Shown: positions 1-64,000 of the stretch, one piece after another | How positions within the stretch are numbered: position 1 is the stretch's first letter | How the letters are laid out: each line of letters starts with the position of its first letter | Origin: Thiobacillus sp. | GTDB taxonomy: Bacteria > Pseudomonadota > Gammaproteobacteria > Burkholderiales > Thiobacillaceae | DNA: 64,000 nucleotides | Assembly: GCA_030679915.1 (NCBI GenBank) | Contig: JAUXRY010000030.1 | Coordinates: 1 to 64,000, forward strand | Reading direction: 5' to 3' | Notes under the pieces: model-generated | Told to the model about the DNA's origin: nothing | Database searches by the model: none | Seen by the model: only the letters and a program-made list of their open reading frames with translations | Position numbers and translations under genes: made by a program

Positions 1-62
1 AACGCTCCCGCGCCAATGATAGTAGGCACTGCGCCTGTGAAAGTAGGTCATCGTCAGACTCC
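1..62 (+). rRNA. rrf: 5S ribosomal RNA, 3' part only
   Basis: The first ~62 bases match the 3' half of a bacterial 5S rRNA: the GCGCCAATGATAGT segment, the GTGAAAGTAGGTCATCGTCAG segment and the closing ACTCC. The 5' part lies outside the window, so this is the end of an rRNA operon read on the plus strand. A hairpin and an intrinsic terminator follow directly. Confidence 0.9.
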
Positions 63-68
63 TTATTC

Positions 69-128
69 GTACTCCAGCTAACGCTTGGAGTACTCTAAAA
101 CCCCCTCCCGCATAGAGGGGGTTTTTTA
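69..128 (+). terminator. rRNA operon terminator region
   Basis: Two hairpins follow the 5S gene. The first (about 69-93) pairs GTACTCCA with TGGAGTAC. The second (97-127) pairs AAAACCCCCTC with GAGGGGGTTTT and runs into a T tract, a classic intrinsic terminator. It insulates birA from rRNA transcription. Confidence 0.9.
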
Positions 129-180
129 TTGTGCTGAATAAACACTGATGTTCGTTGTAGCCAACAGGTAAAATTTGGGG

Positions 181-1176
181 GTGACGAATCAAACTCAAAA
201 AGCCTTGTTTCCCTTATTGCGCAGGTTGTCTGATGGCCGGTTTCATTCTGGACAGGATCTGGCACACGAGTTTCAGCTTTCCCGCGCCAGCATTTTTAAT
301 ATCATCAACCAGGCCGAGGCCATGGGACTTAAAGTCCATGCTGTGCGTGGACGGGGCTACAAGCTGCCTGTTCCAGTGGATTGGCTCGATGAGACTGCAA
401 TTGTTGAACTTCTTGGTGATGTGGCTCACGACTATGAAGTCCGTATCCTGGATAGTGCTGCCTCGACCAATATCGTACTGATGGAGGCTGCATTACAAGG
501 TGCGGTTGATGGTACGGTGTTGTGTGCGGAACACCAGTTTGCAGGCAAGGGGCGGCGTGGAAGATATTGGCATGCCGTATTGGGCGGTAGTCTGACTTTT
601 TCAGTGCTGTGGCGATTTGAGAATGGCCTGCAGTCGCTGGCGGGCTTGAGTCTGGCAGTGGGCTTGGCCATTGCTCGGGCTATTAATCGTCACACGCGGC
701 ATGCGGTACGTTTGAAATGGCCCAATGATGTGCTGGTGGATTACCGCAAGTTGGCCGGGATACTGGTTGAAGTGCAAGGAGACCTGCATGGCGCTGCTTT
801 TGCGGTTGTTGGGATAGGGCTGAATGTACGCATGAGCCCCGATCAACGTGACGCAGTGGATCAGGCTGTGGTGGATTTATATGAAATGGGAATCACCGTG
901 AGCCGCAATCAATTGCTTGCGGATTGTTTGCAGGAGCTGCATCTCTTGTTGACGCTTTTCCGTGCGCAAGGGTTTCCCGCCTTGCGCGCAGACTGGATGG
1001 CCCTTGATGCCTATGCGGATAAAGCGGTTACCCTGAAGTTGCCTGACTCGAAAGGGGTGGTGGGAGTGGCAGCCGGTGTAGATGAAACAGGGGCGTTTTT
1101 ATTACGAAATCCGCAGTCAGGCATTCATGCCTACAGCGGGGGGGAAATCAGCTTGCGACTCGATACGTGTGCGTGA
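181..1176 (+). CDS. birA: Biotin--[acetyl-CoA-carboxylase] ligase / biotin operon repressor
   Basis: Cytoplasmic BirA activates biotin as biotinyl-5'-AMP and transfers it to the biotin carboxyl carrier protein of acetyl-CoA carboxylase. About 331 aa from the GTG at 181; a TTG at 175 is an alternative and AGGT at 166-169 could serve either. Residues ~5-60 form a winged helix-turn-helix, so it is probably also a DNA-binding repressor. The biotin-binding loop GKGRRGRYW (122-130) and KWPNDV (179-184) are intact. The stop overlaps the coaX start (TGATG), so birA and coaX are translationally coupled, an order common in proteobacteria. No biotin synthesis genes are in the window. Confidence 0.93.
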   Translation: MTNQTQKALFPLLRRLSDGRFHSGQDLAHEFQLSRASIFNIINQAEAMGLKVHAVRGRGYKLPVPVDWLDETAIVELLGDVAHDYEVRILDSAASTNIVLMEAALQGAVDGTVLCAEHQFAGKGRRGRYWHAVLGGSLTFSVLWRFENGLQSLAGLSLAVGLAIARAINRHTRHAVRLKWPNDVLVDYRKLAGILVEVQGDLHGAAFAVVGIGLNVRMSPDQRDAVDQAVVDLYEMGITVSRNQLLADCLQELHLLLTLFRAQGFPALRADWMALDAYADKAVTLKLPDSKGVVGVAAGVDETGAFLLRNPQSGIHAYSGGEISLRLDTCA

Positions 1177-1910
1177 TGAATAGCCGGCGATTGTTGCTTG
1201 ACGCGGGTAACACACGGCTGAAATGGGCTGTGGTTGAAGACGGCAGCTGGCTGGAGCAGGGTAGTACGCTTTATTGTGATTTGCTCGCATTCACCCGAAT
1301 TCTGGATCCGCATACCACCTGCTACATTGCCAGTGTGGTGCGTACGCAGCATGAGGCGCAGCTTACTGTGCTGCTGGAGTCTTATTCGATATCCCCCATC
1401 TGGTTGACGACCGAGTCGACGTTTTCCGATGTAAGCAATACATACCTCAATCCTCGTCAACTGGGCGTGGATCGCTGGATGGGGCTACTTGCATCGCGTC
1501 AGCGCAGTCAGGTCGCTACGCTGGTCGTCTCGGTGGGTACCGCGATGACAGTGGATGCGTTGTCAAATGAAGGTGAGTTTCTTGGCGGCTTGATTGTGCC
1601 GGGGATGGTGATGATGCAGCGAGCTCTTCAGCAAGGCACATCCAATGTGGCCGAGGTAAATGGCACACTTCAGGCTTTTCCACGAACAACGGCGGATGCC
1701 GTGCAAAGCGGCATCATTGCAGCATTATGTGGCGCGGTTCAACGGCAATTTGTGCATTTGACTGAAGTGGCTGGGAAACCGCCACGCGTCATTCTGACGG
1801 GGGGCGATGCTGAAGCGTTGTTGCCTTTTCTTGATCTGCAAGTTGAATTGGTGCCTTTACTGGTGCTGGAAGGAATGGAACGCGTGACCCGAGAAGGTGA
1901 ATTGCAATGA
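1176..1910 (+). CDS. coaX: Type III pantothenate kinase
   Basis: Phosphorylates pantothenate to 4'-phosphopantothenate, the first step of coenzyme A synthesis. The 244-aa length is normal for CoaX. The ASKHA-type motifs are visible: the N-terminal DAGNTRLKW phosphate loop, GVDRWMG in the middle, VGTAMTVDA with the adenosine-site threonine and aspartate, and GGLIVPG. I chose the ATG at 1176, which overlaps the birA stop; a GTG nine bases upstream is possible. The end overlaps the next gene by ATGA, giving a tight birA-coaX-SPOR operon. CoaX is not homologous to CoaA and normally resists CoA feedback. Confidence 0.93.
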   Translation: MNSRRLLLDAGNTRLKWAVVEDGSWLEQGSTLYCDLLAFTRILDPHTTCYIASVVRTQHEAQLTVLLESYSISPIWLTTESTFSDVSNTYLNPRQLGVDRWMGLLASRQRSQVATLVVSVGTAMTVDALSNEGEFLGGLIVPGMVMMQRALQQGTSNVAEVNGTLQAFPRTTADAVQSGIIAALCGAVQRQFVHLTEVAGKPPRVILTGGDAEALLPFLDLQVELVPLLVLEGMERVTREGELQ

Positions 1911-2557
1911 AATGGATGACATGGAGCCTATTGGCAGCCAACTTGCTGGTAGCGAGCTTTTTTATCGGCCGTGAGTACTTGCCGCAAACCGGGTCGAACG
2001 AGACTGCGCCCATGAATGTGGATAGACTGAGCTTGAGGAGTCAGGCCGGGTTGTCTTCAAGTGACGCGCCACCGAAAGGTGTTGTGGTACCCAAGGCATT
2101 TTGTATTGAATGGCGGGGTTTGAATCAGGGCGAGTTCACGCAGGTGCGTGAGCAATTCAAGACCTTGGCCAATGAACGGGTCATGTCCTTCACCGAAGTG
2201 CCGGTGAATACGCGAAACTGGGTTATTTTCCCGCCTTTGCCCAGTGCCGAGTCGGCAGCAGCCAAACTGAGTGAACTGATGGCTGTGGGGATACTGGATG
2301 CTTTCGTGGTCAAGGATGCGCCCTGGCGCAACGCCATTTCACTTGGCCTGTATGCGAATAACGAGTCGGCACAGCGGCGCGTAAGTGAAGTCGAGGACAA
2401 AGGCGTGCTGGGTACCCGTGTCGAAGTCCAGCCAAAACAAGGGACGGAATATTACTTCATGGTACGCAGTGAAGATCCGGACGCGTTGAAAAGCCTGGGT
2501 GACATCAAGCAGGCCTACCCCAACAGCCGCCAGTCTCGCGTTGCCTGCCCGCGTTAA
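1907..2557 (+). CDS. SPOR-domain membrane protein
   Basis: 216 aa. One N-terminal membrane segment (about residues 5-23, WSLLAANLLVASFF) anchors it in the inner membrane. A linker follows, then a C-terminal SPOR-like domain (about 125-205) of the kind that binds denuded septal peptidoglycan glycans. The start ATG overlaps the coaX stop. Genes of this type often sit behind birA-coaX in betaproteobacteria. A division or cell-wall role is inferred from the domain. It ends 6 bp from the convergent ubiA stop, with no terminator visible between them. Confidence 0.8.
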   Translation: MKWMTWSLLAANLLVASFFIGREYLPQTGSNETAPMNVDRLSLRSQAGLSSSDAPPKGVVVPKAFCIEWRGLNQGEFTQVREQFKTLANERVMSFTEVPVNTRNWVIFPPLPSAESAAAKLSELMAVGILDAFVVKDAPWRNAISLGLYANNESAQRRVSEVEDKGVLGTRVEVQPKQGTEYYFMVRSEDPDALKSLGDIKQAYPNSRQSRVACPR

Positions 2558-2563
2558 GGCACG

Positions 2564-3421
2564 TCATACATAGTTCAGCGCAATGCCGACAAATATGGCA
2601 CCACCGAACCAGGTGTTGTGCAGGAAGGCACGAAAGCATCGCTTGGGGTCACGCGACCGGATCAGGCTCATGTGATAGACGGCAATCGCCGCGGCGGTAA
2701 TCAAGCCGCCATAAAAAGCGATCCCCATATTGCGTTGAAAACCCACCCAGGCAAGGAGTGCCAGCGTCAGGCCATAACATACGGCGATGGCAACCAGGTC
2801 AAAACGGCCGAAGGTGATCGCCGAGGTTTTGATCCCGATTTTGAGATCGTCTTCGCGATCAACCATGGCGTATTGCGTGTCGTAGGCAATGGCCCAGAAG
2901 GTGTTGGCCGCCAGCAGGATCCAGGCTTCCATGGGAACCTCACCCCACAGGGCGGCGTAACTCATCGGGATGCCAAAGCCGAACGCGATGCCGAGGTAGG
3001 CTTGGGGGAGGGCAAAAAAGCGTTTGGTGAACGGGTAGCTCGCCGCCAGAAATAAGGCGATGACGGACAAGCTCAGCACCAGCGTATTAAGAGGCAGAAT
3101 CAGCAGAAAAGCCAGCAAGGACAGGCCCGCTGCCAGCAGCAGCGCTTCTTTGGTGGACACCTTGCCAGCGGCCAGGGGACGGTTGCGGGTGCGCGCCACA
3201 AGCGGGTCGATTTTGCGGTCCGCATAGTCGTTGATGACGCAGCCGGCCGAACGCATCAGTACCACGCCCATGATGAATATCCACAGAATCATCCAGTTTG
3301 GGTGCCCGTTACTGGCTAGCCATTGGCACCAAAGCGTGGGCCACAGCAGCAGCAGAATGCCCACCGGTTTGTCCAGCCGCATCAACTTTTCATAAAGAGA
3401 CAAGCGTTCGGTCAGGGTCAT
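2564..3421 (-). CDS. ubiA: 4-hydroxybenzoate polyprenyltransferase
   Basis: Integral membrane prenyltransferase that joins the polyprenyl side chain to 4-hydroxybenzoate in ubiquinone synthesis. 285 aa, the family norm, with about eight or nine hydrophobic segments. The first Asp-rich motif NDYADRKID (64-72) and the second, DREDDLKIG, bind Mg2+-diphosphate. The start overlaps the upstream ubiC stop by ATGA, so the two are coupled and supply consecutive steps. A UbiC/UbiA pair indicates a ubiquinone-using respiratory proteobacterium. Confidence 0.96.
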   Translation of the reverse strand: MTLTERLSLYEKLMRLDKPVGILLLLWPTLWCQWLASNGHPNWMILWIFIMGVVLMRSAGCVINDYADRKIDPLVARTRNRPLAAGKVSTKEALLLAAGLSLLAFLLILPLNTLVLSLSVIALFLAASYPFTKRFFALPQAYLGIAFGFGIPMSYAALWGEVPMEAWILLAANTFWAIAYDTQYAMVDREDDLKIGIKTSAITFGRFDLVAIAVCYGLTLALLAWVGFQRNMGIAFYGGLITAAAIAVYHMSLIRSRDPKRCFRAFLHNTWFGGAIFVGIALNYV

Positions 3422-3951
3422 AAGCTATCAATCGCAGGGAGAAAAACTTCGGTGACCAGCAACGGATGCTGGTTAAGGCAAAACACTGAACGTCGGCCCC
3501 ACAGATTGTTGACGGTCAGGACCAGATGCCGGGCGATGGTCCGAAACAAGGGATGCTCGCGCTGCAGGTGTCGGAAGGCCAGTGGCTGGCGGTGTATGCG
3601 ATGGTTGCTGAACAGGGCTTCACCAAGCGGCCGGTTGCCTAACCGGCTGACGCTGTTCCAGCCGCCGCGCAGGCTGGGGTAGGGCAGCACGCTGTGGGCG
3701 AACACTACTGGGAGGTCATTACACACCAACAGGACTTCGCGCACATAAACACGCGTGCCTGCTGCCACGCCCAGCAGCGCATATTCATCCGGATTGGGGC
3801 GGGCGAGACCGGTGGTCAACGGCACCACGCGAAACGTTTCGCACCGCGACTTCAAGCGCTGGGTCAGTGAACCGTGGTCACTGAGCCAGGCGCGAAGCGA
3901 CAATGGATGGGTATGCGGGTGAGCAAGCCAGCTTGATTGGGCGAGGGGCAA
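3418..3951 (-). CDS. ubiC: Chorismate--pyruvate lyase
   Basis: Converts chorismate to 4-hydroxybenzoate and pyruvate, the first committed step of ubiquinone synthesis. 177 aa, typical length. Family features include the central REVLLVCNDLPVVFAHSV segment, which carries the conserved Arg, and a C-terminal LVTEVFLPAI with the catalytic Glu. It lies directly upstream of ubiA with a 4-nt overlap. About 180 bp separate it from the divergent TRAP operon; no clear promoter elements were picked out there. Confidence 0.92.
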   Translation of the reverse strand: MPLAQSSWLAHPHTHPLSLRAWLSDHGSLTQRLKSRCETFRVVPLTTGLARPNPDEYALLGVAAGTRVYVREVLLVCNDLPVVFAHSVLPYPSLRGGWNSVSRLGNRPLGEALFSNHRIHRQPLAFRHLQREHPLFRTIARHLVLTVNNLWGRRSVFCLNQHPLLVTEVFLPAIDSL

Positions 3952-4131
3952 TGAAGGAATCCACCTTACGGGAAGTTCGCATTATGCCAAGCCTGATCCC
4001 GTTTCGGACAGTAGTGGGCCTTGATATCGTCAACTCGTCCAGTGGAAATATGGGGAGGCCAATTCTCCGGTGCTTCCTCTGCAGTGCTAGCATGTGATCC
4101 GTATTTCATTCCATCCACTTAGAGGATCCCG

Positions 4132-5013
4132 ATGCGATTGTCCGTTTTCCCATATCGCAGTGGCGCTGTTCTACTGGTGGCCTGCATCCCACTCGGCGGG
4201 TGTTCAACGGGCCAACTGATCGCGCGTGGCGCCTCTCCGTTGATTGATAACGGTCTGATTGCGATGAACCGTGAAACTGATCTTGAAATTGCGCGAGCCA
4301 GTATTCCGCCCAACCTCAAGATGATCGAAGCGCTGCTGCTTGCGGACCCCGATAACGCCGCCTATGAGCTGCAAGCGGCAATGGGTTTTTATGGGTATGC
4401 AATGGGCTTTGTCGAAGACGACGACCCCGATCGCGCAACCGGTTTGTATCGCCGCGCTTTTGATCATGCGAGTGTTGTGCTCTCGGCTCAGGGGATGTCG
4501 GCGGAGCTGCTGGCCGGGGATTCCATTCAATTTGATGCTGCACTTTTGAAGCTGAATTCGCGTGCTGTTCCTGCCTTGTTCTGGACAGCCTCATCCTGGG
4601 GCAAGTGGATTGAGCATCAACTTGACGAACCCGCACGACTGGCTGAATTGCCGCGTGTCGAAGCGCTGATGCGCCGGGTATTGGCACTCGATGAAACCTA
4701 TTACCATGGCGGCACGCATCTGTTCTTCGGCGCATATTATGGTGGCCGGGCGGCCATGTTCGGCGGCGATTTCAGCCGTGCGGCCCAGCATTTCGATCAG
4801 GCTGCCCGGATCAGTCATAACCGCTTGTTGCTGGTCGATGTTTACCGCGCACAATATCTATACAGGCAGATGGGTGATCGCACCGCATTTCACGCGGCAT
4901 TGACCCGGGTGATTGACGCACCCGCCAGTACCGATCCCGATTTGAATCTCGCGAATGCCATTGCCAAACAGAAAGCAGGCAAGCTGCTCGCTCAGGAGGA
5001 CACACTATTTTGA
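4132..5013 (+). CDS. TRAP transporter TatT-type lipoprotein
   Basis: 293 aa. The N-terminus is a lipoprotein signal peptide ending in LGGC (lipobox, Cys about residue 24), so the protein is probably periplasmic and membrane-anchored. The rest is helical and TPR-like, matching the TRAP T-component (TatT) family first described as Tp0956, which forms a complex with its P-subunit. The ATG at 4132 follows AGAGGA. It is first in a TatT-DctP-DctQ-DctM operon; its stop overlaps the TTG start of dctP. TatT-linked TRAP systems are thought to handle hydrophobic or unusual ligands; the substrate here is unknown. Confidence 0.82.
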   Translation: MRLSVFPYRSGAVLLVACIPLGGCSTGQLIARGASPLIDNGLIAMNRETDLEIARASIPPNLKMIEALLLADPDNAAYELQAAMGFYGYAMGFVEDDDPDRATGLYRRAFDHASVVLSAQGMSAELLAGDSIQFDAALLKLNSRAVPALFWTASSWGKWIEHQLDEPARLAELPRVEALMRRVLALDETYYHGGTHLFFGAYYGGRAAMFGGDFSRAAQHFDQAARISHNRLLLVDVYRAQYLYRQMGDRTAFHAALTRVIDAPASTDPDLNLANAIAKQKAGKLLAQEDTLF

Positions 5014-6017
5014 ACGCCGTATTTACCTTATTACTTGCAGCCCTGATGCTGGGGACAGGCGGTGCCCGTGCCGCAGATACGTATGTGCTTAAATTTGCCA
5101 CACTTGCCCCGCAGGGGTCGACCTGGATGAAAGCCTTTGACGCCTGGAGCAGAGAGGTCGCAACCCAAAGCCAGGGGCGGCTTATGATCAAGTTCTACCC
5201 CGGCGGCATCTCCGGTGACGAGCCGGACATGCTGCGTAAAATTCGCTTCGGGCAGTTGCAAGGTGCGGCGCTCTCGGGTCACGGTGTCGGAGAGATTTTC
5301 CCGCCCGCGCGCGTGCTTGAAACACCATTCCTGTTTCGTGATCACGCCGAGATTGACGCCGTGCGCGCCAAAATACAGCCCGTGATCGACGCCGGATTTC
5401 GTACCAATCAGTACGAGCTTGTCGCCTGGATGGAAGTTGGCAATATCCATTTTTTTTCGACCAAGCCGCTCGCGACTCTGGATGAACTCGCAAGCCGCCG
5501 CATCTGGCAATGGCAAGGAGACCGATTCATTGATGCGTTTTTTAATGCGAATGGTTGGTCCCCCGTGGCGTTGCCGATCACGGAGGTGTATACCGGCCTC
5601 TCCACCGGACTGGTTGATACCGTGGTGAGTACGCCGCTTGCCAGCATCGCCATGCAGTGGGCGGGCAAAACGCCGTACATGAGCAGCCAACCCATGGCGA
5701 CGGGGATCGGTGCGGTGGTCGTGTCGAGCAAGTTCTATCTTGCGCTGCCCGCTGATCTGCAAGCGCTGCTGAAAAGTACGGGCGCTCCGCTTTCGAAAAG
5801 ACTGATTTCCGACACCCGGCGCGATGATTTGAAATCGCTCGCCGTGCTGGCAAAGCGCACTCAGCCAATGGTGGGCTTGCAAAAAATCGATCTCGCCGAG
5901 CAGACCGCACTTTCTCGCAAAGCCGTCAATGTGCTGGAGGCCAAGGGGTATTTGTCCGCTGATCTCGACCGGCAGGTAGACGCCGAACTGGCCAGATATC
6001 GCAGCGGAAAAAATTAA
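5010..6017 (+). CDS. TRAP transporter substrate-binding protein (DctP family)
   Basis: 335 aa periplasmic solute-binding protein. A signal peptide (residues 1-21, ending GGARA-AD) is followed by the DctP fold: KFATLAPQGSTW near the N-terminus, a hinge region around KPLATLDEL, and GDRFIDAFFNANGWSPV in the position where the ligand-coordinating Arg usually lies. The start is TTG at 5010, overlapping the tatT stop, with CAGGAGGA nine bases upstream. Expected to deliver substrate to the DctQ/DctM membrane subunits in an ion-gradient-driven importer. Substrate cannot be assigned. Confidence 0.88.
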   Translation: MNAVFTLLLAALMLGTGGARAADTYVLKFATLAPQGSTWMKAFDAWSREVATQSQGRLMIKFYPGGISGDEPDMLRKIRFGQLQGAALSGHGVGEIFPPARVLETPFLFRDHAEIDAVRAKIQPVIDAGFRTNQYELVAWMEVGNIHFFSTKPLATLDELASRRIWQWQGDRFIDAFFNANGWSPVALPITEVYTGLSTGLVDTVVSTPLASIAMQWAGKTPYMSSQPMATGIGAVVVSSKFYLALPADLQALLKSTGAPLSKRLISDTRRDDLKSLAVLAKRTQPMVGLQKIDLAEQTALSRKAVNVLEAKGYLSADLDRQVDAELARYRSGKN

Positions 6018-6018
6018 G

Positions 6019-6504
6019 GTGGGCGTGCTGCGCGCTTGTCGGTGGCTGGAACAAGCGCTGACCCGGATCGAACTCGGCGCTGCGCTATTCGCTTTCACTG
6101 CCATGCTGGCGCTGTCGGCGGCTGACATCATCGGACGCAACCTGTTCCATGCGACTTTGCCCGGAGGCGACCTGTTGTTGCGCCAACTGGTGCTGTGGGT
6201 GGCCTTGCCCGGTGCCGCGCTCGCCGTCGCCGCACAACGTCATTTGCACCTGGATCCCGCCAACCTGGCGATGCGCCCGCGCTGGAAAAAGTGGACTGCG
6301 ATCCCCTTCAACCTTGCCGCCGCTCTCGTTTGCATGCTGCTCACGCATGCAGCATGGGCTTACTGGCTGGATGAAAGGCAGTACCAGTCGGCTGATGCCA
6401 TCTGGCTGGTTTGGCTGGGCTTGATCCTGCCGACCGCATTTGGGCTGCTGGCCCTCCATTTTGTTCTGCGTGCCGTGCTGTCGGTCCAGGTAGAAGCGAC
6501 GTGA
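6019..6504 (+). CDS. TRAP transporter small permease (DctQ family)
   Basis: About 160 aa with four hydrophobic segments, the DctQ topology. RNLFHATLPGGDLLLRQLVLW and the His-rich AAQRHLHLDPA segment are typical of this family. The start may be GTG at 6019 or GTG at 6025; AAGG at 6016-6019 favours the second. The stop overlaps the GTG start of dctM. It pairs with DctM to form the membrane part of the transporter. Confidence 0.86.
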   Translation: MGVLRACRWLEQALTRIELGAALFAFTAMLALSAADIIGRNLFHATLPGGDLLLRQLVLWVALPGAALAVAAQRHLHLDPANLAMRPRWKKWTAIPFNLAAALVCMLLTHAAWAYWLDERQYQSADAIWLVWLGLILPTAFGLLALHFVLRAVLSVQVEAT

Positions 6505-7751
6505 CTACGCTGCTTCTTATTGTGCTGGCTTTGGTTGGCATGCCGCTCTTTATCGTGATGGGCGCAGCAGCGCTCACCGCGACCCATCAGGCCCAGCTCG
6601 ACCCAGCATTGCTGATGGTTGAATTTGCACGGCTTGCAGCATCGCCGAATCTGGTGGCCATACCGCTCTTCGTGCTGGCTGGCGCGACGCTGGGACAAGG
6701 GGGTGCGCCGCAGCGACTGGTGCGATTTTTTAACGCACTGATGGGCTGGATGCCAGCCGGGATTGCCTGGGTCACGACGGTCACGTGCATGGTTTTTACC
6801 GCATTTTCCGGCGCATCCGGGGTCACCATCCTGGCGCTTGGCGGTTTGTTGTATCCGATGCTGAAACACGAGCATTACTCGGACAAATTCGCGCTTGGTC
6901 TGGTCACCTCTGGCGGCTCGATGGGGCTGCTGTTGCCGCCCAGTCTCGCGGTGCTGCTATATGGCGTGGTGGCGCAGGTGAATATTGGTGATCTGTTCGT
7001 GGCCGGCCTGTTGCCCACTTTGTTGCTGTTTGTCATGGTGGGCGGTTATGCCCTGTTTCGCGGTGCACGGGGTGCGTCGCGCCACCCCTTTCAATGGCGT
7101 GAGTTGGCCGCTGCAGCGCGGGCGGGCTGGGCCGATCTGCTGCTGCCTGTGGGCGTGATCGGGGGGCTGGCAGCTGGGTGGCTGACCATTGCCGAACTCG
7201 CCGCGTGCACTGCCATCTACGCACTCGTGCTCGAAACGCTGATCCACGGAACCCTGCGCGTGAAAGCGCTGGTCTGGGTTGCCTACGAAGCCGCAACGTT
7301 GGTGGGGAGTCTCTTTATCATTCTTGGCTTAAGCATGGGCCTGACCAACCTGCTGGTCGATGCGCAGGTGCCCATGCACTTGCTCGACTGGGTCTCGACG
7401 CAAATCACAAGCCCGCTTGAGTTCCTGATGTGGATGAATATCGCGCTGCTGGCGGTCGGATGCATGATGGATATTTTTTCTGCCATCGTCATCGTTACCC
7501 CTCTGCTGCTTCCGCTCGCGACCCATTTTGGGGTGAATCCGGTGCATTTGGGGATCGTCATCCTGGCCAACCTGGAAATTGGCTACCTCACGCCACCGGT
7601 GGGGATTAATCTCTTTCTGGCCAGTCAGCGCTTTAACAAGCCCGTGCTCGCCGTGTTCCGCGCCACCATCCCGTTTCTCGTCCTGATGATGGTCTGGCTG
7701 CTGTTGCTGACCTATCTTCCGGTGCTAAGTTTGTGGCATCAGAGCGGCTGA
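6501..7751 (+). CDS. TRAP transporter large permease (DctM family)
   Basis: About 416 aa from the GTG at 6501, which overlaps the dctQ stop (GTGA) and gives the usual TTLLLIVLALVGMPLF start; an upstream frame to 6411 is open but covers dctQ. Around twelve membrane segments. Signature stretches include FSGASGVTILALGGLLYPML, SGGSMGLLLPPSL and the C-terminal LEIGYLTPPVGINLFL. This is the main transport subunit. It completes the four-gene operon and ends 10 bp before the convergent recG stop. Confidence 0.9.
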   Translation: MTTLLLIVLALVGMPLFIVMGAAALTATHQAQLDPALLMVEFARLAASPNLVAIPLFVLAGATLGQGGAPQRLVRFFNALMGWMPAGIAWVTTVTCMVFTAFSGASGVTILALGGLLYPMLKHEHYSDKFALGLVTSGGSMGLLLPPSLAVLLYGVVAQVNIGDLFVAGLLPTLLLFVMVGGYALFRGARGASRHPFQWRELAAAARAGWADLLLPVGVIGGLAAGWLTIAELAACTAIYALVLETLIHGTLRVKALVWVAYEAATLVGSLFIILGLSMGLTNLLVDAQVPMHLLDWVSTQITSPLEFLMWMNIALLAVGCMMDIFSAIVIVTPLLLPLATHFGVNPVHLGIVILANLEIGYLTPPVGINLFLASQRFNKPVLAVFRATIPFLVLMMVWLLLLTYLPVLSLWHQSG

Positions 7752-7761
7752 AGCGCAACGA

Positions 7762-9798
7762 TCAACTCCCCGCAAGGGCCTGGCGGCTGCCAAGCCAGCG
7801 CTCTACGTGACGTGCAGTGATGTCGGGATGGTGGGAAAGACAGCGTTGCGCCAGATCGCGCGCGGATTCGAGTAGCGCAACATCGCGTTCGAGATCGGCA
7901 AAGCGCAGCATCGGCAGGCCGCTCTGACGATGCCCGATGAGTTCACCCGGGCCACGCAGCAGCAAATCCTGACGCGCGATTTCAAAGCCGTCGGTGAGCT
8001 CGAAAATGACTTTAAGACGCGCCCGGGCCAGTTCGGAAACCGGCGTTTGATACAGCAACACACACACCGATTCGCGGCTGCCGCGCCCAACCCGGCCACG
8101 TAATTGGTGCAATTGGGCCAGACCCATGCGTTCAGCGTGCTCGATGATCATCAATGCCGCATTGGGGACATCAACGCCGACTTCGATCACGGTGGTGGCG
8201 ACCAGCAAGTCGATTTGATGGGCCTGAAACGCCGCCATCACGGCTTGTTTTTCAGCCGACTTCAAGCGTCCGTGGACCAGGCCGATGCGCAACTCCGGCA
8301 GTTGCGCCACCAATGCAGCGTAGGTGTCTTGCGCGGTTTGCAACTGCAGTTTTTCGGACTCTTCAATCAAGGGGCACACCCAGTAGGTCTGGCCACCCGC
8401 AAGGCAGGCCTCGCGCACGCGTTCCAGCACATCGTCGCGGCGGGCAGCGCTCACAAGTTTGGTCATGATAGGCGTGCGTCCGGGGGGTAGCGAGTCGATC
8501 GTGGACACATCGAGGTCGGCAAAAAAGCTCATGGCAAGCGTACGGGGGATCGGTGTCGCGCTCATCATCAACTGATGCGGCTCGGTGCCTTTGTGCATCA
8601 GCGCCAGCCGTTGGCCGACGCCAAAACGATGCTGCTCGTCAACCACGACCAGACCCAGACGATCGAAACTTCCGGCTTCCTGAAACAAGGCGTGGGTACC
8701 AAAAGCCAGATCAATTTCGCCTGCGGATATGGCCTGCCAGGCGGCAGTGCGCTCGGATTTTTTCTGGCTGCCGGAAACCCAGGCGCAGCGCACGCCGAGC
8801 GCGGACAGCTGGGGCGCCAACTTGCGAAAATGCTGTTCGGCGAGAATTTCAGTGGGTGCCATGAACGCCGCTTGCTGGCCGTTTTCAATTGCCTGCAAAC
8901 AGGTAAGTGCGGCCACCACGGTTTTGCCGCTGCCGACATCGCCTTGCAGCAGGCGGCGCATCGGGTGAGGACGGTTCAGGTCGGAACTGATCTCCTGCCA
9001 GGCGTGAGTCTGGGCTGGGGTCAAATCAAATGGCAACTGTCGGGTAAATGCTGTTGTCAGTTGCTGCTTCGCGGGCAAAGGCGTGGTGCGCAGGCTTTGC
9101 CGCTGGCGTCGCGACGTAGCCAGGGACAATTGCTGCGCCAGCAGTTCGTCGAACGCCAGTCGTTGCCAGGCAGGGTGGCGGCGGGATTCGAGCTCTGAAA
9201 GCGCGCAGTCGAGCGGCGGTTGATGTAGCAGCCGAATGCTGGATTCCAGATCCGGCAGTTTCAATTTGGCCAGCCAGTCGGCGGGCAGCGTGTCGCTGAT
9301 CGGCGCTTCCAGCGACCGTGCGACCAGTTTTCGCAACGTGGCTTGCCCCAAGCCTGCGGTGGTCGGGTATACCGGCGTGAGCTGGGCTGGAAGGGGCGTC
9401 GATTCGTCGGCTTTTGCGAAACGCGGGTGAACCATTTCCAGCCCGAGAAAGCCCCCGCGTACTTCGCCCATGCAGCGGAAACTTTCGCCAGGCTGAAACA
9501 GCTTGAGATGGCTGGGATAAAAATTCAGGAAGCGCAGACCGAGCACGCCACTGGCGTCCTCCATGGTCACCGTCAACATGCGGCGCGGCCGGTAGGCGAC
9601 CTTGGCATCGCGCACCACCGCCTGTACCTGTGCCGATTGCCCGGGCAGCAGATCACGGATCGGCGTGATGTGTGTTTCGTCTTCCCACCGTAGGGGCAGG
9701 TGCAACACCAGGTCGGCGTCGCGAGTGAGGCCGAGTTTGGCGAGCTTGGCGGCTGTTGCCGGGCTGACCGGAAAGGAAAACGGCGAAGCCGCTTTCAA
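7762..9798 (-). CDS. recG: ATP-dependent DNA helicase RecG
   Basis: 678-aa helicase that remodels stalled replication forks and Holliday junctions. The N-terminal wedge/OB domain (about 1-250) precedes two RecA-like helicase domains. Motif I is GDVGSGKT, motif II is DEQH, motif III is MSATPIPRT, and the C-terminal helicase motifs include QLRGRVGRG. Length agrees with E. coli RecG (693 aa). It is last in the minus-strand run yicC-gmk-rpoZ-spoT-ridA-recG, resembling the rpoZ-spoT-recG neighbourhood of E. coli. Confidence 0.97.
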   Translation of the reverse strand: MKAASPFSFPVSPATAAKLAKLGLTRDADLVLHLPLRWEDETHITPIRDLLPGQSAQVQAVVRDAKVAYRPRRMLTVTMEDASGVLGLRFLNFYPSHLKLFQPGESFRCMGEVRGGFLGLEMVHPRFAKADESTPLPAQLTPVYPTTAGLGQATLRKLVARSLEAPISDTLPADWLAKLKLPDLESSIRLLHQPPLDCALSELESRRHPAWQRLAFDELLAQQLSLATSRRQRQSLRTTPLPAKQQLTTAFTRQLPFDLTPAQTHAWQEISSDLNRPHPMRRLLQGDVGSGKTVVAALTCLQAIENGQQAAFMAPTEILAEQHFRKLAPQLSALGVRCAWVSGSQKKSERTAAWQAISAGEIDLAFGTHALFQEAGSFDRLGLVVVDEQHRFGVGQRLALMHKGTEPHQLMMSATPIPRTLAMSFFADLDVSTIDSLPPGRTPIMTKLVSAARRDDVLERVREACLAGGQTYWVCPLIEESEKLQLQTAQDTYAALVAQLPELRIGLVHGRLKSAEKQAVMAAFQAHQIDLLVATTVIEVGVDVPNAALMIIEHAERMGLAQLHQLRGRVGRGSRESVCVLLYQTPVSELARARLKVIFELTDGFEIARQDLLLRGPGELIGHRQSGLPMLRFADLERDVALLESARDLAQRCLSHHPDITARHVERWLGSRQALAGS

Positions 9799-9807
9799 CT
9801 TGGAAAT

Positions 9808-10188
9808 TTAACCGGTCACCATCACGGCGTCAGCCTCGACCAGCGCGCCGCGCGGTAACGCGGCCACGCCGACTGCTGCACGTGCCGGGTACGGCGTTAC
9901 AAAATACTGCGCCATGATTTCGCTGACCTTGGGGAAGTGACCGAGATCCGTCAAAAACACATTCAGTTTGACCACGTCGGACAGCGAGCCGTCAGCCGCA
10001 GCCGCCACAGCCGCCAAGTTTTTGAACACCTGGTGGATCTGCGCTTCGATGCCATCGACCATTTCCATGGTGGCGGGATCGAGGCCGATTTGCCCGGAGA
10101 GGTACACCGTGTGATCTACCCGCACGGCTTGTGAATAGGTGCCGATCGCGGCAGGGGCGTTGGCAGTCTGAATGATGGTTTTGTTCAT
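9808..10188 (-). CDS. ridA: RidA family enamine/imine deaminase
   Basis: 126 aa, the RidA length. RidA hydrolyses reactive 2-aminoacrylate and related imines released by PLP enzymes, protecting other PLP enzymes. The trimer-interface active-site segment [21 protein letters not shown] is present, including the Arg that binds the substrate carboxylate. It lies between spoT and recG, a common betaproteobacterial position. Older annotations call this family endoribonuclease L-PSP. Confidence 0.92.
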
Positions 10189-10211
10189 GCGAAAGATTCC
10201 TGTAGCGGGAC

Positions 10212-12356
10212 TTATTGGATAGGGGCGGCGCGGCCGTCTTTTTTGCCCTTGATGCGGTAAATCCGCACCACATCAGGCTGCGTGCGCAAGCCGCGCATGA
10301 CGCGGGCAAGATGCATGCGGTTCTCCACTTCCACCGTGAAGAAGAGGATGGTGTAAGGGCTGCCGTCTTCTTCTTCCATCGAAACATTACCGATGTTGGA
10401 GCCGTGTTCAGCGATGGCAGAAGCCACTTTGGCCAGCACGCCGCGCTGGTTGCCCACGACAACCTTGATCAGGACGTCGAACATGTGGCCAGGTTCGGCC
10501 TCCCATTCGACGTCCAGCCACTTGTCGGGATCGGTGCGGAAAGCACGGATCGACGGGCAGTCATGGGTGTGAATAATCAGGCCGCGATCCTTGTGGATGA
10601 AGCCGAGAATGGGATCGCCGGGTATCGGGTGGCAACATTGCGCCAGCTCGACCGCGATGCCTTCGGTGCCACGAATGCTGATGGCATGCGGGTGGGCGGG
10701 CTCGCCGGTTTTCTCGCCCAGCACATGAAGCAACTGGTGCGCGACCACCAGCGGCAATTTTCGTCCCAGACCGATGCCAGCGAATAATTCCTGACGGGAC
10801 TGCACCCCGTACTCCTTGACCAGTCGCTCCCATACGGATTCGTCGGGTTCGACCGCATCGGGGTGAAGGGCAGCAATGGCGCGATTGAGCAGGCGCTCGC
10901 CCAGTGCCGCGGCTTCTTCCACGCCGGTGTTGCGCAGGTAATTACGGATGTGCGAGCGCGCCTTGCCGGTTACGACGAAGTTCAGCCAGGCCGCATTGGG
11001 GCTGGCGTTTGAGGCTGTGACCACTTCGACATGATCGCCATTGCGTAACTGGGTGCGCAGCGGCATCAATTCATAGTTGATCTTGACTGCGATGCAGCGA
11101 TGGCCGACATCGGTGTGGACGGCAAAGGCAAAGTCGACGGCCGTGGCGCCGCGTGGCAGCGCCATGATTTTGCCTTTAGGGGTGAACACATAGACTTCGT
11201 CGGGGAACAGATCGACTTTGATGTGTTCCAGAAACTCGGTCGAATCGCCATGGTCGGCCTGAATGTCGAGCAGCGACTGCAGCCAGCGATGGGTGCGTGT
11301 CTGCACATCATTCAATACGGCATCAGACGACTTGTACATCCAGTGCGAGGCGATGCCGGATTCAGCCAGCCGGTTCATGTCGGTGGTGCGGATCTGCACC
11401 TCGATCGGGGTACCGCTGGGACCGAACAGGATGGAATGCAGCGACTGGTAGCCGTTGGCTTTGGGGATGGCGATGTAGTCCTTGAACTTGCCGGGTATCG
11501 GCTTGTACAAGGCGTGCAGCACCCCCAGCGCAACATAGCAGGCCTGCAGGTCATGCACCACGACGCGAAAGCCGTAGATGTCGAAGACTTCGGAAAAGGC
11601 GAGGTTTTTTTCCTGCATCTTGCGGTAGATGCTGAACAAGTGTTTTTCGCGACCGGTGATGGTGGCATCGACTTTCGCCTGTTCCAGTTTTTCCTGCATC
11701 ACCACCTTGACCTTGTCGACCAGTTCACGGCGGTTGCCTCGTGCGGCCTTCACCGCTTTGGCCAGCACCTGATAGCGGTTGGGGTGGCTGTAGCGGAAGC
11801 CGAGGTCTTCCAGTTCCTGGTAGACCGTGTGCAGGCCCAGGCGGTTTGCGATAGGAGCGTAGATTTCCAGTGTTTCGGCTGCAATGCGGCGGCGTTTTTC
11901 GGCCGGCATGGCATCCAGGGTGTGCATATTGTGCGTGCGATCGGCCAGCTTGATCAGGATGACCCGCACATCCTGCGCCATCGCCAGCAGCATTTTTCGG
12001 AAGTTCTCTGCCTGCGCATGCTGCTCGGACGCAAACGTTAGCTTGTCGAGCTTGGATACGCCTTCGACCAGCATCGCCACCGACTTGCCGAACCGAACTT
12101 CGATTTCGCCTGCGGTGGCCGGCGTGTCTTCGACCACGTCGTGCAGCAGTGCAGCGCTCAGGGTCTGGGCGTCAAGATGCCAGCCGGCGAGAATGCCGGC
12201 AACCGCCAGTGGATGGGAAATATAAGGTTCGCCGCTTTTTCGGAACTGGCCTTCGTGGGCGCTGCGGCTGAATTCGTAGGCACTTTCGATGACGTCGATT
12301 TCATCTGCTGACAAATAAGCCAGTGCCGGCCGCAGTGAATCAAATGCGTGCATCAT
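10212..12356 (-). CDS. spoT: Bifunctional (p)ppGpp synthetase/hydrolase
   Basis: RelA/SpoT-family stringent-response enzyme, about 714 aa from the ATG at 12356. The frame is open to 12452, but that overlaps the rpoZ end and is less likely. Domains in order: HD hydrolase with LLHDVVEDT, synthetase with the [12 protein letters not shown] and GYQSLHS motifs, TGS ([20 protein letters not shown]), the zinc-finger/helical region, and a C-terminal ACT domain. Both catalytic domains look intact, so it should make and degrade (p)ppGpp. Sits just downstream of rpoZ. Confidence 0.96.
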
Positions 12357-12402
12357 CACCGGCGCGTGGCAGGCGCGCGCCGGATGAGGGGCAGGCGAGT
12401 GC

Positions 12403-12606
12403 TCAGGCACGGCCCCGGTTGAGGATTTCACGGCCGACCTTGCCAGCGGCAATTTCGCGCAGTGCGGTCACAACGGATTTGTCTTTCGTCTCGACCATGG
12501 GCTGCGAGCCTTGTGCCAGCTGGCGCGCGCGATAGGTGACGGCGAGGGTCAGTTCGAAACGGTTGGGGAACATGTGGATACAGTCATCAACGGTGATACG
12601 TGCCAT
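12403..12606 (-). CDS. rpoZ: RNA polymerase omega subunit
   Basis: 67-aa omega subunit, which helps fold beta' and contributes to the ppGpp site of RNA polymerase. The start [19 protein letters not shown] and the ARQLAQG segment are diagnostic. CAGGAG stands upstream of the ATG. Lies between gmk and spoT as in many proteobacteria, linking the ppGpp enzyme to its target polymerase subunit. Confidence 0.97.
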
Positions 12607-12635
12607 GGAAATACTCCTGCTTCGGGTGGTGCGGT

Positions 12636-13265
12636 TTAGATGCGGCGGAATTCGTCGAACAGCATGGCGTGCCTGTCCAACTGGCGTGCAGTTTCGAGAC
12701 GAACGCTGCGGGTAATCGCAACCAGATCCAGTATGGCCTGATCGAAATCATCGTTGACCATTATATAGTCGAACGCATCGGCGTGAGCGACATCGTGGGC
12801 GGCAGCGGCGAGCCGACGTTCAATCACCTCATCGCTGTCCTGTTCCCGACCCTTGAGACGGGTTCTCAGAGCGTTGAATGATGGTGGCAGAATAAAGATG
12901 GAAGTGGATCCGGGAAAATGGTGTTTGACTTGGGCTGCGCCCTGCCAGTCTATTTCAAGCAGGATGTCATGCCCCGCGTTGAGGTCGCGCGAGATACTGC
13001 CTTTCGAGGTGCCGTAAAAGTTGCCATATACCTCTGCATGCTCGAGAAACTCGCCTTCGGCCAGCATGTGTTCGAAGCGCTGCCGGTCCACAAAATGGTA
13101 ATCGCGACCCTCGGTTTCGCCAGGCCTTGGCGCACGTGTCGTGTAGGACACCGACAGGCGTATGGCGGTATCGGTTTTCAACAGTGCCTTGACCAGGCTG
13201 GTCTTGCCGGCGCCGGAGGGCGCGCTGACGATGTAAAGCACACCTTTGCTGGGATTGGGCGTCAT
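12636..13265 (-). CDS. gmk: Guanylate kinase
   Basis: Phosphorylates GMP to GDP with ATP. 209 aa. P-loop [10 protein letters not shown] near residues 14-23, the GMP-binding segment [11 protein letters not shown], and [13 protein letters not shown] followed by the lid region. All catalytic motifs are present. Located between yicC and rpoZ in a purine/stringent-response cluster. Confidence 0.97.
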
Positions 13266-13298
13266 GATTGTTCCGGTTTTCTTGAATTAAATAGTTTG

Positions 13299-14165
13299 TT
13301 ATTCGATATTCTGCACTTGCTCGCGCATTTGCTCGATCAGCACTTTGAGCTCGAGCGAGACGCGTGAGGTTTCGACGGCGACCGATTTGGCGCCCAGTGT
13401 ATTGGCTTCGCGGTGCAGCTCCTGCATCAGGAAATCGAGGCGCTTGCCTACCGCACCCGGCTGATCCAGCACTCGGCGGACTTCAGAGAAATGGGCGCTC
13501 AGACGGGAAAGCTCTTCATCAATATCGGCTTTTTGCGCCGCCAGTGCGACCTCCTGCGCCAGCCGTTCATGGCCGGCTTCACCCAGCGCATCACGCAGGC
13601 GTTCCGCCAGTTTGTCGCGCTGGGCGGCAACCAGCGCAGGCAGCAGCGGTTGCAGGCCGGCCACCTGTGCTTCGGCGGCGCCCAGACGATCGAGAATATG
13701 TTGTTTGAGTTTGCCCCCTTCGCGCTGGCGGCTTGCCACCAGTTCATCCAATGTGGCGCGCACGCCATCAAGGGCCGCCTGGTTGAGTGCGTCCTGGGTC
13801 AGGGTTGCAGTGGGGACGGCACCAGGCCAGCGCAGAATTTCATTGACGCTGAGCGGTGTGCAGTTGGGCACACGCTGCATGACATCGGCCTGCCAATGCA
13901 CGAGCTGCTCAAGAATGGCCGGGTTCAAGCCGTTATCCAGCGTGGCAGCGGGTAATGCAATCAGATTGATGCGGCATTCGACCTTGCCGCGGGCGAGGCG
14001 TTGCTGAATCAGTTCGCGGAGTTGCGGTTCCAGGGCGCGGAATTCTTCAGCCAGGCGGAAATGCAGCTCGAGATAGCGCTGATTGACGCTGCGCAAGTCG
14101 ATGTTGACGCTGGCATGGTCGAGGTTGAGGCTGTGGGCGGCGAACCCGGTCATGCTCGTGGTCAT
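13299..14165 (-). CDS. yicC: YicC/YloC family endoribonuclease
   Basis: 288 aa. Begins MTTSMTGFAA, the family hallmark, and ends with the conserved LMQELHREANTLGAKS segment and a C-terminal helical part. YicC-family proteins form hexamers and cleave RNA; E. coli YicC has been linked to RyhB turnover. First gene of the minus-strand run. A ~106-bp divergent gap separates it from the kinase gene. Confidence 0.92.
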   Translation of the reverse strand: MTTSMTGFAAHSLNLDHASVNIDLRSVNQRYLELHFRLAEEFRALEPQLRELIQQRLARGKVECRINLIALPAATLDNGLNPAILEQLVHWQADVMQRVPNCTPLSVNEILRWPGAVPTATLTQDALNQAALDGVRATLDELVASRQREGGKLKQHILDRLGAAEAQVAGLQPLLPALVAAQRDKLAERLRDALGEAGHERLAQEVALAAQKADIDEELSRLSAHFSEVRRVLDQPGAVGKRLDFLMQELHREANTLGAKSVAVETSRVSLELKVLIEQMREQVQNIE

Positions 14166-14271
14166 AGATGGGTTGCAAATAAGCAGTTAGGATTACAGTG
14201 TGGGTGTGGAGCCGGTGCATGCCTTTTTCAGCAGAACCGGTTCGTTAGGCAAAGATAATAGACGTTCAACT

Positions 14272-15216
14272 ATGGCGACTCAACCCAATCAGGCGCTTCC
14301 CAACGGATACCGGCTCAACGAATACACCATCGTCCGAAAAATCGGCGGTGGCGGATTCAGCATGGTGTATCTGGCGCGTGACAGCAACAACCAGTCAGTC
14401 GCGATCAAGGAATACCTTCCAGGGCAGTTGGTGCTGCGCACCGAAGGCTCGGTCATCGTGCAGGCTAGTTCGGCCGAAAACAGCAATATCTTTCGTCATG
14501 GCCTGAAGTGTTTTTTTGAAGAAGGCCGGGCACTGGCACGTATCGATCACCCCAATGTGATCCGGGTGACCAACTTTTTCCGCGCCAACGACACCGTTTA
14601 CATGGTGATGCGTTTCGAGCGCGGCAAAACGCTGCAGCAGCATATTCAGGCCAATCGCGGCACCATCAGTGAAAGCTTTATCCGGCGGGTGTTTGCCCAT
14701 TTGCTGAACGGTCTGCGCGAAGTCCATACCCACAAGCTGCTTCACCTCGACATCAAACCCTCGAATCTCTATATCCGGCTGGATGGCTCGCCGGTGCTGA
14801 TTGACTTTGGCGCCGCCCGGCAAACGCTCACACTGGAAGAAAGCAAGCTGCAGCCGATGTATACGCCGGGGTTTGCCTCGCCCGAGCAATACCACAACCG
14901 CGAGCGTCTGGGTCCGTGGTCGGATGTCTATAGTGTGGGCGCCAGCCTGTATGCCTGTCTGGCCGGCTATCCGCCGCAGTCGGCGGATGCCCGTCTGCTG
15001 AGCGACAAACTGGTGCCGGCAACGGTCAACTGGCGCGGTGCTTATTCGGATCAGCTGCTGGAGATCATCGACCAATGTCTCAAGCTTAACTACATGGAGC
15101 GCCCGCAAAGTGTGTTCAGCCTGCAGAAAGTGTTGATGGACAGCACGGCCATGCGGCCGCCGCGTACCTCAATTTTGTCCAGTATCAAGCGGTCATTGAG
15201 CAAGGAATTGTTTTAA
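14272..15216 (+). CDS. Serine/threonine protein kinase
   Basis: About 314 aa from the ATG at 14272. A complete Hanks-type kinase: Gly-rich loop IGGGGFSMVY, ATP-anchoring Lys in VAIKEYLP, catalytic loop HLDIKPSNL, DFG in IDFGAA, and the ASPEQY activation-segment end. The catalytic loop reads HLD rather than HRD, so this is a non-RD kinase whose control by activation-loop phosphorylation is less certain. No membrane segment and no PASTA or FHA domain. It precedes a PP2C phosphatase by 9 bp, forming a kinase/phosphatase pair. Targets are unknown. Confidence 0.9.
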   Translation: MATQPNQALPNGYRLNEYTIVRKIGGGGFSMVYLARDSNNQSVAIKEYLPGQLVLRTEGSVIVQASSAENSNIFRHGLKCFFEEGRALARIDHPNVIRVTNFFRANDTVYMVMRFERGKTLQQHIQANRGTISESFIRRVFAHLLNGLREVHTHKLLHLDIKPSNLYIRLDGSPVLIDFGAARQTLTLEESKLQPMYTPGFASPEQYHNRERLGPWSDVYSVGASLYACLAGYPPQSADARLLSDKLVPATVNWRGAYSDQLLEIIDQCLKLNYMERPQSVFSLQKVLMDSTAMRPPRTSILSSIKRSLSKELF

Positions 15217-15225
15217 AGTACTGAA

Positions 15226-16134
15226 ATGAAATTCACCATCTTCCAGGCGTCCCGTCAGGGCGGCCGAAAAAATAACCAGGATCGTGTTGCTTACTCCTAC
15301 AGTCGCGATGCATTGTTGATGGTGGTAGCCGATGGCATGGGCGGCCATATGCACGGCGAAATAGCCGCGCAGATTGCGGTGCAGGTGATGACCGATCAGT
15401 TCCAGAAAATGGCCAAGCCGCGCCTGGACGATCCGATGAAGTTTCTGGATGAGGCAACGACGCTCGCGCATTACACGATCAATGATTACGCCGTTGACCA
15501 GGATTTGCTGGAAATTCCCCACACCACCCTCGTAGCTGCCGTCATTCAGGATGATTTGGCGTACTGGGCGCATGTGGGCGATTCGCGCTTGTATCTGTTC
15601 AGTGATAGCAGCCTGATCGCGCGCACCGAAGATCACACCGCCGTTGCCCAGATGGTGCGCAACGGCCTGATCACTGAAGAAGAGGCAGGTACGCACCCGG
15701 AGCGCAACAAGGTGTCCAATTGCCTCGGCGGCTATGTGACCCCTCAGGTGGAATGCAATGCCCCGATCCCGCTGCACGATGCCGACACCATGTTGCTCTG
15801 TACCGATGGCATCTGGGGCATGGTCAATGCGCATGAACTGTCCGCGTTGCTCCATGCCTACACGCTGGAAGACGCGGTGCGCCATTTGATGGACCACGCT
15901 GAGTTCCGGGGGGGCGAGCATGGCGACAACCTCAGCCTCATCGCCATGACCTGGGGTGAGGCACGCATGCCCAGCAAGGATTCCATCTCTACCCTGGCTC
16001 TGCCGGACGGGGGCGTCACTACGCAAATCAATGCGCTGCGCCCGCTGCCGGGTGCCCCGGATGTGTCTGACGACGAAATCGAACGCGCGATTGCCGAAAT
16101 CCAGCAGGCAATCCAGAAAATCTCCCACAAATAG
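15226..16134 (+). CDS. PP2C-family serine/threonine phosphatase
   Basis: 302 aa. Metal-binding motifs of PPM/PP2C phosphatases are present: NQDRVAY, VVADGMGGH (the DGMGG signature), WAHVGDSRLYLF, LLCTDGIWG, and the late GDNLSLI with its metal-binding Asp. The C-terminal ~55 residues extend past the core and end in a helical AIAEIQQAIQKI segment. Probably reverses the action of the kinase encoded just upstream; the pair is likely co-transcribed. Confidence 0.92.
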   Translation: MKFTIFQASRQGGRKNNQDRVAYSYSRDALLMVVADGMGGHMHGEIAAQIAVQVMTDQFQKMAKPRLDDPMKFLDEATTLAHYTINDYAVDQDLLEIPHTTLVAAVIQDDLAYWAHVGDSRLYLFSDSSLIARTEDHTAVAQMVRNGLITEEEAGTHPERNKVSNCLGGYVTPQVECNAPIPLHDADTMLLCTDGIWGMVNAHELSALLHAYTLEDAVRHLMDHAEFRGGEHGDNLSLIAMTWGEARMPSKDSISTLALPDGGVTTQINALRPLPGAPDVSDDEIERAIAEIQQAIQKISHK

Positions 16135-16151
16135 GCGGTAGCAAGTCCAGG

Positions 16152-16183
16152 CCATGCGTGTGGGCAACTGCCCACGCGCATGG
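16152..16183. repeat. Strong inverted repeat between PP2C gene and rph
   Basis: Two 15-base arms (16152-16166 and 16169-16183) pair with a single G.U wobble around a tiny loop. It lies after the phosphatase stop and before rph. There is no T tract behind it, so a standard intrinsic terminator is not obvious; it may stabilise the upstream mRNA 3' end or halt transcription in another way. Confidence 0.6.
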
Positions 16184-16225
16184 TCGGCGCGGTAAACTCG
16201 CGCTTTCCACTATTTGTCTGCTGCC

Positions 16226-16957
16226 ATGTCCCCCCTTACCCGCCCTAGCGGTCGCACCTTCGATGCGTTGCGCCCCTTGTCGTTTACCCGCGGCTTTACC
16301 AAACACGCCGAAGGCTCGGTTCTGGTCGTTATGGGTGATACCCGCGTGCTGTGCACCGCCAGCGTGCTCGACAAGATTCCGCCGCACAAAAAAGGCAGCG
16401 GCGAAGGCTGGGTCACCGCAGAATATGGCATGTTGCCGCGCTCCACCCACACGCGCAGTGATCGCGAAGCCGCACGCGGCAAGCAAAGTGGTCGCACGCA
16501 GGAAATCCAGCGTTTGATCGGGCGTTCCCTGCGCGCCGTGGTCGACCTCAAAAAACTCGGCGAACGCACCCTGCACATCGACTGCGACGTGCTGCAGGCC
16601 GACGGCGGCACCCGTTGCGCCAGTATCTGTGGTGCCTATGTCGCGGTGGCTGACGCGGTTGCAGGCTTGCTGCGCGATGGCAAGCTCACCGAGACTCCAC
16701 TCACAGACAGCATCGCCGCCGTCTCGGTTGGGGTATATCAGGGTCAGCCGGTGCTCGATCTGGATTACGCAGAAGACTCGGATTGCGACACCGATATGAA
16801 CGTGGTGATCACGGGCAGCGGCGGCATGGTTGAAGTGCAGGGTACGGCAGAAGGCGTGCCGTTTTCGCGCGCGACCCTCGATGCCCTGATCGATCTGGCG
16901 GCTGCTGGCATCCAGCAGATTGCCGGGGCGCAGCAAACGGCGTTGAAAGCCGATTGA
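16226..16957 (+). CDS. rph: Ribonuclease PH
   Basis: Phosphorolytic 3'-5' exoribonuclease that trims tRNA 3' ends. About 243 aa from the ATG at 16226; a TTG at 16214 is also in frame. Motifs include [12 protein letters not shown], the phosphate-site [10 protein letters not shown], the acidic segment [12 protein letters not shown] and the C-terminal [10 protein letters not shown]. Lies 39 bp upstream of rdgB, an order seen in many bacteria. Confidence 0.96.
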
Positions 16958-16996
16958 TTTGCGACGTGCACAGAAAAAAACAATGAGGAGGATCCT

Positions 16997-17596
16997 ATGA
17001 GCAAACTGGTCATTGCTTCCGGCAATGCAGGCAAGCTGCGCGAAATCGCCCGCATCCTCGGTCCGTTTGGAATCGAGGCGGTCCCGCAATCGCAGTTCAA
17101 CGTGCCCGACTGCCCCGAGCCACACGTCACCTTCGTCGAAAATTGTCTGGCCAAGGCACGGCACGCCAGTTTGCACAGCGGCTTGCCCGCACTGGCCGAC
17201 GACTCCGGCATTTGTGTTGACGCGCTGGGCGGCGCACCCGGCGTGCAGTCGGCACGCTATGCGGGCGAGCCTAAATCGGACGCCAGCAACAACGACAAGC
17301 TCATCGCCGATCTGGCCAACGCATCCAACCGCCGCGCGCACTACACCTGTGTCATGGTCTATGTACGCCACCCCGACGACCCCGAGCCGGTGATTGCAGA
17401 AGGCCGCTGGTTCGGAGAAATCATCGACGTGCCACGCGGTGAAAACGGCTTTGGCTACGACCCGTATTTTCTGGTGCCCGAGTTTGATAAAACCGGTGCC
17501 GAGCTGGATGAAGACACCAAGAACACCATCAGTCATCGCGGTCAGGCATTGCGTGATCTGGTAGCCAAACTCAAACAGCTGAACCGACTTGGCTGA
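16997..17596 (+). CDS. rdgB: XTP/dITP diphosphatase (HAM1 family)
   Basis: Removes non-canonical purine nucleotides (ITP, dITP, XTP) by pyrophosphohydrolysis. 199 aa. Conserved motifs: SGNAGKLREI at the start, ADDSGICVDALGGAPGVQSARYAG in the middle, FGYDPYF and SHRGQAL near the end. A strong GAGGAGGAT ribosome site precedes the ATG. It overlaps the hemW start. Confidence 0.96.
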   Translation: MSKLVIASGNAGKLREIARILGPFGIEAVPQSQFNVPDCPEPHVTFVENCLAKARHASLHSGLPALADDSGICVDALGGAPGVQSARYAGEPKSDASNNDKLIADLANASNRRAHYTCVMVYVRHPDDPEPVIAEGRWFGEIIDVPRGENGFGYDPYFLVPEFDKTGAELDEDTKNTISHRGQALRDLVAKLKQLNRLG

Positions 17597-18764
17597 TTCC
17601 GTTGTGCAATTCGCGCGCGGCGGCCTCAAGGTCTCACCGCCACTGTCGCTCTACATCCACCTGCCGTGGTGTGTAAAAAAATGCCCGTATTGCGACTTCA
17701 ATTCGCATGCGGCGCAGGGCATTCCTGAAGTCGCTTACATCGATGCGCTGATGCTGGATCTGGAACAGGCGCTGCCCGATATCTGGGGCCGAAAAATCCA
17801 CACCGTGTTTTTTGGCGGTGGCACCCCCAGCCTGTTTTCAGCGGCAGGCATTGATCGCATCCTCACCGGCGTTCGCACGCTCACGCCCTTGGCACCCAAC
17901 GCAGAAATCACGCTGGAAGCCAACCCCGGCACGGTGGAAGCCGCCAAGTTTGCCGGCTTTCGCGAAGCCGGGGTGACCCGTGTATCGCTCGGCATCCAGA
18001 GCTTTAACCCGCAGCATCTCAAGGCGCTCGGGCGCATCCACGACGATAACGAAGCGCGTCGCGCGGCCGCGCTTGCCGCCACGCATTTCGATACCTTCAA
18101 TCTTGATTTGATGTTTGCCTTGCCAGGGCAATCGCTGGAGCATGCGCTGGCCGACGTCGATACCGCGTTGAGTTTTCAGCCACCGCACGTGTCGGCCTAC
18201 CACCTCACGCTCGAACCCAATACGCCGTTTGGCCACACCGCGCCGCCGAACCTGCCGGACGAGGATGTGGCGGCCGACATGCACCTGGCCATCGAGGCGC
18301 GGCTGATCGAAGCGGGCATGCAGCATTACGAAACCTCGGCCTATGCGCGGCCGCAGCATGCCAGCCGGCACAACCTCAACTACTGGCAGTTTGGCGATTA
18401 CCTTGGCATAGGCGCAGGCGCGCATTCCAAGCTCAGTTTCCACGATCGCATCATCCGGCAGATGCGCACCAAGCATCCGCAGCAATACATGGATGCAGTG
18501 AAGCAGGGTACGCACTTGGCCGACATCCGCACGCTGACCCGTAACGACCTGCCGTTCGAGTTCATGATGAATGCGCTGCGATTGAATGAAGGGGTGCCGA
18601 GCACCATGTTTGAAGAACGGTCCGGCTATCCCCTGCACATTTGCACAGATGCACTGGAGAAGGCGCGGGCGAAAGGCTTGCTCGAACGCGATGCGACTCA
18701 GCTCAAGCCAACGCTATTGGGGCAGCGTTACCTCAACGATTTACTGGAATTGTTTCTGCCCTGA
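17589..18764 (+). CDS. hemW: Radical SAM heme chaperone HemW
   Basis: 391 aa. The radical-SAM cluster motif CVKKCPYC (CxxxCxxC) sits near residues 28-35 after PPLSLYIHLPW, exactly as in HemW. The GGGTPS and LEANPGT segments also fit. HemW carries heme to respiratory enzymes and lacks the CPO-specific features of HemN, with which it is often confused. Start is probably TTG at 17589, overlapping the rdgB stop; GTG at 17604 is an alternative. Follows rph-rdgB as in many proteobacteria. Confidence 0.92.
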   Translation: MADSVVQFARGGLKVSPPLSLYIHLPWCVKKCPYCDFNSHAAQGIPEVAYIDALMLDLEQALPDIWGRKIHTVFFGGGTPSLFSAAGIDRILTGVRTLTPLAPNAEITLEANPGTVEAAKFAGFREAGVTRVSLGIQSFNPQHLKALGRIHDDNEARRAAALAATHFDTFNLDLMFALPGQSLEHALADVDTALSFQPPHVSAYHLTLEPNTPFGHTAPPNLPDEDVAADMHLAIEARLIEAGMQHYETSAYARPQHASRHNLNYWQFGDYLGIGAGAHSKLSFHDRIIRQMRTKHPQQYMDAVKQGTHLADIRTLTRNDLPFEFMMNALRLNEGVPSTMFEERSGYPLHICTDALEKARAKGLLERDATQLKPTLLGQRYLNDLLELFLP

Positions 18765-18784
18765 CGTCGTCAGCGCGGCTTGAA

Positions 18785-19942
18785 TCAGGCTGGGCTCACG
18801 GTACGAAATCCGGCAAACGGATCGCGCCGATGCGGCAGATAAAAATTGCGGAAACCCGGGCGCTTGAGCAAGGGATCGGTAAACGGCCCGCCACCGCGCA
18901 ACTCGGTGTGGCTGTGAAACCAGGGCTGGGAATAATCCTGATACGGGTCGGCAGAAAAGCCCGGATAAGGCGCAAAGGCGTTGCGCATCCATTCCCAGCC
19001 CGCACCCCAATCAAAATTTGCGTGCTGCGTCGAACGCAGCCACTGTTCAGCCGTGGGCAAATGGCGTCCCATCCAGGCCGCACAGGCCTCGGCCTCAAAG
19101 CGATTGACGTGCAGCATGGGCGTGTGTGAACTCAGCGGCGCCCAGTTTGCAAAGCGCCGCACCTGCCACACGCCATTGGCCAAACGCCAGTAGACCGGAT
19201 GCGTCGCGTTGTTGTCCGCCCGCCATGCCCAGCCCGCCTCCGTCCACTCCGCGCTGCGCAGGTATCCCCCCGCATCGACAAAGGCTGCAAAGTCGGTCTC
19301 GGAGATCATCCGCGCATCAATATCGAAAGCCGGCACCGTTACACCATGCCGCCATTTTTCATTGTCGAAAATAAAGCCTTCGTCCGGCCCGCTGCCGAGT
19401 GTCACTTCGCATTCGGAAAACATCAATCGATCTGCGGGCAGGGGCAGCTCAGCGGCCCGGGGGTCGGGATGCGCATAGGCCAAATGCTGAAAAGCCATCC
19501 GCCAGGCTTCGATATGCATCAGTTCGTGAACCAGGCACAGCTCAGCGTAATAGGCCAGTTCCGGGTTGGGTGCGCCGCGGAGCCGCGCGGACACAGCAGC
19601 GGTCACCCGCGCGGCGTAATCGTCGACCGCGGCCGGTTCCAGCAAAGGCAGATTCCAACGGCTGTCATGCGGAACGGTTGAGGAGTCATACAACCCATCG
19701 GCCCCAGCCAGCAGGCTGGGCGCAACACTGCCGTCGGGCTGGGCGCGCAGGCTCCAGCATTCCTGAAACCAGACAATGTGCCCAGCCTCCCACAGCGGTG
19801 GGTTCAGATGCTCGGCGTGCGGCCCCAGCCAGCCGTCCGCGGGCAGCCCTTTGATCAGTGCGCGGAACTGCGCACGCGCCTGCGCAAGTTTGTCGATCAG
19901 TTGGTCTGCGGTGAAGCCGCTGATGGGCCGGGCAATGTTCAT
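18785..19942 (-). CDS. EgtB/SenA-like sulfoxide (or selenoneine) synthase
   Basis: About 385 aa from the ATG at 19942; an upstream TTG at 19966 would add 8 residues. The N-terminal DinB-like four-helix part carries the iron ligands: a His in EAGHIVWFQE and the HELMHIE (HxxxHxE) motif. The C-terminal part is a formylglycine-generating-enzyme/SUMF1 domain ending RNFYLPHRRDPFAGFRTV. EgtB joins hercynine to a thiol with O2 to make the ergothioneine sulfoxide. SenA is the homologue that makes selenoneine from a selenosugar. It is divergent from selD and near egtD, so either role is possible. No egtA, egtC or egtE is nearby. Confidence 0.8.
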   Translation of the reverse strand: MNIARPISGFTADQLIDKLAQARAQFRALIKGLPADGWLGPHAEHLNPPLWEAGHIVWFQECWSLRAQPDGSVAPSLLAGADGLYDSSTVPHDSRWNLPLLEPAAVDDYAARVTAAVSARLRGAPNPELAYYAELCLVHELMHIEAWRMAFQHLAYAHPDPRAAELPLPADRLMFSECEVTLGSGPDEGFIFDNEKWRHGVTVPAFDIDARMISETDFAAFVDAGGYLRSAEWTEAGWAWRADNNATHPVYWRLANGVWQVRRFANWAPLSSHTPMLHVNRFEAEACAAWMGRHLPTAEQWLRSTQHANFDWGAGWEWMRNAFAPYPGFSADPYQDYSQPWFHSHTELRGGGPFTDPLLKRPGFRNFYLPHRRDPFAGFRTVSPA

Positions 19943-19959
19943 GCTATACAGTTGAGGTA

Positions 19960-19973
19960 AATTCAATTGAATT
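19960..19973. promoter_or_regulatory. 14-bp perfect palindrome between egtB-like gene and selD
   Basis: AATTCAATTGAATT reads the same on both strands. It lies in the ~68-bp gap between the divergent egtB-like and selD starts, where both promoters must be. It could be an operator shared by the two directions. AT-rich palindromes can arise by chance, so this is a candidate only. Its position also argues that the egtB-like gene starts at the ATG at 19942 rather than the TTG at 19966. Confidence 0.35.
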
Positions 19974-20010
19974 CCAATCCTGCACTCTAAACCAAAGGTG
20001 AATCTGGAAC

Positions 20011-21081
20011 ATGACCGACTCCATTATCGATGCCCCCATTCGACTCACCCAGTTCTCGCATGGCGGCGGCTGCGGCTGCAAAATCTCACCTTCCGTGTTG
20101 CGCGAAATCTTGTCCGACACCCCATTTGTATCGAACCTGGCGGAAGCCTATCCCAACCTGATGGTGGGCATCGAGCATGGCGACGATGCCGCGGTCTATC
20201 GGCTCAATGACGAGCAGGCCATTGTGGCAACCACCGATTTTTTCATGCCCATTGTCGACGACCCTTTTGAGTTTGGTCGCATCGCTGCCACCAACGCCTT
20301 GTCCGACGTGTATGCCATGGGCGGCCGCCCTTTGTTTGCACTGGCCATCGTCGGCATGCCCATCGGAAAACTGCCCAACGACATCATCCGAAAAATTCTC
20401 GCCGGCGGCGAGTCAGTGTGCAAGCGAGCCGGCATCCCGATTGCCGGCGGACATTCCATCGATGCCCCCGAGCCAATTTATGGACTGGTTGGAATCGGCG
20501 TGGTCGATCCGCGCAAGGTCAAGACAAACTCAGGCGGCCAGGCAGGCGACATTCTCATCCTCGGCAAACCACTCGGCGTAGGCATCTTCAGCGCAGCGCT
20601 CAAAAAAGATGCGCTGAGCGATGAACAATATCGCGCCATGATCGCCGCCACCACCCAGCTCAACACCCCGGGTGCCGATCTTTCGGATACCGCAGGCGTG
20701 CATGCGCTGACAGACATCACCGGCTTTGGTCTGCTCGGCCATTTGCTCGAAATCAGCCGCGCCTCGAAGCTGGCCGCGCGTGTCGAACTCAGCCGCTTGC
20801 CGCTGCTGCCAGGCGCAAGCGAGCTGGCACAGGCCGGCCATATCACCGGCGCCAGCCTGCGCAACTGGGAAAGCTACGGCGCCGAAGTCGAACTCGGCGC
20901 AGGCATCGCCGACTGGCAGCGCGCCCTGCTGACCGACCCGCAAACCAGCGGCGGCCTGCTGGTGAGCTGCACCCCGGAATCCCGTGACGCCGTATTGGCC
21001 ATATTCAGTAAGCACGGCTTTGCCGCCGCCGCAGAAATCGGCCAGCTTCACGCCGGGTCCAACGTCTCGGTCGTCGCCTGA
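20011..21081 (+). CDS. selD: Selenide, water dikinase
   Basis: Makes selenophosphate from selenide and ATP, the selenium donor for selenocysteine, selenouridine in tRNA and selenoneine. 356 aa. The catalytic N-terminal motif GGGCGCKISP has the conserved Cys and Lys; the HGDDAAV, TTDFFMPIVDDPF and GHSIDAPEP segments are the AIRS-fold ATP/metal sites. AAAGGTG precedes the ATG. The stop is followed directly by the GTG start of egtD, so the two are co-transcribed. No selA, selB, selU or tRNA-Sec is in the window. Confidence 0.95.
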   Translation: MTDSIIDAPIRLTQFSHGGGCGCKISPSVLREILSDTPFVSNLAEAYPNLMVGIEHGDDAAVYRLNDEQAIVATTDFFMPIVDDPFEFGRIAATNALSDVYAMGGRPLFALAIVGMPIGKLPNDIIRKILAGGESVCKRAGIPIAGGHSIDAPEPIYGLVGIGVVDPRKVKTNSGGQAGDILILGKPLGVGIFSAALKKDALSDEQYRAMIAATTQLNTPGADLSDTAGVHALTDITGFGLLGHLLEISRASKLAARVELSRLPLLPGASELAQAGHITGASLRNWESYGAEVELGAGIADWQRALLTDPQTSGGLLVSCTPESRDAVLAIFSKHGFAAAAEIGQLHAGSNVSVVA

Positions 21082-22023
21082 GTGGCCTTCCGTTTTCTGG
21101 ATTTGCCCGCTGCGCGCGACGACCTGCGCGCCGACGTGCTGGCCGGCCTGGCCGCGCAGCCCAAATCCATCCCGCCCAAATATTTTTACGACGCGCTTGG
21201 CTGCCGCTTGTTCGACGCCATTTGCAAACAGCCCGAATACGCCGTCACCCGCACCGAACACGCACTCATGGCATCACGCCTGCCCGAAATCGCACAAGCG
21301 ATTGGCCAAGTGGATTGCATCATCGAACCCGGCGCGGGCGACTGCAGCAAAGTGCGTGCATTGCTGGACGTACTGCACCCCAGCCAGCTGATCGTGCTCG
21401 ATATTGCCGGCGATGCGCTGGCGCAGGCAGCCGAACCGCTCGCGCATGACTATCCCCAGCTCGATATCACCGCCATCGGCATGGATTTCATCCACGAGCT
21501 CAATGCAGCGTCACCCCATCTCGCACCGGGGCGGCGACTAATTTATTACCCCGGCTCCAGCATCGGCAACTTCTCACCCGCCGAAGCGGAAACCTTGCTG
21601 AAACGCTATCGCGTCCTCGCAGGTGAAGCCGGCCAACTGCTGATCGGCTTCGATCTCAAAAAAAATCCGCTGCAATTGCACCAGGCTTACAACGATGCTG
21701 TCGGCATCACCGCAGCCTTCAATCTCAACCTGCTCGAACGCCTTAACCGCGAACTCGGCGCCAACTTTGATCTCGTCGATTTCTGCCACTATGCGTTTTA
21801 CAACCCGCAGGCTGGCCGTATCGAAATGCATCTGGTCAGCCTCGCCGAGCAGACCGTTACCATTTCAGGACAGACATTCCATTTCGACCTGGGTGAATCC
21901 TTGCACACCGAAAACTCCTACAAATACCGGGGCGATGAATTCAGTGGAATAGCGAACAGTGCAGGTTGGAAACAGAAGGGCGAGTGGGTGCTAGACGGGT
22001 TTGCTGTTCAGCTTTACGGGTAG
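21082..22023 (+). CDS. egtD: L-histidine N(alpha)-methyltransferase
   Basis: 313 aa. Trimethylates histidine to hercynine, the precursor of ergothioneine and selenoneine. Family features: IPPKYFYDALGCRLFDAI near the N-terminus, the SAM-binding IIEPGAGDCSKV, YPGSSIGNF, and the C-terminal SLHTENSYKY. Start is GTG at 21082, directly abutting the selD stop. Supplies hercynine for the EgtB/SenA-like enzyme encoded on the other side of selD. Confidence 0.95.
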   Translation: MAFRFLDLPAARDDLRADVLAGLAAQPKSIPPKYFYDALGCRLFDAICKQPEYAVTRTEHALMASRLPEIAQAIGQVDCIIEPGAGDCSKVRALLDVLHPSQLIVLDIAGDALAQAAEPLAHDYPQLDITAIGMDFIHELNAASPHLAPGRRLIYYPGSSIGNFSPAEAETLLKRYRVLAGEAGQLLIGFDLKKNPLQLHQAYNDAVGITAAFNLNLLERLNRELGANFDLVDFCHYAFYNPQAGRIEMHLVSLAEQTVTISGQTFHFDLGESLHTENSYKYRGDEFSGIANSAGWKQKGEWVLDGFAVQLYG

Positions 22024-22205
22024 GCATTAGCGTTTGGTGTAGGTGCACAAAAATAGGCGGGCCAAATGCGGAAGTTCATGGTGAACATGACGATCTTTTC
22101 TTTATCAGTAACAGTAGCCACTCTAGGGATTAAGATCGCATAACCATCGCTGATTTAATTTAGGCTCTGCGTATATTTGTCTTTCTTGGGCAGGGGAAAA
22201 TCAGT

Positions 22206-25200
22206 ATGGTGCGTTCGAATGTGTTCATCAGTTATGCGCATGGTGACAACGAAAATAGTGACCCAGCCAAACGTTGGCTCGACCGGCTTGTGCAACAACT
22301 TAAACCATTAGAGTTTCAAGACATTTTTTCCATCGAAACTGATCTAGACATTGATCTCGGCAACGATTGGCATACGAAAATCCAAGAAAGATTGAACCGA
22401 GCTAGTGCTGCAGTTTTACTGGTAAGCCCAGACTTTCTAGCCTCCACCTATATCCGTAACAACGAGTTGCCTGTGCTTTTGCATGGCGCCAAAGAAAAGG
22501 GGCTAAATATCATCCCTATCATCCTTCGGCCATGCTCATTCACAGAAGCGCGGTTCAGATATCCTGACCCAAAAGAGGGGCCAGACGAATTCAAACTTTC
22601 ATCCCTGCAAGCAGCAGGATCACCCAGCAAGGCTCTCAACGAGATGACCGAGGGAGAACAAGATCGAGCACTTCTCCATGTTGCTCAAACGCTGTTGAAG
22701 TATGTCGAGGAACATGAAACGAAAATCGGCTCCACCAAAGAGAAATCTGCGCATGATATTTATGAGTCTATTCCCGGTGTCACAGCACAAATCGGAAACA
22801 GAGTGCGGCTATTCGGACGCGATTCACTATTAGCAACAGTTAGCATCGCATTGACAGAGCATGACGCCTTGCTGGTCTATGGTATGCGCGGAAATGGAAA
22901 AACAGATTTCATACAAGCTTTGGGTAAGCTTGATCCTCTTTGTGGCAAAGAGTTGATACGTCTCAGAGCAAGTAATCACACAACACCGGAAGAGTTGTTC
23001 CGCCAGATTGCGCCATTACTTGGAGATTCAACTGAACACCCCAGAATTCCTGAACAGTTGATGCATGCAAAGGCGGACGATCTATCACTCTTCCCCAACG
23101 CTAGACCCGCATGGGTTTGGATCGATGGGGCGCATCAACTACTTTCTTCAAATACATGGCAGAACCATGAGCTAGAGCGTCTTATTTGTTCTTTGCGCAG
23201 AGTTCTTGGTCAGAAATGGCATTGGATTCTGGAGCTTCGGGAACGTCCACCTGAGGGGCTAATGGGCAACGGGTGTTTGGAGTGTGAAATCCCCGGGCTT
23301 GATAAAACCAGTCTCTCGGCGTGTATTGCAGCTTCGGCACCACAAGGTCAAACCGAGGCATGGACCTATCAGGGCGACAACTTGAGACGACTGTACCAAT
23401 GGCTAGGCGGAGGTCATGGGGAACAAGCCCACCCATTGACCACGCATCTGCTGATAGAAGTTGCACGTGGATTGAACCAAACCCCTTTGCAAGTTCGAGA
23501 ACGCCACATAAATTTCGTGGTGAAAAAGGTTGAGGACTCGCTTTTGAATGACTTGTTCGAGACCGTGTTGAGTCCTCCCGAACAGAAGCTGTTGCTAGCC
23601 TTAGCACTTTACCGAGACTCAATCCCTCACGATCATGCTGACTATCTGGAACAGCAACTTGATACACCAGGGGCATGGACCGGGTTGGATCATCGTTGTC
23701 TATTAGCTAGCGACGCGCGGCATGAAAGGTATTTCTTACATGGTTTTATTGCTGGCTGGCTGCGTGCAAGGCTAGGCTACGCTGGGGATTCTGAAAATGA
23801 TGAGGCGGACTTTGATTGTGATACGCCAGGTAGCCAACGCAAACTTACTCTTAAACTTCATTCAGTTATCGCTGATTGTTGGCTGAACCAATTGGCTGGA
23901 AGCCATCGAATTACCAATGTGAATATAGGGAGAGCACTCGAGTCTTTTCACCACTTGCTCTGCGCTGGTGATGGTGACAAAGTCACAAGTATCGCAGTTG
24001 CTATGCTGGGAGGCCATGAACAGTGGGCTCGACAGCGGCTTTGGGTTCTTTGTAACCAATTGCATCGCTCCAAAGCACCAGCAAAAACCCTACGCCATGT
24101 CCTTGAATTCATCGTTCAGCTTGATCCGTCTGACCACAAAGCCTATCGCTTTCTTGGAGAGAGCTTTGTGCATGAAGAAGGGCGCACGAGCATACGGGCT
24201 TTAGAGTGTTTTAAGAATGCGTGCGAGTTGCGAAGTGACTTTCCCCCATATTGGGCAGATCTTGGAAATGCTGCCGCTGAACTTGGCGGCGATGAAGCAA
24301 AAGTATTTCTTGAACGTTTGGATGTGGCAGTAAAAACTAATCCAAACGCTGAAAATGAAGTGGTGACTTTTGCAAGATCACAATGCCTTGCCACACTCGG
24401 TCAGCACGATGATGCTTCGCTGGTTAGGATGAATCAGATACGAGCAGGAAGCAGACATCCACAGACGTTTGCTGCAGAAGTAGGGCATTGCAGACACCGC
24501 AAAGAGTTTGAAAAAGCGCTTGAGCTTATTACATTGTTTAAGAAGCGCGGGTGCCGCGACGTAGAGATCCGCTCTCTGCACGCTGAACTCTTGCGCGATT
24601 CAGGGGATGACGAAGCAGCATCCAAGATCAGAAAAGAATGCATTACAGAGGGCACTCGGTATTCAGCTACCTACGTGAATGAAGCAATGTTCTTGTTGTC
24701 AAGAAAGTTGCCTAATGATGCTATAGGGGTTTTGGAACGGGCGCAAACGCTTGGCTTGAGGGATGACCACATCACCGTTGTCCTTGCCAAAGCCTACCAA
24801 GTAATAGGCAAAGGTGATGATGCTTCATCCCTGCGAATGCAACAGATTACTAACGGAAACAGCAATCCTGTTTTGTTCAGTGATGAAATAAAGTGGCTTC
24901 GGGACAACAAGAAAACCACTGAGGCCATTGATTTATATCTTCTGGCAGTAGAGCGGGATGCTGTGAATTCCCATGTAATTGCCAACCACGCAAAAACTCT
25001 TCAAATAATTGGGCGAGGAGAAGAAGCATCGCGTATCCGAATGGAACAGATTGTTCAGGGGACACATGACCCCGCGTTCTATAATGACGAGGCATTTTGG
25101 CGTCTTGAACAAAGTCTCCCCGAACAGGCCCGTGATTTGATGAAGCTTGCCAAAGAACGTGGTGCCTATGATGCTTATTCGGATAGTGTGATGAGCGTGG

Positions 25201-25220
25201 TTCGAAAAAGATTGGGGTAA
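22206..25220 (+). CDS. TIR domain / P-loop NTPase / TPR-repeat protein (candidate defence protein)
   Basis: 1004 aa. Residues ~4-165 are a TIR domain (VFISYAHGD start; VSPDFLASTYIRNNELP, with E87 at the catalytic Glu position of NAD-cleaving TIRs). Residues ~195-560 hold a P-loop ATPase: Walker A GMRGNGKT (226-233) and Walker B-like WVWID (303-307). The C-terminus is TPR-like and ends in four 68-residue repeats from residue 731. Effector-NTPase-repeat order is that of STAND immune proteins; antiphage TIRs deplete NAD+ or make signalling nucleotides. The gene is visibly AT-richer than its neighbours and stands alone, suggesting transfer. AGGGGAA precedes the ATG. Function is inferred, not shown. 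Confidence 0.82.
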   Translation: MVRSNVFISYAHGDNENSDPAKRWLDRLVQQLKPLEFQDIFSIETDLDIDLGNDWHTKIQERLNRASAAVLLVSPDFLASTYIRNNELPVLLHGAKEKGLNIIPIILRPCSFTEARFRYPDPKEGPDEFKLSSLQAAGSPSKALNEMTEGEQDRALLHVAQTLLKYVEEHETKIGSTKEKSAHDIYESIPGVTAQIGNRVRLFGRDSLLATVSIALTEHDALLVYGMRGNGKTDFIQALGKLDPLCGKELIRLRASNHTTPEELFRQIAPLLGDSTEHPRIPEQLMHAKADDLSLFPNARPAWVWIDGAHQLLSSNTWQNHELERLICSLRRVLGQKWHWILELRERPPEGLMGNGCLECEIPGLDKTSLSACIAASAPQGQTEAWTYQGDNLRRLYQWLGGGHGEQAHPLTTHLLIEVARGLNQTPLQVRERHINFVVKKVEDSLLNDLFETVLSPPEQKLLLALALYRDSIPHDHADYLEQQLDTPGAWTGLDHRCLLASDARHERYFLHGFIAGWLRARLGYAGDSENDEADFDCDTPGSQRKLTLKLHSVIADCWLNQLAGSHRITNVNIGRALESFHHLLCAGDGDKVTSIAVAMLGGHEQWARQRLWVLCNQLHRSKAPAKTLRHVLEFIVQLDPSDHKAYRFLGESFVHEEGRTSIRALECFKNACELRSDFPPYWADLGNAAAELGGDEAKVFLERLDVAVKTNPNAENEVVTFARSQCLATLGQHDDASLVRMNQIRAGSRHPQTFAAEVGHCRHRKEFEKALELITLFKKRGCRDVEIRSLHAELLRDSGDDEAASKIRKECITEGTRYSATYVNEAMFLLSRKLPNDAIGVLERAQTLGLRDDHITVVLAKAYQVIGKGDDASSLRMQQITNGNSNPVLFSDEIKWLRDNKKTTEAIDLYLLAVERDAVNSHVIANHAKTLQIIGRGEEASRIRMEQIVQGTHDPAFYNDEAFWRLEQSLPEQARDLMKLAKERGAYDAYSDSVMSVVRKRLG
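24396..25217 (+). repeat. Four tandem 68-residue coding repeats
   Basis: Within the TIR-NTPase protein, units begin at residues 731, 799, 867 and 935, each 68 residues apart, i.e. two 34-residue TPR-like hairpins. Each carries a motif like G.DDAS.LRM.QI..G...P..F..E. The DNA copies are diverged, so the periodicity is clear only at protein level. The last copy runs to the C-terminus. Confidence 0.75.
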
Positions 25221-25340
25221 TCCTCAAATGATCGCCGTGCTTATGCATTGACCACTTAGTCCGATGAAGCGACAGCTTGCCACTAGCTCTGGGCGTCAGC
25301 TCCTCGTATTTTTGCAGATGCAAATCGAATCCTGGAATCA

Positions 25341-25366
25341 TTAACTGCTATTGTTAACTGCTATTG
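25341..25366. repeat. 13-bp perfect tandem repeat
   Basis: TTAACTGCTATTG occurs twice head to tail in the ~230-bp gap between the TIR gene and trhP. The rest of the gap holds no gene that I can support. It may be replication slippage or a scar at the edge of the acquired segment. Confidence 0.6.
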
Positions 25367-25454
25367 AACTTACACAATTGGGGGTGATGAGAAATCGCTT
25401 TTCGAAATATCATGAGCGTCTATTGTTGTTCTTCCACACACCCGGTCATTCCAA

Positions 25455-26732
25455 TTGAACCCCTCCAAAATACGTCACCCTGAGTTGCTGGCGCCCGCCG
25501 GTTCGCAAACCATGCTGGAAACGGCGCTCGCTTTTGGCGCTGATGCGGTTTATGCCGGTCAGCCGCGTTACAGCCTGCGCGTTCGCAATAACAGTTTTCG
25601 TGATGAGGTGGCGCTGGGGGTGGGCATTGACTATGCGCACAGCCGGGGCAAGCTGTTTTATGTGGTCAGCAATATTTCGCCGCACAACAGCAAGGTCAAA
25701 ACCTATCTGGCTGACATGGCGCCGGTCATCGCGCTCAAGCCGGATGCGCTGATCATGGCCGACCCGGGGTTGATCGACATGATTCGCGAAACCTGGCCGG
25801 AGATGCCGATCCATCTGTCGGTGCAGGCCAATACCGTCAACTACGCGGCGGTGCGGTTCTGGAAGAAGCTCGGCATCAAGCGCGTGATTCTTTCGCGCGA
25901 ACTCTCGCTCGATCAGGTTGCCGAGATACGTCAGGAATGCCCGGACATGGAACTGGAAGTCTTCGTGCATGGCGCGCTGTGCATCGCTTATTCCGGCCGC
26001 TGTTTGCTCTCGGGCTATATGAGCCACCGCGATCCTAACCAGGGCGCCTGCACCAATTCTTGCCGTTGGGAATACGACGTCAAGCCCGCCACCGTGGCGC
26101 CGGATGGCGACGTGTATTTGCTGGAAGAAAAAAAGCGTCCGGGCAGCTACATGCCGGTCGAAGAAGACGAGCACGGCACCTATATTCTCAATTCCAAAGA
26201 CCTGCGCGCGATTGAACACGTGCAGCGGCTGACGGAAATGGGCATCGATTCACTCAAGATCGAAGGCCGCACCAAGTCGCCCTACTATGTGGCGCGAACC
26301 TGCCAAACCTATCGCCAGGCCATCGACGATGCTGTTGCCGGGCGCCCACTCGATCCGACTTTGCTGCGCGAGCTCGATGGTCTGGCCAACCGGGGCTATA
26401 CCGGCGGTTTCTTCGAACGTCACCCGGATCGCGAATACCAGAGCTATCTGCAGGGCCATTCCGATTCAGACCGCAGTCTGTATGTCGGCGATGTCCTGGC
26501 GTATAACGCAACGGGCCTGGCTGAAATTGACGTAAAGAACAGGTTTTCAGTGGGCGACCGCATCGAGCTCATCCACCCCAAGGGCAATCTGGAGCTGACG
26601 ATCCCCAGCATGCAGAGCAAGGACAATGCGCCGGTCAACGTTGCACCGGGCAGCGGCCATCGTGTCAGCATTCCGTTGCCGGCAGGTTATGAAGGGGCGT
26701 TTGTGGCGCGGTTTGTTGCGGAACCTGGCTAA
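25455..26732 (+). CDS. trhP: tRNA 5-hydroxyuridine synthesis protein, U32 family
   Basis: 425 aa, of the YegQ (TrhP) type within the U32 peptidase family. TrhP makes 5-hydroxyuridine at tRNA position 34 using prephenate. Diagnostic segments: PELLAPAG, FGADAVYAGQPRYSLRVRNN, and the Cys-bearing CIAYSGRCLLSGYMSHRDPN and GACTNSCRWEY. Start is inferred as TTG at 25455 because the conserved PELLAPAG lies before the first ATG. A C-terminal beta-barrel-like part follows from about residue 340. An IS element begins four bases after its stop codon. Confidence 0.88.
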   Translation: MNPSKIRHPELLAPAGSQTMLETALAFGADAVYAGQPRYSLRVRNNSFRDEVALGVGIDYAHSRGKLFYVVSNISPHNSKVKTYLADMAPVIALKPDALIMADPGLIDMIRETWPEMPIHLSVQANTVNYAAVRFWKKLGIKRVILSRELSLDQVAEIRQECPDMELEVFVHGALCIAYSGRCLLSGYMSHRDPNQGACTNSCRWEYDVKPATVAPDGDVYLLEEKKRPGSYMPVEEDEHGTYILNSKDLRAIEHVQRLTEMGIDSLKIEGRTKSPYYVARTCQTYRQAIDDAVAGRPLDPTLLRELDGLANRGYTGGFFERHPDREYQSYLQGHSDSDRSLYVGDVLAYNATGLAEIDVKNRFSVGDRIELIHPKGNLELTIPSMQSKDNAPVNVAPGSGHRVSIPLPAGYEGAFVARFVAEPG

Positions 26733-26835
26733 CGAGGCTGTAGAAAAAGCCCCAAAAATATCAATCCCCGCATCTTGCCCCAGCCACCCGCCTGCATCAA
26801 CATCGCGTCATTGATTTTGTGATGGAACACACCGC

Positions 26836-28467
26836 ATGGCCCGCTACAAGCACATCGACACCAGCCCGCGTTTCCTTGCCGTCGACCTGCAACGGCAACT
26901 GCTCCCCGGTACTTTCGAGCACGCGCTCAACCACCTCATCGACCACGAGCTGGATCTGTCCGGCTTCGATGCCCGCTTCAACAACGACGCAACCGGCGCT
27001 GCCGCCTATCCGCCCGCCATGCTGCTCAAGGTCGTCCTGTTCGCCTACAGCCAGGGCATCGTTTCCAGCCGTGGCATCGAAGCCGTCTGCCGCGACCACG
27101 TCACCTTCATCGCCCTGTCAGGCGACACCCAGCCCCACTTCACCACCATTGCCGCATTTGTTTCCAGCCTCGCCGACGACATCACCCGCGTCTTCACCCA
27201 GGTGCTCTACCTGTGCGACCGGCAAGGGCTGATCGGGCGCGAGATGTTTGCCATCGACGGCGTCAAGCTGCCCAGCAACGCCAGCAAGCAAAAGAGCGGC
27301 ACCCGCGCCGACTTTGAACACCAGGCCACCAAGCTTGAATCCGCCGCCCGCGTCATGCTCGAACGCCATCGCGAAGCAGACCAGAAGCCCATTGAAGCCG
27401 ATCTCAAAGCGAAGGAAGTCCTGCGCATCACCCGTCTGCAAACCGATGCGACGCAGCTTCGTCAGTGGCTGGCCGCGCACCCAGAAGATCGTAAAGGCAG
27501 CAAAGGCACGATCAGGAAGAGCAATCGAACCGATAACGAATCCGCCAAGATGGCGACCAGCAAAGGCGTCATTCAGGGCTACACCGGCGTCGCAGCAGTG
27601 GACGCCAAACATCAGATCATCGTCGATGCGCAGGCGCATGGCACGGGCAGCGAACAGGAACTGCTGGTGCCGGCGGTCAAGGCCATCCAGGGCGCATTGA
27701 GCGACGCGCAGGCGCTCATCACCCCGACCAGCCTTATCACGGCGGACGCGGGCTACCATTCAGAGGCCAACCTCAAGCAGCTCGCTGAGCTGGAAGTGGA
27801 CGCGCTGATTGCCGACAACGGCATGCGGCAACGCGATCCACGCTTCAAGGATCAGGACAAACACAAGCAGGCCCCCGATCCGCTCCACGATAAGTCAGTC
27901 AACAAGAAATCGAAGCAACAGGCAGCCGTCTATCGCCCCGATGATTTTAACTACGATCCAGAAAGCCAGACCTGCGTCTGCCCTGCGGGCACATTGCGCG
28001 AGGTCGCCACATCCAAGACGCTCTACGGCAACGGCAGCCACTGCGTCATCAATGGCTATGTCGCAGTCAAATTCCAGGGCGCGCAGCAAGACTGCATGCC
28101 GTGCGCACAACGGGACAAATGTTTACGCACGCCGGCCAAGACCAAGACTCGGCAGGTGAGCTTCTTTCAGGGCAAGGCCGATGGAACGGAGTCCTTCACC
28201 GACAGGATGAAAGCCCGCATCGACAGCCCCGAAGGCCAGGCGAAATACGGCCGGCGCTTTGCCACAGTGGAACCGGTATTTGGCAACATTCGCCACAACA
28301 AGCAGCTCAACCGCTTCACGCTCAGAGGGCAGAAGAAAGTGGATGCGCAGTGGAAGCTCTACTGTCTGGTACATAACATCGAGAAGCTGGCGCATACGAT
28401 CTTTCGCGAGCCTTGGCTCGCTGAAAGTCGGAGTCCCCTTGTGGGGCATCATGGGTATGCACAGTAG
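26836..28467 (+). CDS. IS1182-family transposase
   Basis: 543 aa, full length for the family. The N-terminal DUF772-like part (about 20-125) is followed by a DDE core: first Asp in FAIDGVKLPSN (D141), second Asp in TADAGYHSEAN, and Glu in TVEPVFGNIRHNKQLNRFTLRG. A Cys-rich segment with CVCPAGT and CMPCAQRDKC lies between the last two, as usual in this family. No frameshift or stop is seen, so the element may still be active. Confidence 0.93.
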   Translation: MARYKHIDTSPRFLAVDLQRQLLPGTFEHALNHLIDHELDLSGFDARFNNDATGAAAYPPAMLLKVVLFAYSQGIVSSRGIEAVCRDHVTFIALSGDTQPHFTTIAAFVSSLADDITRVFTQVLYLCDRQGLIGREMFAIDGVKLPSNASKQKSGTRADFEHQATKLESAARVMLERHREADQKPIEADLKAKEVLRITRLQTDATQLRQWLAAHPEDRKGSKGTIRKSNRTDNESAKMATSKGVIQGYTGVAAVDAKHQIIVDAQAHGTGSEQELLVPAVKAIQGALSDAQALITPTSLITADAGYHSEANLKQLAELEVDALIADNGMRQRDPRFKDQDKHKQAPDPLHDKSVNKKSKQQAAVYRPDDFNYDPESQTCVCPAGTLREVATSKTLYGNGSHCVINGYVAVKFQGAQQDCMPCAQRDKCLRTPAKTKTRQVSFFQGKADGTESFTDRMKARIDSPEGQAKYGRRFATVEPVFGNIRHNKQLNRFTLRGQKKVDAQWKLYCLVHNIEKLAHTIFREPWLAESRSPLVGHHGYAQ

Positions 28468-28567
28468 GAAGCGGGGCAGTTAGCCCGCAACACGGCCATC
28501 AAACGACACACCTGATCGGATCAGAGAATTAAGTCGAATCGGTGAAGCGAATTGCACAGCAGAAATT

Positions 28568-28601
28568 AAAAACGGCGTGGAGAAATCCACGCCATTTTTT
28601 T
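28568..28601 (+). terminator. Intrinsic terminator after the transposase
   Basis: GGCGTGGA (28574-28581), a GAAA loop and TCCACGCC (28586-28593) form a perfect 8-bp stem, followed by seven T residues. It lies inside the IS right end and stops transposase transcription before the convergent pseudouridine synthase gene. Confidence 0.9.
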
Positions 28602-28706
28602 GGGTCGATGATTTGGTTGGAAAGGGGTTTTTCTACAGCGTCAACGCAGTCTTTCAGGCGGGCTCACCAGGAACGGATCAGTTCGAGGTGAGCCCGCTCA
28701 CAACCA

Positions 28707-29429
28707 TCAAAACCGCTCGTCTTCGCGCATGTAACGCCATTGTCCGGCGGGCAGTTTACCCATGGAAATGCCGCCGAGGCGGATGCGTTTCATCGAGACC
28801 ACTTCAAGGCCTACGGCTTCGCACAGGTGGGCGATCTGCCCGATTTGTGTACCCTTGAGCGCAACCCGCAGGCGGGTCTCGTTTTGCCAGCTGACCTTGA
28901 GCGTGGGCGGGGTGCGGCCGTTGTAGGGGATGCCTTTGTTCAGGCGTTTGAGGCCGTTTGGAATGAGCTCGCCGGTGACTTCGACGATGACTTCGTGTTC
29001 CAGCGTGGCGGCGTCTTCGGTGAGCTTGCGCACGACTCGCCAGTCTTGCGTAAATACGACCAGGCCGGCGGCATCGGTTTCCAGCGGCACGCAGGCGGTG
29101 AGTTGGGCGAAGTGTTTTTTCAGCGGACGGATGCTGGAGCTTTCATCCGCCCACAAGGTGGCGTCGCTGAGCAAGTTGGTTGCGGCCTGGTCAATCTCTT
29201 TCATCGGCACCCCTGCCGGCTTGTGCAACAGTAGCGTGACCGGCTCGGCCTGGGTGAGGTCGGCCTTGGGGTCGATTTCGATGCGTTGATCGGTGACGCG
29301 AAACTGTGGCTCTTCGACCACCACGCCATCCACCCGCACCCAGCCGCCGGTGATGGTCAGCTCGGCGTCGCGGCGTGAACAGGCACTGAGTTCGGCAACG
29401 CGTTTGGAAAGTCGGATCGAATCGGTCAT
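28707..29429 (-). CDS. RluF-like rRNA pseudouridine synthase with altered catalytic motif
   Basis: 240 aa. An S4 RNA-binding domain (about 5-55, RLSKRVAELSACSRRDAE) precedes a pseudouridine-synthase domain of the RsuA/RluB/E/F group. The C-terminal KVSWQNETRLRVALKG and CEAVGLEVVSMKRIRLG match the RluF subgroup. Where most members have GRLDxxxxGL, this protein has PLETDAAGL: the catalytic Asp position holds Glu (codon GAA). Activity on 23S rRNA is therefore doubtful. It is convergent with the IS element. Confidence 0.82.
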   Translation of the reverse strand: MTDSIRLSKRVAELSACSRRDAELTITGGWVRVDGVVVEEPQFRVTDQRIEIDPKADLTQAEPVTLLLHKPAGVPMKEIDQAATNLLSDATLWADESSSIRPLKKHFAQLTACVPLETDAAGLVVFTQDWRVVRKLTEDAATLEHEVIVEVTGELIPNGLKRLNKGIPYNGRTPPTLKVSWQNETRLRVALKGTQIGQIAHLCEAVGLEVVSMKRIRLGGISMGKLPAGQWRYMREDERF

Positions 29430-29528
29430 GGCAAGCTTGGGTGTGCGGGGGGTAAGAGTTTACCGCCGCAAGGACGATTCGCCTGTTTGATTGTGTGATC
29501 TGGGGCGGAAGTGGCCGGGTTCAACCCA

Positions 29529-30914
29529 TCAAGGAGGGGGGTTGTGGCTTGTTTTCATTTGTCGCATGACCATCCAGGCAACGCCAGCCAAAACCAGCAC
29601 GCCGCCAATCAATACGGCCCAAAGCACCAGTGAGCGAGCGGAGGGTGCGCCCAGTGCCTGGCTGAGTTGGGTCAGTTGGCTGGGGGGGCGGGTGGTAGCT
29701 GAGGCCACGTCGACGATGGCTACGGGGAGCTTCAGTTCAGCGTCTGCGGTGTAGCCGGGAATCAGGCTAAGCAATGGCAGTTGAGTGGATGAGGCACCGG
29801 CGCGGCCGACAGCCAGGATGAAGGGCGGGGGGCCGCTGGCCACAAAGACCCATTCCGATGGATCGAGCAATGCGCTGACCCGGGGCGCGGAGGAAAACCC
29901 GATGCTGTTTGCCGTGGGCTCGATACGCAACTCGCGCAGGGATACGCCATTCAACTCGATGGGTGGGCTGCGTGATTCAGTCCCCGCTGTGTTGATGCGG
30001 TAGACCACACCCGTGGTGAGCGCGCGCCATTTGTCGCCGTGGCTGCCGCGGCCGGACAACTGAATCGGGACGAGCTGGTCGGACTCAACAGGTCGAATAT
30101 CGATTGCCTGCAAGGGTGTGGCAAACGGAATTGAAACAACGTAGGCCATGCCGTCGCGCTGGGCTACTAAAGGCACCCCATGCCGCTGGGGTGCCACGCT
30201 GCTGGCTGCGGGTGTGATGCGCACGCCACGCAAGTTGAATGCCGCCCCCGGCGGCCAGCTGATGCGTAGATACTCATTGTCCACACGCATCCCATTAAGC
30301 GGCACGTTCATGCTGCCGGGCGCGTTGGCCGCAGGGCCGAAATGGAAGACGGGCACGTCTTGTGCCAGGGTGCGCCAGGTTTTTAAATCCGTGCTGGCGG
30401 TGACCGTCAGCAAGACAGGTTCTCCCGGCGGCATCACCGCGTCCACCGTCAGTATCGCCAGTGGCGTTTTGAGCGGCCGGGTGTCCACCAGGGTGGCAAT
30501 GTGTTGTGTGGCGGGGGGTCTTATATGGGGGTTTGTGTCTTCGATCACCCGTACGATACTGCGGCCGGCCGTTTTTTCTATCCGCAAACTCAGGTTGCCC
30601 AGATTCTGTTGCTGATTCGTGGAGGCCATCACCGGGTAAATCGGCCAATTCTTCGGTTGTGCGGCGATGGTTACGTTGCGGAGGGGGATTTTCGCGAGGG
30701 GTACGGCATGACCGTCGCCATTGAAAATGCGCACATCCGCAACGCTTGCAGATTGCACGGCGGCCAGGGCTTCCTTGGGCAAGGCAAGGCGCTGCAGGCT
30801 CGCGCCTTGCGCCGTTTGCACGGTGAAATGAACGGCGAAATCATCCTCTGCAGCGTTGGCAAAGACCGGGATGATGAACAGAACCGCACTGGCGATGTGC
30901 AGAAAAGTTTTCAT
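29529..30914 (-). CDS. DUF3999 family exported protein
   Basis: 461 aa. A signal peptide (about 1-21, ending ANA-AED) leads to a long beta-rich periplasmic region, then one C-terminal membrane segment near residues 430-450 (LWAVLIGGVLVLAGVAWMV) and a short basic tail. Matches the DUF3999 family. The start overlaps the stop of the DUF2339 gene by four bases, so the two are coupled; the families are often neighbours in proteobacteria. Role unknown; a partner of the polytopic protein at the inner membrane is a reasonable inference. Confidence 0.82.
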   Translation of the reverse strand: MKTFLHIASAVLFIIPVFANAAEDDFAVHFTVQTAQGASLQRLALPKEALAAVQSASVADVRIFNGDGHAVPLAKIPLRNVTIAAQPKNWPIYPVMASTNQQQNLGNLSLRIEKTAGRSIVRVIEDTNPHIRPPATQHIATLVDTRPLKTPLAILTVDAVMPPGEPVLLTVTASTDLKTWRTLAQDVPVFHFGPAANAPGSMNVPLNGMRVDNEYLRISWPPGAAFNLRGVRITPAASSVAPQRHGVPLVAQRDGMAYVVSIPFATPLQAIDIRPVESDQLVPIQLSGRGSHGDKWRALTTGVVYRINTAGTESRSPPIELNGVSLRELRIEPTANSIGFSSAPRVSALLDPSEWVFVASGPPPFILAVGRAGASSTQLPLLSLIPGYTADAELKLPVAIVDVASATTRPPSQLTQLSQALGAPSARSLVLWAVLIGGVLVLAGVAWMVMRQMKTSHNPPP

Positions 30915-33736
30915 GCTTCCGCTCCCAACGTAAGTGTTTGTTGCCTGGATGCGTTGGGGGGGAGGGGTGCCAGATACCCCACCACCAGCATCAAAACCCC
31001 CACCGCAATAAACACGACTATGCGTTCGGTGCCACCCGCATTGGATAGATCAATCAGGAAGAGTTTGGCGAGCGTCAACCCGAGCAGCCCGGCACCCAGC
31101 ATCCACAACGAGCGCTGCACGCGACGATGTGCCAGCACCATCAAGCCCAGAGCGAGCAGAGTCCACAAGATGGCGTAGCCGGTTTGCACCAGAAACGAGT
31201 TAAACAAGGGCGCTGCATCCCACGCCACGCCCGCGTAGTGGTGTGCCACCCGCAGCCAAACGGTATTGATCCCGATGAATGCAGCAAAGAACAATGCGCC
31301 CTTGGGCATTTGGCTGCGCATGATGTCGGGCATGTGCAGACCGGCGCGACGCAGACGAAGCAGCCACAGCGTCAGTGCGCCAAGTGCGAGTGCCACCGCC
31401 AGATCAGTGGGATTAAGCAAGGGAATATAAGGCAAGGGGTCGGCGTTGCCGCGCGAAGATAACGCGACCAGCAGGCTGCCCAACAACACGCCTGCGGCCA
31501 GGGGTGCTGCGGCACGCCACGCATAGCTACGGGCGAAAAATTCAAATGGCCAGCGTGATGCCAGACGTTGTGATGTCGGCAAAACAGCCAGACACAGCAG
31601 CACCATGATGCCGGAAATCAATACCACCACGGCGCCCCAGGCAGTGTGCCAGAGACCGCCGCGATCAATCGCATCAAGCAGCGTGTCGGCCAGCAGGATC
31701 ACGAGGATCCACGCACCCAGTGTGTGAATCCACGAGAACCAGATTTGCGGCGCCAGTCGATCAACCCGCCGCAGCACGACGAGATGGGTGGCGATGGCCA
31801 GCAACCATAGCAGCGAGCTGAAGCTTCCCAGCAGCCGATTGCCATCGAGAACACTGATTACTGCCGCACACAGCAGAATCGGTGCAGTGAAATACGCAGG
31901 CCACGCAGCGACGGCCCAGTTTTTGTGATGAGCCATGCGCTCGGCCACCAAAGCACTCATCACATAAGCGAGCATGCCGAGGTTGATGTGCCATATCTGC
32001 GTCCATGCGTAGAGGGGTGCGCTATCGCGAGTGGGCAGTACGCGCGTGATCTCCAGCCAGAAGGCCATCACCCACCAGAAAAAGCCGAACAGAAAAGCCG
32101 GCTTTCCCAGAGCGGTTTCGAAGGGTGCATAGTGATTGGCAAATGTGCTGCCGCTATGCGCCAGCGGTTGACGCATCCACCACGCCACGGCAAACGCCGG
32201 CAGCGCCAGCAGCATGGCGCCGATGAAGGCGGGGTTGGCAAACGGCAGGGCAGAATGCAGGCCGCGATCAATGGTGCCGACAAACGCCAAGGTGGCGATG
32301 CCTTGCAACAGCAGGCCGAAGGCACGCGGCATCCAGCGGGCTTGACGCATGCCCACCCAAAACACCGCTGCGCCTTCCACCGCCCAGATGGCCGCCGTCC
32401 AGCGCGCGTCTAGCGCCAGTGGCACCGCCAGAGTGGCAAAGCCCACGCCCAGCGCGAGATAGCATTCGGTCAACAGATGCAATGTGTCCTGTTTGCGCTT
32501 GAGCATGACAGCAGCCAACAGTAGATAAAACGCGCCGAGTGCGAGTGCTGAAAAGGCTGTTGCAAACTCGAACTCATGCACCAGGCTCGCCTGTAATCCA
32601 AACGCGATCAAGGGCGTGCCAAACACCAGCGTGCCGTCCACCGCACCGTTCAGGCTGGCCTTGAGTTCTGTCGATTGGCGTAGCGCATACAACACCGCGG
32701 TCAGCACATAGATCAGGAAAAACACAATCAGAAACGGCTGGGTGCTGGCATAGAGTTCTGGCGAGTAGCGCAGCGCGCCCCAGGCTGTGGCAATGCCGAA
32801 TGTCATGACAAACCCCAGCAGGTTGAGTAGCCGCCATGAACGTCTGAATGCAATGACCAGAATGGCCACGTTCAGCAACGTGTAAAAAGAGAACAGCACC
32901 ACATGACTGCCCTGACCGGTGGAGGCCAATATCGGGGCCAGAAAACCGCCGGCAAACCCGATCACCGCCAGCGCGCGAGAGTTTTGCAGCAGCGCGATCG
33001 CGGTCGACAGTGCGCATACCGACACCATGACGGCCAGCGCCAGCCCGGGCGGCACCAGCTGATACAGTCGGAATGATGCGAACACGGTCAAATACAGGAC
33101 CGCCACGCCTGCACCTTGTAGCGTCAACGCATAGCCGGGCCGCTTGTCGCGCAAGCGAAAGCCGATGAGCAGTAGCATCATGCCGGTTGCGCCGACCAGA
33201 GCGAGCCGCAGCTCCACCGGGAGAAGTGAATTTTCTGCCGCATATTTCGCCAAAAACGACAGGCCGATAAACAGCACGACCACCCCAATCCGGACCACGG
33301 TATTGCCGCCAGTGAGCCAGGCGATGGCCGCAGCCCGTGCCTTGTCGACAACGTTGGGTTCGGAAGGCGCTGTGGCGGTTTGTGAAGGCGGGGTGGGTCG
33401 CACCGATGCTGCGGGCTGTGCAAGGGGCGCTGACCGTGTCGAAATCGCTAGGGGTTCAGAGGGTGAGGTGGCGGGTTCATCGGTTTGAGGCCACGCGTCG
33501 TTGAGTGCGGCAGGGGTCTGGAGGGGGGAAGGTCGGGTTAAGGGTGCGCTTGCAGAATGGGGCGTTTCCCGCTTCGCCGACTGCATTCGCGTCATCTCGC
33601 TACGCATCGCGTTTCGCATGGTCAGGCCAGCCAGCGCACCTAATAGCACACCCAGAATGACGCCGCCTCCATCCCCTTTGCTCAGAATAAAACCAAGCAA
33701 GCCACCCCAAATTACGCCCCAAAGAATCACAGGCAC
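30911..33736 (-). CDS. DUF2339 family polytopic membrane protein
   Basis: 941 aa. Two N-terminal hydrophobic segments, then a Pro/Ser/Thr-rich low-complexity stretch (about residues 50-130), then well over twenty membrane helices to the C-terminus. This is the DUF2339 architecture. Function is not known; some relatives are annotated as membrane proteins of unknown transport or envelope role. Followed directly by the overlapping DUF3999 gene. Nothing in the sequence shows a catalytic site. Confidence 0.85.
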   Translation of the reverse strand: MPVILWGVIWGGLLGFILSKGDGGGVILGVLLGALAGLTMRNAMRSEMTRMQSAKRETPHSASAPLTRPSPLQTPAALNDAWPQTDEPATSPSEPLAISTRSAPLAQPAASVRPTPPSQTATAPSEPNVVDKARAAAIAWLTGGNTVVRIGVVVLFIGLSFLAKYAAENSLLPVELRLALVGATGMMLLLIGFRLRDKRPGYALTLQGAGVAVLYLTVFASFRLYQLVPPGLALAVMVSVCALSTAIALLQNSRALAVIGFAGGFLAPILASTGQGSHVVLFSFYTLLNVAILVIAFRRSWRLLNLLGFVMTFGIATAWGALRYSPELYASTQPFLIVFFLIYVLTAVLYALRQSTELKASLNGAVDGTLVFGTPLIAFGLQASLVHEFEFATAFSALALGAFYLLLAAVMLKRKQDTLHLLTECYLALGVGFATLAVPLALDARWTAAIWAVEGAAVFWVGMRQARWMPRAFGLLLQGIATLAFVGTIDRGLHSALPFANPAFIGAMLLALPAFAVAWWMRQPLAHSGSTFANHYAPFETALGKPAFLFGFFWWVMAFWLEITRVLPTRDSAPLYAWTQIWHINLGMLAYVMSALVAERMAHHKNWAVAAWPAYFTAPILLCAAVISVLDGNRLLGSFSSLLWLLAIATHLVVLRRVDRLAPQIWFSWIHTLGAWILVILLADTLLDAIDRGGLWHTAWGAVVVLISGIMVLLCLAVLPTSQRLASRWPFEFFARSYAWRAAAPLAAGVLLGSLLVALSSRGNADPLPYIPLLNPTDLAVALALGALTLWLLRLRRAGLHMPDIMRSQMPKGALFFAAFIGINTVWLRVAHHYAGVAWDAAPLFNSFLVQTGYAILWTLLALGLMVLAHRRVQRSLWMLGAGLLGLTLAKLFLIDLSNAGGTERIVVFIAVGVLMLVVGYLAPLPPNASRQQTLTLGAEA

Positions 33737-33896
33737 CTCAACATAAATCCACGATGGCAGCCATCATGGCACAGCCTTGCAGCATCGAGAATAGACAGGG
33801 TGTGTGTTCGGATAGGCTGCATGTGGCATGGTCCATGGTTGTTATGGCGCGTTCGGGCGCGGTATGCTCTGCCATTCCCCCAACCTGGAGACGCCC

Positions 33897-34679
33897 ATGA
33901 AAACCGCACTCGCTTTGTCATTGTTGTTTTTTACTTCATCTGCCCTGGCTGCCGTGGTGGGCAAGGATGTCAGCTACAAGGCAGGCGATACCGTCATGAA
34001 AGGGTTTCTGGCGTTTGACGATGCCGTCAAGGGCAAGCGTGCCGGGGTCCTGGTGGTGCCCGAATGGTGGGGCGCAAACGATTACGCAAGGAAGCGCGCG
34101 CGCATGCTGGCCAGCGAAGGCTATGTCGCGCTGGTGGTCGACATGTATGGCAATGGTCAGGTTGCGACGAACCCGCAAGAGGCCGGCGCGCTGGCGGGCA
34201 GCATTAACAAGAATCCGCCGCTGGCCTTGAGCCGCTTCCAGGCAGCTTCCCATTTTCTCGACAGCCAGCCCAATGTGAAAAAAGGCGAAATCGCTGCACT
34301 GGGTTATTGCTTCGGCGGCGGTGTGGTGCTCAACATGGCGCGCGCGGGTTTGTCGCTCAAATCCGTGGTGAGTTTTCACGGGGTGCTGGCCACCGACGTG
34401 GCGGTGAAGCCGGGCGACATCAAGGCGAAGATCCGTGTTTTCCATGGCGAGGCTGACCCTGTCGTGCCACCGGTGCAGGTCGAGGCGTTCAAAACCGAAA
34501 TGGACAATGCCAAGGCTGATTACATGTTCGTGGCCTATCCCGGCGTGAAGCACACCTTCACCAACCGTGAGGCAGACAGCTACGCCACGCAGTTCAACTT
34601 GCCACTCAAATACGACAACGAAGCCGACACCGATTCGTGGGCGCGCACGCTGGAGTTCCTCAAGGCGACGCTGAACTGA
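33897..34679 (+). CDS. Exported dienelactone hydrolase family protein
   Basis: 260 aa from the ATG at 33897 (CTGGAG upstream). Residues 1-19 form a signal peptide (LALSLLFFTSSALA-AV), so it is probably periplasmic. Alpha/beta-hydrolase triad of the DLH family: nucleophile Cys in GYCFGGG, Asp in GEADPVVPP, His in GVKHTF. These enzymes open cyclic esters; the physiological substrate is unknown. Its stop overlaps the ATG of the FolE-like gene (TGATG). Confidence 0.9.
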   Translation: MKTALALSLLFFTSSALAAVVGKDVSYKAGDTVMKGFLAFDDAVKGKRAGVLVVPEWWGANDYARKRARMLASEGYVALVVDMYGNGQVATNPQEAGALAGSINKNPPLALSRFQAASHFLDSQPNVKKGEIAALGYCFGGGVVLNMARAGLSLKSVVSFHGVLATDVAVKPGDIKAKIRVFHGEADPVVPPVQVEAFKTEMDNAKADYMFVAYPGVKHTFTNREADSYATQFNLPLKYDNEADTDSWARTLEFLKATLN

Positions 34680-35323
34680 TGGGAGATTCCTGCGACCACG
34701 ACGGCCATCCACCGCACGGCAACGGCAGTCCTGGCATTCCGCAAACCAGTGCGTTCGATCCGGTGGCGTTCGAGGCTGCGGTCAATGCCATGCTCACCGC
34801 TTGCGGCGTGGCGCCGGATTCGGTGCATACCGGGCGCACGGCACTGCGGGTGCGCGAACTGTGGCAAAAGCGTTTGCTCGGCGGTTATGCCATCTCACCT
34901 AAAGAGGCGTTGGGAGAAGGCTTTGCTGATGAACGCGACGACATGGTGGTGGTGCGCGGCATCGCGGTGCATGGTGTGTGTCCGCATCATCTGGTGCCAT
35001 TTCGCGGCGTAGCGCATGTCGCCTATATTCCGGGCGGACGTTTGCACGGCTTCGGCCGCATTGGTCGCATGGTCGATGCCATCGGCCACCGCTTCACCTA
35101 TCAGGAATGGATGACGCGCGATATTGCCGAGGCGCTGGTGACCCATGGCATGGCGAAAGGCGCGGCGTGCATTGTCGAGGCCGAACAGTTGTGCCTGCTG
35201 TTGGGCGAAGACCGTCGCGGTGACGAGCGCGTGGTGACGCAGGCTTTCACCGGTTGTTTCAAAGACAGCGATCAGATGCGAAATGAGTTTTTGCGAGCCA
35301 CTGCACAACGCGAAATCCGCTAG
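34679..35323 (+). CDS. Divergent GTP cyclohydrolase I (FolE-like) protein
   Basis: 214 aa from the ATG at 34679, overlapping the hydrolase stop. After a His-rich N-terminal tail (GDSCDHDGHPPHGNG) comes a T-fold FolE domain. The zinc ligands are kept: Cys and His in CPHHLVPF and the later Cys in EQLC, and the Gln-Glu pair in YQEWMTRDI is also kept. The catalytic His of the usual HxC motif (E. coli H179) is Gln here, and the Arg after it (E. coli R185) is Gly. True GTP cyclohydrolase activity is uncertain; a different pterin-like or scaffold role is possible. Confidence 0.8.
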   Translation: MGDSCDHDGHPPHGNGSPGIPQTSAFDPVAFEAAVNAMLTACGVAPDSVHTGRTALRVRELWQKRLLGGYAISPKEALGEGFADERDDMVVVRGIAVHGVCPHHLVPFRGVAHVAYIPGGRLHGFGRIGRMVDAIGHRFTYQEWMTRDIAEALVTHGMAKGAACIVEAEQLCLLLGEDRRGDERVVTQAFTGCFKDSDQMRNEFLRATAQREIR

Positions 35324-35333
35324 TCGCACGACG

Positions 35334-35365
35334 CACTGAGCCGAACAAAGCTGACCGGCTCAGTG
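35334..35365. repeat. 10-bp perfect inverted repeat downstream of the FolE-like gene
   Basis: CACTGAGCCG and CGGCTCAGTG flank a 12-base loop just after the FolE-like stop. No T tract follows, so it is a weak terminator candidate that may act on the upstream transcript before the TetR promoter. Confidence 0.5.
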
Positions 35366-35439
35366 TGAGCGGGCTATCCACTCCACACATCCATCGAGTG
35401 CGTTTAGCGCGCCATTCTGAAAAAATATTAAATAGCGCC

Positions 35440-35467
35440 TTGACACATACCAACCGGTATGTATGAT
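35440..35467 (+). promoter_or_regulatory. tetR promoter with embedded operator
   Basis: TTGACA (35440-35445) and TATGAT (35462-35467) are near-perfect sigma-70 boxes 16 bp apart. Between and touching them is an inverted repeat, ACATACC-aacc-GGTATGT (35445-35462), typical of a TetR-family operator. Binding there would block RNA polymerase, so autorepression is expected. Transcription should start near 35474. Confidence 0.8.
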
Positions 35468-35474
35468 GAAACGC

Positions 35475-36095
35475 ATGAACGCAACCACCAAAACCTCCGA
35501 CCTCACCCGGCAAAAAATGCTGGAAGCGGCTTTTGCTGAAATCCACCGAAATGGATTCCAGGCCGCATCGGTTTCACAGATTCTGCTCGATACCGGTCTG
35601 ACCAAAGGCGCGCTGTACCACCATTTTCCGGACAAGAAAACGCTTGGCCTGGCCGTGATTGATGAAGTGATCCGGCCCTTCATGACGGCCATGATGTTCG
35701 CCCCCCTGCTTGAAACCGAGCAGCCACTATCCACCTTGCAAGCGTTGCTGCAATCCAAATCGATGTTCAACGACCCCGCTGAGGTGATGCTGGGCTGCCC
35801 GCTGAATAATCTGATGCAGGAGATGAGTCCGGTGGACGAGACGTTTCGCGTCAAATTGAATGCGCTATTCCAGGACTGGGTTGATGTCGTGGCAGCAGCA
35901 CTCAAGCGCGGCCAACAAGCCAGCGAAGTTCGACAAGACGTGTTGGCCAATGACACTGCTTTTTTTATCGTGTCAGCCCTCGAGGGTTGTATTGGAATGA
36001 GCAAGAACACGCAATCCGTTGCTGCATTTAATGGTTGCCTGATGCAATTGAGCCATTACCTGGAAACGCTAAAGGCCACCAAAACCGCGGCTTGA
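35475..36095 (+). CDS. TetR family transcriptional regulator
   Basis: 206 aa from the ATG at 35475. The HTH lies at about residues 25-50 (VSQILLDTGLTKGALYHHFPDKKTL). Two earlier in-frame ATGs (35463, 35466) sit inside the -10 box and are unlikely starts. The chosen ATG is at or within a base or two of the predicted transcription start, so the mRNA may be leaderless. The C-terminal domain binds an unknown ligand. Genes for a methyltransferase-like protein, a CMD/AhpD-like protein and a small membrane protein follow closely and may form its regulon. Confidence 0.88.
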   Translation: MNATTKTSDLTRQKMLEAAFAEIHRNGFQAASVSQILLDTGLTKGALYHHFPDKKTLGLAVIDEVIRPFMTAMMFAPLLETEQPLSTLQALLQSKSMFNDPAEVMLGCPLNNLMQEMSPVDETFRVKLNALFQDWVDVVAAALKRGQQASEVRQDVLANDTAFFIVSALEGCIGMSKNTQSVAAFNGCLMQLSHYLETLKATKTAA

Positions 36096-36106
36096 ATGGA
36101 GAAAAC

Positions 36107-36589
36107 ATGGAACCCAATCTGGACGCCGCTAAGGGCCGCCCACGCACCTTGATTTTGCCGCCGGCACCGTATGCGGCTGCGATGTTGGGCGGTTGGTGGC
36201 TGGATCGAAATCCGTTTCCACTGCTGCTTGATCTGGGCGGGCTGACCCGTCCGCTAGGGTGGCTTGCAGTAATCATCGGATTGGGCCTGATGTTCTGGGC
36301 GATGTGGACGTTTGCACGGCACCGCACCACGGTCAACCCATATGGCGGCGCGTCAACGTTATGTACGGGCGGGCCTTTCCAGTTCAGCCGCAATCCGATT
36401 TACCTCGGTGACTGGTTTGTTTTGGCCGGGGTATCGATGCTGCTCCACACATTTTGGCCACTGGTTTTTGCCCCATTGATTTGGATCATGCTCCGCTTCG
36501 GTGTGATCCGGCATGAAGAAGCACACCTCGAAGCGAAGTTCGGTGACGCCTATCGGCACTACAAAACCCGGGTCCGGCGTTGGATTTAA
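36107..36589 (+). CDS. Isoprenylcysteine carboxyl methyltransferase-like membrane protein
   Basis: 160 aa from the ATG at 36107, 11 bp after tetR, with TGGAGA upstream. Three or four membrane segments, then the SAM-binding signature of the ICMT/PEMT-like family: RNPIYLGDW and the C-terminal RHEEAHLEAKFGDAYRHYKTRVRRW. Probably methylates a small or lipophilic substrate at the inner membrane; the substrate is not known. Confidence 0.82.
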   Translation: MEPNLDAAKGRPRTLILPPAPYAAAMLGGWWLDRNPFPLLLDLGGLTRPLGWLAVIIGLGLMFWAMWTFARHRTTVNPYGGASTLCTGGPFQFSRNPIYLGDWFVLAGVSMLLHTFWPLVFAPLIWIMLRFGVIRHEEAHLEAKFGDAYRHYKTRVRRWI

Positions 36590-36609
36590 CCCTAAGTCAG
36601 GAGAGTGTC

Positions 36610-37143
36610 ATGAGTATTCTACAAACTGTTACACCCGAAAATGCAACCGGCGAAGTCGCCGCCATTTATGCGCGAATTCAGGAAGCCTGGGGCCAGGTCC
36701 CAACCGCGATCCAGATTTTTAGCAGCAATCCTTTTTTGCTGAAACAGCAATGGGAGTATTACGGCAGCATCATGCAGCACCCCACGCTGTCAATCCCGCT
36801 CACGACGAGCATCCGCATGCTGGTTTCGCAAGCAGGAAACTGTGGCTATTGCATCGACATGAATGCCGGCATGCTGATCAACATGGCAGGCTGGACGCCG
36901 GATCAAGTCGCTGCAACCCGGTTGGACTACAAAAAGAGTCCGCTCAGCGACAAGGAAAGAACGCTGCTGGGCCTGGTGCTGAAAGCCACCAGTAACTCGA
37001 ATAACCTAACCGCTGAGGATATGCAGGCCACTCGCAACGCGGGTTGGTCAGACAGCGAAATTCTCGATGCGGTGAACCACGGTGCGCGCATGGTGGCGAG
37101 CGATATTCTGATCAATGGCTTCAAGGTAGAGCGCGACTTTTAA
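36610..37143 (+). CDS. Carboxymuconolactone decarboxylase / AhpD-like protein
   Basis: 177 aa, helical, with a CGYC redox motif in QAGNCGYCIDMNAGML at about residue 79, as in AhpD-type peroxidase-coupled proteins. AGGAGA precedes the ATG at 36610. It lacks evident gamma-carboxymuconolactone decarboxylase context. Together with the TetR and methyltransferase it suggests a small, inducible stress or detoxification operon. Confidence 0.82.
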   Translation: MSILQTVTPENATGEVAAIYARIQEAWGQVPTAIQIFSSNPFLLKQQWEYYGSIMQHPTLSIPLTTSIRMLVSQAGNCGYCIDMNAGMLINMAGWTPDQVAATRLDYKKSPLSDKERTLLGLVLKATSNSNNLTAEDMQATRNAGWSDSEILDAVNHGARMVASDILINGFKVERDF

Positions 37144-37290
37144 GGGTGTGTCGAGCCGTTTTGTGTGAGTGATCGGCAAGGCTTTACACTCTTGGTTTGG
37201 GCTCGGCGTGCGCGGTCAACCTGCACCACGCACGCTGAGTCTGGAGGAGAGGGTGAAGGAGTTTTGCCAGGAGGGTCTCAAGGAGGCAAG

Positions 37291-37491
37291 ATGAAATATT
37301 TTCAATCCAGCCCGGCGGCCCGTTTTTTCTTCTTTTTTGTAAGCGCCAATATATGGTTCGGTATCTGGCTCACCGGCATGAGTGTGGTGCATTGGTGGCT
37401 CTATATTCCAGCCGCGTTTCTATTGCTTGCGGCAGTGACAGGGTTTTGTCCCGGCATGATGATCTCGCGATGGATGTTCAGGGATAAGTGA
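37291..37491 (+). CDS. Small membrane protein, DUF2892/YgaP-like
   Basis: 66 aa preceded by a perfect AAGGAGG. Two hydrophobic segments (FFFFFVSANIWFGIWLTG and WLYIPAAFLLLAAVTGF) and a TGFCP motif, as in the membrane part of YgaP-like proteins. No rhodanese domain is attached. It may belong to the TetR set, though a 147-bp gap precedes it. Confidence 0.65.
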   Translation: MKYFQSSPAARFFFFFVSANIWFGIWLTGMSVVHWWLYIPAAFLLLAAVTGFCPGMMISRWMFRDK

Positions 37492-37601
37492 GGTTGTTGC
37501 GGTGACCGCGTGGCGGTTTCCCTTAACCGGCCTGAACTTCAGTCAGGTTTGGAGATGGCCGATAACGGGGTAACAACCCTTGTCCAGTCTGGAGCCGCCT
37601 G

Positions 37602-37955
37602 ATGAACGTCACCCTACACGATAAAACGCTGGATATTCGTCTCACTGCAGCAGCGGAACGGGCGTTGTCCCGGCGAACCACGCCTCTCATTGCCGAAATG
37701 GAATTGCTGTTTTCCTGCTTGCTTCGCAAACGGGTGCTGTTTAGCGAAGGCGGGGATCCGGCTACGCCAGTCAATGATTTCCTGGCAGTCAGGTTTCGTC
37801 CCATCATGACGCGCCGTTGCAAAGTTTCGGATTCGGCGGGCTCGCCACCTTCGGATAATTTTGTGCTCGAGAACCCGCGCCCATATGTGCCAGGATGGCT
37901 GTCGATTGATTATCGACGGGGCGAGTGGGTGGGAAAGTTCGGTTACGCTGAATAG
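37602..37955 (+). CDS. Conserved hypothetical protein
   Basis: 117 aa starting MNVTLHDKTLDIRL, with GGAG about 9 bases upstream. No membrane segment or signal peptide. It has a basic middle (FLAVRFRPIMTRRC) and an aromatic end (PGWLSIDYRRGEWVGKFGYAE). I do not recognise the family. Codon use looks coding and it fills the gap before the convergent tatD, so it is probably real. Confidence 0.6.
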   Translation: MNVTLHDKTLDIRLTAAAERALSRRTTPLIAEMELLFSCLLRKRVLFSEGGDPATPVNDFLAVRFRPIMTRRCKVSDSAGSPPSDNFVLENPRPYVPGWLSIDYRRGEWVGKFGYAE

Positions 37956-37986
37956 CACGCAATCCTTCCACACAGGTTGCGGCGAT

Positions 37987-38865
37987 CTAGTTCGTGATCG
38001 GTCCCAGTATTTCCAGTGCGTTGCGTGTTGTCGCTTCGCGAATATCGGCCACATTCATTCCCCGTAATTGAGCCAGCGTTTGCGCAATGCGCGGTAATTC
38101 GCCCGGTGCGTTTCGTCCGTGCCCGATCCATACCGGCGGTATGTCGGGGCTGTCAGTTTCCAGCACGATCGCATCTAGTGGCAAGCTGACCGCCAACCGA
38201 CGCAGATTGTTGGCCCGCGGCCAGGTAAAGGCGCCGCCGAAGCCCAGCTTGAATCCCAGTTTGATGAATTCATTCGCCTGCTGCGGACTGCCGTTGAAGG
38301 CGTGCGCAATCCCGCCGCGGACCTTGATCTTGCGCAGCTGCTTGAGGATTTCATCATTGGCTTTTCGGCAGTGCAGCAGCACTGGCAAATCGTATTCCTT
38401 CGCGATCTTCAATTGCTCGACGTAAAAGAATTCCTGCGTGGCGGCATCGAGGTTTTTCACAAACAGGTCAAGCCCGATTTCGCCTATGGCCACCGGGCGC
38501 TGCTGCTCGATTTGTGCGCGCAGATCGGCCAGATGCTCGGGCCGGTGGACGTCGATAAACATGGGGTGCATCCCCCAGGCCGGCAGGCTGCCTGAGTAGC
38601 GTTCACACGTGGCAGCCACGGCAGCAAAGTTGTCGCGGCTGATGGCTGGAACGATCTGGATGGCGACGTCCGCATCGACCGCCCGCGCATAGACGGCGTC
38701 GCGGTCAGCGTCGAACTCCGCCGCGTCGAGATGGCAGTGGGTATCGATAAAAAATGCGCCCGCCGCTTTAATCGGTGCGTCGCGCAAAAACGACGCCGCT
38801 GTATCCGATGGGGTGGCGCGCAAAAACGGCGCCACAGGGGACGCCGCTTTGTTTGCTGCAGCCAT
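37987..38865 (-). CDS. TatD family metal-dependent hydrolase
   Basis: About 292 aa. Metal-site motifs: FIDTHCHLD near residue 40, GEIGLD, LHCR (in LPVLLHCRKA), HAFNG, and ETDSPDIPP. TatD-type enzymes act as Mg2+-dependent 3'-5' exonucleases or deoxyribonucleases. The ~38-residue N-terminal extension is Ala-rich and absent from most relatives. It holds a near-repeat (FLRATPSDTAASFLRDAP), and an internal TTG offers a shorter start. It lies a few bases after the BI-1 gene stop. Confidence 0.85.
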   Translation of the reverse strand: MAAANKAASPVAPFLRATPSDTAASFLRDAPIKAAGAFFIDTHCHLDAAEFDADRDAVYARAVDADVAIQIVPAISRDNFAAVAATCERYSGSLPAWGMHPMFIDVHRPEHLADLRAQIEQQRPVAIGEIGLDLFVKNLDAATQEFFYVEQLKIAKEYDLPVLLHCRKANDEILKQLRKIKVRGGIAHAFNGSPQQANEFIKLGFKLGFGGAFTWPRANNLRRLAVSLPLDAIVLETDSPDIPPVWIGHGRNAPGELPRIAQTLAQLRGMNVADIREATTRNALEILGPITN

Positions 38866-38871
38866 CAACGA

Positions 38872-39537
38872 TCAGTCGTTGCTGGCAAAGCCCAGCAGAT
38901 GCAGCAGGCTGGTGAACAGGTTGAAGATCGCCACGAACAGGGTGACCGTCGCCATGATGTAGTTGGTTTCGCCACCATTGATGATCTCGCTGGTCTGGTA
39001 CAGGATCAGGCCGGACATCAACAGCACGAACATGGCTGACACGGCCAGCGACAGGCCGGGCATCTCGAAGAAGATCGCGCCGAGGCCCGCGAGGAAGGCC
39101 ACCAGAATGCCCACCATCAGGAAGCCGCCCATGAAGCTGAAGTCCTTGCGGGTGGTCATCACGTAGGCTGACAAGCTGAGGAAGATCGCGGCGGTTCCGC
39201 CCATTGCCATCATCACCACCTGGCCGCCGTTGGGCAAAGACAGGTAAGCGTTGATGATGGGGCCGAGCGTGTAGCCCATGAAGCCGGTGAGGGCGAACAC
39301 AAAGGCGATGCCGAGGCCGCTTTCACGGAACTTGGTAGTCAGGAACAGCAGGCCGAAGTAACCGACCAGGGTGATGATCATGCCCGGGTGCGGCAGGTTC
39401 AGGGACATCGAGATGCCCGCGACAAGCGCCGAAAATGCCAGCGTCATCGACAGCAGCATGTAAGTGTTGCGAACGACCTTGTTGGTCGAAGCGACCGCAG
39501 ACTGGCTGCGGTTAATCGTGGTGACTTGCGGGTTCAT
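38872..39537 (-). CDS. Bax inhibitor-1 / YccA family membrane protein
   Basis: 221 aa from the ATG at 39537, which has GAGGAAAA upstream; an upstream in-frame ATG would add 13 residues. Seven hydrophobic segments and the typical NTYMLLSMTLAFSALVAG start. The family includes YccA, a modulator of FtsH, and pH-gated Ca2+ leak proteins. Its precise role here is unknown. Followed closely by tatD. Confidence 0.88.
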   Translation of the reverse strand: MNPQVTTINRSQSAVASTNKVVRNTYMLLSMTLAFSALVAGISMSLNLPHPGMIITLVGYFGLLFLTTKFRESGLGIAFVFALTGFMGYTLGPIINAYLSLPNGGQVVMMAMGGTAAIFLSLSAYVMTTRKDFSFMGGFLMVGILVAFLAGLGAIFFEMPGLSLAVSAMFVLLMSGLILYQTSEIINGGETNYIMATVTLFVAIFNLFTSLLHLLGFASND

Positions 39538-39657
39538 GTGGTTTTCCTCACGTGAAATGGTCATAACAAAGCCCATACGGGCATTAACGCGAGTATAGAG
39601 TGTTTTTCCCGTTCAGGGTTCCCGAAACCGTGTCGCTATTAGGGCTTTTCCTGGCGC

Positions 39658-40416
39658 TCAATCGGCTTTTTTCGTGGGCCGCATCATCAGGTTCATCAGT
39701 TCACCCGGCATCGGGAAGACAATGGTGTTGGTCTTGTCACCAGCGATGTTGGAGAGCGTCTGCAGATAGCGCAGTTGCATGGCCTCTGGCCTGATGGCGA
39801 GAATTTCGGCAGCGGCCAGCAGCTTTTCCGAAGCCTGCAGTTCGCCTTCGGCATGGATGATCTTGGCGCGCCGTTCGCGCTCGGCCTCGGCCTGCTTGGC
39901 GATGGCGCGCACCATGGTTTCATCGATGTCGACGTGTTTGATCTCGACGTTGGAGACCTTGATGCCCCAGGCGTCGGTTTGAGCGTCCAGTAGTTGCTGG
40001 ATGTCCTGGTTCAGGCGTTCGCGTTCGGCCAGCATGTCGTCGAGTTCATGCTTACCCAGTACGGCACGCAATGTGGTTTGCGCCAGCTGGCTGGTCGCGA
40101 CCAGGAACTCCTCGACCTGCAAAATAGCCTTGGCCGGATCGATCACGCGGAAATACAGCACCGCGTTGACCTTGACCGAGACGTTGTCGCGTGAAATAAC
40201 GTCCTGGCTCGGCACGTCGAGGACCACGGTGCGCAGGTCCACCCGCACCATTTGCTGGATGCCGGGGATGACGAGGATCAGCCCCGGCCCCTTCACCTTC
40301 CAGAAGCGACCGAGCATGAACACCACGCCGCGCTCGTATTCGCGCAGGATTCGCAGGCTGGCGACCACAAGCACGAGGATAAAGAACACGAGGGTCAAGC
40401 CACCGAATTCAAACAT
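39658..40416 (-). CDS. Slipin (SPFH/stomatin family)
   Basis: 252 aa. One N-terminal membrane segment (about 5-24), then an SPFH domain with the slipin hallmark REYERGVVFMLGRF and LDVPSQDVISRDNVSV, then an Ala/Glu-rich helix. Start chosen at 40416 because AAGGAG lies eight bases ahead; the ATG at 40422 is too close. It overlaps the end of nfeD by 8 bp, so nfeD carries its ribosome site. Slipins act as targets or scaffolds for the NfeD protease at the inner membrane. Confidence 0.92.
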   Translation of the reverse strand: MFEFGGLTLVFFILVLVVASLRILREYERGVVFMLGRFWKVKGPGLILVIPGIQQMVRVDLRTVVLDVPSQDVISRDNVSVKVNAVLYFRVIDPAKAILQVEEFLVATSQLAQTTLRAVLGKHELDDMLAERERLNQDIQQLLDAQTDAWGIKVSNVEIKHVDIDETMVRAIAKQAEAERERRAKIIHAEGELQASEKLLAAAEILAIRPEAMQLRYLQTLSNIAGDKTNTIVFPMPGELMNLMMRPTKKAD

Positions 40417-41809
40417 GGTCATTCTCCTTATATGAACGGTCAGGGTTGGGTTCAACTTCGAGTATCAGGTCATGCCGGGCGCGGACCCGAACACGGTCAC
40501 CCCGCTTGAGCGGCACACTGCTGCGTACACGCCAATGTTCGCTGTGGACGCGCGCCCAGCCTTCGTAGTCCAGGTCTTCAAGCACTTCTCCGGGGGCGCC
40601 GATCATTTCCTCGGCGCCGGTGACCACCGGCCGTGCACGCGCCTTGATCGCCATGCCGGCAACAAAGAAGCTGAACAGTCCGCTGGTGAGCGCCACTGGA
40701 ACAATCAGCAGCCATGGGATGCCGTAGCCGGGCACGTCGGTGTTGATCAGCATCACCGAGCCGATAACGAAGGCGACCAGGCCGCCCAGTCCCAATGCAC
40801 CAAAGCTCGGCACAAAGGCCTCCGCCGTCATCAGCGCAATGCCGAGGATCATCAGCGCCAGACCAGCGTAGCTGATTGGCATGACCTGCAGAGCGAACAT
40901 CGCCAGCAGCAGGCAGATGCCGCCCACCACGCCGGGAAACAGCATGCCGGGATTGGAGAATTCGTAGATCAGCCCGTAGATGCCCAGCAGCATCAGGATG
41001 TAGGCAATGCTGGGGTCGCCGATGACCGAGAGCAGGCGACTGCGCCAGTCGGGTATGACGTGTTCGATGACGGCATTGCTCGTGTCGAGGATGACGGTCT
41101 GGCCGTTCATCTTGATGCTGCGGCCGTTAACCTGCTTCAACAGATTGTCGAGATCGGCCGCCACCAGATCGATCACTTTCAGTTCCAGCGCCTCGGATGC
41201 CTGCAGGCTGACCGCCTCGCGCACCGCACGTTCGGCCCATTCGGAATTGCGTCCGCGCAGTTCGGCGAGGCCACGGATGTAGGCGGCCGCATCGTGCACC
41301 ACCTTGCGCATTTTGGTGTCGCTCGAGGGCTGCGGGCTGGGTGCAGGCTTGGAAGCATCGGGTTGGGATGACGTTGGGGCGGTTGCAGGTTTGGATTCTT
41401 CGTTGCCGCTGGGCATCAGATCGACAGGGGTCGCTGCGCCCAGATTGGTGGCCGGTGCCATCGCCGCGATGTGGCTGGCGTACAGAATATAGGTGCCGGC
41501 ACTGGCTGCGCGGGCACCCTTGGGCGAGACATAGGTGGCGACCGGAACCGGTGAGGCGAGAATGGCCTTGATGATGTCGCGCATCGAAGAATCCAGTCCG
41601 CCTGGTGTGTCCATCTCGATCACGACCAGATGCGCCTTGTCCTTGATTGCGTTATCGAGGCCACGTAGCAGGTAATCGGCGCTGGCCGGGCTGATCGCGC
41701 CCTGGACCGTCAGCACGCGTACGATCTCCGCACTGGCAGGCGCAGCGCATCCCAACCCCAGCCCGGCCAGCAGAATCAGGCGCAAAAAAAAGTGAAGCAG
41801 ATGATCCAT
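40409..41809 (-). CDS. NfeD-family membrane-bound serine protease (ClpP class)
   Basis: 466 aa. Signal peptide (about 1-27), then a ClpP-like protease domain (about 30-235) with the nucleophile Ser in GARAASAGTYIL, then four or five membrane segments and a C-terminal NfeD OB-fold domain. An acidic/Pro-Ser linker (about 130-160) interrupts the protease domain. NfeD1b-type proteins cleave slipin or stomatin; the slipin gene follows and overlaps. A terminator-like hairpin lies over the start codon. Confidence 0.92.
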   Translation of the reverse strand: MDHLLHFFLRLILLAGLGLGCAAPASAEIVRVLTVQGAISPASADYLLRGLDNAIKDKAHLVVIEMDTPGGLDSSMRDIIKAILASPVPVATYVSPKGARAASAGTYILYASHIAAMAPATNLGAATPVDLMPSGNEESKPATAPTSSQPDASKPAPSPQPSSDTKMRKVVHDAAAYIRGLAELRGRNSEWAERAVREAVSLQASEALELKVIDLVAADLDNLLKQVNGRSIKMNGQTVILDTSNAVIEHVIPDWRSRLLSVIGDPSIAYILMLLGIYGLIYEFSNPGMLFPGVVGGICLLLAMFALQVMPISYAGLALMILGIALMTAEAFVPSFGALGLGGLVAFVIGSVMLINTDVPGYGIPWLLIVPVALTSGLFSFFVAGMAIKARARPVVTGAEEMIGAPGEVLEDLDYEGWARVHSEHWRVRSSVPLKRGDRVRVRARHDLILEVEPNPDRSYKENDHV

Positions 41810-41819
41810 GCTTCACTTT
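41784..41819 (-). terminator. Terminator-like hairpin over the nfeD start codon
   Basis: On the minus strand AAAGTGAAGCA (41819-41809) pairs perfectly with TGCTTCACTTT (41799-41789) around a 9-base loop and runs into eight T residues. It is placed about 80 bases after the mrpG stop, so it can end the mrp transcript. The nfeD ATG lies at the stem-loop junction, which would hide the start in the folded RNA. Confidence 0.7.
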
Positions 41820-41899
41820 AGACCTTAATGCGAACCCTGCCCTGTCAGCGTGTCCAGGTAGGGTGTCAGGTTCCCGAATGGCCGGTCGGGTTTGAACGA

Positions 41900-42238
41900 T
41901 CAGGGATGTTTGGGGGGCGTGTCGCCTTTTTGCGTAGGGAGGGTGGCAAGCGATTTGACCCTGAGATGCAGCGCCGCCTTTGCGAGCAAGTGTGCGCTCA
42001 CCGGCGAGGTGATGAAAAGAAACAGCGAGACCAGCACTTCGTGCAGGCTGACGCCGCCATCCCGAATGCTGAAATAGAGGGCCGAGGCAATCAGCAGGCA
42101 GCCGACGCCGAGCGTAGTGGCCTTGGTCGGGCCGTGCAGGCGAGTGTAAAAATCCTGCAGTCGGGCTAGACCCAGCGAGCCGATGAAGGTGAAGATCGCG
42201 CCGGTGAGGATCAGGACGGAAAGCAGAAAGTCGTTCAT
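41900..42238 (-). CDS. mrpG: Na+/H+ antiporter subunit G
   Basis: 112 aa with three membrane segments. IGSLGLARLQDFYTRLHGPTKATTLG is the MnhG/PhaG signature. Last gene of the Mrp operon, which exports Na+ (or K+) in exchange for protons and supports pH and salt homeostasis. It starts 10 bp after mrpF. Confidence 0.93.
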   Translation of the reverse strand: MNDFLLSVLILTGAIFTFIGSLGLARLQDFYTRLHGPTKATTLGVGCLLIASALYFSIRDGGVSLHEVLVSLFLFITSPVSAHLLAKAALHLRVKSLATLPTQKGDTPPKHP

Positions 42239-42248
42239 GATTTCGTGC

Positions 42249-42521
42249 TCATTCGATGATGTCGCCGCGCAGCAGGTATTTGCACAGTGCCACGGTGCCG
42301 ACGAAACCCATCATGGCGATCAAGAGCGCCGCTTCGAAATAAATGGCGCTGCCGAGATGAATGCCGAGCAAAATCAGCAGGGCGAGGGTGTTGATGTAGA
42401 GCGTGTCGAGGGCGAGGATGCGATCGGGTGCATCCGGGCCCTTGATCAGGCGCCAGAAGCTCAGCAAAAAAGCCAGACTGACCAGCGTATAGGCGATCGG
42501 GATGACAGTCATCAGCATCAT
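42249..42521 (-). CDS. mrpF: Na+/H+ antiporter subunit F
   Basis: 90 aa, three membrane segments, with the conserved KGPDAPDRILALDTL motif of MnhF/PhaF. Its start overlaps the mrpE stop by four bases. Small accessory subunit needed for assembly of the Mrp complex. Confidence 0.93.
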   Translation of the reverse strand: MMLMTVIPIAYTLVSLAFLLSFWRLIKGPDAPDRILALDTLYINTLALLILLGIHLGSAIYFEAALLIAMMGFVGTVALCKYLLRGDIIE

Positions 42522-43012
42522 TCGCTCCCTTCAAAAATCCGTTTCAACGGCGCTTCGTAGCGCTGCTTGATATCCGCGACCAGCGCCTCGGCATCGCCCG
42601 TATCCAGCGTATGGACGATCAGCGTGCGGCGGTCTTCGCTTAGCCACGCCGACACCGTGCCCGGCGTCAGCGAAATCGTGTTGGCCAGCAGGCTGATGGC
42701 GAGATCGGTTTTCAGCACCAGTGGAATCCGGATAAACGCTGGGCGCAAATGTGAAGGGCCGCGCAATATCATGTAGGCAACCTGAAAACTGCCGAGCACG
42801 ATGTCGTACATGAACACGACAAAATAACGCATCAGGGCGAGAGGTTGATGGATGCGAATGGGGTCGGGCCAGAAGCGCGTGGTCGAAAATGGAATCAGCC
42901 AACCGAGCAGCGCACCCAGAATGACTTGGCCGGCGGAAAACTGGTTGACCAGCAGCAGCCACAGGATGGTCAGCGTGACGGTTAACACGGGGTGGGGGAG
43001 CAGGCGTTTCAT
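42518..43012 (-). CDS. mrpE: Na+/H+ antiporter subunit E
   Basis: 164 aa. Two N-terminal membrane segments followed by a cytoplasmic domain containing SLTPGTVSAWLSEDRRTLIVHTLD, a MnhE hallmark. Overlaps mrpD and mrpF by four bases each. Confidence 0.93.
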   Translation of the reverse strand: MKRLLPHPVLTVTLTILWLLLVNQFSAGQVILGALLGWLIPFSTTRFWPDPIRIHQPLALMRYFVVFMYDIVLGSFQVAYMILRGPSHLRPAFIRIPLVLKTDLAISLLANTISLTPGTVSAWLSEDRRTLIVHTLDTGDAEALVADIKQRYEAPLKRIFEGSE

Positions 43013-44526
43013 TGCGCGATTCCCAGTACGGCGTCGATATACCGCTGCGGCGCCAGAAGTTGCTCCGCAGTGTCAGTGGCATAGGTGGAAAGTGGACCTG
43101 CCCAGATCACCAGGCCGACGATCAGCGCCAGCAATCCGACAATGGGCGCCAACGCGGCGGATGTCGGTGGCGTTTGCGACGCGGAATCGTGCGACCCGTG
43201 GGTGCGATAAAACAGCAGGCTGCCGCTGCGTGCCAGCGCAATCATGCTGGCCAGGCCGGTGGCGAGCACGACACTCCATACCCAAACCATCAACGGAGAT
43301 TCAATGGCGGCTTTGAGCAGCATGAATTTTCCGAGAAATCCCGACAGCGGCGGTAATCCGGCATTGGCGACGGCGACAATAAAGAAAAGGCCGCCCAGTA
43401 CGCGCGCGTTCTGCATGATGGGCCCGGACTCAAGGTGATCGGACAACGAACCGCGTGCGCGGCTGATCGCATCGGCCAGCAGGAACAATGCGGCGGCGGC
43501 AAAAGTGGAGTGCGGCAGGTAATACAGACCCGCAGCAACCGAGTCGACCGTGCCAAGGCCAAAGGCCAGCAGCAGCATACCGATCGACGCCACCACCAGA
43601 TAGGCGGCCTGTTGCTTAAGCGTAGAGCTGGCCAGCACGCCGAGCATGCCCAGCACCAGTGTGATGAGCGCCAAGGGTGCCAGCCAGGCATCGAGCAGGT
43701 TGGCCACGGGTCCTGCAGCATCGCCGAACATCAGGCTGTACACGCGCAGGATGCTGTAGGCGCCGCCCTTGGTCATGATGGCGAACAGCGCGGCCACCGG
43801 TGCACTGGTGTGGGCATAGGCGGCGGGCAGCCAAAGATAGAGTGGCAGCAGCGCCGCTTTCAATGCAAACACGGCAAACAACAGCAATCCGGCGGATTGC
43901 ACCAGCGGCAGGTTTTCCGGTGAGGTCTGTGCGAGTTTTACCGCCAGGTCGGCCATGTTGAGCGTGCCGGTTACGCCATAGAGCGTGCCGACGGCGAACA
44001 GGAACAGGGTTGAGCCAATCAGGTTGATGACGACAAAATGCAGCCCGGCCTTGACCCGGTTACGGCCGCCGCCATGCAGCAACAGGCCGTAGGACGCGAG
44101 TAGCAGGATTTCGAAAAAGACGAACAGGTTGAACAGGTCGCCGGTGAGGAAGGCACCGTTGAGGCCGAACAGTTGCAGCTGGAACAGGACGTGGAAATGA
44201 CGGCCTTCGGTGTCGCCACCGCGAATCGCGTAGAGCAGCGCAAACACGGCCAGCAATGAAGTGGTTAACAGCATCCACGCGGCAAGCCGGTCGACCACCA
44301 GCACAATGCCAAAGGGCGCGACCCAGTTGCCGAGCGCATACACCAGATGCGTGCCATCGCTGGCGGTTTGGGTCAGCGTGATGGCGAGCGGGATCAGCGC
44401 CATTGCGGCGAGCAGGCTGACACTGCGTTGAAGCGTCAGCGACTGGTTGCGCAGCGCAAGTAAAACAATCCCGCTGAGCAACGGCAACAGCACCGGCAGG
44501 ATGGGCAGATGCGCGAAGCTGGTCAT
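43009..44526 (-). CDS. mrpD: Na+/H+ antiporter subunit D
   Basis: 505 aa with about fourteen membrane segments; homologous to the proton-pumping NuoM/NuoN subunits of complex I. The FFEILLLASYGLLLHGG segment with a conserved Glu and the Lys-bearing ALKAALLPLYLWLPAAYAHTSAPVAALF lie where proton-path residues are expected. Starts within the end of mrpC (4-bp overlap). Confidence 0.94.
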   Translation of the reverse strand: MTSFAHLPILPVLLPLLSGIVLLALRNQSLTLQRSVSLLAAMALIPLAITLTQTASDGTHLVYALGNWVAPFGIVLVVDRLAAWMLLTTSLLAVFALLYAIRGGDTEGRHFHVLFQLQLFGLNGAFLTGDLFNLFVFFEILLLASYGLLLHGGGRNRVKAGLHFVVINLIGSTLFLFAVGTLYGVTGTLNMADLAVKLAQTSPENLPLVQSAGLLLFAVFALKAALLPLYLWLPAAYAHTSAPVAALFAIMTKGGAYSILRVYSLMFGDAAGPVANLLDAWLAPLALITLVLGMLGVLASSTLKQQAAYLVVASIGMLLLAFGLGTVDSVAAGLYYLPHSTFAAAALFLLADAISRARGSLSDHLESGPIMQNARVLGGLFFIVAVANAGLPPLSGFLGKFMLLKAAIESPLMVWVWSVVLATGLASMIALARSGSLLFYRTHGSHDSASQTPPTSAALAPIVGLLALIVGLVIWAGPLSTYATDTAEQLLAPQRYIDAVLGIAQ

Positions 44527-44867
44527 CGGTGGCTGTCCTCGCCATGGTGCAAGCCGTCGACGTGATCATTGCCCAGTTCGGAGCGTGCTTTCAGCGCCAG
44601 CACGATGACAAAGGCGGTCATGCCGAAACTGATGACGATGGCGGTAAGCACCAGTGCCTGGGGCAGCGGGTCGGTATAGCTTTCGGCGGCAGCGTTGATC
44701 ACGGGCGGCACGCCTATGGCCAGCCGACCCATGATGAAGAGGAACAAATTGACGGCGTAGGACAACAGGGTGAGGCCCAGCACCACCGGAAAAGTCGTAC
44801 CGCGCAGGGAGAGAAACACCCCGCCTGTGGTGAGTACGCCGATGACCAGTGCGATCATCGCTTCCAT
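44523..44867 (-). CDS. mrpC: Na+/H+ antiporter subunit C
   Basis: 114 aa, three membrane segments, NuoK-like. GLTLLSYAVNLFLF and DPLPQALVLTAIVI are conserved in MnhC/PhaC. Its start meets the mrpA stop. Part of the hydrophobic core of the antiporter. Confidence 0.94.
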   Translation of the reverse strand: MEAMIALVIGVLTTGGVFLSLRGTTFPVVLGLTLLSYAVNLFLFIMGRLAIGVPPVINAAAESYTDPLPQALVLTAIVISFGMTAFVIVLALKARSELGNDHVDGLHHGEDSHR

Positions 44868-47665
44868 TAGTTGGGGCTCCTGTGTTTGGGCGGCGTGTGA
44901 TGAAGGCCGCCGAGGTTGAGCAGGATCATGAGTGTGGCGCCGACGACGACGAGGAAGACACCGAGGTCGAACGCCATTGCCGAGGCCAGTTCGAATTCAC
45001 CCACGATGGGCCAGTTCAGGTGGCCGTAGGTCGAAGTCAGGAAGGGCGCGCCAAACCACCAACTGCCTAGGCCGGTGACAGTGGCAACAGCCAGGCCCCA
45101 GGCGATCAGCGGATGGCTATCGGACGGCAAGCGCTGATGGGTCCAGTGCGCGCCGTTGGCAAGGTATTGTACGATCAGCGCCACCGCGGTGATGAGGCCG
45201 GCAATGAAACCACCGCCGGGTTGGTTGTGGCCGCGCAGCAGGATAAACACGGCGACCAGCAGCGCCAGCGGCAACAATATTTGCGTGAGCGTGGCCATGA
45301 TGGTGGGGTGCATGTCGGTATTCCAGAGTCGGCCGCTGCCGTCGCGAATCGGCGCGGGCAAATGCAGGTTTTGCATCATCGCCACAATGCCGAGTCCGGC
45401 CAGCGCCAGTACGGTGATTTCGCCCAGCGTGTCGTAGCCACGGAAGTCAACCAGGATGACATTGACCACATTGCCGCCGCCGCCGCCCGGGACGCTATTG
45501 GCAAGGTAATAGCCGGCGATGGTGTCATAAGGCCGGGTGAGCACGGCCCAGGCCAGCGCAGCCGTGCCGGCACCGGCCACCAGCGCAATGACGCCATCGC
45601 GCCAGACCCGCCCGAGGTCTTTCTCTGGCAGACTGTTTTGCGGCAAAAAGTACAACGCCAGCAACAGTAAGATGATGGTGACAATCTCAACTGACAGTTG
45701 GGTGAGTGCAAGGTCTGGCGCGGAAAACTTCACAAAGGCGAGCGCTACCACCAGCCCCACCACGCCGATGGTGATGAGTGCGGTGAAACGCTGCTTGTGT
45801 AGCCAGACCGTCGCCACAGTGGCGATGATCAACGTGCTGGCGGCGAGCAGACTGACGGCGTCGAGCGGTAGACCGATACGGCTGCCGGTTAGCGGCGCAT
45901 CGCTTGCCAGCCAAGGCGAAACACCCAGCACCACTGCTGCAATCATCAGGAAAAACACCTGGCGTTGTAGCGAACCGGTGTCGATCAGGCGAGTGATCCA
46001 TCCTGCCAGCGCGATTAAACTATCCAGCAGGGCGTTGTAGACGACGCGTGAGTCGAGCCGACCAAGACTGCTGTCGTGCCAGACAAACAGCGACTGACGC
46101 AGCGCAAAGATCAGTGCGCCGCCGATCAGTGCGATCAGGCTCATGATCAGGGCCGGGTTGATGCCGTGCCACAGGGCAAGATGATATTCAGGCAGTGCAG
46201 TTTGCAGCGTGCCTTGTGCCGCGACCGCGAGCAGGGGAGCAATAGTGAGCGCCGGGGCGATGCCGACCACCAGACAGATCACCACCAGGATTTCCACCGG
46301 CACTTTCATCCAGCGCGGTGGCTCATGGGGCGTGCGCGGCAGATCCACCGGATCGCCGTTGAAGAATACGTCGTGAATGAAGCGGATCGAATAGGCAACA
46401 CCCAGGGCGCCAGCCAACGTGACCAATGCGGAGAATAACCAGCCGCCAATCATGTGGGTTGAAATGTGCATCGCCTCGGCGAAGAACATTTCTTTCGACA
46501 AAAAGCCGTTCAACAGGGGTACACCGGCCATCGCTGCTGCCCCCACCATGGCCAGCGTGGCGGTGTAGGGCATGAACTTCCACAGACCGTGGAGTCGCCG
46601 CAAGTCGCGGGTGCCGGTCTCGTGGTCGATGATGCCTGCCGCCATGAACATCGAAGCCTTGAAGGTGGCGTGGTTGATGATGTGAAACACGCCCGCCACC
46701 GCGGCAAGCGGAGTCGACAGGCCGAACAGCAGGGTGATGAGGCCGAGATGGCTGAGCGTGGAGTAGGCGAGGAGCCCCTTTAGATCGTGCTTGAACAGCG
46801 CGACGTAGGCGCCGATCAGCAAGGTGGCCAGGCCCGCGCCGCTGACCAGCCAGAACCATTCGGGTGTGCCGGACAGCGCCGGGAACAGCCGCGCCAGCAG
46901 GAATACACCGGCCTTCACCATGGTGGCCGAATGCAGGTAAGCCGATACCGGCGTGGGCGCAGCCATCGCATGCGGCAGCCAGAAATGGAACGGGAATTGC
47001 GCTGACTTGGTGAAAACGCCGAGCAGGATCAGCACCAGGGTGGGCACGTAGAGGGGATGTGCGCGAATGAGGTCGCCGGAGGCGAGTACGACGCTGAGAT
47101 CGTAGCTTCCAACAATATGGCCGAGCAGCAAAAACCCGCCCAGCATGGCGAAGCCGCCCAGGCCGGTTACCGTCAGCGCCATGCGCGCGCCCTGCCGCGC
47201 TTCTTCGCGGTGCTGCCAGTAGCTGATCAGCAGGAAGGACGACAGGCTGGTCAGCTCCCAGAAGATCAACAGCTGGATCAGGTTTTCCGACAGCACGATG
47301 CCGAGCATCGAGCCCATGAACAGCATCAGGTAGCTGTAGAAGCGCCCCATGCTGTCACGCTCGGACAGATAGTAGCGCGCGTACAAGATGATCAGCAGGC
47401 CGATGCCCAGAATCAATCCGGCGAACATCAGGGCCAGCCCATCGAGGCGGAACGCCAGGTTGAGTCCGAGCGCAGGCATCCAGTCGTGTTGCTGGATCAG
47501 CGTGGTGCCGGCGAACGGCAGACTAAAGGAAGGCGCCAACCAGAGTATCGACGCCAGCGTGACGACGCCTGCCGCCCAAGCGGAATGCGAGCGGCCGTAG
47601 CGGGACGCCAGGGCAACCAGAGCAGCACCGAAAAAAGGCGTGAGAACAGCAAGAAAAAGCGTCAT
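44867..47665 (-). CDS. mrpA: Na+/H+ antiporter subunit A fused to subunit B
   Basis: About 932 aa from the ATG at 47665 (MTLFLAVLTPFFGAAL); the frame is open 90 codons further but that part looks non-coding. Residues ~1-770 are NuoL/MrpA-like with many membrane helices, including the key helix region FTKSAQFPFHFWLPHAMAAPTPVSAYLHSATMVKAGV. The C-terminal ~160 residues, with LLRGHNQPGGGFIAGL, are a MrpB domain, so A and B are one protein as in group 2 (PhaA-type) six-subunit systems. First gene of the mrpA-C-D-E-F-G operon. Confidence 0.94.
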   Translation of the reverse strand: MTLFLAVLTPFFGAALVALASRYGRSHSAWAAGVVTLASILWLAPSFSLPFAGTTLIQQHDWMPALGLNLAFRLDGLALMFAGLILGIGLLIILYARYYLSERDSMGRFYSYLMLFMGSMLGIVLSENLIQLLIFWELTSLSSFLLISYWQHREEARQGARMALTVTGLGGFAMLGGFLLLGHIVGSYDLSVVLASGDLIRAHPLYVPTLVLILLGVFTKSAQFPFHFWLPHAMAAPTPVSAYLHSATMVKAGVFLLARLFPALSGTPEWFWLVSGAGLATLLIGAYVALFKHDLKGLLAYSTLSHLGLITLLFGLSTPLAAVAGVFHIINHATFKASMFMAAGIIDHETGTRDLRRLHGLWKFMPYTATLAMVGAAAMAGVPLLNGFLSKEMFFAEAMHISTHMIGGWLFSALVTLAGALGVAYSIRFIHDVFFNGDPVDLPRTPHEPPRWMKVPVEILVVICLVVGIAPALTIAPLLAVAAQGTLQTALPEYHLALWHGINPALIMSLIALIGGALIFALRQSLFVWHDSSLGRLDSRVVYNALLDSLIALAGWITRLIDTGSLQRQVFFLMIAAVVLGVSPWLASDAPLTGSRIGLPLDAVSLLAASTLIIATVATVWLHKQRFTALITIGVVGLVVALAFVKFSAPDLALTQLSVEIVTIILLLLALYFLPQNSLPEKDLGRVWRDGVIALVAGAGTAALAWAVLTRPYDTIAGYYLANSVPGGGGGNVVNVILVDFRGYDTLGEITVLALAGLGIVAMMQNLHLPAPIRDGSGRLWNTDMHPTIMATLTQILLPLALLVAVFILLRGHNQPGGGFIAGLITAVALIVQYLANGAHWTHQRLPSDSHPLIAWGLAVATVTGLGSWWFGAPFLTSTYGHLNWPIVGEFELASAMAFDLGVFLVVVGATLMILLNLGGLHHTPPKHRSPN

Positions 47666-47682
47666 TGAACGGGAATCGGGGG

Positions 47683-47701
47683 CCGGGCCTGGGAGGCCCG
47701 G
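47683..47701 (-). promoter_or_regulatory. GC-rich hairpin in the mrpA leader
   Basis: CCGGGCCT, GGG, AGGCCCGG form an 8-bp perfect stem about 18 bases ahead of the mrpA start on the minus strand. It falls in the 248-bp divergent region shared with the SulP gene. It could affect mrpA translation or end a stray plus-strand transcript; no T tract follows. Confidence 0.4.
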
Positions 47702-47912
47702 ATTATGGCCGGTAGACGCGGCCATTCTATCGTGAATGGCACGGTGCGGGCGCCACAAGGGCAGCGTGGCGACCTGTGCAAAAATACGGGGTTCCGTGTG
47801 TGCACCAGCCGGCCGTTTCTCTGGCTGACCTGCCTCCTGTTGTGATTGCCTCGCTTTGCCTGATCCCGTTAATTGGGTGTCTCCCAAAACGTTGTTATTT
47901 AAAGTGTTGTCG

Positions 47913-49448
47913 ATGAATTTTCCTGCCTGCCCCAATTATTCCCTGTCACGCGTCAAGCTGTGTGTGCTGAGCGGCTTGACTGTTGCGCTGGCGCTGGTGC
48001 CCGAAGCCATTGCTTTTGCTTTTGTCGCGCAGGTGCATCCGCTGGTGGGGCTGTATGCCGCCTTCATCATGGGCCTGATCACTGCGGCCTTCGGCGGTCG
48101 TCCCGGCATGATCTCGGGCGCGACAGGTGCACTGGCGGTGGTGATGGTGGCGCTGGTGGTCACCCATGGCGTCGAATACCTGTTTGCCACCGTGGTGCTG
48201 ATGGGCTTGCTGCAGATTTCATTCGGTCTGTTCAAGCTAGGCAAGTTCATTCGCATGGTGCCGTTCCCGGTGATGATCGGATTTGTTAACGGGCTGGCCA
48301 TCGTGATTTTTCTGGCGCAGATGGGGCATTTCAAACTGCCGGACGCAGCAGGAAATCCCGCGTGGATGACCGGCATGTCACTGGCCACCATGCTCGGCCT
48401 GATCGCGCTGACAATGGCGATCATCTATCTGCTACCGCGCGTGACCAAGGTCGTTCCCTCGGCGCTGGCGGGCATCGTGGCGGTTTCCGCCCTGGTTATT
48501 TTTTCCGGCATCGACACCAAGACCGTTGGCGACATGGCATCCAGCGAGGGCGGCTTGCCGCAGTTCCACCTGCCGCTGGTACCGTTTACCTGGGAAACAC
48601 TGCAAATCATCTTCCCCTATAGCCTGATTCTGGCGGCGATCGGTTTGATCGAATCGCTGCTGACATTGAACCTGATCGACGAAATGACCGATACCCGCGG
48701 CCAGCCCAATCGCGAATGCGTGGCGCAGGGCTCGGCCAACGTGGTGACCGGTTTCTTCGGCGGCATGGGTGGCTGCGCGATGATCGGGCAAAGCATGATC
48801 AACGTGAACAACGGCGCAACCCAGCGTCTGTCCGGCATTGCCGCGGCGCTGTTCCTGCTGTCGTTCATCCTGTTCCTGTCGAGCTGGATCGAACTGATTC
48901 CGATTGCTGCGCTGGTCGGCCTGATGTTTGTGGTGTCGCAAAAGACTTTTGCCTGGGGCAGCTTCAATGCGCTGCGCCGGGTGCCGCGCAGCGATGCGCT
49001 GGTGGTGATAGCAGTAACCGTGATCACGGTTTTCACCGATCTGGCCATTGCGGTCATCACCGGGGTGATCATTTCGGCGCTGGTGTTTGCCTGGCAGCAT
49101 GCCAAGCACATTCGGGTCCGGGTGGGGGTCGAAAGCCACGGCTGGAAGGTGTATGAACTCGAAGGCACGTTGTTTTTTGCCTCCGCTGCAGACTTTTTGT
49201 CCCAATTCACCCCGACCGAGGACAGCGACGAAGTCGTGATCGATTTTGCTCGAGCCAAGGTGATGGACCACTCAGCCGTTGAAGCGATCGATAGTCTGGC
49301 CGAGCGTTATCGAAAAGCGGGTAAGCGATTGCACCTGCGCCACCTCACGCCCGATTGCCTGGAACTGTTGACCAAGGCCAAGGACATGGTGGAAATCGAT
49401 GTGCGGAGTGACCCGCATTACCACATTGCGGACAACAAGCTGGGTTAA
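47913..49448 (+). CDS. SulP family inorganic anion transporter
   Basis: About 511 aa from the ATG at 47913. Some ten to twelve membrane segments in the SulP fold ([24 protein letters not shown] start, [19 protein letters not shown] in the core), then a cytoplasmic STAS domain (about 400-495, with the [19 protein letters not shown] segment). SulP proteins carry sulfate, bicarbonate (BicA type) or other anions, some with Na+. The divergent Mrp operon could sustain a Na+ gradient; coupling is inference only. Confidence 0.88.
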
Positions 49449-49591
49449 TACGCTGAGATTCAGGCAGGAGACTGTGTGAAGGGGGAAGCACGCTATGCGC
49501 TGCCTGGCAATAGTTTTGATTATGGGTATCAAGTCTGGCGAATAACTGTCGTTATACCCTGACCACCCGCATTCCAGAACAATACCAACTT

Positions 49592-51268
49592 GTGCGATTG
49601 ATCCCCCCATTCCTGTCGTCCTTTACAAATTTGCTGCCCAGATGGCTGGTTGTTGGCTTTGGCTTTCTGTGCCTGCTCGTCACGCTGGTGGTGGGATCCA
49701 GTATTTATTATCTGAACACGCTGAGAAACGAACTGGGGAGCGTGGTCAATATCCAGATGCAACGCATTAGTCAGGCGCACGAAATGCGCATGACGATCCG
49801 TGAACGCATGCTGAGTCTCGACCGGATTTTTCTTGAGCACGATCCCTTTGTGCAGGATGAGCTGTATTTGCAATTCCTGAATTTGGGTGGCCGGGTGATC
49901 CAGTTGCGCCGCGAACTGGAGCCACAGGCTGAAGATGCAGATGAGCAGCGCATTTTGTCCAGTTTCAAGCGTGAAATCCTTCACACCGCAGACAAAACGG
50001 ATGCCGTCGTTGCCCTTTATCTTGATGGGCGGATGGAAGAGGGGCGCAGCCTGCTTCTGAGTGAGGCGATCCCTTCTCAAGCCAGAGTGACTGAAGCCAG
50101 TGACGCGCTACAGGCGTTCTACCGCGAGCAGGGCCAACAAACCGTAGCCCATGCCCGCCAGGTTTACGAATCGGCTTTTCAGATGGTGATTGGCTTGGGC
50201 GTGGGCGCGATTCTACTCACCCTGCTGACAGCCGCACTGGTTATTCGCCGCATTCTGAAAGATCGTCAATCCCTGCTTGCCGAGATTGAAATTCGCCGCG
50301 AAGCCGAAGCGGAGTTGCTCGTTCTGAGCGGTGATCTGGAAGAGATCGTGGCGATGCGAACCGCGCGCCTGCAAGAAGCAACCGACTTGCTCAAGGAAGC
50401 ACAGCGAATCGGCCAGATGGGCCATTGGGAATGGGACGTGCGGGATGGCAGCATCAAATGGTCCGACGAGGTTTATCGACTGTTTGGTATGAACAAGATT
50501 GCCTCGGTTACGTCTTACGATGAATTCTTGCAGACCGCCCACCCAGACGACCGAGACAAGGTCGTCACCGCCATGGAAAAGGCCTTGATACAGGGATGTT
50601 ATCGAGGCAGTCACCGTATTCTCTGGCCGGATGGCAGCATCCGTTACATCGAGGGAATGGGTCGTGTGACGTATGGTGAGGGAGATCGGCCTTTGCGCAT
50701 GGTTGGCACGCTGCAGGACATCACCGAAGAACAGCGCTTACAGCAGCAGCTATGGGATTTGGCGCATCACGATGGTCTCACCGGGTTGCCTAACCGCGGC
50801 TTGCTGATCGATCGCCTGCAACAGGCCATCGCAATCGCCCATCGCCAGGGCACCACGCTGGCTGTGGCCCTGTTTGACCTGGATCGGTTTAAATTGGCGA
50901 ATGACAGCCTCGGACATGCCGCCGGAGACCGCTTGCTGGTGGAAGTGGCCAGCCGTTTGCGCGGCGCTGTTCGGCAAAGCGATATTGTGGCGCGCTTTGC
51001 CGGCGATGAGTTTGTTGCGGTTTTTCCCGCGCTGGTTGCCTCCGAAGAGACAGCGCAGCTACTGGATAAAATCCTCGCCAGCTTTAATGCGCCTTGTCAG
51101 CTGCATGGCACCGAATGGCTCATTTCCGCCAGTATTGGTGTGGCCTTTTATCCGAGCGATGCCCGGGATGCCCAAGGCTTGCTGCAAGCTGCTGACGAAG
51201 CGATGTATGCCATGAAGCAAGCCGGACGCAACGGTTACAGAATGTATCAGGCAGGCTTCACTTCGTAA
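49592..51268 (+). CDS. Membrane diguanylate cyclase with 4-helix sensor and PAS domain
   Basis: 558 aa, GTG start. Membrane segments at about 14-36 and 198-220 flank a periplasmic four-helix bundle sensor. A coiled coil (about 225-270) leads to a PAS_3 domain (about 275-375) and a C-terminal GGDEF domain. The active-site motif reads AGDEF, an accepted active variant, and an RQSD inhibitory site lies five residues before it. It should make cyclic di-GMP with product feedback. Alone in its transcript. A GEMM riboswitch about 12 kb away could read its product. Confidence 0.92.
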   Translation: MRLIPPFLSSFTNLLPRWLVVGFGFLCLLVTLVVGSSIYYLNTLRNELGSVVNIQMQRISQAHEMRMTIRERMLSLDRIFLEHDPFVQDELYLQFLNLGGRVIQLRRELEPQAEDADEQRILSSFKREILHTADKTDAVVALYLDGRMEEGRSLLLSEAIPSQARVTEASDALQAFYREQGQQTVAHARQVYESAFQMVIGLGVGAILLTLLTAALVIRRILKDRQSLLAEIEIRREAEAELLVLSGDLEEIVAMRTARLQEATDLLKEAQRIGQMGHWEWDVRDGSIKWSDEVYRLFGMNKIASVTSYDEFLQTAHPDDRDKVVTAMEKALIQGCYRGSHRILWPDGSIRYIEGMGRVTYGEGDRPLRMVGTLQDITEEQRLQQQLWDLAHHDGLTGLPNRGLLIDRLQQAIAIAHRQGTTLAVALFDLDRFKLANDSLGHAAGDRLLVEVASRLRGAVRQSDIVARFAGDEFVAVFPALVASEETAQLLDKILASFNAPCQLHGTEWLISASIGVAFYPSDARDAQGLLQAADEAMYAMKQAGRNGYRMYQAGFTS

Positions 51269-51660
51269 TGAAGTGAGCGGGTGCTTGTGGGTTTTTGGTG
51301 GTCGCTCTGATCGTTCTGATATTCCTCAGCGTGCAATAAAACCTTGCGTGGGGTAGCCCCCACATTTATGCCTTGTATTTTGTGCTGTGAAATGACGCTC
51401 TGGTGTTGGCGGTCACCTTGGGTAAGGTGTTTGCTATCTTGCTATTGTGGGTGTGCCCAGTCACGTGTCCGGCACCTCGGCCACATAGTCAATTGCAGTT
51501 GAAATGGCTGGATTCGTAAGTTCCTGACAAGCCTTGGTGACCGATTTGCATTGCATGCCATACTTGGGCTGGTTATGCCTGCTCAGAAAATAGGCGGCAT
51601 AATTAAAAAATGTCTGTCCGGTTTGCTGCGGGCAACAAGCGCGTAACCAGGAGAGCAATA
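51269..51660. other. Intergenic stretch without a supported gene
   Basis: 392 bp between the diguanylate cyclase and the UspA remnant. It holds two small hairpins (GTGGGG/CCCCAC near 51348-51363 and CACCTT/AAGGTG near 51416-51431) without T tracts. AGGAGA stands just before the remnant's ATG. No coding frame or RNA gene is recognised. Confidence 0.6.
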
Positions 51661-51972
51661 TGAAAGCCGTTTCATGCATCCGCGCCGCCATGATTGCAGC
51701 CCGTTCGGCGCCATACTGCATGTGTTGCACGTTGTTGTGCCCTGGGCCTTTATCCAGAGCACAACAACGATGCAGCTGTGCTCATTAATATGGCGCTGAA
51801 GGTGGCTGGAGAGCCGCTTGATTTTTTCTTGACAAGCCTGGCCGAAGCGTTTGGCATCCGTACACATGTGGCCTGTTGTCCCGGACGTGCCCATGCCTAT
51901 ATCGCTGACTATGCACGGGAAGTGTCCTCCGATGTGCTGGTGGCCGCAACGGCGCAGGAAGATCGCGCATGA
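51661..51972 (+). pseudogene. Decayed universal stress protein (UspA) gene
   Basis: A good ribosome site (AGGAGA) and an MKAV-like start at 51661 are followed by frame breaks. Pieces in different frames read like one UspA protein: ILHVLHVVVPWAF in one frame, then AEAFGIRTHVACCPGRAHAYIADYAREVSSDVLVA in another. The ATP-loop end and much of the N-terminus are missing. The last frame still overlaps the next gene's start by ATGA, a remnant of translational coupling. Alternatively the 60-residue 3' frame could be expressed as a short peptide. Confidence 0.6.
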
Positions 51973-52973
51973 TTGTCTGGCTACAACTCGCCATTTGCCT
52001 GATCGTGATCGGTATCGCTGGCTGGCGGCTGTCCCGCTACGGCGACATCCTGGCCGAAAAAACCGGGCTGTCCGCTTCGTGGATTGGTTTGATCCTGCTC
52101 GCCACCGCCACTTCGCTGCCTGAACTGGCCACGGGCGTTTCTGCGGTGACGGCAGCTCAAGCACCCGACATTGCTGCCGGTGACGTGCTTGGCAGCACGG
52201 TATTCAACTTGCTCATTCTGGTGGTTCTGGATGCGTTTTATCGCCGCGAGTCGCTCTACACGCGCGCCGCGCAGGGACACATCCTATCCGCCGCGTTGGG
52301 CGCGCTCTTGATCGGCATCAGCGGGTTCAGCCTGTTGCTGGATCAGGCCGGATTCAGCCCGTCGCTGGGTCATGTCGGCGTGTATAGCCCGCTGATCGTG
52401 ATCATCTACGTAGCGGCCATGCGCGCGGTGTTCCAGTATGAGCGGCGCACGATGGCCGAATTTACCGAGGCGGCGGTGGCACGCTATCCCGACATTACCC
52501 AGCGCCAGGCCTGGATTGGCTACGCGGTGGTGGCGTCGGCGATTGTCGCGGCGGGCTCGTGGCTGCCGTTCGTCGCCAAGACGCTGGCAGTGCAGATGGG
52601 CTGGGAGCAGAGCTTCGTCGGCACCCTGTTGGTGGCGGCGATCACCTCTGCGCCGGAAGCCGCCGTCACAATCTCCGCGCTGCGTATTGGCGCGGTGGAC
52701 ATGGCGATTGCCAACCTGTTGGGCAGCAATCTGTTCAACATCGCCATCCTGGCCATTGACGATCTGTTCTATGCACCAGGTCCCTTACTCGCGGCGATTA
52801 ATCCCAGTCACGCCATCACGGCGCTGACCGCCGTGATGATGAGTGCGCTGGTGATCGTGGGGCTGATCTATCGACCGCAGGGACGCGACGTAGCGGGGCT
52901 GTCCTGGATCAGTGTCGGCCTCTTCGCGCTATATTTGCTCAACACCTGGTTGTTATTTCAGTATGAACACTAA
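51969..52973 (+). CDS. Calcium/sodium antiporter (CaCA family)
   Basis: 334 aa, about ten membrane segments. The two alpha repeats are clear: ATATSLPELATGVSAV with GDVLGSTVFNLLIL, and AAITSAPEAAVTISAL with ANLLGSNLFNIAIL. Exchanges Ca2+ for Na+ or H+ across the inner membrane. Its end overlaps the Ca2+ P-type ATPase start by 11 bp, so both are probably translated together. Confidence 0.9.
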   Translation: MIVWLQLAICLIVIGIAGWRLSRYGDILAEKTGLSASWIGLILLATATSLPELATGVSAVTAAQAPDIAAGDVLGSTVFNLLILVVLDAFYRRESLYTRAAQGHILSAALGALLIGISGFSLLLDQAGFSPSLGHVGVYSPLIVIIYVAAMRAVFQYERRTMAEFTEAAVARYPDITQRQAWIGYAVVASAIVAAGSWLPFVAKTLAVQMGWEQSFVGTLLVAAITSAPEAAVTISALRIGAVDMAIANLLGSNLFNIAILAIDDLFYAPGPLLAAINPSHAITALTAVMMSALVIVGLIYRPQGRDVAGLSWISVGLFALYLLNTWLLFQYEH

Positions 52974-55635
52974 ACCCCAAACCTGGCACACCCTGACGCG
53001 TGAGGCCGCGACGCAGGCGTTGACGGTGGTTCCGGTACAAGGCCTGAGCGGATCCGATGTCGCCGAGCGGCTTGCGCGGGTGGGCGAAAATCGGCTGCTT
53101 GAAGCCGCACCGCGACCGCTGTGGTTGAAGTTTGTCGACCAGTTCAAAAATTTCCTGGTCATCGTGCTGTTGTTTGCCGCCGGGCTGGCCTGGGCCATCG
53201 GCGACCTCAAGGATGCGGTGGTCATCCTCATCGTCGTCGTGTTCAACGCTGGGCTGGGGTTTTATCAAGAGCACCGGGCGGAAAAAACGCTGGCGGCCTT
53301 GAAGGACATGCTGGCGGCAACGGCGCGGGTGCGTCGCAACGGCAGGGTCGTCGACCTGGATGCCACGCTGCTTGTTCCTGGCGATATCGTGTTGCTGGAA
53401 GCCGGCGATCGTATCCCCGCCGACGGCCGCCTGCTGGTTGCCCATGCACTAGAGGTCGATGAGGCGGCGCTGACCGGTGAGTCACACGCGGTGGGCAAGT
53501 CGACCGGGGTGTTGGAGACGGTCGATTTACCGCTGGGCGATCGCGTCAATCTGCTTTACATGAACACCGTCGTCACCCGCGGACGTGCCGAGTTGCTGAT
53601 CACCGCCACCGGCATGGCGACCGAAATGGGCAAGCTGGCAGACATGATCGCCGCCGCCCCCGATTCGGGTACGCCGCTGCAACGGCAGCTCGATACATTG
53701 GGTAAAAAGCTTGCCGCTTTTGCCGGCGTGATTGTCACACTGATTTTCATCCTCGACTTTGCGCGCGGTCTGCCATGGACCGACGCCGCGATGACCGCCG
53801 TGGCGCTGGCTGTGGCCGCCATCCCCGAAGGCTTGCCGGCCGTGGTGACGGTGACGCTGGCCATCGGCATGTGGCGCATGGCAAAGAATCGGGCGATTGT
53901 GAAAAAACTGTCGGCGGTGGAAACGCTGGGCTCGACCACAGTGATCTGCTCCGACAAGACCGGCACGCTGACGCTGAACCAGATGACGGCGCGTGCCGGA
54001 TGGAGTGCGGGCAGCCGCTTCACGGTGAGCGGTGAAGGCTACACGCCGCAGGGTGAAATCCAATACGAACAGCCCTTGAATGAGCCGCGTGCCTACTTTT
54101 TGCCCATGGTGCTGTGTACTGAATCGCGGGTGCGCGACGGCGAGTTGATCGGCGATCCCACCGAAGGTGCGTTGTGGGTGCTGGCGCAAAAACACGGCAT
54201 CGACCCGGAATACGAGCAGGACGAACGGCCGCGAATCGCCGAAATTCCTTTTGATTCCGCCCACAAGTTCATGGCGACCTTTCACCATGGTGGTGACGTC
54301 GTTGAGATGTTCATCAAGGGTGCGCCTGACGTGCTGCTGGCGCGCTCAAACGCCTGGCTGGATACGGCAGGGGATGCCCCACTGACGGCCGAGATCAAAG
54401 ACGCAATCGAGGCCGAGAACGCCCATTTGGCAGGTCAGGCCCTGCGCGTGCTGGCCGTCGCGCGGCGAATCATCCCGGCACACGATTTTGACCCGGCCGG
54501 CGACCTGATGGTCTGGGGTGGTGACTGGACATTTCTGGGCTTGGCGGGCCTGATGGACCCGCCGCGCGCCGAGGCGAAACAGGCCATCGCCCACTGCAAG
54601 CACGCTGGCATCCGGGTCAAGATGATCACCGGCGACCACAAGCTGACAGCTGCGGCCATCGGCCACGAACTCGGGCTCACCGGCGAGGTGGTGAGCGGCG
54701 CCGAACTCGATGCCATGGACGATGCGGAACTGGCGCGGCGCATTAACGCCATCAGCGTTTTCGCCCGCGTTTCGCCCGCACACAAGGTCCAGATCGTCCA
54801 GGCCTTGCGCACCGATGGCCACGTCGTCGCCATGACCGGTGACGGCGTCAACGACGCGCCGGCGCTGAAAGCCGCCGACATCGGCGTGGCCATGGGTATC
54901 ACCGGTACCGCGGTGACCCGGGAGGCGGCCACCATGGTGCTGACCGACGACAATTTCGCCACCATCGTCATGGCCGTCAAGGAAGGCCGCGTGGTCTACG
55001 ACAACATCGTCAAGTTCGTGCGCTTCCAGTTGTCCACCAACATCGGCGCGATCCTCACCGTGCTGGTGGCCACGCTGATGAGCATGCCCACCCCCTTCAC
55101 CGCCATTCAGTTGCTGTGGGTCAACATCATCATGGATGGCCCGCCCGCGATGACGCTGGGTATCGAGCCCCCCCGCCCCGGCATCATGCGCGACAAGCCG
55201 CGCCGCCAGTCGGCGCAGATTCTTACCGTCAACCGTCTGGCGCGGTTGATCCTGTATGGCGCCACCATGATGGTCGGCACGCTGGCGTTATTTCAATATG
55301 GGTTGACCACGCAAACGCCTGCCTATGCGCTGACGCTGGCGTTTACCACCTTTGTGCTGTTTCAGTTTTTCAACGTGTTCAACGCGCGGATGGAATTCGG
55401 CAGCGCGTTCAACGCCAATTTCCTCAAGAATGGCAAGCTGTGGCTGGCGCTGGCCAGTGTCCTCGCCTTGCAAGTGGTGGCCGTGCATTGGTCGCCCGCG
55501 CAGGTGCTGTTCGGCACCACGGATCTGCAGCTGAATGACTGGCTGCTGGCGACTTTGGTCGCATCCAGCGTGCTGTTGCTGGACGAGGCACGCAAGGTCT
55601 TGATGCACATTGGACGCCGCCTGGTTTCAAGGTAA
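52963..55635 (+). CDS. P-type Ca2+-transporting ATPase (P2A-like)
   Basis: 890 aa from the ATG at 52963. Full P2-ATPase architecture: cation N-terminal domain, actuator loop with the LTGES motif, PEGLPAVVT in the fourth core helix, phosphorylation site CSDKTGTLT, KGAPDVLL in the nucleotide domain, and MTGDGVNDAPALK at the hinge. The PEGLP motif favours Ca2+ (SERCA/PMR1 group) over heavy metals. Paired with a Ca2+ exchanger, so cytoplasmic Ca2+ export is the likely job. Confidence 0.92.
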   Translation: MNTKPQTWHTLTREAATQALTVVPVQGLSGSDVAERLARVGENRLLEAAPRPLWLKFVDQFKNFLVIVLLFAAGLAWAIGDLKDAVVILIVVVFNAGLGFYQEHRAEKTLAALKDMLAATARVRRNGRVVDLDATLLVPGDIVLLEAGDRIPADGRLLVAHALEVDEAALTGESHAVGKSTGVLETVDLPLGDRVNLLYMNTVVTRGRAELLITATGMATEMGKLADMIAAAPDSGTPLQRQLDTLGKKLAAFAGVIVTLIFILDFARGLPWTDAAMTAVALAVAAIPEGLPAVVTVTLAIGMWRMAKNRAIVKKLSAVETLGSTTVICSDKTGTLTLNQMTARAGWSAGSRFTVSGEGYTPQGEIQYEQPLNEPRAYFLPMVLCTESRVRDGELIGDPTEGALWVLAQKHGIDPEYEQDERPRIAEIPFDSAHKFMATFHHGGDVVEMFIKGAPDVLLARSNAWLDTAGDAPLTAEIKDAIEAENAHLAGQALRVLAVARRIIPAHDFDPAGDLMVWGGDWTFLGLAGLMDPPRAEAKQAIAHCKHAGIRVKMITGDHKLTAAAIGHELGLTGEVVSGAELDAMDDAELARRINAISVFARVSPAHKVQIVQALRTDGHVVAMTGDGVNDAPALKAADIGVAMGITGTAVTREAATMVLTDDNFATIVMAVKEGRVVYDNIVKFVRFQLSTNIGAILTVLVATLMSMPTPFTAIQLLWVNIIMDGPPAMTLGIEPPRPGIMRDKPRRQSAQILTVNRLARLILYGATMMVGTLALFQYGLTTQTPAYALTLAFTTFVLFQFFNVFNARMEFGSAFNANFLKNGKLWLALASVLALQVVAVHWSPAQVLFGTTDLQLNDWLLATLVASSVLLLDEARKVLMHIGRRLVSR

Positions 55636-55914
55636 GTCACTTTGGCCCAGTTTGCAGGGCTTAATACTTTTGTGTAAAAATAAAAACGTCTCAAAATGAG
55701 CATTAACGTGATTGCGCCGAGCCACGGTAAGCGGGTGCGGTGGTCACAGGCATCACCTCATTTGACGCCCCGGCCTGCTACGCGTCGTCCGAAAACCTTC
55801 TACAGATACCGCATTGATCTTCAAACTCGATTACATCTTTTGATTAAAGGCCATCCCCGGCTGGCTAAGTTTCCGGCTGGGCCTATCGGCAGATTTTATG
55901 TATGGGGTTACAGC

Positions 55915-56889
55915 ATGAACACTTCGATCAGCGCGTCTGCAATATTTTCACCTGAGGGAGCGGTTCACCCTGTTGTGGAAACCGTGGTGGCGTTTGGTGA
56001 AACACTGGTGGATCAGTTTCTCGATCGCAACGTGTTGGGCGGGGCGCCTTTCAATGTGGCGTGTCATCTTGCCGCGATGGGCTCGCATCCTGTACTGGTG
56101 ACTCGCGCCGGGAAGGAAGAACTGGGTGAGCAGTTGATGCAGACGATGATCGAGCGCGGCCTGGATATGCGCGGTGTGCAAAGCGACCCGTCACGGCCGA
56201 CCGGGCGTGTTCTCGTGACGGAGCATGCGTCCGGGCACGTGTTCGACATCCTGCCCGATCAAGCCTACGACCCTATTCACGCCAGCATGGCGCGCATGGC
56301 GGCGATGTCGGCGCATCCCAACCTGGTGTACTTCGGCACGCTGGCGCAGCGCGGAGAGTCGCGACGTGCATTGCGTGAAATGCTGGCCGCAGTGGAAACC
56401 TGTGCCTTTCTCGACGTCAATTTGCGCGATCCCTGGGTCGACGCCGACGTGATGCTGTGGTCGTTGCAGCAGGCTGCGGTGGTGAAGATGAACGAGGAAG
56501 AGCTCACGCGTATCTGTGCGCTGTTTTCGCTGGGGGGCAGTACGCCTGAAACCCGTGCGGCCGCATTGCTGTCCAGTTTTGATCTGCAACGTATCGTGAT
56601 CACCCAGGGACCGGCTGGATCGTGGACACTGGACCGGACGGGTCGCATCGAGCAAGCAGGGGGGCATCCTTTGGTTGACCTGGTGGACACGGTTGGCGCC
56701 GGAGATGGTTTCGTTGCCATTTTCATGCTGGGCATGCTGCGCGGTTGGCCGGTCGAACTTCAGCTGGCGCGAGCAGATGTCTTTGCTCGTGCCATTTGCG
56801 GCATCCGTGGTGCTGTACCGGCTACGCCGGATTTCTTCACGCCTTTTCTCCGCGACTGGCATATCGGATCGGGGGCGTCACGTACGTAA
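55915..56889 (+). CDS. PfkB family carbohydrate kinase
   Basis: About 324 aa from the ATG at 55915; the frame is open to 55696 but that part is not kinase-like. The N-terminal VVAFGETLVDQF and GGAPFNVACHLAAMG match the sugar-binding PfkB signature, and DTVGAGDGFVAIF carries the catalytic Asp and anion hole. Fructokinase-like is the best guess; the sugar cannot be fixed. Nothing coding is supported in the ~280 bp upstream. Confidence 0.86.
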   Translation: MNTSISASAIFSPEGAVHPVVETVVAFGETLVDQFLDRNVLGGAPFNVACHLAAMGSHPVLVTRAGKEELGEQLMQTMIERGLDMRGVQSDPSRPTGRVLVTEHASGHVFDILPDQAYDPIHASMARMAAMSAHPNLVYFGTLAQRGESRRALREMLAAVETCAFLDVNLRDPWVDADVMLWSLQQAAVVKMNEEELTRICALFSLGGSTPETRAAALLSSFDLQRIVITQGPAGSWTLDRTGRIEQAGGHPLVDLVDTVGAGDGFVAIFMLGMLRGWPVELQLARADVFARAICGIRGAVPATPDFFTPFLRDWHIGSGASRT

Positions 56890-56941
56890 ACTCCAATCCC
56901 AGACGTCAAGTCGTGTGCCTAAATTGAAAGCGAACTAAATA

Positions 56942-58042
56942 ATGGATTACCTCACCACCCTGCAAACATTTCTGGGCGAATGGCGCGATCTGGCCGTAAC
57001 GGTTCTGCATGTGTTGATTATTCTGGCCATGTCATGGATAGCGCTCCACCTGTCACGCAAGGCACTGGTGCGGATGCGCATGCACATGCAGCAGGACCAA
57101 AGTGATCTGGAGCGGATCAAGCGGCTGAAAACGCTCGAGCAGGTGTTTCGCTATGTGGCCACTGTGCTGATTATCCTGATCACAACGATGCTGGTGTTGA
57201 GCGAAATGGGTATTGCGATTGCGCCCATACTGGCCGCCGCCGGGGTGCTGGGCATCGCCATTGGGTTTGGCGCGCAGAGCCTGGTCAAGGATTACTTCGT
57301 CGGCCTGTTCCTGCTGCTGGAAAACCAGGTGCGGCAGGGTGATGTGGTCGAGATTGCTGGCAAAAGCGGGCTGGTCGAGGAGATGACGCTTCGCTATATC
57401 CGACTGCGTGATTACGAGGGCAGTGTGCATTACGTACCCAATGGCGCGATTGACACGGTCACCAACCGCAGCCGCACGTTTGCCCATGCGGTGATCGATG
57501 TGGGTGTGGCCTATCGTGAGGACATCGATGAAGTCTATGCGGTGATGCGTACCGTGGCCGCCGAGTTGCGTGCCGACCCGGAGATGGCTGACAAGATCGA
57601 TGACGACCTGGACATTGCCGGCGTCGACCAATGGGGTGATTCAGCCGTGGTGATCCGCTGCCGCTTCAAGGTCAAGCCGCTGGAGCAATGGGGCGTGCGG
57701 CGCGCCTATTTGTATCGGCTGAAGAAAGCCTTCGACGCAGCTGGCATCGAGATTCCTTATCCGCACCTGACCGTCTATGCCGGGCAGCCCAAGACGGGTC
57801 AAGCGGCACCCTTGCCGCTGGCGTTGCAACGCGAGTCAGATTTATCCATCGGCCATGACGTGCTGCCACAAGGTCCGTACCGCTTCGCGCACGCTTTCCA
57901 TTGCGGTCGGCGGCACCCGGGCGTATTCGGCGCCACTCAATTTGATCGCATGCTGCTGGCGGCGCAGTTCACGGTAGGCATCAGCTGCGGCCGTAGCCAT
58001 GTCGACCGGGATCAGGCCGGCTGCACCTGCGCGATGCAATAG
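56942..58042 (+). CDS. Small-conductance mechanosensitive channel (MscS family)
   Basis: 366 aa. Three membrane segments, with the pore-lining helix ILAAAGVLGIAIGFGAQSLVKDYFVG, then the beta domain and C-terminal MscS domain (ENQVRQGDVVEI, YVPNGAI). Gates under membrane tension to release solutes in osmotic downshock. The normal fold ends near residue 285; the last ~65-80 residues are encoded opposite the 3' end of glnE and look like run-on translation after loss of an earlier stop. Confidence 0.88.
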   Translation: MDYLTTLQTFLGEWRDLAVTVLHVLIILAMSWIALHLSRKALVRMRMHMQQDQSDLERIKRLKTLEQVFRYVATVLIILITTMLVLSEMGIAIAPILAAAGVLGIAIGFGAQSLVKDYFVGLFLLLENQVRQGDVVEIAGKSGLVEEMTLRYIRLRDYEGSVHYVPNGAIDTVTNRSRTFAHAVIDVGVAYREDIDEVYAVMRTVAAELRADPEMADKIDDDLDIAGVDQWGDSAVVIRCRFKVKPLEQWGVRRAYLYRLKKAFDAAGIEIPYPHLTVYAGQPKTGQAAPLPLALQRESDLSIGHDVLPQGPYRFAHAFHCGRRHPGVFGATQFDRMLLAAQFTVGISCGRSHVDRDQAGCTCAMQ

Positions 58043-60532
58043 CTTGATGTTGCCAAGGTTTTGCGTCATCTCGGGATGCGACCGGCTATCCCGCAGCACC
58101 AGATATTGCACGCAGAACTCGACGTCGACGATGCCGCCACGGTCGTGCTTGAGATCAAATAGCGGGGTGTTATTGACGTGGCCCGCATGCATTTTTTCGC
58201 GCATCGCCAGCACGTCCTCGCGCAACTTGGCGGCGTCACGCGGCTGGTGGAGCACTTCGCAACGCAGGGCTTCGAACGTCTCGCCTATCCGGGCATCGCC
58301 ACACACAAAGCGCGCGCGTGACAGCGCCTGGTGTTCCCATACCCAGGCATGACTCAACTGGTAATCGCGGAAAGCGTCGGTCGAACTCACCAGCAGGCCT
58401 GAGGCCCCGTCAGGACGCAGACGCAAGTCGGTTTCATAGACAATGCCAGCCGGGGTCAGCGTCCCCAGCCAGGTGTTGATGCGCTGTGCCAGCCGTGCGT
58501 AGGTGGCTTGCGCGTGCTCATTGTCGTCATCGTAGAGAAACACGATGTCGATATCGGAGACATACCCCAGTTCCTTGCCGCCGAGTTTTCCATAGCCAAT
58601 AATCGCAAAGCGAGGCGTGTCGCGGTGGCGCGTTTTCAGTCCGGCCCAGCAACGTTCGAGGGTCTCGGCGAGCAGAAGGTCAGCCAAGTGGGACAAGTGG
58701 TCGGACAGGATTTCCACCGTCAATTGTCCCGCGACATCCTGTGCCAGCAGACGCAGCGTTTGCACCTGCTTGAATCGGCGTAGCGCGTCCATCTGGGCTT
58801 CGGTGTCGCCGGAGTGGGCGTCGAGTTCATCGTGCAACTGTGCGGCGCGCCGTGTCCAGTCGGGTACGCGCAGCAGGTGTTGCGGCGCGATCAGTTCGTC
58901 CATCAATTGCGGCTGGCGCGTCAGCATCTCCGCTGCCCAAGGGCTTGCCGCCAGCAGGCGCACCAGTTGCTGCAGCGCGGCCGGATATTCGGTCAGCAGC
59001 GCCAGGTAGGTGGCGCGCCGCGCAACGGCCTGAATCAGCGCCGCAAAGCGTTCCAGCGTGGCAGCCGGGTCAGCCTGGCTGCCGATGATTTCGAGTGCGG
59101 GTGGCAGCAGCGCATGCAGCCGCAGTTGCGTCGACTCGGGCAGGCGCGCCGCGTTATCACGCAGGGCATCAAGCGTCGCCAGCACCCGGGCCGGATCGGC
59201 GTAACCCGTTTCTTCCAGCAACGCATGGAGCGTGTCGGTGTCTTCCGTTCCCGAAAAAATGACAGTGAGCGGGTGGCTGTCCTGATCGGTTTGCGGCGCG
59301 GAAAACATCTGGTCGAAATGGCGTGTGACTTTGTTTCGGTGCACGTCGAGTTCAGCGATCAGTGTGGCGTAGTCGGGCAGGTTCATTGCGTCGGCCAGCA
59401 TCGCCTGTGATTCGGCATCGTCCGGCAACAACTGGGTTTGCGCATCGTCCAGATACTGGATGCGATGTTCCAGACGACGCAGAAAGTCATAGGCGGCGGC
59501 CAGCTCCTGCTGCGCTTCGGCCATCATCAATCCGCTGTCCACCAGTTCACCCAGCACGGTAAGCGTGGGGCGTTGCTGCAGGGCGGGGATCTGGCCGCCG
59601 CGGATGAGCTGGAACACTTGTGCAGTGAATTCGATCTCGCGGATGCCGCCCGGCCCTAGCTTGATGTTGTGCGCCATCTCGCGGCGCGCAACTTCGCGCC
59701 GGATTTGCACATGCAGATCGCGAATTGCGGCGAACGCGCCGAAATCGAGATATTTACGGAATACGAACGGTCGCACGATGGCCGTCAACTCATCGTGGTG
59801 ATTGCCAGTGAGCGGGCGCGCCTTGATCCAGGCGTAGCGTTCCCACGGCCGGCCTTGTGCCATCAGATAATCCTCCAGCATCGCAAAGCCCATTGCGAAC
59901 GGCCCGGACTCACCCCACGGACGCAACCGCAGGTCGACCCGGAAGACGTAGCCGTCGGCGGTGTTCTCAGAAATGGACGCGGCCAGTTTTCGTCCCACGC
60001 GGATGAAAAACTCGTGGTTGCTGAGCGAGCGAATTTTCGTTTCCGTGTCGTCGCTGGCGGTGTCGCCTTCCTCCGGGTAGAGGTAGATCAGATCAATGTC
60101 GGACGACACGTTCAGTTCGCCGCCACCCAGCTTGCCCATGCCGACGACGACCATCTGCTGCGGCGTGCCGTGTTCGTCGCGCGGTTCGCCATGGCGTTCG
60201 GCGAGCGCAGCGTGATGAAAATCCAGCGCCGCAGCGATGCACACTTCGGCCAGATTGCTGTAGGTGGCCGTCACCTCGGTGAGATCGGCGGTGCCAGCCA
60301 GGTCACGCGCGGTGGTAATCAGCCAGACGCGCTGGCGTAGTTGCCGTAAACGCTTATTCAGCGCGGTTTCATCAGCGCACGGCGGTTCGGCCAGAAAATT
60401 CTGCATCGCTTCGCGGGTGTAAGCATGGTCGAGCTTGGCTTCCACCGCTTCGGCAAGCTGCGGCTGCGCGGCCAGCAGGCGCTGACCAAAGCGGGAGCAA
60501 CGGGCAACATGTTCAAGGGCAGGATGGGTCAT
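57842..60532 (-). CDS. glnE: Glutamine synthetase adenylyltransferase/deadenylase
   Basis: 896 aa. Two nucleotidyltransferase domains: the N-terminal one with GMGKLGGGELNVSSDIDLIY (deadenylation), the C-terminal one with GYGKLGGKELGYVSDIDIVF (adenylylation). Each is followed by a GlnD-type regulatory helical domain. It modifies glutamine synthetase in response to PII and glutamine. Its 3' 201 bp are overlapped, antisense, by the mscS tail. Confidence 0.96.
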   Translation of the reverse strand: MTHPALEHVARCSRFGQRLLAAQPQLAEAVEAKLDHAYTREAMQNFLAEPPCADETALNKRLRQLRQRVWLITTARDLAGTADLTEVTATYSNLAEVCIAAALDFHHAALAERHGEPRDEHGTPQQMVVVGMGKLGGGELNVSSDIDLIYLYPEEGDTASDDTETKIRSLSNHEFFIRVGRKLAASISENTADGYVFRVDLRLRPWGESGPFAMGFAMLEDYLMAQGRPWERYAWIKARPLTGNHHDELTAIVRPFVFRKYLDFGAFAAIRDLHVQIRREVARREMAHNIKLGPGGIREIEFTAQVFQLIRGGQIPALQQRPTLTVLGELVDSGLMMAEAQQELAAAYDFLRRLEHRIQYLDDAQTQLLPDDAESQAMLADAMNLPDYATLIAELDVHRNKVTRHFDQMFSAPQTDQDSHPLTVIFSGTEDTDTLHALLEETGYADPARVLATLDALRDNAARLPESTQLRLHALLPPALEIIGSQADPAATLERFAALIQAVARRATYLALLTEYPAALQQLVRLLAASPWAAEMLTRQPQLMDELIAPQHLLRVPDWTRRAAQLHDELDAHSGDTEAQMDALRRFKQVQTLRLLAQDVAGQLTVEILSDHLSHLADLLLAETLERCWAGLKTRHRDTPRFAIIGYGKLGGKELGYVSDIDIVFLYDDDNEHAQATYARLAQRINTWLGTLTPAGIVYETDLRLRPDGASGLLVSSTDAFRDYQLSHAWVWEHQALSRARFVCGDARIGETFEALRCEVLHQPRDAAKLREDVLAMREKMHAGHVNNTPLFDLKHDRGGIVDVEFCVQYLVLRDSRSHPEMTQNLGNIKLLHRAGAAGLIPVDMATAAADAYRELRRQQHAIKLSGAEYARVPPTAMESVREAVRTLWQHVMADG

Positions 60533-60614
60533 GGCTTGAAGTGGGGCGCTTGGGTTAGGATGGCTTGGATTAAAATCAATCGTTGATGCAACGTGCTAAC
60601 AGTGAGGAGATTGT

Positions 60615-62582
<1,968 letters not shown>

Positions 62583-62620
62583 CGTATTCAGAGGTGGACG
62601 AGACACCGCCCTTGAATACG
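62583..62620 (+). terminator. Hairpin downstream of acs
   Basis: An inverted repeat (CGTATTCA...TGAATACG with partly paired inner arms) begins right after the acs stop. There is no T run after it, so it may be a weak terminator or an mRNA 3'-end stabiliser. Confidence 0.4.
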
Positions 62621-62675
62621 ACTGTGGGCGCCCTAAGCTGAGAAGCGGAAGACCTTACTTAACGAAAGGGAAATC

Positions 62676-63062
62676 ATGTCTCACTACCATGCAGTTGTCT
62701 GGCTCGATCACAACGAAGCCCACGTCATCCACATCAGCCCCGACGATGTCGAAAAATCAGTGGTGAGCCCGGCTGAGCCACATCGCAATCTCCACCGCAA
62801 GCGCGGCTCGGTCAGCGGTAGCCGCCAGCCTGAGGACCAGCATTACTTTCATGAAGTCGTGGAAGCCATGAAAGGCGCCACCGAGGTGCTGATCGTCGGG
62901 CCCGGCCAAGCCAAGCTCGAACTGATCAAGCATATTCACGCCCATGACCATGACGTTGCCAAACAGGTGATTGGGGTGGAAACCGTCGACCACCCGAGCG
63001 ATGCTCAACTTGTGGCCTATGCTCGAAAGTATTTTGTGACCAAGGATCAAATGTTGTCGTAA
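62676..63062 (+). CDS. eRF1-domain-like small protein
   Basis: 128 aa, AACGAAAGGGAAA upstream. Begins HYHAVVWLDHNEAHVIHI and has a central TEVLIVGPGQAKLELIKHI, the pattern of small bacterial proteins annotated as translational machinery or eRF1-domain-like. Rich in His. Function is not established. Stands alone between acs and a terminator. Confidence 0.75.
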   Translation: MSHYHAVVWLDHNEAHVIHISPDDVEKSVVSPAEPHRNLHRKRGSVSGSRQPEDQHYFHEVVEAMKGATEVLIVGPGQAKLELIKHIHAHDHDVAKQVIGVETVDHPSDAQLVAYARKYFVTKDQMLS

Positions 63063-63152
63063 CGGGGTGGCATTCTGCCGGCTACCGGCCTGTCAGCTCA
63101 TTTTTCGAAATAGGTTTGGGCTCAACAGTACGGGATTGCCTTCGATACCAGC

Positions 63153-63175
63153 AGCGCCCTTTGGGGCGCTTTTTT
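63153..63175 (+). terminator. Intrinsic terminator
   Basis: AGCGCCC, TTTG loop, GGGCGCT, then six T residues. Ends the transcript of the eRF1-like gene before the riboswitch-led unit. Confidence 0.9.
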
Positions 63176-63327
63176 GTTGCCCGGTCAAGTGCGTGCGGTG
63201 GCGGATCATGATGGTTGGCACGCTGTGTGGAACAGACGCAATGACCTAAGCCATTGAAGTGGTTTGGTATTGAAATTTTGTTCGGGGCAAAAAAGTGCTC
63301 AAGTATGTCGAAATATCGTCGTTACAG

Positions 63328-63410
63328 TTGGTAACCTGTATAAGGGCAAACCCATCGTGAGATGGCGACGCAAAGCGTCCGGTCTTGGTAAAAGACAGCG
63401 AGGCTGCCAT
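63328..63410 (+). ncRNA. GEMM-I cyclic dinucleotide riboswitch aptamer
   Basis: Matches the c-di-GMP-I (GEMM) consensus along its length. GGGCAAACC opens helix P2, CCATC-GTGA-GATGG, whose GTGA is a GNRA tetraloop. GACGCAAAGC is the conserved junction. GTCCGG begins the tetraloop-receptor arm, closed by GTCTT/AAGAC, and AGCGAGG lies before the closing strand. P1 pairs GGTAAC (63330-63335) with GCTGCC (63403-63408). The aptamer ends 70 bases before the ATG at 63481. No terminator hairpin lies between, so any control is likely at translation. Whether it prefers c-di-GMP or cGAMP cannot be told here. Confidence 0.88.
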
Positions 63411-63480
63411 GGAGTGAATTCATATATGGTTGCTGCGTTGTGGCCCGGGTTCAGGCAAATGATTGATCCAAGGAGCCGCC

Positions 63481-63933
63481 ATGTCCCACAACTGCCTATT
63501 CCCTGTTCGTTCAACAGATAGCCGTCATTGCTACCGTACCGGTAGTGGTCTGGGCTTTACGCTCAGCCTGACATTGGTTGCCATCCTTGCCGGATATGCC
63601 GGGCTTAGCCCTGCGGCATCAGTCAACAACCCTGACAGGACAATTGAAACTCCGGCCAGCACTGGCACCGTAGTCAGTTGGGATAAAGCCCGCTTGCTGG
63701 TGGCGTCGCGTGCAGGCTTGCCCGACGCTGAATTCGAAAAACGCTGAAGACGCATAACCTGGCCCCCGAGGGCCATTGCCATCCTGGATACCGGGTTAGT
63801 CGGGACTTAACCTGATTGGGCTGCCAACAGGGTTCCGGGACGGAATGTCTACAACAACAATGCGGTGACCTGCGTGCACGGGAACGGCGTCGCTGTCTCA
63901 GGCACGGAGGCAATGCCTCCAGCAAGAGTGTGA
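63481..63933 (+). pseudogene. Broken, internally deleted S8 (subtilisin-like) peptidase gene
   Basis: An AAGGAG site and ATG at 63481 open an 88-codon frame with a hydrophobic export segment (LGFTLSLTLVAILAGYAGL) ending RAGLPDAEFEKR. The next frame continues LKTHNLAPEGH, like the S8 N-terminal region (RAGLxxAEFxKxLKxH). Further on, other frames give AIAILDTGLVGT (catalytic-Asp block) and ANRVPGRNVYNNNA with VHGNGVAVSG (catalytic-His block). A large part between is gone and there are several stops. The 88-residue first frame may still be secreted as a peptide. Confidence 0.7.
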
Positions 63934-63972
63934 CGATTTATCTTTACGTAAGATTCGCCTGCCGCTGCAGGC

Positions 63973-63999
63973 TCCAAGCGCCTTTTGGGCGTTTTTTTA
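63973..63999 (+). terminator. Terminator after the S8 remnant
   Basis: CCAAGCGCC, TTTT, GGGCG then a run of seven T residues. Ends the remnant's transcription unit at the window edge. Confidence 0.7.
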
Positions 64000-64000
64000 T

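What the first reader, a model, noticed from the sequence alone, without database searches (positions are those of the whole stretch)
63328..63933. GEMM-I riboswitch kept intact in front of a wrecked secreted-protease gene
The aptamer has every main GEMM-I element, including P1 pairing with a wobble, the GNRA tetraloop and the GACGCAAAGC junction. The gene it controls is disabled by frameshifts and a large deletion. Either decay is very recent, or the aptamer still controls the short 88-codon exported peptide or acts as an RNA in its own right.
Basis: partly seen in the sequence, partly recalled or inferred. Interest (0 to 1): 0.75.

Follow-up and report, generated by a model that had tools for sequence, protein, structure and literature searches.

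The report
Riboswitch-controlled signal peptide outliving its protease
In a Thiobacillus bacterium, an RNA sensor for the signal molecule c-di-GMP sits in front of a protease gene of which mostly the front end is left, and comparison with related species suggests that this front end, a short membrane peptide, is what evolution is keeping.

Summary
The aptamer is real: Rfam c-di-GMP-I, 53.4 bits against a cut-off of 35. It is less intact than described: 3 of 20 helix pairs are non-standard, the most among 30 aptamers compared from this site in the genus. The gene behind it is a truncated S8 protease; the S8 body is found in 13 of 56 Thiobacillus genomes. Decay is not very recent: genome G012 carries the same wreck. 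In 21 genomes the leader (~46 codons, an extended signal or anchor peptide) is at this site with no S8 body detected; 16 of these have the aptamer and 5 do not. In four pairs of relatives that both lack the body, leader codons show 17 synonymous against 5 non-synonymous changes, whereas the tail shows no significant constraint. Best reading: a FliA-like promoter, the riboswitch and a small membrane peptide form a unit that outlives, or exists without, the protease; the peptide is its most persistent part and the aptamer is expendable. Peptide function, ligand binding and direction of control are untested, and the order of gain and loss rests on an uneven tree.

The parts
63299..63325 (+). FliA (sigma-28)-like promoter, TCAAGTAT-N11-GTCGTTAC, just upstream of the aptamer
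   Evidence: A pattern of this form is found upstream of the leader ORF in 32 of 34 loci; no shuffled control was run. The match to the FliA consensus (recalled) is partial, 6/8 and 5/8 by eye. A FliA-family sigma gene lies in a flagellar-looking cluster of this genome.
63335..63411 (+). c-di-GMP-I (GEMM-I) riboswitch aptamer with a canonical ligand pocket and three broken helix pairs
   Evidence: RF01051 53.4 bits; RF03167 47.3, below its cut-off; alignment, pair counts and folding; 0 of 82 positions (63331-63412) differ from G012.
63412..63480 (+). 5' untranslated region with AAGGAG ribosome-binding site at 63470-63475; expression platform not resolved
   Evidence: Sequence. 0 of 68 positions (63413-63480) differ from G012. 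No consensus structure over 36 upstream regions.
63481..63618 (+). Leader codons 1-46: positively charged N-terminus and one hydrophobic stretch (extended signal or anchor peptide)
   Evidence: Profile of 24 leaders, this one among them, matches at 1.8e-26. 2 synonymous and 0 non-synonymous changes against G012. Hydropathy and charge.
63619..63747 (+). Tail codons 47-88 and stop: remnant of the protease prodomain region, drifting
   Evidence: 1 synonymous and 5 non-synonymous changes against G012; homologous to the start of the S8 precursor in G007.
63748..63940 (+). Remnant beyond the stop, including an S8 piece; the rest of the protease is missing
   Evidence: DNA match of 63773-63915 to the intact gene of G007, 81%; 4 of 193 positions differ from G012.
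63979..63998 (.). Hairpin with T-run, terminator-like, between the remnant and the convergent FMN-reductase gene
   Evidence: Read directly from the sequence; no tool run on it.

Best explanation
The aptamer belongs to a Thiobacillus cassette: a FliA-like promoter, a c-di-GMP-I riboswitch, and an ORF whose first ~46 codons make a charged N-terminus plus one membrane-spanning or signal segment. In 13 genomes these codons are the front end of a secreted S8 protease with Ig-like domains; in 21 others the leader stands at the same site without a detectable protease body. In the window's lineage the body was clearly lost. Shown: the aptamer hit, the shared wreck, synteny, the many copies without S8, and codon-level constraint on the leader with no significant constraint on the tail. 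Inferred: that the body was lost (not gained) elsewhere too; that the leader acts as a small membrane protein by itself; that FliA (motility) and c-di-GMP (surface life) jointly set its expression; and that in the window's lineage the switch still works, perhaps weakly. Whether c-di-GMP turns it on or off could not be read from the sequence.
For: The leader profile hits 36 of 56 genus genomes. The S8 catalytic-domain query hits 13 of 56 at 1e-20, each on the contig that carries the leader (G022 has one further fragment on another contig). That leaves 21 with the leader at this site and no S8 hit, and 2 (G019, G032) with it in another gene. Over four such pairs with a shared short form, leader codons changed at 17 of 142 synonymous and 5 of 410 non-synonymous sites (p 3e-7); the tail at 14 of 91 and 22 of 239 (p 0.12). 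Adding the second copies of G029/G055 gives 23 of 177 against 9 of 513. Between G000 and G012, promoter plus aptamer plus UTR differ at 0 of 184 positions against 13 of 233 in the upstream spacer (p 8e-4). The promoter form is kept in 32 of 34 loci, including the 5 without an aptamer. Genus-wide the aptamer helices covary: 9 of 20 pairs change on both sides, reached by 0 of 500 shuffles.
Against: Visible S8 remnants were seen only in G000/G012, G003 and G014; for the other short copies loss rather than absence rests on an uneven tree. The G000/G012 pair alone has only 2 synonymous changes in the leader. The remnant behind it differs at 4 of 193 positions, not significantly more than 0 of 184 (p 0.12). 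Some lineages without S8 look relaxed: G007 against G003 has 4 synonymous and 8 non-synonymous leader changes, G014 against G054 has 7 and 6. The window's aptamer has broken pairs and a competing hairpin, and its folding energy is not unusual against shuffles (z -0.74). No conserved expression platform was found. The window peptide has no Pfam or NCBIfam hit, one weak PHROG hit of unknown function at 0.058, and the leader profile has none in PDB. No flagellin was found in this 80%-complete genome. Recombination could also explain the low divergence of the unit.
Confidence: 0.6

Rival explanations
1. Plain relic: the protease died and the whole front end, aptamer included, is decaying at its own pace; constraint seen in other species does not apply here.
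For: Three broken pairs and the lowest bit score of 30 aptamers, shared with G012. The gap between native fold and minimum energy is larger in aptamers without S8 than in S8-linked ones (means 8.4 and 4.5 kcal/mol; p 0.003 for all rows, 0.05 with one hand-picked row per clade). Five loci without S8 have no recognisable aptamer against none of 13 S8 loci (p 0.13; 0.04 with the second copies of G029/G055). The G003 lineage looks relaxed.
Against: The two groups of aptamers do not differ significantly in broken pairs (p 0.79) or Rfam bits (p 0.28). Leader codons 1-46 show no amino-acid change against G012 while the tail shows 5. Promoter, aptamer and UTR differ at 0 of 184 positions. Constraint holds in other pairs without S8.
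Confidence: 0.25
2. The leader ORF was a small gene first, and an S8 body was joined to it later in some lineages; in the window's lineage the added body has since decayed.
For: Most short copies show no S8 remnant. Fitch parsimony needs 11 changes without fixing their direction.
Against: The S8 bodies are alike (71-78% identity to the query) and sit at one syntenic site, which suits a single early joining followed by losses. Truncated S8 pieces are seen in three lineages.
Confidence: 0.06
3. The aptamer RNA acts in its own right, as a c-di-GMP-binding non-coding transcript like merRNA of Bdellovibrio.
For: A FliA-like promoter lies just before the aptamer. A massively expressed c-di-GMP-riboswitch RNA without a conserved downstream ORF is described in Bdellovibrio (PMC3627812, passages read).
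Against: Here a conserved ORF with a ribosome-binding site follows. The ORF occurs without the aptamer in 5 loci, and no case of the reverse is listed (sign test p 0.06). Constraint acts at codon level.
Confidence: 0.06
4. The wreck is an assembly or sequencing error in a draft genome.
For: The genome is 79.7% complete in 42 contigs.
Against: A second assembly, G012, carries the same truncation and stop with its own substitutions. No S8 body is found elsewhere in either incomplete genome at 1e-20.
Confidence: 0.02

Closest known systems
c-di-GMP-I (GEMM-I) riboswitch, Rfam RF01051
   Same: Fold, junction, GNRA loop and ligand-contact columns; above the gathering score.
   Different: Three helix pairs broken in the window's copy. 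In species without S8 the ORF behind it is a bare leader plus short tail rather than a full protease gene.
c-di-GMP-I-GGC riboswitch, Rfam RF03167
   Same: In 25 of the 30 aptamers from this site this family gives the best hit above its cut-off.
   Different: The window is below the cut-off (47.3 against 59). All 30 aptamers keep A, not G, at the contact that I recall as defining the GGC variant.
merRNA of Bdellovibrio bacteriovorus (PMC3627812)
   Same: A c-di-GMP riboswitch expressed in a motile phase.
   Different: The authors found no conserved downstream ORF, and merRNA is not marked as having a FliA promoter in their Table 2 (passages read). Here a conserved ORF follows.
Extended signal peptide regions, such as those of autotransporters (recalled, not tested)
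   Same: Long conserved charged N-region before the hydrophobic segment.
   Different: Different sequence, found only in Thiobacillus in the searches made, and kept without a passenger protein.

Membership tests
c-di-GMP-I riboswitch (RF01051) | Covariance-model score above the curated gathering score | tested here: met
   53.4 bits against 35.
c-di-GMP-I riboswitch (RF01051) | Ligand contacts G20, A47, C92 (numbering recalled) | tested here: met
   The corresponding columns are invariant in 30 of 30 aptamers, the window included.
c-di-GMP-I riboswitch (RF01051) | Helices formed by standard pairs | tested here: inconclusive
   17 of 20 pairs standard in the window, the lowest count of 30 rows. 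Genus-wide 95.9% of cells pair, with covariation; one of five measures, further pair types, is not beyond shuffles (45 of 500).
c-di-GMP-I riboswitch (RF01051) | Binds c-di-GMP and changes expression of the downstream gene | not testable with these tools
   Needs in-line probing and reporter assays.
c-di-GMP-I-GGC (RF03167) | Score above gathering score | tested here: not met
   47.3 against 59.
Peptidase S8 (PF00082) gene | Intact catalytic domain with Asp, His and Ser motifs | tested here: not met
   The window ORF has no Pfam hit. In 11 S8-bearing relatives scanned, Asp and Ser motifs were found in 11 of 11; my His pattern found the motif in 8 (plus one off-target match in G011), and GHGT is visible in the other three in the translations.
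merRNA-like non-coding riboswitch RNA | No conserved ORF downstream | tested here: not met
   Leader ORF matched in 36 of 56 genomes.
merRNA-like non-coding riboswitch RNA | Very high abundance as a short transcript | not testable with these tools
   No RNA-seq at hand.
FliA (sigma-28) promoter | TAAAGTTT-N11-GCCGATAA consensus (recalled) | tested here: inconclusive
   TCAAGTAT-N11-GTCGTTAC, right spacing, partial -10; the form is found in 32 of 34 loci.

The most novel reading that the evidence does not exclude
A signal peptide has become a gene of its own. In Thiobacillus the first ~46 codons of a secreted protease have been cut loose many times (up to about 14 by one tree), and live on as a small membrane protein under joint control of a flagellar-type promoter and a c-di-GMP riboswitch.
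Probability: 0.4. Interest if true: 0.68.

Novelty: new variant of a known kind. Interest (0 to 1): 0.52.

Why it matters
Signal peptides are usually treated as disposable. Repeated loss of an enzyme with retention of its signal or anchor peptide and c-di-GMP control would be a natural series for how small membrane proteins arise, and would give a target for a riboswitch that otherwise looks orphaned. It also shows that a riboswitch in front of a pseudogene need not be dead. A named strain with the form lacking S8 exists: T. thioparus DSM 505 (record; its contig length, 235284, equals that of G048 contig 13).

Tried and rejected
Considered and rejected: assignment to c-di-GMP-I-GGC (below cut-off); a relocated protease elsewhere in the genome (no S8 body at 1e-20; the genome is incomplete); a plasmid or viral origin (no match to the locus DNA or the leader in plasmids; 5 pattern matches but none confirmed in viral contigs); a conserved terminator or anti-terminator after the aptamer (consensus fold energy 0.0 over 36 upstream regions, G041 left out); leader relatives outside the genus (of 250 genomes sampled in the order 8 match at 0.01, one of them the window's own; the best other is 3.1e-5, partial, in a longer ORF that looks unrelated). 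The named-genome scan used one peptide pattern only, which the window's own leader does not fit, so it can miss variants. A second promoter-pattern match in the genome lies inside another gene and looks like chance. Literature searches: c-di-GMP-I-GGC and variants, riboswitch with FliA, Thiobacillus with c-di-GMP riboswitches, orphan riboswitch or pseudogene, GEMM with T. denitrificans, riboswitch with secreted protease, merRNA-type RNAs. No listing described this locus; they cover only the open library and I saw listings, not texts, apart from passages of PMC3627812 and PMC12452182.

Limits of my own analysis: the boundaries 63279-63637 were chosen after seeing the differences, so I rely on the annotated segments. 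The four pairs in the selection test were chosen because both members lack S8 and share the short form. G014/G054 were left out of the main count because their short forms look independent (with them: 24 of 180 against 11 of 510). The first tree used one neighbour gene in a wrong frame; it was dropped and the tree rebuilt. Several genomes have partial data and low-support nodes, and the Dollo count of 15 splits G008 and G027, whose tails are homologous, so 14 is fairer. Bit scores, the one-row-per-clade list and the counts were typed by hand from earlier calls. The listing is cut short.

Full report
WHAT IS THERE. The window is contig C11 of a 2.52-Mb, 79.7%-complete assembly of the genus Thiobacillus. 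Rfam finds one RNA in the window above threshold: c-di-GMP-I at 63335-63411, 53.4 bits against 35. The only other copy found in this assembly is on contig C25, 68.4 bits, upstream of a 741-aa ORF. The ORF behind the window's aptamer starts at 63481 after AAGGAG and stops after 88 codons. An intact form is a 610-aa S8 protease with prodomain and Ig-like domains in G007. The window keeps the front of the gene and, after about 220 missing bases, a further piece to 63915.

HOW INTACT THE APTAMER IS. The three ligand contacts (numbering recalled from Vc2) and the core are present and invariant among 30 aptamers from this site. Genus-wide the helices are supported: 95.9% of cells paired and 9 of 20 pairs with changes on both sides, reached by 0 of 500 shuffles, though the count of further pair types is not unusual (45 of 500). 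The window's copy, identical in G012, has three non-standard pairs, the most of 30 rows, and the weakest native energy, -15.3 kcal/mol. Its minimum-energy fold has a local GACGC/GCGUC hairpin in place of the core, but in none of the 30 rows is the native fold the minimum, so this alone says little. Its Rfam score is the lowest of the 30. Aptamers without S8 do not differ significantly from S8-linked ones in broken pairs (p 0.79) or bits (p 0.28), only in the energy gap (p 0.003; 0.05 with one row per clade). 'Kept in outline, with damage' is fair. Whether it binds is open.

AGE OF THE WRECK. G012 matches 661 bases of the locus at 97% and shares the truncated gene and stop. The neighbouring acs gene differs at 113 of 1968 positions between the two, so the wreck predates their split. 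The relative G003 has a different truncation with a 152-aa ORF.

THE SITE ACROSS THE GENUS. The usual order is acs, a 128-aa gene (missing in some), the cassette, and a convergent FMN-reductase gene. Of 56 genomes, 36 carry the leader by profile. 13 have the S8 catalytic domain at 1e-20, each on the leader's contig. 21 have the leader at this site and no S8 hit; two (G019, G032) have it in another gene without an Rfam hit. 20 have no leader; of 13 such sites read between both flanking genes, 9 hold only a spacer of under 140 bases and 4 a putative exported-protein gene, and one search lists no aptamer at the site in any of the 20. Of the 21, 16 have an aptamer above threshold and 5 (G020, G028, G030, G031, G045) have none even at permissive settings. 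G034 has both an S8 copy and a second aptamer-linked leader; G029 and G055 have second leaders without an aptamer hit. A tree of neighbour proteins gives 15 Dollo losses (14 if G008 and G027 share one) or 11 Fitch changes of the S8 body among 34 genomes. Support is uneven, and S8 remnants are visible only in G000/G012, G003 and G014, so loss rather than later gain is an inference elsewhere.

WHAT SELECTION SEES. Four pairs without S8 that share their short form (G000-G012, G008-G027, G005-G048, G016-G044) show 17 synonymous and 5 non-synonymous changes in leader codons 1-46 (sites 142 and 410, p 3e-7), but 14 and 22 in the tail (sites 91 and 239, p 0.12). Adding the second copies of G029 and G055 gives 23 and 9. 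Constraint is of the same order in S8-bearing pairs (G046-G050 7 and 1; G029-G055 6 and 2). Against this, G007-G003 (4 and 8) and G014-G054 (7 and 6) look relaxed. Between G000 and G012 the annotated promoter, aptamer and UTR differ at 0 of 184 positions, against 13 of 233 upstream (p 8e-4) and 17 of 366 downstream (p 0.001), but not significantly less than the 193-base remnant alone (4 differences, p 0.12); the aptamer by itself is 0 of 82 (p 0.02 against upstream).

HOW IT PROBABLY WORKS. A FliA-like promoter with correct spacing but a partial -10 is found in 32 of 34 loci, the five without an aptamer included. A FliA-family sigma gene sits in a flagellar-looking gene cluster of this genome (gene names recognised by eye), although no flagellin was found in this incomplete assembly. 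The leader has net charge +2 to +3 in its first 25 residues, then one hydrophobic stretch, which suits a signal anchor with its N-terminus inside (inference). I infer that the RNA senses c-di-GMP and tunes expression of a small membrane peptide. No conserved platform was found, so on or off is unknown.

WHERE IT STANDS. The aptamer is a member of a known family. The unusual part is a signal or anchor peptide kept, with its regulation, in the absence of the enzyme. That the ORF occurs without the aptamer, and not the reverse, argues mildly against the RNA being the item kept (5 to 0, sign test p 0.06). The closest precedent for a stand-alone c-di-GMP-riboswitch RNA is merRNA of Bdellovibrio (PMC3627812; passages only), which lacks a conserved ORF.

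Noticed in passing
G000 contig C25:47960-48048 (L033 7961-8049, minus strand): A second, stronger c-di-GMP-I aptamer (68.4 bits) stands before a 741-aa ORF, with a near-consensus FliA-like promoter (TCAAGTTT-N11-ACCGATAG) upstream. The pairing of FliA-like promoter and c-di-GMP aptamer thus occurs twice in this genome.
   Followed up: partly
L117 (G019) and L118 (G032): The leader-like N-terminus heads a 274-277 aa protein at another locus, without an Rfam aptamer hit and with an 'RMRGG' motif reminiscent of a double-glycine leader.
   Followed up: partly
Sites of G006, G013, G023, G047 (L212, L209, L211, L210): At the same syntenic site these genomes carry an exported-looking protein with a C-terminus reminiscent of PEP-CTERM sorting signals instead of the cassette.
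   Followed up: no
Genus Thiobacillus: Many of the genomes listed have two FliA-family sigma factors above the curated cut-off; this genome shows one in the (cut) listing. Division of labour between them is unknown.
   Followed up: partly
window 62676-63062: Conserved 128-aa gene upstream with only a weak eRF1_2 Pfam hit (E 0.013, below cut-off); found in 44 of 56 genus genomes.
   Followed up: no
L248 (G279): Partial leader-profile match (3.1e-5) to the hydrophobic segment of a longer ORF in another family; probably unrelated.
   Followed up: partly
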